Shown here piece by piece: positions 1-32,582 of a stretch of DNA of 32,582 bases (position 1 is the first letter of the stretch; every line of letters begins with the position of its first letter). Below the pieces are notes generated by a model, which did no database searches, was not told the DNA's origin, and was given only the letters and a program-made list of their open reading frames with translations. The DNA is from Clostridiales bacterium (GTDB lineage Bacteria > Bacillota > Clostridia > Christensenellales > Aristaeellaceae), in contig JAAYOH010000017.1 of assembly GCA_012520375.1 (NCBI GenBank), forward strand, positions 1 through 32,582. Direction: 5' to 3'. The position numbers were made by a program, and so were the translations under genes.

Positions 1-25
1 AATGTTGCAGGAAGGAGGCTGAACC

Positions 26-343
26 ATGGACCTCTCTTCGGTTCCGCTCCTGATATCGATAGACAGTCCGGATCCGGGCGTTACACAGTGTAGTATTCCA
101 TACACGGCCTGGGAAATCCTGCAAGCGCGGGGAAAAGCCGATCTCCGTGGGTTGTGTCAAGAATCTTTCGCACATTTGAGCAGGGAATCCGGAATGATGC
201 CTACAGCCGCAAGGCAGCCGTCGCCGCAATCGAAACCCTTGTGGGGATGTGGTCAACAGGCAGCGCTGCCTACCCTATCCACAGGCCGTACCATATGGCG
301 TTTATCAAAGCAAACAAACAATCCGAACCCATCTCCAATATGA
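26..343 (+). CDS. doubtful small ORF, unknown function
   Basis: This 105-aa reading frame starts at an ATG seven bases after a perfect AGGAGG, which is the only real argument for it. The protein is rich in Ser, Pro and Gln, has no membrane segment or motif I recognise, and looks like non-coding composition in its second half. An overlapping frame at 154-390 has a more protein-like composition in its middle part, so this could be a frameshifted remnant rather than an intact gene. It ends just before the tRNA-Leu terminator on the other strand. I would not assign a function, and it may not be a gene. Confidence 0.22.
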   Translation: MDLSSVPLLISIDSPDPGVTQCSIPYTAWEILQARGKADLRGLCQESFAHLSRESGMMPTAARQPSPQSKPLWGCGQQAALPTLSTGRTIWRLSKQTNNPNPSPI

Positions 344-358
344 AAGATTGGTTCGGAT
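306..358 (-). terminator. intrinsic terminator of tRNA-Leu
   Basis: A perfect 9-bp inverted repeat (ATCCGAACC at 321-329 with GGTTCGGAT at 350-358, 20-base loop) lies just downstream of the tRNA on the minus strand. Read on that strand it is followed by a T-rich tail (positions 320-306). It fits a Rho-independent terminator for the single-tRNA transcript. Confidence 0.7.
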
Positions 359-368
359 CATCTTGGTT

Positions 369-453
369 TGGTGCGGCAGACGGGACTTGAACCCGTACTC
401 CTTGCAGAACACGCCCCTCAAACGTGCGCGTATGCCGATTCCGCCACTGCCGC
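369..453 (-). tRNA. tRNA-Leu (anticodon GAG)
   Basis: An 85-nt class II tRNA on the minus strand. The acceptor halves GCGGCAG and CTGCCGC pair perfectly. The anticodon stem is CACGT/GCGTG with loop TTGAGGG, giving anticodon GAG (Leu, CUC/CUU codons). There is a long variable arm typical of tRNA-Leu and a GGTTCAAGTCC T-arm. The 3' CCA is encoded. It has its own promoter upstream (470-499) and a terminator downstream (306-358), so it is a monocistronic unit. Confidence 0.96.
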
Positions 454-469
454 ATAACCAGCGAAGCTG

Positions 470-499
470 ATTATACCCCAGGAAGGGGGGCTTTGTCAA
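470..499 (-). promoter_or_regulatory. sigma-70-type promoter for tRNA-Leu
   Basis: On the minus strand TTGACA (499-494) and TATAAT (475-470) are both perfect consensus boxes, with an 18-bp spacer. Transcription would begin a few bases before the tRNA 5' end at 453. This is one of the strongest promoters in the window, as expected for a stable RNA. Confidence 0.88.
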
Positions 500-515
500 C
501 CGCTTCTAAGGAAAA

Positions 516-1070
516 TTAATAGTCTTCCTTGGGGGCGTTGCATTCGCTGCAGCGGGTGTAGCCGGCGTTCAGGGCCTGGGTGAGGGGGACCCGGGCGGTG
601 GTCTTGCGCTTGCGGACGTAGCGGCAGTTCTTGGCGTGGTAGTAGCGGCCGCCGTCGTTGCAGTACACGTAGATGGGTTCCGGGGTGGGGGTGGGCGCCA
701 CCAGGAGGGAGGTGGGCTGCACATAGGCGGGGATGTAGACTTCGTATTCCCCCTCGTCGCTCACCTGCTGCACGGGGCCCTGGATTTCCAGGGCGGGGGA
801 GAGGCTTACGATCTCCACGCCCCCCTTGGCCCGGGTGGGGGGCAGGGTCTGGGGGATGATTACTGCCAGGATCAGGGCGCAAAAAGCGCCGGATACCGCG
901 AACTTGATGCCCTTGGGCCAGCGGCAGCGGTTGCTCCACATCATGAGCAGACCGGCGGGAAAGCAGCAGATCAGCCAGCGGATGACCTGTTTGCCATAGG
1001 CGTTGCCCCGCTTGCGGCGGGCGGGCTTCTTGGGTGCGTGCATCCTGATCGTCAGTCCTTTGCGAAACAT
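516..1070 (-). CDS. membrane-anchored protein with C-terminal Cys/His motif
   Basis: A 184-aa protein with a basic N terminus (APKKPARRKR), two hydrophobic segments at about 28-45 and 55-74, a Pro/Thr-rich linker (around 118-132), and a compact C-terminal domain. That domain has the pattern YYH-x3-C (143-149) followed about 25 residues later by AGYTRCSEC (169-177). This His/Cys arrangement resembles the small putative metal-binding tail found at the C terminus of some secreted or competence-related Firmicutes proteins. A structural or zinc site is inferred. A second ATG at 1043 is a possible start, but the promoter at 1093-1121 would place the transcript start about 16 bases before the ATG at 1070, and GGAG lies in that leader. 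Function unknown. It is a single-gene unit, divergent from the J-domain gene. Confidence 0.68.
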   Translation of the reverse strand: MFRKGLTIRMHAPKKPARRKRGNAYGKQVIRWLICCFPAGLLMMWSNRCRWPKGIKFAVSGAFCALILAVIIPQTLPPTRAKGGVEIVSLSPALEIQGPVQQVSDEGEYEVYIPAYVQPTSLLVAPTPTPEPIYVYCNDGGRYYHAKNCRYVRKRKTTARVPLTQALNAGYTRCSECNAPKEDY

Positions 1071-1092
1071 TGTGGTTGGCCCACTCCATACA

Positions 1093-1121
1093 ATTGTACC
1101 GAAGAAACCGCGACTTGTAAA
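1093..1121 (-). promoter_or_regulatory. promoter of the membrane protein gene
   Basis: On the minus strand TTTACA (1121-1116) and TACAAT (1098-1093) are separated by exactly 17 bp. The predicted start is near 1086, leaving a very short leader before the ATG at 1070. Confidence 0.7.
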
Positions 1122-1192
1122 CGACCAACTGACTACAGTCGTATTACAATTCTGTTTCAGTCAGAGGATTTCCACAATGCCTACAAAAAAGA

Positions 1193-1221
1193 TAGACAAT
1201 TGAAACATTTCCATGTATAAT
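1193..1221 (+). promoter_or_regulatory. promoter of the J-domain gene
   Basis: TAGACA (1193-1198) and a perfect TATAAT (1216-1221) are separated by 17 bp. The predicted start near 1228 gives a leader of about 28 bases before the ATG at 1256. It is divergent from the promoter at 1093-1121. Confidence 0.75.
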
Positions 1222-1255
1222 GAACACCGTATTGTCAGGGAAGGCAGGTGCGTGC

Positions 1256-1768
1256 ATGACGGATCCATACAACGTGCTGGGCGTATCCAAAAACGCCACG
1301 GTATCCGAGATTCGCCGTGCCCACCGAGAATTGGCGAGGCGCTGGCATCCCGACCGCTTCGCCGAGGGCCCCGAGCGCATGTGGGCGGAAAAGAGGATGA
1401 CCGAGATCAACCAGGCCTTTGGGGAGGTACTGAAGCAGGTTTCCCGCAGCGAAGGGCTGAACGAGACCACCCCGGAGCGCGAGCAGCTGGCGGACGTGCG
1501 CAAGCTGATGGAGCTGGGCCAACTTTCCGCGGCGCGGCAAGCCCTGATGCGGGTGGCCACCCGCTCCGCCGAGTGGAACTACCTGTTCGGCGCCGTGTTG
1601 CTTCGCCTGGGGGAGCTTGAAAAGGCGGTGCTGTATTTCGGCATTGCCATGCGGCAACGCCCCGAAAATGCCGAGTATCAGACTGCTTATCTCAGCGCCG
1701 AGGCCATGCGGGACAGGAGAAAAATTGGCTCAAAACTCAAACGGTGGTTAAAACCGGGACGCCGCTAA
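1256..1768 (+). CDS. J-domain (DnaJ-like) protein with TPR-like tail
   Basis: A 170-aa protein. Residues 3-65 form a J domain: DPYNVLGV at 3-10, the HPD tripeptide (31-33) that stimulates DnaK ATPase, and a basic helix after it. The rest is helical, and 105-145 reads like one or two tetratricopeptide-type hairpins (LFGAVLLRLGELEKAVLYF), followed by a basic tail. It lacks the Gly/Phe region, zinc domain and C-terminal substrate domains of full DnaJ, so it is a class III J protein that probably recruits DnaK to a special client. I chose the ATG at 1256 because the J domain begins immediately there and the promoter fits. An in-frame ATG at 1220 overlaps the -10 box. It is a single gene ending in the terminator at 1753-1788. 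Confidence 0.85.
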   Translation: MTDPYNVLGVSKNATVSEIRRAHRELARRWHPDRFAEGPERMWAEKRMTEINQAFGEVLKQVSRSEGLNETTPEREQLADVRKLMELGQLSAARQALMRVATRSAEWNYLFGAVLLRLGELEKAVLYFGIAMRQRPENAEYQTAYLSAEAMRDRRKIGSKLKRWLKPGRR

Positions 1769-1788
1769 AGGGCAGGCCCGGTATTTTT
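1753..1788 (+). terminator. intrinsic terminator after the J-domain gene
   Basis: ACCGGG (1753-1758) pairs with CCCGGT (1777-1782) and is followed by ATTTTTCT. The upstream arm lies inside the last codons of the gene. A small inner GCC/GGC pair may extend the stem. Confidence 0.65.
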
Positions 1789-1822
1789 CTAGGCAGGCCG
1801 CCTTCTTTTCATGAGCAAACTG

Positions 1823-1847
1823 CCGCCCCGCCCAAACGGCGGGGCGG
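1823..1847 (-). terminator. GC-rich hairpin downstream of the DUF4867 gene
   Basis: A perfect 10-bp inverted repeat (CCGCCCCGCC at 1823-1832, GGCGGGGCGG at 1838-1847, loop CAAAC). On the minus strand it follows the stop codon at 1869 by about 20 bases. The T-tract after it is weak, so termination efficiency is uncertain. It may also help end the opposing transcript. Confidence 0.5.
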
Positions 1848-1868
1848 TGGATCGGGAGCCGGTGGATA

Positions 1869-2483
1869 TCAGACGCAGAGGTTTTCCCCGGTGAGCCCGA
1901 CATGCGCGCCTTGGATCTTCGCCTCGGGATGGGCGATCAGCCACTTGTTCACATGGGTCAGCAGTTTGTCCTCTCCCTCCCCGGTGGTGGGGAAGGTCAG
2001 GGCCTCGTTGGTGCCCCGGGGCAGCACCACCACAAAACTAAAGCGTTCTTCCGAGGAGATGGGGGCGTAGTGCAGGGTGGTGGCGTAGTATTCCACCAGG
2101 GCGCCCTTGGGAATGAAGAAGGCCTCCACCTTGGCGGTGTCGTAGGAGAAGTCCGAGGGCTCGATGTCCTGCTGGGCGCCCAACAGCGCGATGCCGTCGG
2201 TACAGGCCAGGTTGAATTCGCTGTCCCGATGGTATTCCAGGGCGTTCAGCTTGTGGTTGTTGCCGTTGCAGAACCCGATCTGGATGGGCATACCGCCGAA
2301 CAGCACCCGGGTAAAGGTCTCAAAGATGGGAAGGGCTTCCAGCTCCGGGTCCGAGGCTACGTATATGACCTCATCGGGGCGGGGCTTTTTTTCCATGGCC
2401 TTCATCAGTTCACTGGTGCAAATGCCTTCCACCACCCGGCCGTATTTCCGGAAAGCGGGGTCGCTGAGCTGCATGATCTTCAT
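1869..2483 (-). CDS. DUF4867 family protein
   Basis: A 204-aa soluble protein with no signal peptide. The run GMPIQIGFCNG-NNHKLNALEYHRDSE (residues about 64-88), together with VEAFFIPKG, YATTLHYAP and a VVVLPRGTN near residues 150-160, matches what I recall of the DUF4867 family of Firmicutes. That family is often found near sugar-acid or ureidoglycolate metabolism and may have a cupin-like fold. The Asn/His-rich NNHKLNALEYH segment could bind a metal, but this is inference. The start is supported by AGGAGG nine bases upstream. It is the second gene of an operon with the glycerophosphodiesterase, 13 bases after that gene. Biochemical function unknown. Confidence 0.75.
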   Translation of the reverse strand: MKIMQLSDPAFRKYGRVVEGICTSELMKAMEKKPRPDEVIYVASDPELEALPIFETFTRVLFGGMPIQIGFCNGNNHKLNALEYHRDSEFNLACTDGIALLGAQQDIEPSDFSYDTAKVEAFFIPKGALVEYYATTLHYAPISSEERFSFVVVLPRGTNEALTFPTTGEGEDKLLTHVNKWLIAHPEAKIQGAHVGLTGENLCV

Positions 2484-2496
2484 ACCTTGGTTCCTC

Positions 2497-3258
2497 CTAT
2501 ACTGAATGTATTGTACCAGACTGGGCCTTATGGAATTCGTCCCGGAAACGCAGGGCCTGGTCGGGGAAATCGGTGATCAGGATGTCCGCCCCTGCCCGCA
2601 GGCAAAGCTCCCAGAACCGGGGCGCGTTGGGGGTCCACACGTTCACCTTCAGCCCCAAGGCGTGGGCGTTTTGCGCCTCCCCGGGCACGTTCATCTCGGA
2701 AAAGTGGGGGTGCAGGGCGTCCATGCCGTGAAGGGATGCGTATTTCCAGGGCTCGATGAGGGTGGCCTCGTACAGCATGCCGCAAAAGGCCTTGGGGTTC
2801 AGCTGCTTGATCCGCAACAGGCTGTGGTGGTTGAAGCTGGAATACAGCACCCGATCTTCCATGCCTATGCGGGCCGCCAGTTCCAGCGCCGCCTTTTCCA
2901 GGCCGGGGTAGTCGATGTAGCTGTTCTTCAGTTCCACGTTGATCATGAGGTCCGAGGGGCCAACCAGCTCGAAGACCTCCAGGAGGGTGGGGATGCGGGC
3001 GCTCCTGTATTCGGGTTTCGTGCGGTTGAAGTGATAGCGCTTCAGCTCTGCCAGGGTCATTTCGCAAATGGCGCCGGAGCCGTCCGCCACCCGGTCGATG
3101 GTCTCGTCGTGGGCTACCACCAATTCGCCCTCCCGGGTCATGTGCACGTCCAGCTCGATGCCGTCCGCCCCCTGGCGCACCGCCAGTTCAAAGGCTTCCA
3201 GTGTGTTCTCGGGCGCGTAGCCCGAGGCGCCCCTGTGGGCAAAAATCAGCTGCTTCAT
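2497..3258 (-). CDS. ugpQ: glycerophosphodiester phosphodiesterase
   Basis: A 253-aa cytoplasmic GDPD-family enzyme that hydrolyses glycerophosphodiesters (from phospholipid turnover) to glycerol-3-phosphate and an alcohol. The catalytic signature is complete: HRGASGYAPENT with His8 and Arg9, the metal ligands Glu35 and Asp37 (GIELDVHM) and the second catalytic His50 (VVAHDETIDR). The barrel continues through VELKN and ends with ADILITDFPD. There is no signal peptide. It is first in an operon with the DUF4867 gene, driven by the promoter at 3309-3337. Its product, glycerol-3-phosphate, is also the likely substrate of the importer at 10989-14108, so the two loci may serve the same salvage route. 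Confidence 0.93.
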   Translation of the reverse strand: MKQLIFAHRGASGYAPENTLEAFELAVRQGADGIELDVHMTREGELVVAHDETIDRVADGSGAICEMTLAELKRYHFNRTKPEYRSARIPTLLEVFELVGPSDLMINVELKNSYIDYPGLEKAALELAARIGMEDRVLYSSFNHHSLLRIKQLNPKAFCGMLYEATLIEPWKYASLHGMDALHPHFSEMNVPGEAQNAHALGLKVNVWTPNAPRFWELCLRAGADILITDFPDQALRFRDEFHKAQSGTIHSV

Positions 3259-3308
3259 CCCGGCAGCCCCCTTTCTTTTTCGCGGGGCAAGTTCCGCCCT
3301 CTGCCCAT

Positions 3309-3337
3309 ACTTTATCCTCCCGGGAGCGCTTTGTCAA
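3309..3337 (-). promoter_or_regulatory. promoter of the GDPD-DUF4867 operon
   Basis: On the minus strand a perfect TTGACA (3337-3332) and TAAAGT (3314-3309) are separated by 17 bp. It is divergent from the riboswitch promoter 60 bp away. Confidence 0.65.
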
Positions 3338-3396
3338 TAGGAAATTGTGGAGGAAGGCGCTCCACACACTGATTCTGTTAAAATGTGCGAAAAAAC

Positions 3397-3426
3397 TTGA
3401 CAAGAACCGGGAACGGACGGTATAAT
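3397..3426 (+). promoter_or_regulatory. promoter of the corrinoid-uptake operon
   Basis: TTGACA (3397-3402) and TATAAT (3421-3426), both consensus, with an 18-bp spacer. The predicted transcript start near 3433 lies just before the cobalamin riboswitch. Confidence 0.88.
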
Positions 3427-3450
3427 AACCCTGGTTGACAACTGAATAGG

Positions 3451-3615
3451 AACTATGGTTCAAACCGCGTGCGCGGGGAGATAAAAGGGAAGCAAGTGTG
3501 AATCTTGCGCAATCCCGTTGCTGTATTTGCAGAGTCGCTTTCACAATGCCATTGGGTCGTGCCCGAGAAGGCGAAAGTTGATGATGACGCATAAGCCAGA
3601 AGACCTGCCATATTT
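3451..3615 (+). promoter_or_regulatory. cobalamin (B12) riboswitch
   Basis: The leader holds the hallmark elements of the cobalamin aptamer in order: AAAAGGGAAGCAAGTG (3483-3498), CCCGTTGCTGTA (3513-3525), GCCATTG (3548-3554, the GCCACTG box) and AGCCAGAAGACCTGCC (3594-3609, the B12 box). TATGG (3454-3458) pairs with CCATA (3608-3612), giving the closing P1 helix. It is followed by a strong intrinsic terminator at 3675-3705, so the sequence predicts transcriptional attenuation: cobalamin bound, downstream genes off. The genes below it are two ABC importer sets, which fits corrinoid uptake. Confidence 0.93.
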
Positions 3616-3674
3616 CATTTGACATAAGCTGCGGAGGACAGCGTATTTCGTCGGTGTTCCAAGAAGAACTTTTG

Positions 3675-3705
3675 TCGTTCACGGCTTTGTCCGTGAACGA
3701 TTTTT
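3675..3705 (+). terminator. riboswitch expression-platform terminator
   Basis: A perfect 10-bp stem (TCGTTCACGG at 3675-3684, CCGTGAACGA at 3691-3700, loop CTTTGT) followed directly by TTTTT (3701-3705). It sits between the B12 aptamer and the first gene at 3784, so it is the off-state terminator of the riboswitch. The antiterminator partner was not resolved by eye. Confidence 0.88.
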
Positions 3706-3783
3706 ATGAATTGTGCGCTCGCGCGTTGGCCCCGTTCCCTTTCGTTGGATCAACCGGATTACAGGAAAGAGGGGTGTACTGTC

Positions 3784-4743
3784 ATGAAGAAGCGAATTAT
3801 CAGTCTGTTCCTTGCCCTGCTGTTGGCGGCGGCCTTCGCCTCCGGCGCATTCGCTGTCCAAGGCGACCATTATCCCGTGACCATCGAGGTGTACAACAAC
3901 GCGCGAGAATTGGTTCCCTATACGTTTGACAAAGCGCCGGAGCGCACGCTGGTCTATGGGCGCAACAACGTAGAGATCCTGCTGGCGCTGGGCCTTGAGG
4001 ACAACATCCTGATGGTGGCGGACTGCTCCAGCGTACTGCCGGAATACGAGGCGGCCTTTCAAAAGCTGGATTTTATCAAGAACCATCAGGAAGTCGGCTA
4101 TTTTGTCAAAGAATACGCATTGAGCCTCGAGCCGGATATGGTGATCGGCTGGTATTCGCTGTTCAATATGGCCGATCGCATGGGCGACGTGGATTTCTGG
4201 CATGAGCGCCATATCGGTACATACACGACCACCAACTCGGTGCTCAGGGACAACGAGTCCCTGGAAAACGAGTATAAGGACATCCGGAATCTCGCCGCGA
4301 TTTATGACCGGGAAGACAAGGCCGAGGAGATCATCTCCGAGATCGAGGCCGCCGTCGCCCAAGGCCGCGCGGCGGCCGAAGGCAAAGAACCGCAGCGCGT
4401 GTTGATCCTTGAAAAATGGGAAGGCGAGTATGACATCTATTCGGCGCATTCAGCCGCGGGTGATATCGCGGCGCAGATGGGCGCAGTGCCGCTGGGCGAG
4501 GTAGGCTGGAAAGACGAGCAGATCGTCGCGGCCAATCCCGAGGCGATTTACGCGGTGCACGTGAGTTCGGTGAGCGGCGAGGAGGCCATCGCGCTCTATA
4601 CGGAAAACCCGGCCTTGCAAAGCGTAGACGCCGTGAAGAACGGCCGTATCTACCCCGTGGTTTACTCCCTGGCTTATGCGCCGGGCGTGCGTACCCGCGA
4701 TACGGTGAAACTCTTCCTCAAGACGCTCTACGGCATCGAATAA
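3784..4743 (+). CDS. corrinoid/metallophore-type ABC substrate-binding protein (set 1)
   Basis: A 319-aa exported protein of the BtuF/FhuD-like periplasmic-binding family (Peripla_BP_2). It has a classical signal peptide (MKKRIIS, hydrophobic 8-19, AFA cleavage near residue 24) and no lipobox. The N-terminal lobe has RTLVYGRNNVEILLALGLEDNI and the C-terminal lobe ends with NPALQSVDAVKNGRIYPV, the usual order for the family. The ATG at 3784 follows GAGGGG and starts the signal peptide; an upstream in-frame start would bury it. It is the first gene after the cobalamin riboswitch, so a cobamide or cobinamide ligand is the likely role. Heme or siderophore specificity is not excluded by sequence alone. 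Without a lipid anchor, a Gram-positive cell would need another way to retain it. Confidence 0.85.
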   Translation: MKKRIISLFLALLLAAAFASGAFAVQGDHYPVTIEVYNNARELVPYTFDKAPERTLVYGRNNVEILLALGLEDNILMVADCSSVLPEYEAAFQKLDFIKNHQEVGYFVKEYALSLEPDMVIGWYSLFNMADRMGDVDFWHERHIGTYTTTNSVLRDNESLENEYKDIRNLAAIYDREDKAEEIISEIEAAVAQGRAAAEGKEPQRVLILEKWEGEYDIYSAHSAAGDIAAQMGAVPLGEVGWKDEQIVAANPEAIYAVHVSSVSGEEAIALYTENPALQSVDAVKNGRIYPVVYSLAYAPGVRTRDTVKLFLKTLYGIE

Positions 4744-4800
4744 ACGCGATCGCGCGGGGCGGCGAGCATGGGCAGACCGTCCCGCGCGCAAGGAGCACAT

Positions 4801-5877
4801 ATGCGAAAGCTGGATTTACGAAACGGCCTGATTCGGGGAACGCCGCTTTACATTCTGGCGATATTTGTCCTGTTGGCTCTGCTGGTTTTCTCCATTCTGT
4901 TCGCGGTTACGGTGGGATCGGCAGATTTATCCATCGGTCAAGTCTATGGCGTGATCTTCTATAAACTGTTCGGCCTTGGCGATCCGCAGACAATGGCCTC
5001 GGGCGCGATCCACGATATCGTATGGCTGATCCGTCTGCCGCGCATCGTGCTGGGCATGGCGGTGGGCATGGGCCTGGCTGTGGTAGGCGTAGTGATGCAG
5101 GCCATCGTGAAAAACCCCTTGGCCGACCCTTATGTGCTCGGTATTTCGTCGGGCGCGAGCTTGGGGGCGACCGTTGCGATCCTGCTGTCCGTGGGCGCTT
5201 TTGGCACAAACTCGGTGGGACTGTGCGCCTTCATCGGGGCGATGCTCGCTTCCTTCGCTGTCATATGGATATCCGGATTGGGCGGACGCATTACTTCGAT
5301 CAAGCTCGTTCTATCGGGCGTGGCGATGAGCTCCATGTGCTCGGCTTTTTCCAATATGATTGTCTACACAGCAAACGACGCCAACCGCTTCATGACCGTC
5401 ACGTTCTGGCTGATGGGCAGCCTTGCGAGCGCGCGCTGGGAGAGCAATGCTGTGATCCTGCTGATCGTGCTGATCGCTACGTTGTTTTTCATCAGTCAGT
5501 CCCGCGTGCTCAATTTGATGCTTTTGGGCGATGATACGGCAATAACGTTGGGCACGAATTTGCAGACATATCGTCGGCTGTATTTGATCGTCGCTTCCGT
5601 CATGGTGGGCTTTGTGGTGTATTCCTCGGGCGTCATCGGCTTTGTGGGCTTGATTATCCCGCATTTTGTGCGTGGACTTTTTGGCGTGGATCACAGACGG
5701 CTCTTGCCCCTTTCCGCGTTGTGCGGCAGCATTTTCCTCATCTGGGCGGACGTGGTAGCCCGCACCATTTTACCCCGAACCGAACTGCCCATTGGGGTGC
5801 TCATCTCGGTGGTGGGCGCACCGATATTTATTCTGCTGTTGGTCAAAAAGACCTACGGCTTTGGAGGCGGAGCATGA
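4801..5877 (+). CDS. BtuC/FecCD-type ABC permease (set 1)
   Basis: A 358-aa integral membrane protein of the FecCD/BtuC family, with about ten hydrophobic segments from residue 14 onward. Typical family signatures are visible: LIRLPRIVLGMAVGMGLAVVG, then NPLADPYVLGISSGASLGA (about 100-120), and GFVGLIIPHFVRGLFG (about 280-295), which forms the coupling region to the ATPase. The C-terminal ELPIGVLISVVGAPIFI is also conserved. The start at 4801 has AGGAG five bases upstream. The gene follows the binding protein by 57 bases, and its stop overlaps the ATPase start (ATGA), giving a coupled F-C-D unit. It is under control of the cobalamin riboswitch. Confidence 0.92.
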   Translation: MRKLDLRNGLIRGTPLYILAIFVLLALLVFSILFAVTVGSADLSIGQVYGVIFYKLFGLGDPQTMASGAIHDIVWLIRLPRIVLGMAVGMGLAVVGVVMQAIVKNPLADPYVLGISSGASLGATVAILLSVGAFGTNSVGLCAFIGAMLASFAVIWISGLGGRITSIKLVLSGVAMSSMCSAFSNMIVYTANDANRFMTVTFWLMGSLASARWESNAVILLIVLIATLFFISQSRVLNLMLLGDDTAITLGTNLQTYRRLYLIVASVMVGFVVYSSGVIGFVGLIIPHFVRGLFGVDHRRLLPLSALCGSIFLIWADVVARTILPRTELPIGVLISVVGAPIFILLLVKKTYGFGGGA

Positions 5878-6635
5878 TGTTTCTGGAGGCGAAGGCGGTA
5901 TCCTTTTCCTGGGGCGCCGCGAAGATCCTCCGCGATGTGTCGCTGAGTGTGAACAAGGATCGGTTTATCGGCATTATCGGGCCCAACGGCAGCGGAAAAA
6001 GCACGTTCCTCAAATGCATATACCGCGTGTTGAAGCCGGATGCGGGTTCGATCTGCCTCGAACAAACGCCGCTTGATGAGCTCACGCCCAGGCAGAGCGC
6101 AAAGAAGCTATCCGTGGTAGCGCAGCGGAATCAGTACGATTTTGATTTTACCGTCCGGGATATTGTGCTCATGGGACGTTCGCCTCATAAGAAGATGATG
6201 CAACGGGATACGGCCCAGGATTATGCCATCGTGCGGGCGGCGCTTGCCCGGGTCGGCCTCTCCGAGATGGAGACGCGGCCCTTCGCGGCCCTGTCCGGGG
6301 GAGAACAGCAGCGCGTCCTTTTGGCTCGGGCGCTGGCTCAGGAGACCCCTGCGCTCATATTGGACGAGCCGACCAACCACCTGGACATCAAATACCAATT
6401 GCACCTGTTGGGCACGGTGCGGACGCTGAACAAGACGGTCATCGCAGCCTTTCACGATCTGAACATCGCCGCCATGTACTGCGATGAAATTTATGTGCTC
6501 AAGGAAGGGCGCATTTACACCCACGGAACACCCGAAGCCGTGCTTACCCGGCAGATGATCAAGGACGTATACGACGTGGACGCCACCATTCACAAAGGAG
6601 AAAACGGGGCGCTCTTCGTACATTATCGCGCGTAA
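5874..6635 (+). CDS. BtuD/FecE-type ABC transporter ATPase (set 1)
   Basis: A 253-aa nucleotide-binding subunit that powers the set 1 permease at the cytoplasmic face. Walker A GPNGSGKST is at 36-44, the ABC signature LSGGEQQR at 140-147, Walker B LILDEP at 161-166 followed by TNHLD, and the switch His at 194 (AAFHDLN). All catalytic residues are present. The ATG at 5874 overlaps the permease stop and follows GGAGGCGGAGC. The next ATG, one codon later, is equally possible. It is the third gene of the riboswitch-controlled transcript. Confidence 0.93.
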   Translation: MMFLEAKAVSFSWGAAKILRDVSLSVNKDRFIGIIGPNGSGKSTFLKCIYRVLKPDAGSICLEQTPLDELTPRQSAKKLSVVAQRNQYDFDFTVRDIVLMGRSPHKKMMQRDTAQDYAIVRAALARVGLSEMETRPFAALSGGEQQRVLLARALAQETPALILDEPTNHLDIKYQLHLLGTVRTLNKTVIAAFHDLNIAAMYCDEIYVLKEGRIYTHGTPEAVLTRQMIKDVYDVDATIHKGENGALFVHYRA

Positions 6636-6669
6636 AGGTGCGGTCCCAAAAAGCGAAAGGGATGAACGG

Positions 6670-7581
6670 ATGAGTTTGTTGAAGAAATTGTACGCCAGGC
6701 GCCTTGGGACGTTGTTGTTGCTTGTGGCCTTTTGCGCGTGTCGCCCTGCCGCGGCAACACAAAGCGTGACGGCGCCTCAAAGGGTAGTCGCTTTGCTTGG
6801 TTCCTACGCAGAGGCTTGGATGCTCGCCGGAGGGACCTTGGCCGGCGCGACCGATGACGCCATGACCGAGCGCAAGATGTCCCTGGGCGCGGATGTGCGC
6901 ATCGTCGGTACCACCAAGGCCCCCCATATGGAAAGAATCATCGATATCGAGCCGGATCTCGTGCTCTTTTCGACGGATGTTTGTGAGCAGACGCAGGCTG
7001 CCGCCACGCTGGCGGAGATGGGGATCCACTGCCGTGGTTTTTCCGTCACCACATATGGCGAATACCTGGATATGATGAAAACCCTCTGCGCCCTTACTGG
7101 CCGGGAAGATCTATACCTGGAGCAATCGCGCACCGTGCGCGAGCCCATCGAATCGATGTGCAACAATGCGCGGAACGATCCGCGCTTTGGCAAGCGTACG
7201 GCTCTTTTGCTGCGCGCCTACTCCACGGGCGTCAAGGCCAAGGGCTCTGACAACATGGCAGGTGCAATGTTGTCGGATATGGGGCTGAACAACATGGCGG
7301 ACGGGGAAAATTCGTTGCTCGAAAGCCTGACACTCGAAGCCATTGTCGAGGCTGACCCGGATTATATTTTTGTTGTCACCATGGGAAAGGATGACGAAAA
7401 GACGATAGAGGCTTTGGCGGAAAGCCTTACGGACAATCCCGCCTGGGCCGGCCTGACGGCGGTGCGGGAAGGCCGTTATGTGCGGCTGGACAAGATGCTT
7501 TTTCATTATAAGCCCAACGCGCGCTGGGCGGAAAGCTATGCGTTTTTGTATGCGCTGTTGTATGATGATGAAACGGGGTAG
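6670..7581 (+). CDS. ABC substrate-binding protein, Peripla_BP_2 type (set 2)
   Basis: A 303-aa exported binding protein of the same broad family as that at 3784 but clearly divergent from it. Residues 1-24 form a signal sequence ending in AFCACR. Cys24 could be lipidated, but the box is non-standard. The mature part starts with PQRVVALLGSYAEAWMLAG, and later has IEPDLVLFS and the closing lobe ADPDYIFVVTMG, then NPAWAGLTAVREGRYVRL. It begins 34 bases after the set 1 ATPase with no terminator between, so it should share the cobalamin riboswitch. Its 3' end overlaps the start of the next permease. A corrinoid or related metal-complex ligand is inferred from context only. Confidence 0.82.
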   Translation: MSLLKKLYARRLGTLLLLVAFCACRPAAATQSVTAPQRVVALLGSYAEAWMLAGGTLAGATDDAMTERKMSLGADVRIVGTTKAPHMERIIDIEPDLVLFSTDVCEQTQAAATLAEMGIHCRGFSVTTYGEYLDMMKTLCALTGREDLYLEQSRTVREPIESMCNNARNDPRFGKRTALLLRAYSTGVKAKGSDNMAGAMLSDMGLNNMADGENSLLESLTLEAIVEADPDYIFVVTMGKDDEKTIEALAESLTDNPAWAGLTAVREGRYVRLDKMLFHYKPNARWAESYAFLYALLYDDETG

Positions 7582-8566
7582 AACGGTTTTTGCGTTGTGC
7601 GGCGTACTTCTTTTGCCGTTGTGCCTTTTGAGCCTGTCCGCAGGCGTCAGCAGCGTGGGCCTGGGCGATTTCCTTCGCGCCATTGCGTTGGGCGAGATTG
7701 CCGAAAAAGCGGCGCGCGTGCTTTGGCATGTGCGGCTGCCGCGGCTGCTAGCCGCGCTGTTGGCAGGCGCATCCTTGTCGCTGGCCGGCGTCATCTTGCA
7801 AGAGGTGTTGATCAACCCGCTGGCCGCACCCAGCGTGATCGGCGTCAACGCGGGCGCCGGGCTTTTTACGCTGGCCGCGCTGGTGCTTTTCCCCGCTTTT
7901 CCCCGCGTGACGCCTGTCGCCGCCTTTCTGGGCGCGCTGTTCTCCGCGCTTTTGGTGTACGGACTTGCTCGTTTTTCGGGGCTTTCCAAAACGACCATCG
8001 TCTTGGCAGGCGTAGCGGTGTCCAGCCTGCTTGGCGCGCTCATGGACGCCATCGTGACGTTCGTGCCGGACGCGCTGGGCAGTCGGTCGGCATTTTCCAT
8101 CGGCGGCTTTTCAAACGTCTCCATGGCAAAGCTTGAGTTTGCCTTGCCCTTTTGCTTGGTTGGCATGACTGTGGCGCTGTTGCTGCAAAGGGAACTGTCC
8201 ATCCTGTCGATGGGCGACGAGGTAGCGCGCAGCCTTGGCCTTCGCGTAAACGGATACAGGCTGTTGTTTTTGGCGGCGGCGGCCATGCTGGCCGGGGGCG
8301 CGATCAGCTTCTCGGGGTTGCTGAGCTTTATCGGCTTGATCACGCCCCACGTTGCCCGCAGGCTGATAGGCCGCGATACAGCCTATCTGATGCCTGTCAC
8401 CATGACGCTGGGGGCGCTTCTGCTCGCGGCCTGCGACTTGATGGCCCGCACGTTGTTCGCGCCTTATGAATTGCCCGTGGGCGTTATCCTGTCTTTTGTC
8501 GGCGCGCCATTTTTCCTGCGCCTTTTGATACAACGAAAGAGGAGCAACCGCCATGATGCGGTTTGA
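7562..8566 (+). CDS. BtuC/FecCD-type ABC permease (set 2)
   Basis: A 334-aa membrane protein of the FecCD/BtuC family with about ten hydrophobic segments. Signatures include VRLPRLLAALLAGASLSLAG, NPLAAPSVIGVNAGAGL, and the coupling segment GLLSFIGLITPHVARRLIG, then ELPVGVILSFVGAPFFLRLL at the C terminus. Three ATGs lie in a row at 7562, 7565 and 7568, all within the last codons of the binding-protein gene. There is no good ribosome binding site there, so translation is probably coupled to the upstream gene. Its last codons overlap the ATPase start at 8553. Confidence 0.9.
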   Translation: MMMKRGRTVFALCGVLLLPLCLLSLSAGVSSVGLGDFLRAIALGEIAEKAARVLWHVRLPRLLAALLAGASLSLAGVILQEVLINPLAAPSVIGVNAGAGLFTLAALVLFPAFPRVTPVAAFLGALFSALLVYGLARFSGLSKTTIVLAGVAVSSLLGALMDAIVTFVPDALGSRSAFSIGGFSNVSMAKLEFALPFCLVGMTVALLLQRELSILSMGDEVARSLGLRVNGYRLLFLAAAAMLAGGAISFSGLLSFIGLITPHVARRLIGRDTAYLMPVTMTLGALLLAACDLMARTLFAPYELPVGVILSFVGAPFFLRLLIQRKRSNRHDAV

Positions 8567-9305
8567 ACGCGTGTGCGCCGGTTATGGCGGCGTGCCCTGT
8601 CTGCACGATATCAGCGCCAGCTTGCGTGAAGGCGAACTTATTGGGCTGATCGGCCCCAATGGTTCGGGGAAGAGCACGCTTTTGAAGGTGGCTGCCGGGC
8701 AGCTTGCGCCCAACGGCGGTGGGGTGTACCTGGGCGAAGCTTGCCTCTGCGGTCTGTCTGTCAGGCAGATCGCCCGCAAGATCGCTTATATGCCGCAAAG
8801 CCGCGCAGTGCCAAATATTACTGTGCGCCAGTTGGCGGCGCACGGACGTTATCCGCACCTGGGCCTTGGCCGCGCGATGAGCAAGGGCGATTGGGCGATT
8901 GTAGACGCGGCCATGGAAACGGCGGGCATCGCGCGATTGGCTGACAGAACAGTAAGCGATCTTTCGGGCGGTGAACGGCAACGCGCTTACATTGCCATGG
9001 CGCTGAGCCAGCATACGGAAGTGTTGCTGTTGGACGAGCCTGCAGCGCATCTGGATATGGCGCATCAGTTCGCTCTGATGGAGATGCTGTCCCGACTGAA
9101 ATCTTCGGGCAAGACGGTCGTCGTGGTATTGCATGAGCTGGCCTTGGCGCTGACCTATTGCGACCGGTTGTTGCTGCTCGACCGCGGACGCCTGGTGCTT
9201 TGTGCTGCGCCGAAAAAAGCGTTGTCCTCCGGCATGCTCGAAACCACCTTTGGCATCCGCATCCATGCTGCGGCTGAAGGCGGCTACACCTTTGCGCCGC
9301 GCTGA
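8553..9305 (+). CDS. BtuD/FecE-type ABC transporter ATPase (set 2)
   Basis: A 250-aa ABC ATPase. Walker A GPNGSGKST is at 34-42, the signature DLSGGERQR at 136-144, Walker B LLLDEP at 158-163, and the switch His at 194 (VVLHELA). The segment after Walker B reads AAHLD rather than the usual TNHLD, a mild deviation in the D-loop region. GAGGAG stands eight bases before the ATG. It overlaps the permease gene by 14 bases. Last gene of the corrinoid-uptake transcript; only seven bases separate its stop from the stop of the convergent cbiL-like gene, and no terminator is visible there. Confidence 0.92.
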   Translation: MMRFERVCAGYGGVPCLHDISASLREGELIGLIGPNGSGKSTLLKVAAGQLAPNGGGVYLGEACLCGLSVRQIARKIAYMPQSRAVPNITVRQLAAHGRYPHLGLGRAMSKGDWAIVDAAMETAGIARLADRTVSDLSGGERQRAYIAMALSQHTEVLLLDEPAAHLDMAHQFALMEMLSRLKSSGKTVVVVLHELALALTYCDRLLLLDRGRLVLCAAPKKALSSGMLETTFGIRIHAAAEGGYTFAPR

Positions 9306-9312
9306 ACTTGCG

Positions 9313-9954
9313 TCAGGGCTTGATGATCACTGTGGAAAAATACGAATAGGCCTCTGGGGCTTCGGAAAGAAGCCCTGCGTATTCGTTCTGCATCCCTACA
9401 TTGCGCGCCAAAAAAAATGTTCTGTCGGCTGCCAAACGCTCCAGGGCTGCAAGGTGCTGCCCGGCTTTCATAACGACCACGTTGCCTTCCGGCAGGGACT
9501 CACCCTCCATCAAGCCCGGCAAAATGGTCAGCCTTTCCCGACCTTGGGCGAGCGGAATCCCCAGCGCTGCCGCGGTTGCACACAGAGCCGGAACACCCGG
9601 AACAACCGTTTTTTCGTAACGGGACGGAATGAGGGCCATGAGATAAGAACTGCTGGCGTAGAAAGAAGGGTCTCCCAAGACCGGATAAGCGATATCTTTT
9701 CCCGCATCCAGATACAGGAGCAGTTCCCTCACGGCTGCCCTGTGCGCCTCTTCCCAGTCGCGCAGGTCGCCGCTCATCGGGAGATACAGACGCAGCACCT
9801 CTTTCTCTTCGAAATAGTGCCCCGCGATCTGCAGCACCGCGCTCTCCGTTCCGGAATCGGCGATCGCAACAACTTGCGCAGCCTTGAGCGTTCGAACCGC
9901 TTGCAAAGTAATCAATTCCGGATCTCCGGGGCCCACGCCAACAAACGCTATCAC
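9313..9954 (-). CDS. cbiL: precorrin-2/cobalt-factor-2 C20-methyltransferase (CbiL/CobI-like)
   Basis: A 213-aa tetrapyrrole methyltransferase that would add the C20 methyl group to (cobalt-)precorrin-2 from S-adenosylmethionine. It begins IAFVGVGPGDPELITLQAVR, the family's glycine-rich first strand. It continues with YPVLGDPSFYASSSYL (the GDP motif), VVPGVPAL, and ends with YFSTVIIK, typical of CbiL. I chose the GTG at 9954 because AGGAG lies nine bases upstream and the methyltransferase fold starts at once; an ATG at 10008 would add 18 unrelated residues. No other corrin-ring gene is in the window, so the enzyme stands alone beside importers. A related tetrapyrrole methylase role is possible. 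Confidence 0.82.
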   Translation of the reverse strand: MIAFVGVGPGDPELITLQAVRTLKAAQVVAIADSGTESAVLQIAGHYFEEKEVLRLYLPMSGDLRDWEEAHRAAVRELLLYLDAGKDIAYPVLGDPSFYASSSYLMALIPSRYEKTVVPGVPALCATAAALGIPLAQGRERLTILPGLMEGESLPEGNVVVMKAGQHLAALERLAADRTFFLARNVGMQNEYAGLLSEAPEAYSYFSTVIIKP

Positions 9955-10174
9955 CCTTCTTCGCTCCTCTCGCGTTCTTGCCAACAAAACGATCTTTTCG
10001 AAAGACATGGCCGAGCCGACCTTTGCCGGCCTTTTGCTCTCAGATAATTTTCTCTGGAATGATGACCATCTTCTCTTGTTCTGCGCAAAGATGGTTTATC
10101 CTGGCCGATACGGCCCACGCGTCGCCTGTGCCTGGCTGACAGCCAAACAACTTGAAGCCTTTCCTCAGGCTCAC
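9955..10174 (-). promoter_or_regulatory. long structured 5' leader of cbiL, class unknown
   Basis: From the predicted transcript start near 10174 to the GTG at 9954 there are about 220 untranslated bases. Local hairpins visible on the minus strand include GAGCCT/AGGCTT, GGCT/AGCC, GGCCG/CGGCC around a TAT loop, an 8-bp ACCATCTT/AAGATGGT stem (10095-10088 with 10072-10065), and GCCGGC/GTCGGC around AAAG near 10020. Length and structure suggest a cis-regulatory RNA, but the cobalamin boxes are absent and I match it to no riboswitch class. Confidence 0.45.
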
Positions 10175-10180
10175 GCTGCA

Positions 10181-10209
10181 AGTATATACCGCAATATGCG
10201 GGATGTCAA
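10181..10209 (-). promoter_or_regulatory. promoter of cbiL
   Basis: On the minus strand a perfect TTGACA (10209-10204) and TATACT (10186-10181) are separated by 17 bp. The transcript would start near 10174. Confidence 0.75.
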
Positions 10210-10867
10210 TCATCCTGGGAGCGCCATATATCCATGATCCCGGACGATTGCGTTGTTGGACTTTGGCTTGTTCGGCAGGTTTGTGCTCACGGATGACCGT
10301 ATGCGCGATTTTTGCTTGTCAGGCCAGGGGTTGGCCCGGGATTGGTTTGTTCCCATACCCGGATCCCTTCAAATCCCATCCTGCGGCGGGCGCCCTTGGC
10401 TTTCTGCTCTTCCCCTCAGCTCCTCGGCACGGCATTCTCAACGGAAAAAGCCGGATGATCATACATCTGTTATCGGCCTCTTAAAAACAACAACCGCATG
10501 CGTCGCGCACAGGGGGTCGTATTTAACCAAACTTTTCCAGAGCTCGTACAAAGGCCTGATAATGGATTTGTACGATTATATGAGGATCGCGATGGGATTG
10601 CGGGGAAACAAGACAAAAAGAGCGATCGCAAAAGGCGCACCGAATGCCGATATACAGGCGCTGGTCAACTGTATCCTGGGCGCCGACGGCCGGCAGATCG
10701 CGGCGGACAACCCCTACATCACGACGGAGTCAGGGGCAACGCATATGCGCGAAGGCGATGGCGCTGAAAGCTTGGCGGTTGTTCGGTATGGCCTCCCAAC
10801 ATCCCGAAACAAATGAATGCAAACCGGGCTATCCATGCGCGAACCGTGCCGCAGCGAGAAATACTTG
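10210..10867 (+). other. gene-poor stretch, possible decayed coding DNA
   Basis: About 650 bases between the cbiL promoter and the sugar-phosphate transporter promoter. An open frame runs through 10253-10816, but its first hundred codons look like random composition. Only the part from 10562 resembles protein. I see no RNA gene, repeat or insertion sequence in it. It separates the corrinoid island from the Ugp-like operon and may be the eroded edge of an inserted segment. Confidence 0.3.
10562..10816 (+). CDS. doubtful 84-aa ORF, unknown function
   Basis: The frame starts MDLYDYMRIAMG and continues with a plausible soluble composition (NADIQALVNCILGADG, ITTESGATH). AAAGG lies about nine bases before the ATG, a weak ribosome binding site. 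No motif is recognised. It could be a small protein or the remnant of a longer gene, since the upstream frame stays open without protein-like content. Confidence 0.25.
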   Translation: MDLYDYMRIAMGLRGNKTKRAIAKGAPNADIQALVNCILGADGRQIAADNPYITTESGATHMREGDGAESLAVVRYGLPTSRNK

Positions 10868-10896
10868 TTGACGAACGGACCGGGAATGTGTGTACT
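10868..10896 (+). promoter_or_regulatory. probable promoter of the Ugp-like operon
   Basis: TTGACG (10868-10873) and TGTACT (10891-10896) with a 17-bp spacer. TACTAT two bases further on is an alternative -10 box. It lies about 90 bases before the first gene start. Confidence 0.5.
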
Positions 10897-10988
10897 ATAC
10901 AATAGAAGTCCGCAGCTTTTGATCGGGAGCTCAATAAAGGTTGCCGGACGCAACACTCCACATCGTGGGCGAGGGGGCGATTCCGACC

Positions 10989-11897
10989 ATGGACAAGACC
11001 GCTGTTATCCTGCCGAAACGCCGCAAGAAAAAGACCTTCTATGAACACATAGAACCCTGGCTGTTCCTTTTGCCTGCACTGTGCGTGTTCGGCGTGTTCC
11101 TGTACTTTCCCTTTTTCAAGACCACATACCTCAGCGCCTTCCTGACCAACAAGTTCGGCCAAGCCAAGGTGTTCGTGGGCTTTCAGAACTACATCGACAT
11201 CCTGGCAGGCAAATACTCCGGCGAGTTCTGGAACAGCATTTGGGTCACGGTGCGCTTCGTGTTCTTCGTGGCCGGCGGGAGCCTTCTCATGGGCCTGTGC
11301 ACCAGCCTGATCACCGCCAAGGCGTTCCCGGGCAAGGCTTTTGCCAGCGCCATCTATGCCATGCCCATCGCCATCGCCTCTTCGGCGGCGGCCATGAGCT
11401 TCAAGATGATCCTGCACAAGTCCATCGGCCTGTTGAACTACCTGTTGGGCACCAAGATCAACTGGCTCAGCGACGAGGTGTGGACCTTCCCCATCCTGTG
11501 TATTTTGTCCATCTGGCTGGCCAGCGGCATCAATTTCATCTTCATCAGCGCCGGCCTGCGCAACATCCCGGGGGAGCTGTACGAGAGCGCCAGCATCGAC
11601 GGCGCCAACTACTGGAAGAAGCAGCTCCACATCACCCTGCCCTGCCTGAGCCCCACCCTCTTCTTCCAGATCCTGGTGAACATCATCAACGCTTTCCAGG
11701 CCTTCACCCTGGTGAAATTGCTCACCAATGGCGGGCCCACCTACAAGACGCAGGTCATCGTGTATTCCATCTACCTGGATGCTTTCCGCAATTTCCGCTT
11801 CGGTACGGCGGCGGCGCGGAGCATTGTGCTGTTCGTGATCATCATGGCCATCACACTCATTCAGTTCAGTACCGAGAAGAGGAGCGTGCATTACTGA
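10989..11897 (+). CDS. ugpA: UgpA-like ABC transporter permease
   Basis: A 302-aa inner-membrane permease of the MalF/UgpA type with six predicted transmembrane segments after a basic N terminus (KRRKKK). The EAA loop that contacts the ATPase is clear: ELYESASIDGANYWKKQLHITLP (about residues 197-219). The segment AFTLVKLLTNGGPTYKT is typical of UgpA. GAGGGGGC lies ahead of the ATG at 10989. Its stop overlaps the ATG of the next permease by one base. The assignment to glycerol-3-phosphate rests mainly on the binding protein downstream. Confidence 0.87.
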   Translation: MDKTAVILPKRRKKKTFYEHIEPWLFLLPALCVFGVFLYFPFFKTTYLSAFLTNKFGQAKVFVGFQNYIDILAGKYSGEFWNSIWVTVRFVFFVAGGSLLMGLCTSLITAKAFPGKAFASAIYAMPIAIASSAAAMSFKMILHKSIGLLNYLLGTKINWLSDEVWTFPILCILSIWLASGINFIFISAGLRNIPGELYESASIDGANYWKKQLHITLPCLSPTLFFQILVNIINAFQAFTLVKLLTNGGPTYKTQVIVYSIYLDAFRNFRFGTAAARSIVLFVIIMAITLIQFSTEKRSVHY

Positions 11898-12736
11898 TGG
11901 GCGCGACCACATTAGCGCGGGATCGGCGCATCTTCCTGAACAAGCTGGGGCACATCCTTCTGAACCTGCCCTTCGTGTGCCTCATCATCATCCCCCTGGC
12001 GTATACCCTCATGATGAGCGTGATGCCGGCCAGCGAGCTGTATTCCCGCTTCTTTCCCACCTTCGCGGAGTGGGACAGCTATGTGCAGGTGTTCACCAAG
12101 ACCCAGATCCCCCGGCACATCCTGAACAGCTTTATCGTGGCGGGCTCGGTCACCCTGCTGCAGATGACCACCTGCTCCATGGCCGCCTTCTCCTTCTCTT
12201 TCCTGCATTTCAAGGGCAGAGAGGTCGTGTTCATGTGCATCCTGGCCACCATGATGGTGCCCTGGGAAGCCACCATCATCGCAAACTACCTCACCGTTTC
12301 CGGTTGGGGCTGGCTGGATACCTTCAAGGTGCTCATCCTGCCCTACGGCTGCTCCGCCATGGGCGTGTTCCTGATGCGGCAGAACTACCTGACCTTCGCC
12401 AAGGAGCTCCACGAGGCGGCCAAAATAGACGGCTGCAACAACTGGCGCTTCCTGGCCACCATCGTGGTGCCCCTGTCCCGGCCCGCGCTGGGCGCTCTGG
12501 GCGCTTACGTGTTCCTGCAGCAATGGAACCAGTACCTGTGGCCCCTGCTGGTCACCAACAGCGACAAGGTGCGCACCGTCCAGATCGGCGTCAGCCAGAT
12601 GTACGACATCGACTCCGAGTCCATCGCCCTGATGATGGCGGCGGTGGTGGTGTGCCTGATCCCCAGCCTTTCCATCTTCGTATTCATGCAAAAGCAGCTG
12701 ATCGACGGCCTCATGGCGGGCGCGGTCAAAGGCTGA
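11897..12736 (+). CDS. ugpE: UgpE-like ABC transporter permease
   Basis: A 279-aa MalG/UgpE-type permease with six transmembrane segments. The EAA loop reads ELHEAAKIDGCNNWRFLATIVVPLSRPA (about 170-197). The family-typical ATMMVPWEATIIANYL and FLQQWNQYLWPLLVT are present. The ATG at 11897 overlaps the preceding stop (TGATG) with GAGGAG twelve bases upstream, so the two permeases are translated as a pair. The open frame extends far upstream, but only in the shadow of ugpA. Confidence 0.88.
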   Translation: MGATTLARDRRIFLNKLGHILLNLPFVCLIIIPLAYTLMMSVMPASELYSRFFPTFAEWDSYVQVFTKTQIPRHILNSFIVAGSVTLLQMTTCSMAAFSFSFLHFKGREVVFMCILATMMVPWEATIIANYLTVSGWGWLDTFKVLILPYGCSAMGVFLMRQNYLTFAKELHEAAKIDGCNNWRFLATIVVPLSRPALGALGAYVFLQQWNQYLWPLLVTNSDKVRTVQIGVSQMYDIDSESIALMMAAVVVCLIPSLSIFVFMQKQLIDGLMAGAVKG

Positions 12737-12797
12737 ACAAACAAGAACGGAACATCCTGTCATAGGGTGGACCCATATAAAAAAGGAGGAAGACCCC

Positions 12798-14108
12798 ATG
12801 AAGAAACTGTTGTCCCTGCTCCTGTGCGCCATTCTGGCGCTGTCTGTGTGCGGCCTGGCCGCAGCGGACGGAAAGACCACCGTCGTCTTCTGGTATTCCC
12901 TGGAAGGCTCCAATGCCGAAGCCATCATCAAGATCGTAGAGTTGTTCAACGAGTCCCAGGACGAGATCTTTGTGGACGCCCAGTACCAGGGCGCCTATGA
13001 CGATGCCATCAACAAATTGAAGGCCGCCGGCATGGGCCAGCTGCCCTGCGACATCGTGCATTCCTACGAGATCGGCACCCGCTTCATCATCGACAGCGGC
13101 TGGATCGTGCCCGTGCAGGAATACATCGACAAGGACGGCTGGGACGCCTCCGTCATCGAGCCCAACCTGCTGGCGTACTACACCGTGGACGGCAAGATCA
13201 ACTCCATGCCCTTCAACTGCTCCACTCCCCTGTTGTACTACAACAAGACCGTCTTTGACGAGGCGGGTATCACCGAAGTGCCCACCACCGTGGACGGCAT
13301 CATGGAGATCGCCGAGAAGCTGGACAACCACAAGGACGGCGGCAGCCGCTACGGCTTCCTCTTCTCCAACTACGGCTGGTTCTTCGAGCAGTGGACCGGC
13401 AAGATGGGCAGAGAGTACGTGAACAACGGCAACGGCCGGGAAAGCTATGCCACCCAGGTCATGTTCGGCGAGAACGGCGCTGCCCTGGACATCTTCAACA
13501 TGTGGAAGAAGATCTCCGAGTGCCCCTACACCTGCTACATCGAGCGGGGCGGCACCAGCGCGGCCCGCGCAGCCTTCGTGGCCGGCGACACCGCCATCTT
13601 CCTGGCTTCTACCGCCAACCTGGCGGGCGTGCTCAGCAACGTGGGGGATTCCTTCGAAGTGGGTACCGCCTATTTCCCCTATGTGAATGCGGATGACAAG
13701 GGCGGCGTCTCCACCGGCGGCGGCACCCTGTGGATGATCGACAGCGGAGACGAGGCCAAGAAGTCCGCCAGCTTCGAGTTCATCAAGTTCTGCGTGAACC
13801 CCGAAAACCAGGCCTACTGGAACAGCATCACCGGCTATTTCCCCATCAACGTGCATGCCCAGGAGACCGATACCTTCAAGGCCAACATCGAGAAGTATCC
13901 CCAGTTCCAGACCGCCCTGGATCAGCTGCATGACAGCGCCCCCGAGTACGTGGGCAGCCTGCTGAGCGTGTTCCCCGAGGTGCGCCAGTACGTGGAAGAC
14001 GTCACCGAGGAAGTATTCCAGAAGGGCCTGAGCCCCGAGGATGCGGTGGAGAGACTGGTGGGTCTGGCCAACGACGCCATCGAGACCTACAACCTGACCA
14101 ACTACTAA
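12798..14108 (+). CDS. ugpB: UgpB-like glycerol-3-phosphate-type substrate-binding protein
   Basis: A 436-aa exported binding protein. The signal peptide spans residues 1-23 with an AAA-D cleavage site and no good lipobox. It follows the pattern of E. coli UgpB closely: FWYSLEGSNAE near the mature N terminus, PFNCSTPLLYYNKTVFDEAGI (about 137-157), TGGGTLWMID (about 305-314), NSITGYFPI, and FPEVRQYVEDV with the Arg corresponding to the phosphate-binding region. I infer glycerol-3-phosphate or glycerophosphodiester binding. AAGGAGG is eight bases before the ATG. The locus has no UgpC ATPase, so a shared MsmX-type ATPase encoded elsewhere is likely. Two hairpins follow the gene. Confidence 0.82.
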   Translation: MKKLLSLLLCAILALSVCGLAAADGKTTVVFWYSLEGSNAEAIIKIVELFNESQDEIFVDAQYQGAYDDAINKLKAAGMGQLPCDIVHSYEIGTRFIIDSGWIVPVQEYIDKDGWDASVIEPNLLAYYTVDGKINSMPFNCSTPLLYYNKTVFDEAGITEVPTTVDGIMEIAEKLDNHKDGGSRYGFLFSNYGWFFEQWTGKMGREYVNNGNGRESYATQVMFGENGAALDIFNMWKKISECPYTCYIERGGTSAARAAFVAGDTAIFLASTANLAGVLSNVGDSFEVGTAYFPYVNADDKGGVSTGGGTLWMIDSGDEAKKSASFEFIKFCVNPENQAYWNSITGYFPINVHAQETDTFKANIEKYPQFQTALDQLHDSAPEYVGSLLSVFPEVRQYVEDVTEEVFQKGLSPEDAVERLVGLANDAIETYNLTNY

Positions 14109-14118
14109 GGGATAGCGC

Positions 14119-14173
14119 CAAACTTCGGAGCGAAGTTTGAGAGAGGGGGCTGCCGCAAGGCAGCCTCCTTTGC
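14119..14173 (+). terminator. tandem hairpin terminator after ugpB
   Basis: First hairpin: CAAACTTCG (14119-14127) with CGAAGTTTG (14131-14139), loop GAG. Second: GGCTGCC (14148-14154) with GGCAGCC (14159-14165), loop GCAA, extended outward by G-T, G-C, G-C and A-T pairs and followed by TTT. The second is the likely Rho-independent terminator. It also lies downstream of the convergent exonuclease gene. Confidence 0.7.
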
Positions 14174-14261
14174 TGCAATTGCGCTGGAGAAGGGAAAACG
14201 ACGGGCGGCTGCCCGCGGTTTTTCATGGGATTTGACTATGGAAAAGGCGGACGCAGAAGAG

Positions 14262-14846
14262 TCACAGGATCCCCCGGATCTTTCCCGCCCTGGCTCCCGC
14301 CGCCAGGCACAGCCAGGTGGCCACGGTGTCGAAGCGGGCGTCGTGGAGCCGGCCGCCGCCGCCGAACCATTCCTGGGCGCGGGCGGCGATCTCATCGTCG
14401 GAAATGCCGAAATAGTCCGTCAATTCGCTGAGCTTCGGGGGTTTGGGCCGGCCGATGTCTACCTTGCGCTTCAACCCCGCGTCGCTGGTGAAGTAGTTCA
14501 TGGTGCAGAAGGTGCGGATGCGGGGGAGTTTCATGCCCAGCCGCTCAAACTCCACCTTCAGGTACCGGTCGTCCGCCGCCACGTTGTGGCCCACCAGCAG
14601 GTCCGCCTTTGAAAAGTCGTCGAAGATTTCTTTTGCATGGTCCTCGAAGCGCCGGCCTTCGGACAATTCTTCCAGCATATCCATGGTGAGGCCGTGGACC
14701 TCCTGGGCGCCCTCGCCCATGTGATCCACGGCGAAGAACAGATTTTTGCCTGTGACCCGGTCGTCCCGTGCCATCAGATAGGAGAGCTGACAAATCTGGC
14801 CCGGGGTCAGGTCCGTCGCCTCGGTGTCGAATGTGATGATGTTCAC
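14262..14846 (-). CDS. DnaQ-like 3'-5' exonuclease (DEDDh type)
   Basis: A 194-aa exonuclease of the DEDDh superfamily. The first motif is FDTEAT with Asp7 and Glu9; the second lies in GHNVAADDRYL (86-96); the third is H168-D-A-R-F-D173, the HxAxxD form. All four acidic metal ligands and the general-base His are present. It is a stand-alone domain, so it may trim RNA or DNA ends or act in repair; the substrate cannot be read from sequence. The ATG at 14846 overlaps the rsmI stop by four bases (ATGA), so it is translated with that gene. It is last in the Rmt-rsmI-exonuclease operon. Confidence 0.87.
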   Translation of the reverse strand: MNIITFDTEATDLTPGQICQLSYLMARDDRVTGKNLFFAVDHMGEGAQEVHGLTMDMLEELSEGRRFEDHAKEIFDDFSKADLLVGHNVAADDRYLKVEFERLGMKLPRIRTFCTMNYFTSDAGLKRKVDIGRPKPPKLSELTDYFGISDDEIAARAQEWFGGGGRLHDARFDTVATWLCLAAGARAGKIRGIL

Positions 14847-15703
14847 GCTTCTTCCCCTTTCAGCCGCAGAAAGTTCCGTATTTTGAGTTTTGCCTTGTAT
14901 ACCTTGTTCCGGGGCGCTCCCGCAAGGAGCACCTCCCGGGCGGCGCTGTCCAGGTCCGCGCCCTGAAGCATGGCCTCCAGGATCAGCGCCTCCGGAGAGA
15001 CGGGTTCGGGGTCTTCGGGAGCGGGAGGCAGGGCGATGACCAGGCTGTATTCCCCTTTTTCCACGTTGGGGTCGGCGCGGAGTGCTTCCAGCACTTGAGC
15101 CCAGGGGCCGGTACGGATTTTTTCAAAGCGCTTGGTCAGGTCGCAGGCCACGGAGATGCTGCAACCCGGCAGCACCTGCCCAATGGTTTCCACCAGTTCC
15201 ACCACCCGGCGGGGAGACTCGTACAGCACAGCGGCGTGGAGCCCGCTGCGGCCGATCTCCCCGATCTTCCTGGCCAGCGCCCCCTTCTCCCGGGGGAGAA
15301 AGCCGTAAAAGCCGAAGGTGCGGGCGTCGAAGCCGCAGGCGGACAAATGGGTCGTCACGGCGCTGGGGCCGCTGATGGGGGTCACCCGGATCTCCGCTTG
15401 ATGGGCCGCCGCCACCAGGGGAACGCCGGGATCCGAGATGCCCGGGGTGCCCGCATCGCAGGTCAGGCATACGGAAAGGTCCTCCCGCAGCATCCTCTCC
15501 ACGATGGTCCCCGCCTTGTCCTGTTCTGTATGGCGATTCATGGACAGCAGGGGCTTTTTGATGCCCAGGTGATGCAGCAGTTTCATGGTCACCCGGGTGT
15601 CCTCGGCTACGATCAGGTCGCAGCGCTTCAGGGTTTCCGCCAACCGGGGGGTGAGGTCCATCAGGTTCCCGATGGGGGTCGCCGCCACGAATAGTTCAGC
15701 CAT
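14843..15703 (-). CDS. rsmI: 16S rRNA (cytidine1402-2'-O)-methyltransferase
   Basis: A 286-aa RsmI. It starts [19 protein letters not shown], the family hallmark, followed by LIVAEDTRVTMKLLHHLGI (about 28-46), CDAGTPGISDPG (about 82-93), ISGPSAV and FGFYGFLPR, and YESPRRVVELVE. It 2'-O-methylates C1402 in the decoding centre using S-adenosylmethionine. The ATG at 15703 has GGAGG six bases upstream; longer open frames upstream lack the motif. Its first eight bases overlap the end of the Rmt-like gene, and its stop overlaps the exonuclease start, so all three genes are tightly coupled. Confidence 0.95.
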   Translation of the reverse strand: MAELFVAATPIGNLMDLTPRLAETLKRCDLIVAEDTRVTMKLLHHLGIKKPLLSMNRHTEQDKAGTIVERMLREDLSVCLTCDAGTPGISDPGVPLVAAAHQAEIRVTPISGPSAVTTHLSACGFDARTFGFYGFLPREKGALARKIGEIGRSGLHAAVLYESPRRVVELVETIGQVLPGCSISVACDLTKRFEKIRTGPWAQVLEALRADPNVEKGEYSLVIALPPAPEDPEPVSPEALILEAMLQGADLDSAAREVLLAGAPRNKVYKAKLKIRNFLRLKGEEA

Positions 15704-16457
15704 TTGTATCCTCCAACAGGCAGAACAGCTCGCTATTCTGCACGAAGCGGTCCCGCACACGGTGTCCTTCCGGCAGATGATCCATCAGCCAGTTCTCGTA
15801 GTGGGCTTCCATGCCCACGTTTCTCCCGCCCAGGGTGCGGGTGGGGAAGGAAACCAGTTTATGGCGCCCTTTGGCCCGGGCCAGGAGATGTGCCCCCGCC
15901 CCGCTTTGCTGCCGCTCCAGCACGGGCAGCAGCTTCATCATCAACACCAGGTCCCCTCCGGGGAGTTCTCTGTCCCCCAGGAGATCCCACACTTCGCAGC
16001 GAACGGGCCAACCGGCCCGGGCAGCGTAGGCGTTGACCAGTTCCACCGCCCCGGCATACAGATCCAAACCAAGGCAAGGCATCCCCAGGGCGCCCAGGCA
16101 CAGGGGGTTCAGCCCGCAAGCCAGGTCCACCACGTGGGCAGGGGCGGCCTTTTCGAAGATGCGCCCGTAGATCTCCCGCCAGCCCGGCCGCTCCCGGGTG
16201 GAGGCGTGGAGCGCCAGCAGGGCTTCCACGGGGGCGCCCCGGTCCAAAAGATTCCGGGCCCGTTTTACCTCCCCGGTACGCAAAAAGGCCCCGGCAATCT
16301 GGTGCAGCTGATCCCGGGCCGCCTTGTCCGCCTCTTTCAGGCAGGGATAGCGGGCCAGGGCCTGGAGAAAGACCCGTTCCACCGCCTTGGGGCACAGGGC
16401 TTTATGGTTCCGGCTGTTTTGCAGTTTCAGGAGCGCGTCCCGTTCTTTTTCGTTCAT
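15696..16457 (-). CDS. Rmt/ArmA-family 16S rRNA (guanine1405-N7)-methyltransferase homologue
   Basis: A 253-aa protein, the usual length of the aminoglycoside-resistance methyltransferases RmtB and ArmA (FmrO family). Shared landmarks, in order: HKALCP (18-23), [10 protein letters not shown] (81-90), the SAM-binding [11 protein letters not shown] (109-119), [10 protein letters not shown] (175-184) and [17 protein letters not shown] (203-220). The last run is nearly identical to that of RmtB as I remember it. Members methylate N7 of G1405 in helix 44 and block 4,6-disubstituted deoxystreptamines such as gentamicin and amikacin. Codon use resembles the neighbours and there is no mobile element, so it appears resident. 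Activity is inferred. The predicted promoter leaves almost no leader. Confidence 0.88.
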
Positions 16458-16464
16458 GGTTGCC

Positions 16465-16493
16465 AGTATATCACATCCGGGTACCTATTTCCA
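16465..16493 (-). promoter_or_regulatory. predicted promoter of the Rmt-rsmI-exonuclease operon
   Basis: On the minus strand TGGAAA (16493-16488) and TATACT (16470-16465) are separated by 17 bp. The -10 box ends seven bases before the ATG at 16457, so transcription would start at or next to the initiation codon. No Shine-Dalgarno sequence precedes that ATG. Confidence 0.5.
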
Positions 16494-16534
16494 GAATTTG
16501 TCCTGCAGATGTCACCTGGGGGGCCAAAAATACC

Positions 16535-16563
16535 TTGAAATTTGGCCGGGATTGCTCTATAAT
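16535..16563 (+). promoter_or_regulatory. promoter of the upp-V-ATPase operon
   Basis: TTGAAA (16535-16540) and a perfect TATAAT (16558-16563) with a 17-bp spacer, about 55 bases before the upp start. No other promoter or terminator is visible until after the V-ATPase D subunit, so this may drive ten genes. Confidence 0.85.
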
Positions 16564-16623
16564 GAATGGGAAAGGGGATCTGGCTTCTCGATCCGGATCA
16601 TTGACAAAGAGGAGACGGTTATT

Positions 16624-17253
16624 ATGAGCACGGTTCATGAGATCAAACACCCGCTGATCGAGCACAAACTTTCGCTGATGCGGCAGAAAGAGACGGGTAC
16701 CAAGGATTTCCGGGAGATGCTGGGGGAGATCGCCATGCTGATGGCCTACGAGGTCACACGGGACCTTCCCATGAAAGAGATTGAAATCGAGACTCCCATG
16801 AGCAAGTGCACGACCAGGATGTTGAGCGGCAAGAAGATGGGCATCGTGCCCATCCTGCGGGCCGGGCTGGGCATGGTGGACGGCATCATGCAGCTGGTGC
16901 CCGCCGCCAAGGTGGGGCACATCGGCCTGTACCGGGACCCGGAGACCTTGCTGCCCGTGGAATACTACTGCAAACTGCCCCCGGACGTGCAGGAGCGGGA
17001 ACTGATCGTGGTGGATCCCATGCTGGCCACGGGCGGAAGCGCCAACGCGGCCATCGACTGCCTGAAGAAGCGGGGCTGCACATCCATCAAGCTCGTGTCG
17101 TTGATCGGCGCCCCCGAGGGCATCGAAGCGGTGCAGAAGGCGCACCCGGACGTGGATATCTACATTGCCGCCATCGACGAGCGGCTCGACGACCACGGCT
17201 ACATCGTGCCGGGTTTGGGGGATGCGGGGGACCGCATCTTTGGGACCAAGTAA
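16624..17253 (+). CDS. upp: uracil phosphoribosyltransferase
   Basis: A 209-aa cytoplasmic enzyme that makes UMP from uracil and PRPP (pyrimidine salvage). The PRPP loop [16 protein letters not shown] is at 129-144, the flexible arm region with [11 protein letters not shown] is at 78-87, and the uracil-binding [12 protein letters not shown] is at 193-204. Length is standard. GAGGAGA lies upstream of the ATG at 16624. It is followed 14 bases later by the first V-ATPase gene with no terminator, so it probably leads that operon. Confidence 0.97.
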
Positions 17254-17267
17254 AGGAGGCGGGTCAC

Positions 17268-17588
17268 TTGCCCACGATACTGGAATTGATCGAGGCTGCC
17301 GAACAGCAGGCCGATGATCTCCGCGCCCAGGCCGCCCGGGAAGCCCGGGACATCCTGAAGTCGGTGGAGGAGGCAGGGGCCGCCCATGCGCGGCTCGCCG
17401 CCCGCATGCAGGCGGAAGCGGTGCAGCGTCACATGGAGGCCGCGAAGGTCCGCATCGGGGATGAGATCAAAGTGCTGGAAGTTCGCCGCAGCGCCCAGCG
17501 GGAGGACATGAAAAAAAAGGCTGCTGCCCGGGTCCAACGGGCGGGGGAACTGATTTTCGAAAGGGTTGTATCAGATGGCCATCGCTGA
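17268..17588 (+). CDS. V-type ATPase peripheral-stalk subunit G/H
   Basis: A 106-aa, charged, almost fully helical protein (Ala, Glu, Arg-rich, coiled coil from about residue 5 to 95) without hydrophobic segments. This is the expected form of the G/H (NtpF/AhaH) stator subunit that pairs with subunit E. The start is a TTG at 17268 with AAAGGAGG eight bases upstream; the open frame continues upstream only in the shadow of upp. Its end overlaps the start of subunit I by 14 bases, and its position as the first ATPase gene matches other V-ATPase operons. Confidence 0.8.
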   Translation: MPTILELIEAAEQQADDLRAQAAREARDILKSVEEAGAAHARLAARMQAEAVQRHMEAAKVRIGDEIKVLEVRRSAQREDMKKKAAARVQRAGELIFERVVSDGHR

Positions 17589-19473
17589 GATGAAAAAGCT
17601 GCGGCTGCTGGCCCTCCGAAAGGACAAGGCGCGGCTGCTGAAGGTCATGCAAAAGCTTGGCTGCGTGCAGGTGGTGGAACAGGCAGACGAAGCTTTCCCG
17701 GCTGACACACTTTCGGCCCAGAAGCTGGAGGAACTGCAGAAGACCATCGGCAGACTGGACCTGGCCATCGCCCGCCTGTCCCCCTACGATATGCACAAAC
17801 CAGGGATGCTTTCCCTGCCTCCCGAGGCCGGCGAAGACCAGGTGACCCTGGCGGAGGCCGGGCGGGGGGACACCATGAAAGTGGTGGAGCGGGTGGAGGA
17901 GATCGAGCGCACCCGGGGCGAACTGCGCACCAGGGAGAACCGGGACAGGGCCCAGCTCGAGATGCTCCGCCCCTGGGAGGCCATGGACGTGCCCCTGGAC
18001 AAGCTGGGTGAGACCCGCAGCGCCCTGGTGTGGGCCATCACCCTGCCCCAGAAGAACCTGATTGCCTTTGAAGAGAGGATCAAAGCCCTGGGGCCCGCCC
18101 GGATCGACCCGGTAAGCAGGGTGCGGGACGAACTGAACCTGCTCCTGGCGGCCCATGGTTCGGTGCGGGAGGGCGTGGAAGAATTGATGCGGGAACACGG
18201 CGCGAGCATTGTCCGCTTTGAAGGCGTTCAGGGCAGCGCCGCCCTGAACCTGGATCTGCTGCAGGGCAAACTGAAGCGCATCGAAGAGGTGCGGGCTCAA
18301 CTGCAACAGGAGGTCCAGCAGCTTGCGGGGCACTTGCCGGAGCTGCGGCTGCTGCGGGACGTGGAAGCCCTGGAGCGCAGCAGGCTGGAAGCAGGACAGC
18401 GCTGCATCGACACCCGATCCGCCTTTCTGATGACGGGCTGGGTGCCTGCGGAAAAGGCGGAAGCCCTGAAGGCGGCCCTGCGCAAGGTGTCGCCGGAGTG
18501 CGAGACCGAGTTTTTAGACCCGGAGGAGGACGAGAAGCCGCCCACCCTGCTGCAAAACCACAGGGTGGTGGCCCCCTTCGAGACCATCGTCCGGATGTTT
18601 TCCACCCCCGATCCCAGGGGCGTGGACCCTTCCTTTGTCATGATGCCTTTCTGGGTGTGCTTTTTTGGGATGATGGTGTCGGATGCGGGCTACGGCGTGG
18701 TGCTGGGCCTGGCTGCCGCCTTCGTATGGTGGCGGTTGGGGGATCGTGGGCTGGGCAAGATGGCCTTCATCCTGACCATGGGCGGCCTGTCCACCGTGAT
18801 TTGGGGCTCCATTTACGGTGGCTGGTTCGGCACTACCCCTTACAAACCCGTCCTGGACCCTATGAACGACGCCCTGAAAGTCCTGGTCCTGTGCGTTGTG
18901 GTGGGTTTTATTCACCTGGTGGCGGGCATGTGCATGAGCGCCTACCTGTCCATCAAGCGGGGCAAACCCCTGGAGGCCCTTTTCGACCAGGGGTTTTGGC
19001 TGATGATCCTGGTGGGCATCCCCCTGATCCTGGTGAACGGTACCCTGGGGGGCATCATCGCCGTCATCGGCGCCCTGGGGGTGCTGTGCACGGCGGGCCG
19101 GCGCAAGAAGGGGATCGTCGGAAAGGTCCTGGGGGGCCTGGGCTCCCTGTACGGCATCACCGGATACCTGTCCGACCTGCTCAGCTACGCCCGCCTGTTC
19201 GGCATGGGCCTTGCCACCGGGGTCATCGGCATGGTGGTCAATATACTGGCGGGACTGCTGTGGGGTGCAGGGCCTGTTGGCTATGTGCTCGCCATCGCGG
19301 TTCTCCTGGGGCTGCATACCTTCAACCTGTTCATCAACGCCCTGGGGGCATACGTGCATTCCTGCCGACTGCAGTTCATCGAATTTTTCGGCAAATTCTA
19401 CGAATCCGGGGGGAGGGACTTTGCCCCGCTCCGGGAGGATACCCGGTACGTCATGATGTCCCGGGAAAAATAG
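17575..19473 (+). CDS. ntpI: V-type ATPase subunit I (a-subunit)
   Basis: A 632-aa membrane subunit. The N-terminal half (about 1-330) is soluble and helical and anchors the peripheral stalks. The C-terminal half has about seven to eight transmembrane helices and forms the ion half-channels. The essential Arg is present in [13 protein letters not shown] (Arg540), opposite the rotor carboxylate. The end, [27 protein letters not shown], is typical of the family. The ATG at 17575 follows AAGGG by nine bases and overlaps the G/H gene. A TTG three codons earlier is a less likely start. Confidence 0.95.
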   Translation: [632 protein letters not shown]

Positions 19474-19511
19474 CCAATGGGTTCTAATGGCCAACGCCGT
19501 TCGAACAATAA

Positions 19512-20048
<537 letters not shown>

Positions 20049-20069
20049 TGGCAGAAGGAGGGTCGGCGC

Positions 20070-20660
20070 GTGAATGCTGAGGCTATTACCCTGAAAATCC
20101 TGGAGGACGCCCGCGCCCAGGCTGCACAGGTCCTGCGGGATGCGCACCAAAGAGCCGACGAACTGCAGGCCCAGGGCGATGCCCAGATCGAAGCCAGGCG
20201 CCTGGAGTCCGAGGCCCAGGCGGAGAAGCAGGCTGGCGAGTTGCGGGACCGCATGCTGCGCATGGCGGAGCTGGACCAGAAAAAGGCGTTGCTGGCAGCC
20301 AAGCGCGAGGTGATCGACCAGGCCTTCGAGGATGCGGGCCGGCGCATGGAAGAGATGGACGGCGCCGCAAAGAAGGCCTTTATGGAAAAGCTGCTGCTGG
20401 GCAGCGCAGAGGGGGGCGAGGAGATCATCCCCGACGAAAAAGACCGGGGCCTGTTCGATGCGGCCTACATGGCGCACCTGAACGACGCCCTGGAGAAGGC
20501 GGGCAAAGAGGGTGTCACCCTTTCCCCAAAGAGCCGGGATCTGGGCGGTGGCTTCGTGCTGAAAAAGGGCGGACTGGAGATCAACTGTGCCTTTGACGCG
20601 GTGCTCTGGCAAATGCGCCCCACGCTGGAGGCCGAGGTTGCCGGTGTATTGTTTGACTGA
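20070..20660 (+). CDS. ntpE: V-type ATPase peripheral-stalk subunit E
   Basis: A 196-aa protein with a long, charged N-terminal helix (about residues 1-110, rich in Ala, Glu, Gln, Arg) and a small globular C-terminal domain ending in LGGGFVLKKGGLEINCAFD, typical of subunit E. It pairs with G/H in the stator. The start is the GTG at 20070, seven bases after AAGGAGGG; the nearby ATG is out of frame. It lies 21 bases after subunit K. Confidence 0.9.
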   Translation: MNAEAITLKILEDARAQAAQVLRDAHQRADELQAQGDAQIEARRLESEAQAEKQAGELRDRMLRMAELDQKKALLAAKREVIDQAFEDAGRRMEEMDGAAKKAFMEKLLLGSAEGGEEIIPDEKDRGLFDAAYMAHLNDALEKAGKEGVTLSPKSRDLGGGFVLKKGGLEINCAFDAVLWQMRPTLEAEVAGVLFD

Positions 20661-20679
20661 CGGATCGGAGGGAACATAG

Positions 20680-21648
20680 ATGCCTCAAGCAAGCCCTGCC
20701 TATGCGGTGGGCCGCGTGCGGGTGTTGGAAAATACGCTGCTGGGCCATAGCCAGCTGGAGCGTCTGGCGCTCACCCAATCGGTGGAAGAACTGGCCCGGG
20801 CACTGGTGGAGAACAACTGGGGCGAAGTGCGCACCCGCGGGGACATCGAGAAGATGTGCGACGCGCATATGCGGGAGGCGGCCAAGCTGGTGCGGGACTG
20901 CAGCAGCGACCCCGATCTCACCGATTGCTTCCTGATCCAGTACGACGCCCTGAACCTGAAGGCGCTGTACAAAGCCCGTGCCCTGGGTGAAGCCCGGGTG
21001 GCCCTGAGCGGGCTGGGTTTGCTGGACCCGGAAGGACTCCGCCGCATGGTGGAAGAAAACAACTATCAGGATCTGCCGGCGGAACTGCGGGAAGCCATGC
21101 AGGACATCGACAGGCGCTCCGCCGTGAAGATGGATCCCCTGTACGTGGATGCCCGGCTGGACAAGGCGGTGTTTTCCTTCATCGAAAACCGCATGGCGAC
21201 ATGCAAAGAAGAGACGATCCGCCTGTATTTCATCTGCAGGGCCGAACTCATAAACCTCATGATCGCCCTGCGTTCCGGGGCCATGGGCCGGGGCGCCGCC
21301 TTTGCCCGGGAACTGTTCGTGACCGGGGGGACCTTGAGCTGTGACGGACTCTCCAAGGTGGCGGAAGAACCGGACCGGGCTTACGACCTGATTCGATATC
21401 GCCCCTACGCCTACGCCCTGTCCGCCCCGGTGAAGGCGCTGGACAGGAATGCCATCGAACGGGCGGGGGAAGATTATCTGCTGGGCCTGTTTCGGCCCCA
21501 TCGCTACGAGCCCACCAGCATATTGCCCCTGGTGGGGTACCTGCTGGCCCGGACCCGGGAGAGCCAGGCGGTGCGCCTGCTGGCCACGGCCAAGGCCACG
21601 GGGGTAAGCCAGGAGAAGCTATCGTCCTGCCTGCGGGCACTGTATTAG
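20680..21648 (+). CDS. ntpC: V-type ATPase subunit C (central-stalk/rotor adaptor)
   Basis: A 322-aa helical protein of the V/A-ATPase C (d-like) family, which sits on the rotor ring and links it to subunits D and F. Features include YAVGRVRVLENTLL at the N terminus, a run of helical repeats with ALNLKALYKAR, and PLVGYLLARTRESQAVRLLATAKATG at the C terminus. That last segment, where members contact the ring, is well conserved. GGAGGG lies ahead of the ATG. Confidence 0.9.
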   Translation: MPQASPAYAVGRVRVLENTLLGHSQLERLALTQSVEELARALVENNWGEVRTRGDIEKMCDAHMREAAKLVRDCSSDPDLTDCFLIQYDALNLKALYKARALGEARVALSGLGLLDPEGLRRMVEENNYQDLPAELREAMQDIDRRSAVKMDPLYVDARLDKAVFSFIENRMATCKEETIRLYFICRAELINLMIALRSGAMGRGAAFARELFVTGGTLSCDGLSKVAEEPDRAYDLIRYRPYAYALSAPVKALDRNAIERAGEDYLLGLFRPHRYEPTSILPLVGYLLARTRESQAVRLLATAKATGVSQEKLSSCLRALY

Positions 21649-21663
21649 AAGGAGGGAAGGCTG

Positions 21664-21987
21664 ATGCACAAAGTTGCTGCCGTCGGTTCCCGGGATACGG
21701 TGCTGGCTTTTCGCGCCCTGGGGCTGGAGGTAGTCCCCGCCGAAACGGCGGCGGAAGCTTCCCGGGCGGTATTCAACCTGGCCCAGGCGGGCTGCGCGGT
21801 CATCTTCATCACCGAGGATATGGCTGCGCAAATCGGGGAGACCATGGAGCGATATCGGACTGCGCCGTTGCCCGCGATCATCCCGATCCCGGGCGCCACG
21901 GGTTCCGATGGCTCCGGCATGAAACGGGTTCGCGCCAATGTAGAGAAGGCCATCGGCGCAGACATACTATTTAGGGAAGAGGGTTGA
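21664..21987 (+). CDS. ntpG: V-type ATPase subunit F
   Basis: A 107-aa subunit of the central rotor stalk. It starts [22 protein letters not shown], the family pattern, and contains [12 protein letters not shown] and PAIIPIPG before a basic C-terminal helix. AAGGAGGG lies before the ATG. The gene sits between subunits C and A, as in Enterococcus and Clostridia operons. Confidence 0.9.
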
Positions 21988-21991
21988 CGGG

Positions 21992-23752
21992 ATGCGTCAG
22001 GGAATCATCACAAAGGTTGCCGGGCCTCTGATCGTCGCAGACAACATGGGCGACGCCACGATGTACGACGTGGTGCGCGTCTCGGAAGAGGGGCTGATCG
22101 GCGAGATCATCGAACTGCGGGGCGACAGCGCCTCGATCCAGGTGTACGAAGAAACTTCGGGACTGGGCCCGGGGGAACCCGTGGTCTCTACCGGCGCGCC
22201 ATTGTCGGTGGAACTGGGCCCCGGCCTTATAGAATCCATTTTCGACGGCATACAGCGTCCGCTGACCGCCATCCGGGAGGCAGCGGGAGACCGCATCACC
22301 CGGGGCATCGAGGTGCCGGCCCTGAACCGGGACAAGGCATGGCCCTTCAAGGCGACAGCCGCCGTGGGCGACCGGGTGACGGCGGGCGACGTGCTGGGCA
22401 CCGTACAGGAGACCAGCGTGGTGCTCCACAAGATCATGGTGCCCCCGGGGCTTGAGGGCACGGTATCCTGGATCCACTCCGGCGACGCCAAGCTGGAAGA
22501 TACGGTGTGCAGGTTGATCACCGCCACCGGGGAATTGGAATTGTCCATGCTCCAGAAGTGGCCCGTGCGGCGGGGCCGTCCCTACGTGGAAAAGGTCGCG
22601 CCCAACGAACCCATGGTCACCGGACAGCGGGTCATCGACACCTTCTTTCCCATCGCCCGGGGCGGCACGGCGGCGGTCCCCGGCCCCTTTGGTAGCGGCA
22701 AGACCGTGGTTCAGCACCAGCTGGCCAAATGGGCGGACGCGGACATCATCGTGTACGTGGGCTGCGGCGAGCGGGGCAACGAAATGACCGACGTGCTCAT
22801 GGAGTTCCCCGAACTCCACGATCCCCGCACCGGGGAGACCCTGATGAAGCGCACCGTGCTCATCGCCAACACTTCGGACATGCCCGTGGCGGCCCGGGAA
22901 GCCTCCATCTATACCGGCATCACCATTGCGGAGTACTTCCGGGATATGGGTTACAAGGTGGCCATCATGGCAGACTCCACCAGCCGTTGGGCGGAGGCGC
23001 TCCGCGAAATGAGCGGACGCCTGGAGGAGATGCCCGGGGAAGAGGGCTATCCCGCCTACCTGTCCAGCCGCATCGCCGAGTTCTACGAGCGGGCTGGCTG
23101 GGTCAAGTGCCTGGGCAGCGAGGGCCGTTCCGGCGCCATTTCCGCCATCGGCGCGGTATCCCCCCCCGGCGGCGACTTCTCCGAACCCGTTTCCCAGGCC
23201 ACCCTGCGCATCGTCAAGGTGTTCTGGGGCTTGTCGGCCCAGCTGGCCTACAGGCGCCATTTCCCCGCCATTGACTGGCTCCAGAGCTACTCCCTGTACC
23301 TGGACCGCATGGAGGGGTGGTTCGGCGAAAACGTGGCCCCCGACTGGGACGAAAAGCGGGCTGAGGCCATGCGCTTGCTCCAGGAGGAGAGCGAGCTGAA
23401 CGAGATCGTGCGCCTGGTGGGCGTGGACGCCCTGTCCTTCAAGGACAGGCTCACCCTGGAAGTCGCCCGCATGCTTCGGGAGGATTACCTGCATCAGAAC
23501 GCCTTTGACGAGGTGGACACCTATACGTCCCTGAACAAGCAATATCGCATGCTTTCCCTGATCCTGGAATACCAGGAAAAGGGGCAGAAGGCGTTGGAAA
23601 AGGGCGCCGACCTGAGCAAGGTGTCCGGGCTTGCCGTCCGGGAGCGCATCGGCCGCGCCAAGTATATCCCCGAGGACGAACTTGCCCAGTTTGACAAGAT
23701 CGAATCAGAACTGAGCGACCAGATGGCCCAGCTGGGCGAAGGAGGAGTGTGA
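21992..23752 (+). CDS. ntpA: V-type ATPase catalytic subunit A
   Basis: A 586-aa catalytic subunit. The P-loop GPFGSGKT is at 231-238. The A-subunit-specific bulge domain lies at about 112-190 before it, which distinguishes it from F-type beta. GCGERGNEM (258-265) carries the catalytic Glu, and [12 protein letters not shown] is present further on. ATP hydrolysis drives rotation here. It starts four bases after subunit F with AGAGGG upstream, and its stop almost touches the start of subunit B. Confidence 0.97.
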
Positions 23753-23754
23753 CC

Positions 23755-25137
23755 ATGCTGAAAGAATACTCGACCATCCGGGAGGTGGTGGGCCCGCTGA
23801 TGCTGGTGGAAGGCGTGAGCGGCGTCAAGTACTCCGAATTGGTGGAGATCGAACAGGCAAACGGCGAGGTCCGCTCGGGGCGCGTGCTGGAAGTGAACGG
23901 CGACAAAGCCATGCTGCAGCTTTTCGAGCCCAGCCAGGGCTTGAAGATCGAAACCGCCAAGGCCCGTTTCCTGGGCCGCTCGGTCGAACTGTCCGTGTCC
24001 ATGGACATGCTGGGCCGGGTCTTTGACGGCATGGGCAGGCCCCGGGACGGCGGTCCCGAGCTCATCCCCGAGATGCGTCTGGACATGAATGGCGCGCCCA
24101 TCAACCCGGCTGCCCGGGACTATCCCGACGAGTTCATCCAGACCGGCATTTCCGCCATTGACGGCCTGAATACCCTGGTCCGGGGGCAAAAACTGCCGGT
24201 GTTCTCCGGCAGCGGCCTGCCCCACGCCCAGTTGGCCGCCCAGATCGCCCGGCAGGCCCGGGTACTGGGCAGCGGTACCGACAAGTTCGCCGTGGTGTTC
24301 GGCGCCATCGGCATCACCTTCGAAGAAGCCGATTTCTTCATCAGCGATTTCCGGCGTACCGGCGCCATCGACCGGGCGGTGCTGTTCATGAACCTGGCCA
24401 ACGATCCGGCCATCGAGCGCTACGCCACCCCCCGCATGGCCCTCACCGCCGCCGAATACCTTGCCTTTGAGAAGGACATGCACGTGCTGGTCATCCTCAC
24501 CGACTTGACCAACTATGCGGAGGCCCTGCGGGAGATCTCCGCTGCCCGCAAAGAGGTGCCCGGGCGCCGGGGCTATCCCGGCTACCTGTACACCGACCTG
24601 GCCAGCCTGTACGAGCGGGCGGGCCGCATCCGGGGCAAGAAGGGCTCCATCACCCAAATCCCCATCCTGTCCATGCCCGAGGACGACAAGACCCATCCCA
24701 TTCCCGACCTGACGGGCTACATCACCGAGGGGCAGATCATGCTCAGCCGGGAGCTGTACCGCAAGGGCCTGCAGCCCCCCATCGATGTGCTGCCCAGCCT
24801 GTCCCGCCTGAAGGACAAGGGCATCGGCGAGGGCAAGACCCGGGAGGACCACGCCGCCACCATGAACCAGCTGTTCTCCGCTTATTCCCAGGGCAAACAG
24901 GCCAAGGAATTGGCGGTCATCCTGGGGGACGCCGCCCTGTCCGACCTGGACAAGCTGTACGCCGCCTTCTCCGATGCCTTTGAGAGCCGCTACGTAGCCC
25001 AGGGCTACAACACCAACCGCAGCATCGAGGAGACCCTGGACCTGGGCTGGGAACTGCTGGCCATGCTGCCCCGCAGCGAGCTGAAGCGCATCCGGGACGA
25101 GATGCTGGACCGGTACCTGCCCAAGGGGGAGGCCTGA
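23755..25137 (+). CDS. ntpB: V-type ATPase regulatory subunit B
   Basis: A 460-aa non-catalytic subunit. It starts [15 protein letters not shown] and contains [22 protein letters not shown] where catalytic subunits have a P-loop; the Walker lysine is missing, as normal for [27 protein letters not shown] and the Arg-containing [17 protein letters not shown] further on are strongly conserved. AAGGAGG nine bases upstream supports the ATG at 23755 over the GTG two codons earlier. It lies directly after subunit A. Confidence 0.97.
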
Positions 25138-25140
25138 CCC

Positions 25141-25782
25141 ATGGCCCTGATGAACGTCAACCCCACCCGCATGGAGATGAGCCGGCTGAAAGAGCGCCTG
25201 AAGACCGCAGTGCGGGGCCACAAACTGCTGAAGGACAAGCGGGACGAAATGATGCGCCGCTTTGTGGTGCTGGTGCGGGAAAACGCCAGGCTTCGGGCCG
25301 AAGTGGAAAAAGCCCTGTCCGCCGCCCTGGCCGATTTCTCCCTGTGCAGCGGCATCATGGAACCCGAAATGCTGGAGGAAGCCGTGTTGTACCCGGTGCG
25401 CACGGTGAACATTGCGGTGGGACAGGCCAACATCATGTCAGTAAACGTGCCCAAAATCAGCGTGGATGAAGAGAGCCTGGGGGAGATCGTGCTGAGCTAC
25501 GGCCTGGTCCAGACCTCTTCCCAGCTGGACGGCGCCATCGCGGGGCTGGCCAATGTGCTGCCCCAGATGCTCAGGCTGGCGGAGATCGAGAAGACCTGCA
25601 ACCTACTGGCGGACGAGATCGAGAAGACCCGGCGCCGGGTGAACGCCCTGGAATACGTCATGATCCCGGATCTGAATGAAACCATCCGCTTCATCGCCAT
25701 GAAGTTGGACGAAAACGAGCGCGGCGCCCTGACCCGCCTGATGAAGGTGAAAGATATGATCGCCGCGCGGGACCAGGCATAA
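25141..25782 (+). CDS. ntpD: V-type ATPase central-shaft subunit D
   Basis: A 213-aa protein forming the antiparallel coiled-coil shaft of the rotor. The N terminus NVNPTRMEMSRLKERLKTA and the C-terminal helix EKTRRRVNALEYVMIPDLNETIRFI are textbook family landmarks. It starts three bases after the subunit B stop. It is the last ATPase gene; the operon order G/H-I-K-E-C-F-A-B-D is complete, with no subunit missing. Confidence 0.96.
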   Translation: MALMNVNPTRMEMSRLKERLKTAVRGHKLLKDKRDEMMRRFVVLVRENARLRAEVEKALSAALADFSLCSGIMEPEMLEEAVLYPVRTVNIAVGQANIMSVNVPKISVDEESLGEIVLSYGLVQTSSQLDGAIAGLANVLPQMLRLAEIEKTCNLLADEIEKTRRRVNALEYVMIPDLNETIRFIAMKLDENERGALTRLMKVKDMIAARDQA

Positions 25783-25800
25783 AAAGCAACAGGGCTCACA

Positions 25801-25844
25801 GACCCATGGGGTCGGAGGATTTCATGGCATGAGATCCCCCGACC
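25801..25844 (+). promoter_or_regulatory. overlapping alternative hairpins before the phosphonate operon
   Basis: GACCC (25801-25805) can pair with GGGTC (25809-25813). The same GGTC segment can instead form a long stem: GGTCGG (25810-25815), GGAT (25817-25820) and TCA (25822-25824), with TGA (25830-25832), ATCC (25834-25837) and CCGACC (25839-25844). The two folds exclude each other. Only TTT follows, so it may be a weak terminator or attenuator at the end of the V-ATPase transcript. Confidence 0.4.
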
Positions 25845-25890
25845 TTTGACACATAAGCGGGAACCTGGGGACAGGAAGAAAGGGAAGACC

Positions 25891-27897
25891 ATGAAAGCAC
25901 TGATACTGAATTCGGGCATGGGCAGCCGCATGGGGGTACTGACCAGCGAGCATCCCAAATGCATGACCGAGATCTCCAGCCGGGAAACCATCCTGAGCCG
26001 TCAGCTGAACATGCTGGCTGCGGTGGGCATTGCCGATGTGGTGATCACCACCGGGTTGTTCGAGGCGGTGCTGGTCAACTATTGCCACAGCCTGAATCTG
26101 CCCCTGAACTACACCTTTGTGAACAACCCCGCCTTCCGGGAAACCAATTATATCTATTCCATCTACCTGGCCCGGGAACACCTGGACGACGACGTCCTGC
26201 TGCTCCATGGGGACCTGGTCTTTGAAAACGGGGTGTTGGACGAGGTGCTTGCTGCAGAGGGCAGCTGCATGACCGTCAGTTCTACCCTGCCCCTGCCCCA
26301 GAAGGACTTCAAGGCGGTGATTCGGGGACGGTATATCGAAAGGGTGGGGGTGGACTGCTTTACCGACGCCCTGGCTGCCCAGCCCCTGTACAAACTGCGC
26401 CGGGAGGACTGGCGGGTGTGGCTGCGGGAGATCTGCGCCTTTTGCGAGGCGGGAAAGCGCTCCTGCTACGCGGAGGACGCCTTCAACCAGGTATCCGACG
26501 CTTGCCTCATCCGCCCCCTGGACGTTCAGGATGCCCTCTGCGCCGAGATCGACGACCCGGAGGACCTGACCCGGGTGTCCGCCCAATTGAAGGAGATCGA
26601 AGACCGGCTGGTGTACATGTGCTTTTCCACCGACGTGCTCCACAGCGGCCATATTGCCATCATCCGAAAAGCGGTGCGCCACGGCAGGCTGATCATCGGG
26701 GTGCTGTCCGACGAGGCGGTGGCCAGCTTCAAGCGCTTTCCCCTGCTGCCCTTCCAGGAGCGCAAGTCCATCTTTGAGAACATCGCCGGTGTGTATCGGG
26801 TGGTGGAGCAGAAGAGCCTCAGCTACCGGGAGAACCTGGCCCTGTACCGGCCCGACTTCGTCGTCCACGGAGACGACTGGCAGACCGGCTTTCAGAAGCC
26901 GGTCCGGGACGAAGTGGTGGCTGCCCTGGCGGAATACGGCGGCAGGCTCATCGAATATCCCTACGACCGGGATCACAAATACAAGGCCCTGGAAGACCGG
27001 GTCCGGATGGACCTGGCCATGCCGGATATCCGCCGCGCCCGACTGAAAAAAATGCTGGCCATGAAGGGGATGGTCACGGCTCTGGAGGCCCACAGCGGCA
27101 TCACCGGGCTCATCGTGGAAAAGACCGTGGTGTACCGGGACGGCAAAACCTATCAATTTGACGCCATGTGGGTGAGTTCTCTGTGCGACTCCACCGCCAA
27201 GGGCAAGCCGGACATCGAGCTGGTGGATATGACCAGCCGCTTTCGCACCATCGACGACATCATGGAGGTCACCACCAAGCCCATCATCTTCGACGGGGAT
27301 ACCGGGGGACTGACCGAGCACTTCGCGTATACCGTGCGCAGTTTGGAGCGCATGGGGGTGTCCATGGTGATCATTGAGGACAAAACGGGGTTGAAGAAGA
27401 ATTCCCTTTTCGGCGTCGAGGTGGAGCAGACCCAGGCCCCCATCCAGGAATTCTGCGCCAAGATCGCCGCGGGCAAGCGGGCCCAGAAGACCCGGGACTT
27501 CATGATCTGTGCCCGGATCGAGAGCCTCATCCTGGAACAGGGCATGGAGGACGCCCTGACCCGGGCCAGGGCCTATGTAGGGGCAGGGGCCGACGCCGTG
27601 ATGATCCACAGCCGGAAAAAGGACCCGGCACAAATCTTTGAATTTGTGGAGCGGTTCCGGGCCGAGGACAAGGGGACCCCCATCGTGGTGGTGCCCACCT
27701 CTTTTGCCAGCGTCACCGAGGAGGAATTCAAAGAACGGGGGGTCAACGTGGTGATCTATGCCAACCAATTGACCCGCAGCGGCTTCCCCGCCATGCAGCG
27801 GGCAGCCAGAACCATCCTGGAGCACCGCCGGGCCCTGGAGGCGGACGCCCTGTGCATGTCCATCAAGGACATCATCAACCTGATCCCGGAGGAATAG
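25891..27897 (+). CDS. pepM: phosphoenolpyruvate mutase fused to two nucleotidyltransferase-like domains
   Basis: A 668-aa three-part enzyme. Domain 1 (about 1-232) is a LicC/PntC-like sugar-type nucleotidyltransferase: GMGSRM (9-14), HPKCM (21-25), HGDLVF with Asp108. Domain 2 (about 240-378) has the cytidylyltransferase fold signature HSGH (251-254). It seems to lack the ISST-type motif normally near its end; residues 354-368 read IEYPYDRDHKYKALE. Domain 3 (about 385-668) is PEP mutase with DGDTGG (468-473) and the diagnostic EDKTGLKKNS (496-505). It converts PEP to phosphonopyruvate, the entry step to C-P compounds. Fom1 of the fosfomycin pathway has a domain 2-3 layout and makes CMP-hydroxyethylphosphonate. 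AAGGGA precedes the ATG at 25891. Confidence 0.92.
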   Translation: MKALILNSGMGSRMGVLTSEHPKCMTEISSRETILSRQLNMLAAVGIADVVITTGLFEAVLVNYCHSLNLPLNYTFVNNPAFRETNYIYSIYLAREHLDDDVLLLHGDLVFENGVLDEVLAAEGSCMTVSSTLPLPQKDFKAVIRGRYIERVGVDCFTDALAAQPLYKLRREDWRVWLREICAFCEAGKRSCYAEDAFNQVSDACLIRPLDVQDALCAEIDDPEDLTRVSAQLKEIEDRLVYMCFSTDVLHSGHIAIIRKAVRHGRLIIGVLSDEAVASFKRFPLLPFQERKSIFENIAGVYRVVEQKSLSYRENLALYRPDFVVHGDDWQTGFQKPVRDEVVAALAEYGGRLIEYPYDRDHKYKALEDRVRMDLAMPDIRRARLKKMLAMKGMVTALEAHSGITGLIVEKTVVYRDGKTYQFDAMWVSSLCDSTAKGKPDIELVDMTSRFRTIDDIMEVTTKPIIFDGDTGGLTEHFAYTVRSLERMGVSMVIIEDKTGLKKNSLFGVEVEQTQAPIQEFCAKIAAGKRAQKTRDFMICARIESLILEQGMEDALTRARAYVGAGADAVMIHSRKKDPAQIFEFVERFRAEDKGTPIVVVPTSFASVTEEEFKERGVNVVIYANQLTRSGFPAMQRAARTILEHRRALEADALCMSIKDIINLIPEE

Positions 27898-27900
27898 TCC

Positions 27901-28968
27901 ATGCAGAAGATCCTGTGGACCGGGGAGCCGGGGGAGACCCTGTCGGAACTCCTGGAAACTTTGGGGGCTTGCCGTTGCATGCTGGTGTGCGGCGCCTCCT
28001 ACGACGGCCTGGGCATACGGGGCGCCTTCGAAAGAAGGCTGGCCCTGCGCTTTTCCTCTTTTACCCCCAATCCCCTGTGGGAGCAGGTGGAGGATGGAAT
28101 TGCCCTCTTCCGGGAGGCGGGCTGCGACAGCCTGTTGGCGGTGGGGGGCGGCAGCGCCATGGACGTGGCCAAGTGCATCAAGCTCCGCGCCGGAGGCCAG
28201 GCCCTTCCCCTGATCGCCCTCCCCACCACCGCGGGGACGGGCAGCGAGTCCACCCGCTTCGCCGTGGTGTACCGGGACGGGGTCAAGCAGTCCGTGGCGG
28301 ACCCCTGTATCCTGCCGGACTACGCGGTGCTGGCCCCCGGCGTGCTGAAGACCCTGCCCCTGTACCCCAAACAGTGCGCCCTGCTGGACGCCCTGTGCCA
28401 GGGCGTCGAGTCCTGGTGGTCCCTGAACAGCACCGGGGAGAGCAGGGGACTGTCCAAACGGGCGGTGGAGCAGATCCGAAACCATATGGACGGGTACCTG
28501 GCGGGGGACGAGGCGTCCGGTGGGCCTATCCTCGAGGCGGCCAATCTGGCGGGACAGGCCATCAACAGTACCCAAACCACGGCGGCCCACGCCATGAGTT
28601 ATAAACTCACCTCTCTGTATCACATCCCCCACGGCCACGCCGTGGCCCTGTGCCTGCCGGAGGTGTGGCAGCACATGCTGGAGCACCCGCGAGCGTTGCG
28701 GGATCCCCGGGGCCCGGCGCACCTTGAAGGGGTGCTCCGGGACGCAGCCCGTGCCTTGGGCTGCCCGGGCCCGGCGGAAGCCGTCGCCTGGCTGCGGGAG
28801 CTGCCGGACCGGTTGGGGATGGAGCGGCCTGCGCCGAAAAACTGCGAAAAAGAATTGCCTGCCCTCGTCGCTTCGGTGGACCCAACCCGCCTGGCCAACC
28901 ATCCGGCGTCCCTGGGAGAGGCGGATTTTATCGTTCTGTATGGGAGGATCCTGAACCATGGAGCTTGA
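27901..28968 (+). CDS. iron-type alcohol dehydrogenase, probable phosphonoacetaldehyde reductase
   Basis: A 355-aa group III (Fe-containing) alcohol dehydrogenase. The cofactor loop GGGSAMDVAK is at 82-91 and PTTAGTGSE at 108-116. Predicted metal ligands are Asp163, Gln167 (where the usual DALxH motif has His), His230 (TTAAHAMSY) and His244 (IPHGHAV). Similar enzymes (FomC, PhpC, DhpG) reduce phosphonoacetaldehyde to 2-hydroxyethylphosphonate, and the position between PEP mutase and phosphonopyruvate decarboxylase makes that the best assignment. GGAGG precedes the ATG, three bases after pepM. Its 3' end overlaps the decarboxylase start by 11 bases. Confidence 0.87.
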   Translation: MQKILWTGEPGETLSELLETLGACRCMLVCGASYDGLGIRGAFERRLALRFSSFTPNPLWEQVEDGIALFREAGCDSLLAVGGGSAMDVAKCIKLRAGGQALPLIALPTTAGTGSESTRFAVVYRDGVKQSVADPCILPDYAVLAPGVLKTLPLYPKQCALLDALCQGVESWWSLNSTGESRGLSKRAVEQIRNHMDGYLAGDEASGGPILEAANLAGQAINSTQTTAAHAMSYKLTSLYHIPHGHAVALCLPEVWQHMLEHPRALRDPRGPAHLEGVLRDAARALGCPGPAEAVAWLRELPDRLGMERPAPKNCEKELPALVASVDPTRLANHPASLGEADFIVLYGRILNHGA

Positions 28969-30073
28969 TTTCTTGCGGGAATTTGAATTTTTTACCGGCG
29001 TCCCCGATTCCCAGTTGAAGCCCCTGTGCGACCACCTGATGGCCCGCTGCGGCATATGCACGAGGCATATCATCGCCGTCAACGAGGGAAACGCGGTGGC
29101 CCTGGCAGCGGGTTATCACCTGGCCACCGGCAAAGTGCCGGTGGTGTACCTGCAAAACAGCGGCATCGGCAACATCATCAACCCGGTGGCCTCCCTGATG
29201 CACCCCAAGGTATACGGCATCCCCTGTCTTTTCATCATCGGCTGGCGGGGGGAGCCGGGCGTCCATGACGAGCCGCAGCACATTTTTCAGGGGGAAGTGA
29301 CCCTGAAACTGCTGGAGGACATGGACGTCAAAACCTTTGTCATCGGGAAGGAGACCGCCCGGGAAGAGGTGGAACAGGCCCTGGACGCCTTCCGGCCCCT
29401 GCTGGCGGCGGGGGGACAGGCGGCTTTCGTGGTGCGAAAGGGCGCTCTGAAGCCGGGAGACGTGGTCTCCTACCGCAATGGATATTCCATGAGCCGGGAG
29501 GAGGCCATCCGGCAGGTCGTCCGGGCGGCGGGGGAGGACCTGATCGTGTCCACCACGGGCAAGGCCTCCCGGGAATTGTTTGAGATCCGGGAAGCCCTGG
29601 GCCAGGGCCATGGGCGGGACTTCCTCACCGTGGGTTCCATGGGGCACGCTTCCTCCATCGCCCTGGGCCTCGCCCTGAACTGCCCCGAGCGCCGGGTGTG
29701 GATCGTGGACGGGGACGGGGCGGCCCTGATGCATTTAGGGGCCATGGCGCTGCTGGGGAACAATGCCCCGGAGAACGTGGTACACGTAGTCATCAACAAC
29801 GGGGCCCACGAAAGCGTGGGGGGCATGCCCACGGTGGCGGGCAGCATTGACCTGCTGCAGATCGCCCGGGGTTGCGGGTACCCCAACGCCTGCTCGGCGG
29901 ACAGCCTTGATGCTCTGTCCGAAGCTCTCGGGGCGGCGGCCCGGAGAAAGGCTCTGTCCCTCGTGGAGGCTAAGTGCGCCATTGGGGCCCGGGAGGACCT
30001 GGGCCGGCCCACCGCCACCGCTATGGACAACAAGCGGGCTTTCATGGAAAACATCAGGTGCCGAGAGCATTGA
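28958..30073 (+). CDS. ppd: phosphonopyruvate decarboxylase (TPP-dependent)
   Basis: A 371-aa thiamine-diphosphate enzyme that decarboxylates phosphonopyruvate to phosphonoacetaldehyde, the step that pulls the unfavourable PEP mutase reaction forward. It opens with FFTGVPDSQLKPLC (11-24), typical of Ppd. The TPP-activating Glu43 is in VNEGNAVALAAG, and the TPP/Mg motif runs from GDG (252-254) to INNGAHESVGG (about 278-288). Ppd is a short, single-peptide form of the TPP fold, and the length fits. GGAGG lies before the ATG, which overlaps the dehydrogenase gene. No aminotransferase follows; the transcript ends at a strong terminator. Confidence 0.94.
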   Translation: MELDFLREFEFFTGVPDSQLKPLCDHLMARCGICTRHIIAVNEGNAVALAAGYHLATGKVPVVYLQNSGIGNIINPVASLMHPKVYGIPCLFIIGWRGEPGVHDEPQHIFQGEVTLKLLEDMDVKTFVIGKETAREEVEQALDAFRPLLAAGGQAAFVVRKGALKPGDVVSYRNGYSMSREEAIRQVVRAAGEDLIVSTTGKASRELFEIREALGQGHGRDFLTVGSMGHASSIALGLALNCPERRVWIVDGDGAALMHLGAMALLGNNAPENVVHVVINNGAHESVGGMPTVAGSIDLLQIARGCGYPNACSADSLDALSEALGAAARRKALSLVEAKCAIGAREDLGRPTATAMDNKRAFMENIRCREH

Positions 30074-30093
30074 GGCCCCGGGGAAGACGACCC

Positions 30094-30126
30094 AAAAGCC
30101 CCGTTCAGCGGTTTGACGGGGCTTTT
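30094..30126. terminator. bidirectional intrinsic terminator
   Basis: AAAAGCCCCGT (30094-30104) pairs perfectly with ACGGGGCTTTT (30116-30126) around an 11-base loop. The A/T ends supply a T-tract in both directions, so it can end the phosphonate operon (plus) and the rsmC-like/rsuA/glmM operon (minus). Confidence 0.82.
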
Positions 30127-30193
30127 CCTTGAAAAGGATGGGAAAGGGGAGCTGCCGCGGCAGGGTGGACAAAGGGCACGATCTTCGTGGCCT

Positions 30194-30808
30194 TTACGGC
30201 GTCTGCCCTTCTTCCCCCTGGAGGGGATCGCAGCGAAGGATCCGGTAGCCCTTTTTCTTTGCGATGTAACGGGCTTCGGACAGACCGGACAGGAATTTCA
30301 GGGCGGAATCTGCGCCCTGTTGTTTGCGGATGACCAGGAACAGGCTGCCCCCGGGCTCCAGCCGCTTCAGCGCCTCTTCGAACAGGGGATAGAGAAAGGC
30401 TTTGCCGGCGCGGATGGGGGGATTGCTCAGGATGTACTGGAAAAAGCCTTCCATCGCGGCGAACCCGTCTCCCGTCACAACCTGCACGTTGCCGGCTCCG
30501 TTTGCTTTGGCGTTTTCCCGGGCCAGCCCGGCGGCCCGTTCGTTGATGTCTGTGAGGAGAAAGGATGCTTGCGGGTTCAGGAGGGCCATGGGGATGCCCA
30601 GACCGCCCCATCCGCAGCCCATGTCCAGCACCCGGCCCGTCAGGGGAGGCAGGTTCTCGATGAGGATGCGGGTGCCCTCGTCCAGGCCGCCCTTGGAGAA
30701 CACCCCGGAATCGGTGCGAAAACACAAATCGAGCCCACGGACCCGGACCCGGTGAGTGCGGATATCGTGGGGGGTATCCGGCCGGGGGGTGTAGTAATGC
30801 TGGTTCAT
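30194..30808 (-). CDS. RsmC-like rRNA guanine-N2 methyltransferase
   Basis: A 204-aa class I methyltransferase. SAM motif LDMGCGWGGLG is at 61-71 and the catalytic NPP at 129-131 (ILSNPPIRAGK), the pattern of N2-guanine methylases such as RsmC (16S G1207). The lead-in FRTDSGVFSKGGLDEGTRILIE (30-51) is typical of the short Gram-positive RsmC-like (YbxB) form, which lacks the extra N-terminal domain of E. coli RsmC. The ATG at 30808 has GGAGG five bases upstream and overlaps the rsuA-like stop. It is the last gene of a minus-strand operon. Confidence 0.87.
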   Translation of the reverse strand: MNQHYYTPRPDTPHDIRTHRVRVRGLDLCFRTDSGVFSKGGLDEGTRILIENLPPLTGRVLDMGCGWGGLGIPMALLNPQASFLLTDINERAAGLARENAKANGAGNVQVVTGDGFAAMEGFFQYILSNPPIRAGKAFLYPLFEEALKRLEPGGSLFLVIRKQQGADSALKFLSGLSEARYIAKKKGYRILRCDPLQGEEGQTP

Positions 30809-31515
30809 GTATCCTCCAACCCTGTGAGGGCGCACAGAGCGCTGTATTCTTCCGGGGCCAGGGGCCGGAACTGGCCCGGAACCAGAGCTAGATCCAGGGT
30901 CACCGGGCCGATGCGCTCCCGGTGCAAGGACATGACGGGGCACCCGAGGGCGGCGAACATGCGCTTCACCTGGTGATACTTGCCCTCGGCAATCACCAGC
31001 CTGCCCAGGTCCTCCTCCAGGATGGTGAGGGCGGCGGGCCGGGCGGTGAAATCCGACAGGCTGAGGCCCCGGGCCATGGCGTCGATGTGCGCCGGAAGGA
31101 GGGGCCCCTCCACCCTGGCCAGGTAGCTCTTTTCCACGGCGAATCTTGGAGAGATCAGCCGGTGGGCCAGCTGACCATTGGTGGTGAACAGCAAAAGACC
31201 CGTGGTGTCCCGGTCCAGCCGGCCCACGGGGGAGAGGTCCCGCACCCGGAGGGCTTCCGGCAACAGGCCGAATACGGTGGGGAGGCGCCTGTCCTCCCGG
31301 GCCGTCACCACCCCCTGGGGTTTGTGCATCATGAGGTGCAGCGGGCCCCGGGGCAGCACCGGTTCCCCGTCCAGGGTGACCTGCGCGCCGGGGGGGAGGG
31401 GGGATCCGGCTCCCTTGGCCACGACTCCGTCCACCCGCACCCGTCCCCTGGCAATGGCGTCCCGGGCCTGGCTGCGGCTCATGCCTCCGTCGCTCAGGTA
31501 TTTGTCCAGGCGCAC
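30805..31515 (-). CDS. rsuA: pseudouridine synthase, RsuA family
   Basis: A 236-aa enzyme with an S4 RNA-binding domain (about 1-50, MRLDKYLSDGGMSRSQA) and an RsuA catalytic domain. The catalytic Asp101 is in PVGRLDRDTTGLLLFT; MHKPQGVVTA (63-72) and EGKYHQVKRMFAALG are the other family motifs. RsuA makes pseudouridine 516 in 16S rRNA; a paralogue acting on 23S rRNA (RluB/E/F) cannot be excluded. It lies four bases after glmM and overlaps the RsmC-like gene by four (ATGA). Confidence 0.9.
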   Translation of the reverse strand: MRLDKYLSDGGMSRSQARDAIARGRVRVDGVVAKGAGSPLPPGAQVTLDGEPVLPRGPLHLMMHKPQGVVTAREDRRLPTVFGLLPEALRVRDLSPVGRLDRDTTGLLLFTTNGQLAHRLISPRFAVEKSYLARVEGPLLPAHIDAMARGLSLSDFTARPAALTILEEDLGRLVIAEGKYHQVKRMFAALGCPVMSLHRERIGPVTLDLALVPGQFRPLAPEEYSALCALTGLEDT

Positions 31516-31519
31516 GGAT

Positions 31520-32582
31520 TTAGCTTTGCAGCCGCTCGTTCACCACGGCGGCGGTGTCCTTGGCTACCCGCTCGATCAGGGCCTGGTCCAGGCCCTCGGT
31601 CATGACCCGGATCAGGGGCTCGGTGCCGGATGGCCGCACCACGATGCGTCCGTCGTTTTCATTCAGCAGTTTCTTGGCCTTGGCTACCGCATCTTTTATG
31701 ACGGGATCGGTGAAGAAGTTCACCTTGCCCTCGGGGGAGACCGGCACGTTGACCATGCACTGGGGATAGCGATGCATCACCTGCTTCAATTCGCTGAGTT
31801 TTTTGCCCTCCCGCCGCATCAGGGAGAGCAGCTGCACCGCGGTCAACTGTCCGTCTCCGGTGGTGGCAAAATCCCGGAAGACCACGTGGCCGGACTGCTC
31901 GCCGCCGAAGTCGTACTCTTCCAGCAGCATTTCCTCCAGCACATACCGGTCCCCCACCTTGGTGGTGTTGAAGCGGATGCCGTTGGCCTCGCAGAACTTG
32001 ATGAAGCCCAGGTTGGTCATGACGGTGCCCACCACCGTGTTGCGGGACAACTTGCCCCGCTTTTTCATGTCCAGGGCACAGATGGCCATGATCATGTCCC
32101 CGTCCACCAGTTCTCCGTTTTCGTCCACGCACAGGCAGCGGTCCGCGTCCCCGTCGAAGGCCACCCCCGCGTCCAGGCCGTTGTCCACCACATAGCGGGC
32201 CAGGGCCTCGGTGTGGGTAGAGCCGCAGGCATCGTTGATGTTGATGCCGTCCGGCTCACAGAACAGCAGGTGGCATTCGGCCCCCAGCTCGCTGAACAGC
32301 TTCTGGGCGGTCGCACTGGCGGAGCCGTTGGCGCAGTCCACCGCCACCTTCAGCCCTTCCAGGTTGAAGGGCACCGTGCTTTTCAGGTGGTCTACGTAGT
32401 CTTTTACCGCCCCCGTCATGTGTTCCACCTTGCCGATGTCATGTTCCGACGCCAATTTTGGGGTGTACAGGCTGTCCTGCACGATGGCCTCGATGCGCTC
32501 CTCCAGTTCGTCCGCCAGCTTGTACCCCGCGCCCCCGAAGATCTTGATGCCGTTGTATTCGTAGCTGTTGTGGGAAGCGGAG
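31520..32582 (-). CDS. glmM: phosphoglucosamine mutase, 5' end beyond the window
   Basis: The last 353 residues of GlmM, which converts glucosamine-6-phosphate to glucosamine-1-phosphate for peptidoglycan precursors. The visible part begins exactly at the active-site loop SASHNSYEYNGIKIFGG, whose second Ser is the phosphoserine site. The metal-binding FDGDADRCL (sequence about 32120-32155) and the phosphate-binding RPSGTEPLIRV near the C terminus are intact. Only the first roughly 95-100 residues are missing, at the window edge, so this is truncation by sampling and not a broken gene. It leads the rsuA/rsmC-like operon. Confidence 0.95.
   Translation of the reverse strand, partial: SASHNSYEYNGIKIFGGAGYKLADELEERIEAIVQDSLYTPKLASEHDIGKVEHMTGAVKDYVDHLKSTVPFNLEGLKVAVDCANGSASATAQKLFSELGAECHLLFCEPDGININDACGSTHTEALARYVVDNGLDAGVAFDGDADRCLCVDENGELVDGDMIMAICALDMKKRGKLSRNTVVGTVMTNLGFIKFCEANGIRFNTTKVGDRYVLEEMLLEEYDFGGEQSGHVVFRDFATTGDGQLTAVQLLSLMRREGKKLSELKQVMHRYPQCMVNVPVSPEGKVNFFTDPVIKDAVAKAKKLLNENDGRIVVRPSGTEPLIRVMTEGLDQALIERVAKDTAAVVNERLQS

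Follow-up and report, generated by a model that had tools for sequence, protein, structure and literature searches.

In 2014, Yu et al. reportedly described phosphonoglycans of Glycomyces and Stackebrandtia, together with their content of 2-hydroxyethylphosphonate (HEP). Polysaccharide-bound HEP is also on record for marine organic matter (PMC9381506), the cytidylyltransferase (CyTase) of Fom1 has a published reaction that turns HEP into CMP-HEP (PMC6697681), and Rice et al. 2019 counted triple fusions of PF12804, PF01467 and Ppm in 42 of 1485 Ppm proteins (PMC6697681). A triple fusion of this kind heads a three-gene operon in the window analyzed here (the whole stretch of 32,582 nucleotides, from a Clostridiales bacterium), and, judging from sequence, the operon is probably a phosphonate tailoring cassette, by which HEP would be made, activated with CMP and moved to the cell surface. 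In the proposed pathway, PEP mutase (PepM) would form phosphonopyruvate, phosphonopyruvate decarboxylase (Ppd/AepY) would turn this into phosphonoacetaldehyde, and an Fe-type alcohol dehydrogenase (ADH) would reduce phosphonoacetaldehyde to HEP. The mutase polypeptide also carries a Fom1-like domain, which, perhaps jointly with a PntC-like domain, would then join HEP and CTP into CMP-HEP, the donor from which a LicD- or TagF-type transferase would place HEP onto a surface glycan or polymer. We infer every chemical step at this locus, as well as the surface destination in the host organism.

All three genes lie on the forward strand: the PEP mutase triple fusion of 668 aa (PntC-like, Fom1-CyTase-like and PepM parts; positions 25891 to 27897, from its open reading frame and profile searches), the ADH, a proposed phosphonoacetaldehyde reductase (27901 to 28968; PF00465), and Ppd (28958 to 30073; TIGR03297 above cut-off). 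A sequence-only reading had described one overlapping operon; the three ORFs, their positions and their shared strand held, but only one of the two junctions overlaps, with a 3-base gap between genes 1 and 2 and an 11-base overlap between genes 2 and 3. As that reading had said, the operon contains no aminotransferase or phosphonatase gene. The gene for V-type ATPase subunit D (25141 to 25782, forward strand; PF01813), mentioned for context only, ends 108 bases upstream; the cassette thus lies 3' of V-ATPase genes, and no glycan genes adjoin it. Composition gives no signal of foreign DNA (GC 0.636 for the cassette vs 0.635 for the V-ATPase genes), and a promoter and terminator scan of the locus gave nothing above shuffled sequence. 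Since the same arrangement is found in dozens of genomes, it is not due to chance.

Gene 1 would account for both the first and the fourth step of the proposed pathway. Its PEP mutase domain (residues 385-668, positions 27043 to 27897, forward strand) scores 396.8 bits with TIGR02320 against a cut-off of 319.55, and has the EDKX5NS motif as EDKTGLKKNS (residues 496-505). Domain 2 (residues 239-360, positions 26605 to 26970, forward strand; PF01467), fused to this mutase, has the HxGH motif of a Fom1-type CyTase (H251, H254); among solved structures it comes nearest to the Fom1 CyTase 5x3d (E 4.1e-39), with which it shares 60 of 120 residues. Fom1-like cytidylylation, already suggested for this gene, is thereby upheld at the level of the family, and we predict that domain 2 probably forms CMP-HEP.

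The first domain (residues 1-235, positions 25891 to 26595, forward strand; PF12804) was overlooked in the sequence-only reading, which had correctly recognized the PEP mutase and the Fom1-like part. It is a nucleotidyltransferase of the LicC/PntC type: its top profile matches are 1jyk (LicC) and 6pd1 (PntC), and its structure model (pLDDT 93.9) has 6pd2 (PntC) as best VIA match, with Z 29.4 and rmsd 1.9 over 230 residues. By contrast, the full-length model of gene 1 has a mean pLDDT of 74 and a pTM of 0.56, with a PEP mutase part too poor to judge domain contacts. Fourteen full-length homologues, 61-74% identical, were aligned to gene 1 (alignment A1), and R13, K23, D108, E195 and E219 are invariant in this alignment and in alignment A3. 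The PntC motif G-X-G-(T/S)-R-X4-8-P-K is present as GMGSRMGVLTSEHPK. Of the two carboxylates by which PntC contacts the amine, only one is found in the profile alignment: Glu196 corresponds to E195, kept in 105 of 105 matches to the domain, whereas Glu104 of the Treponema denticola enzyme corresponds to H106, with His in 104 of the 105 (duplicates included); Lys153 of that enzyme has no reliable counterpart in this alignment. His106 had been considered as a signature of HEP, a candidate weakened by its invariance also in loci without an ADH and in locus L137, where an AEP-transaminase-like gene replaces the ADH, so that the residue and the ADH do not go together. The HEP scheme requires a single cytidylyltransferase domain, and gene 1 has two; the PntC-like domain perhaps acts on HEP as well, or else activates a partner substrate.

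The PntC likeness also bears on a different product. 2-Aminoethylphosphonate (AEP) is the common surface phosphonate (PMC6697681), PntC is an AEP cytidylyltransferase, and a transaminase encoded elsewhere could make AEP for activation to CMP-AEP by the PntC-like domain, leaving the ADH to a side branch or to detoxification. We regard this as unlikely, the replacement of Glu104 by His being one point against it. The host genome, a metagenome-assembled genome (MAG) of 2.29 Mb that is 95% complete, does encode class V aminotransferases, but in a search of the whole genome the AEP transaminase model TIGR03301 reached 36.3 bits at best against a cut-off of 360.8; the phosphonatase model TIGR01422 reached at most 32 bits (cut-off 220). 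An aminotransferase elsewhere, which the sequence-only reading had said would count against its proposal, is therefore not seen above the TIGR03301 cut-off, and its suggestion that HEP replaces the commoner AEP agrees with the host genome for the same reason.

Ppd scores 454.9 bits with TIGR03297 (cut-off 312.5) and is the sole match above cut-off in the host genome. The ADH matches PF00465 at 111 bits; its top NCBIfam model is TIGR03405 (Phn_Fe-ADH, described as PsrA and not PhpC), where its 130 bits fall far short of the 423.7 cut-off. It is 48.3% identical to a Segatella copri RefSeq protein annotated as phosphonoacetaldehyde reductase, and its linkage to PepM and Ppd is the context in which such a reductase is expected. 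Three of the four Asp-His-His-His metal ligands are kept (D163, H230, H244), while position 167 is Gln instead of His, as in 30 of 86 homologues (the window ADH included). Variation at the metal site is known in the HEPD subfamily cd08182, although there it concerns the Asp (PMC5125639).

We then considered the neighborhoods of related loci, with genes called by a codon-usage script and not an annotation pipeline. Named loci are the best 80 of at least 572 confirmed relatives, so the 92 distinct loci with a triple fusion lean towards close ones; duplicates (L069, L073, L140), broken or partial fusions (L040, L045, L051, L052) and unfused loci were left out of this set. Among the matches listed, an ADH lies within 8 kb of the triple fusion in 83 of the 92 loci and Ppd in 79; nine have no ADH nearby, with some contigs ending early. 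AEP-transaminase-like genes, sought with one query (from L054), occur among the matches listed within 8 kb of only 3 of the 92, two of which have an ADH too; in L137, labelled Chloroflexi, the triple fusion stands with such a gene and no ADH, a point for the AEP pathway. The HEP branch that had been proposed from sequence alone is supported by this distribution. Records with the label Bacteroidales and, in one case (L136), Lentisphaeria carry the cassette too, and related gene sets are present in many gut and rumen bacteria, so the branch is not confined to Clostridia-like organisms.

Relatives in which the fusion is split tell a similar story. L058, L059 and L061 retain the four functions (Ppd, PntC-like, CyTase-PepM and ADH), and L062 encodes a 561-aa fusion of a PntC-like domain to an Fe-ADH (PF12804 39.3 bits, PF00465 103.3 bits, both above cut-off) that adjoins CyTase-PepM and Ppd. 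This mirrors PntC-AEPT of T. denticola, where PntC is fused to the maker of its substrate; the L062 fusion thus strengthens the case for HEP and lowers that for AEP or for a diffusible product. In two-domain PepMs (few loci), the CyTases of four ADH-linked proteins are 50-64% identical to Fom1, those of two with a class V aminotransferase next to them 36 and 39%, and those of four with neither nearby 39-55%.

The final transferase had been noted as missing from the window, and none of the LicD or another type, nor any glycan gene of the kind found in pnt surface-tailoring clusters, was recognized beside the cassette. The genome search for a LicD-type transferase that had been suggested returned no PF04991 match in the host genome. 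Many relatives differ in this respect: LicD or TagF lies within five genes of 44 of the 92 triple-fusion loci (48 have neither, some contigs ending early; among the matches listed), and of 465 genes one to three places away from the cassette 59 are LicD/TagF, vs 3 of 364 at five or more places (among the matches listed; L069, L073 and L045 removed, L140 kept). The TagF set came from a three-round profile, and Pfam confirmed the proteins of L075, L129, L141 and S. copri, but not the C-terminal part of that of L042. Of 20 TagF-bearing loci, 0 have a TagD-like gene outside PepM, which speaks for a CMP-HEP donor. In S. copri the order is aepX, aepY, phosphonoacetaldehyde reductase, TagF family, O-antigen polymerase and flippase. 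Surface decoration through a nucleotide-activated phosphonate hence finds backing in relatives with LicD/TagF, flippases and glycosyltransferases, but not in LicD of the host genome. The host does encode two proteins of the TagF type, with a TagD-like gene next to one of them, and a sulfatase-family protein of 668 residues that is a candidate transferase. The two TagF genes were rejected as proof of the transferase: a congener without the cassette (G001) also has two TagF matches, so neither looks cassette-specific. Across 150 genomes, host included, a triple fusion is present in 17 (two of these 17 by partial matches), of which 10 have TagF, vs 33 of the other 133; this is weak evidence of co-occurrence, as the Fisher p of 0.008 is uncorrected for kinship.

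HEP is an intermediate of several phosphonate antibiotic pathways, which, with no transferase beside the window cassette, would suit a diffusible phosphonate (HEP or a derivative), for example an antimicrobial. Such a role has been suggested in print for the comparable PPM-PPD-adh1 cluster of Methanocorpusculum vombati (PMC10035134). We find it improbable here, as no tailoring oxygenase, phosphonate methyltransferase or exporter was recognized in or beside the operon, and in many relatives glycan genes and LicD/TagF take that place. A phosphonolipid is likewise doubtful. CDP-alcohol phosphotransferases normally take CMP-activated head groups as donors, and an ordinary host enzyme of this type could use CMP-HEP to give a lipid with a HEP headgroup; however, no CDP-alcohol phosphatidyltransferase family was found in 52 Pfam-scanned proteins, five of them from elsewhere in the host genome.

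Taken together, the linkage of ADH and Ppd, the rarity of AEP-transaminase-like genes, the clustering of LicD/TagF and the L062 fusion favor HEP, carried as CMP-HEP, for surface transfer. Sequence supports the three protein families, the co-occurrence of ADH and Ppd genes with the triple fusion and, in relatives, the crowding of transferases next to the cassette; the weak points of a tailoring cassette are its V-ATPase neighbors, the lack of LicD, an ADH below its NCBIfam cut-off, the Gln ligand and the spare cytidylyltransferase domain. A more speculative variant, which we rate as a long shot, builds on the free hydroxyl that distinguishes HEP from AEP: TagF-type enzymes could polymerize CMP-HEP like CDP-glycerol into poly(hydroxyethylphosphonate), a teichoic-acid analogue with a C-P backbone, the Fom1-like domain supplying chain units and the PntC-like domain a different primer or partner unit. 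It comes from the observation that TagF-type genes adjoin the cassette without a nearby CDP-glycerol gene.

If surface transfer of HEP is correct, surface phosphonates of the gut and rumen would not be only AEP, and a HEP branch with built-in CMP activation would extend across Clostridia and Bacteroidales, Segatella copri DSM 18205 included. This strain, Xylanibacter ruminicola D31d and Ruminococcus sp. FC2018 are isolate carriers (records not labelled MAG), and such named isolates open a way to learn the substrate of the triple-fusion architecture that was counted in 2019, and the CMP-HEP transferase. C-P polymers resist phosphatases, and could affect gut phosphorus cycling, phage adsorption and host recognition.

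Triple fusions, polysaccharide-bound HEP and the annotation "phosphonoacetaldehyde reductase" were already known. With PntC and the triple fusions of Rice et al. 2019, gene 1 shares the domain set, the logic of nucleotidyl activation and the G-X-G-(T/S)-R...PK motif, but unlike PntC its N-domain has His in place of the amine-contact Glu; that paper (PMC6697681) is not known to describe an ADH or HEP branch for triple fusions, and the words "dehydrogenase" and "alcohol" are absent from its main text. Like gene 1, Fom1 of the fosfomycin pathway has a CyTase and, after it, PEP mutase on a single chain, whereas gene 1 adds a PntC-like N-domain, and its operon has no recognized phosphonate methyltransferase or epoxidase. 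The window ADH resembles the phosphonoacetaldehyde reductases PhpC and FomC (HEPD cd08182; PMC5125639) through its PepM and Ppd context, and differs from them by Gln at one metal ligand. The M. vombati cluster, from a gut archaeon, likewise unites these three kinds of enzyme, with horizontal transfer suggested, but with an antibiotic role suggested in place of the one proposed here (PMC10035134). The HEP polymers of marine organic matter, Glycomyces and Stackebrandtia correspond, in other organisms, to the end product proposed here, a surface or extracellular polymer with HEP.

The operon that the sequence-only reading had placed at positions 25891-30073 is real and has exactly that extent, and its three genes carry the identities proposed for them. 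Gene 1 encodes a 668-residue fusion of an NTP_transf_3 domain (PF12804), a CTP_transf_like cytidylyltransferase (CyTase; PF01467) and PEP mutase (PepM; TIGR02320, 396.8 bits), gene 2 an Fe-ADH family protein, and gene 3 phosphonopyruvate decarboxylase (Ppd; TIGR03297, 454.9 bits). The best-supported reading of the predicted chemistry is still the one first proposed, formation of 2-hydroxyethylphosphonate (HEP) and its nucleotide activation by the operon; to this we explicitly add the dual-cytidylyltransferase architecture and an association with transferases. The genome (2.29 Mb in 106 contigs, rated 95% complete; window on contig C75) has the V-ATPase subunit D gene ending 108 bases upstream of the operon, and the GC content of the cassette is that of its surroundings. 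The congeneric genome G001 gave no match to gene 1, and there the V-ATPase genes have different downstream genes, the next being, from its translation, a putative malic-enzyme-like ORF. Elsewhere in the window, a cobalamin riboswitch (RF00174, 103 bits; 3439-3626) lies 5' of what, judging by translations, are apparently two ABC-type metal/cobalamin uptake gene sets (3706-9305).

The nearest solved structure to the middle domain of gene 1 is the Fom1 cytidylyltransferase (5x3d, E 4.1e-39), and the two sequences agree at 60 of 120 residues. The N-terminal domain carries the nucleotidyltransferase motif GMGSRMGVLTSEHPK; LicC (1jyk) and PntC (6pd1) were the top matches of its profile, and its predicted structure (pLDDT 93.9) matched PntC best (6pd2; Z 29.4, rmsd 1.9, 230 residues), ahead of LicC (Z 26.6). 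An HEP scheme would need a single cytidylyltransferase domain, and the second one counts as a point against it. In PntC, Glu104 and Glu196 are both reported to lie close to the amine of 2-aminoethylphosphonate (AEP) (Rice et al., PMC6697681); in the profile alignment, Glu196 is kept as E195, and Glu104 is replaced by His106. This His occurs in 104 of 105 N-domain matches (109 loci, duplicates counted), the sole Glu belonging to a separate gene in relative locus L130 that fuses an NTP-transferase to LicD. His106 would fit an amine-free substrate; by itself it proves nothing, because its presence is independent of that of the ADH across loci. The L130 fusion (7309-8985), a PntC/LicC-like nucleotidyltransferase of the Glu type joined to LicD (PF04991, 132 bits), stands directly 5' of a triple-fusion cassette.

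In three relatives' loci (L058, L059, L061), the PntC-like domain is a gene of its own between Ppd and a CyTase-PepM, with the ADH downstream. In L062, which comes from a different family within that order, it is joined to the Fe-ADH in one 561-residue protein (10528-12213; both Pfam domains exceed the cut-off), adjoining CyTase-PepM and Ppd. Treponema denticola offers a parallel: its PntC forms one protein with the AEP transaminase, the enzyme supplying the PntC substrate (PMC6697681). By analogy, and from the single locus L062, the PntC-like domain of the triple-fusion family should act on HEP, the ADH product. Identity of the CyTase to Fom1 is 46-58% in triple fusions (median 51%; 95 ORFs, duplicates counted), 50-64% in two-domain PepMs with an ADH (L058, L059, L061 and L062, the last at 64%), 36 and 39% beside class V aminotransferases (L054, L055), and 39-55% where neither is nearby (L053, L056, L057, L060). 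L057 also holds a lone 141-residue CyTase (7865-8290; 56% identical to that of Fom1), adjoining the CyTase-PepM and without a recognised ADH nearby.

Cassettes of this type are present in many genomes. Gene 1 has a match in 28 of 150 genomes, the window's included, and a scan with one genome per species confirmed at least 572 relatives, of the best 80 of which 79 match over the full length; the remaining one, L111, lies at the edge of its contig and matches from residue 34 onward. Among the matches listed, which give 92 full-length triple fusions (the window's included, three duplicates removed), the surrounding 8 kb hold an Fe-ADH in 83 loci, Ppd in 79 and an AEP-transaminase-like gene in 3; the nine loci without a nearby ADH speak against HEP as the product. 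Most Clostridia-labelled loci listed have the order PepM-ADH-Ppd, and the 18 Bacteroidota-labelled ones PepM-Ppd-ADH. In a quick tree labelled by record titles, these 18 lie amid Bacillota rows. The tree has two label changes where shuffled labels give a mean of 16, suggesting that transfer from phylum to phylum has been infrequent. One triple fusion (L045:8011-9972, genome G003) is broken by an in-frame TAG, either a pseudogene or an assembly error.

A LicD- or TagF-type gene lies within five genes of 44 of the 92 listed loci (LicD 28, TagF 18); its absence from that range in the other 48 counts against surface transfer of HEP. Such genes make up 32/169, 19/158, 8/138 and 4/124 of genes at gene offsets 1 to 4 from the cassette, and 3/364 at offsets of 5 or more; the p-value of 1e-12 is a guide only, because genes within one locus are not independent. 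No TagD-like gene outside PepM was found in the 20 TagF-bearing loci, although the rest of those genomes may hold one. dTDP-rhamnose-type genes, flippases and glycosyltransferases recur as neighbours. In Segatella copri DSM 18205, a TagF-family gene, an O-antigen polymerase and a flippase come after the cassette, and RefSeq already names its ADH phosphonoacetaldehyde reductase; the record carrying this cassette (L144, NZ_CP085933.1), beside O-antigen-type genes, is called a 167-kb circular plasmid. The LicD search that the sequence-only reading had proposed for the window's own genome found none, and TagF genes number two there and two in cassette-free G001; both results weigh against the HEP reading. 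A set of proteins, each some 620-700 residues long and encoded close to pepM cassettes, groups together (L129:6796-8673, L042:2890-4971, L054:6132-8195, L099, L100, L115, L142). Pfam assigns a YidC-like domain (PF02096) to the L042 and L129 members and, in the latter, also a TagF-type domain (PF04464). Weak PF04464 matches in 670-770-residue frames occur in 5 of 28 pepM-bearing versus 1 of 122 other genomes. At L075:13291-16065, a protein of 924 residues whose N-terminal part is YidC-like (PF02096) shares its locus with a cassette and a TagF-type gene, and its match to sulfatase family PF00884 is weak (23.7 bits, cut-off 25).

The metal site of the ADH also speaks against HEP formation: one ligand is Gln, as in 30 of 86 homologues, and the remaining three are invariant. 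Metal-site drift is known in the HEPD subfamily, since its metal Asp is reported to vary (PMC5125639); Gln is not among the HEPD variants described in the portion of that review consulted.

Rice et al. (PMC6697681) put the number of triple fusions at 42 of 1485 Ppm proteins, and they also characterised two AEP cytidylyltransferases; because "dehydrogenase" and "alcohol" occur 0 times in their main text, that text does not describe the ADH link. We found no description of the triple fusion plus ADH as an HEP cassette in the portion of the open-licence literature covered. Related published cases are a gut archaeon that combines PPM and PPD with a predicted phosphonoacetaldehyde reductase (PMC10035134), and a marine study that reports phpC together with pepM and aepY, neighbouring lipopolysaccharide choline phosphotransferase and glycosyltransferase genes, and polysaccharide-bound HEP (PMC9381506).
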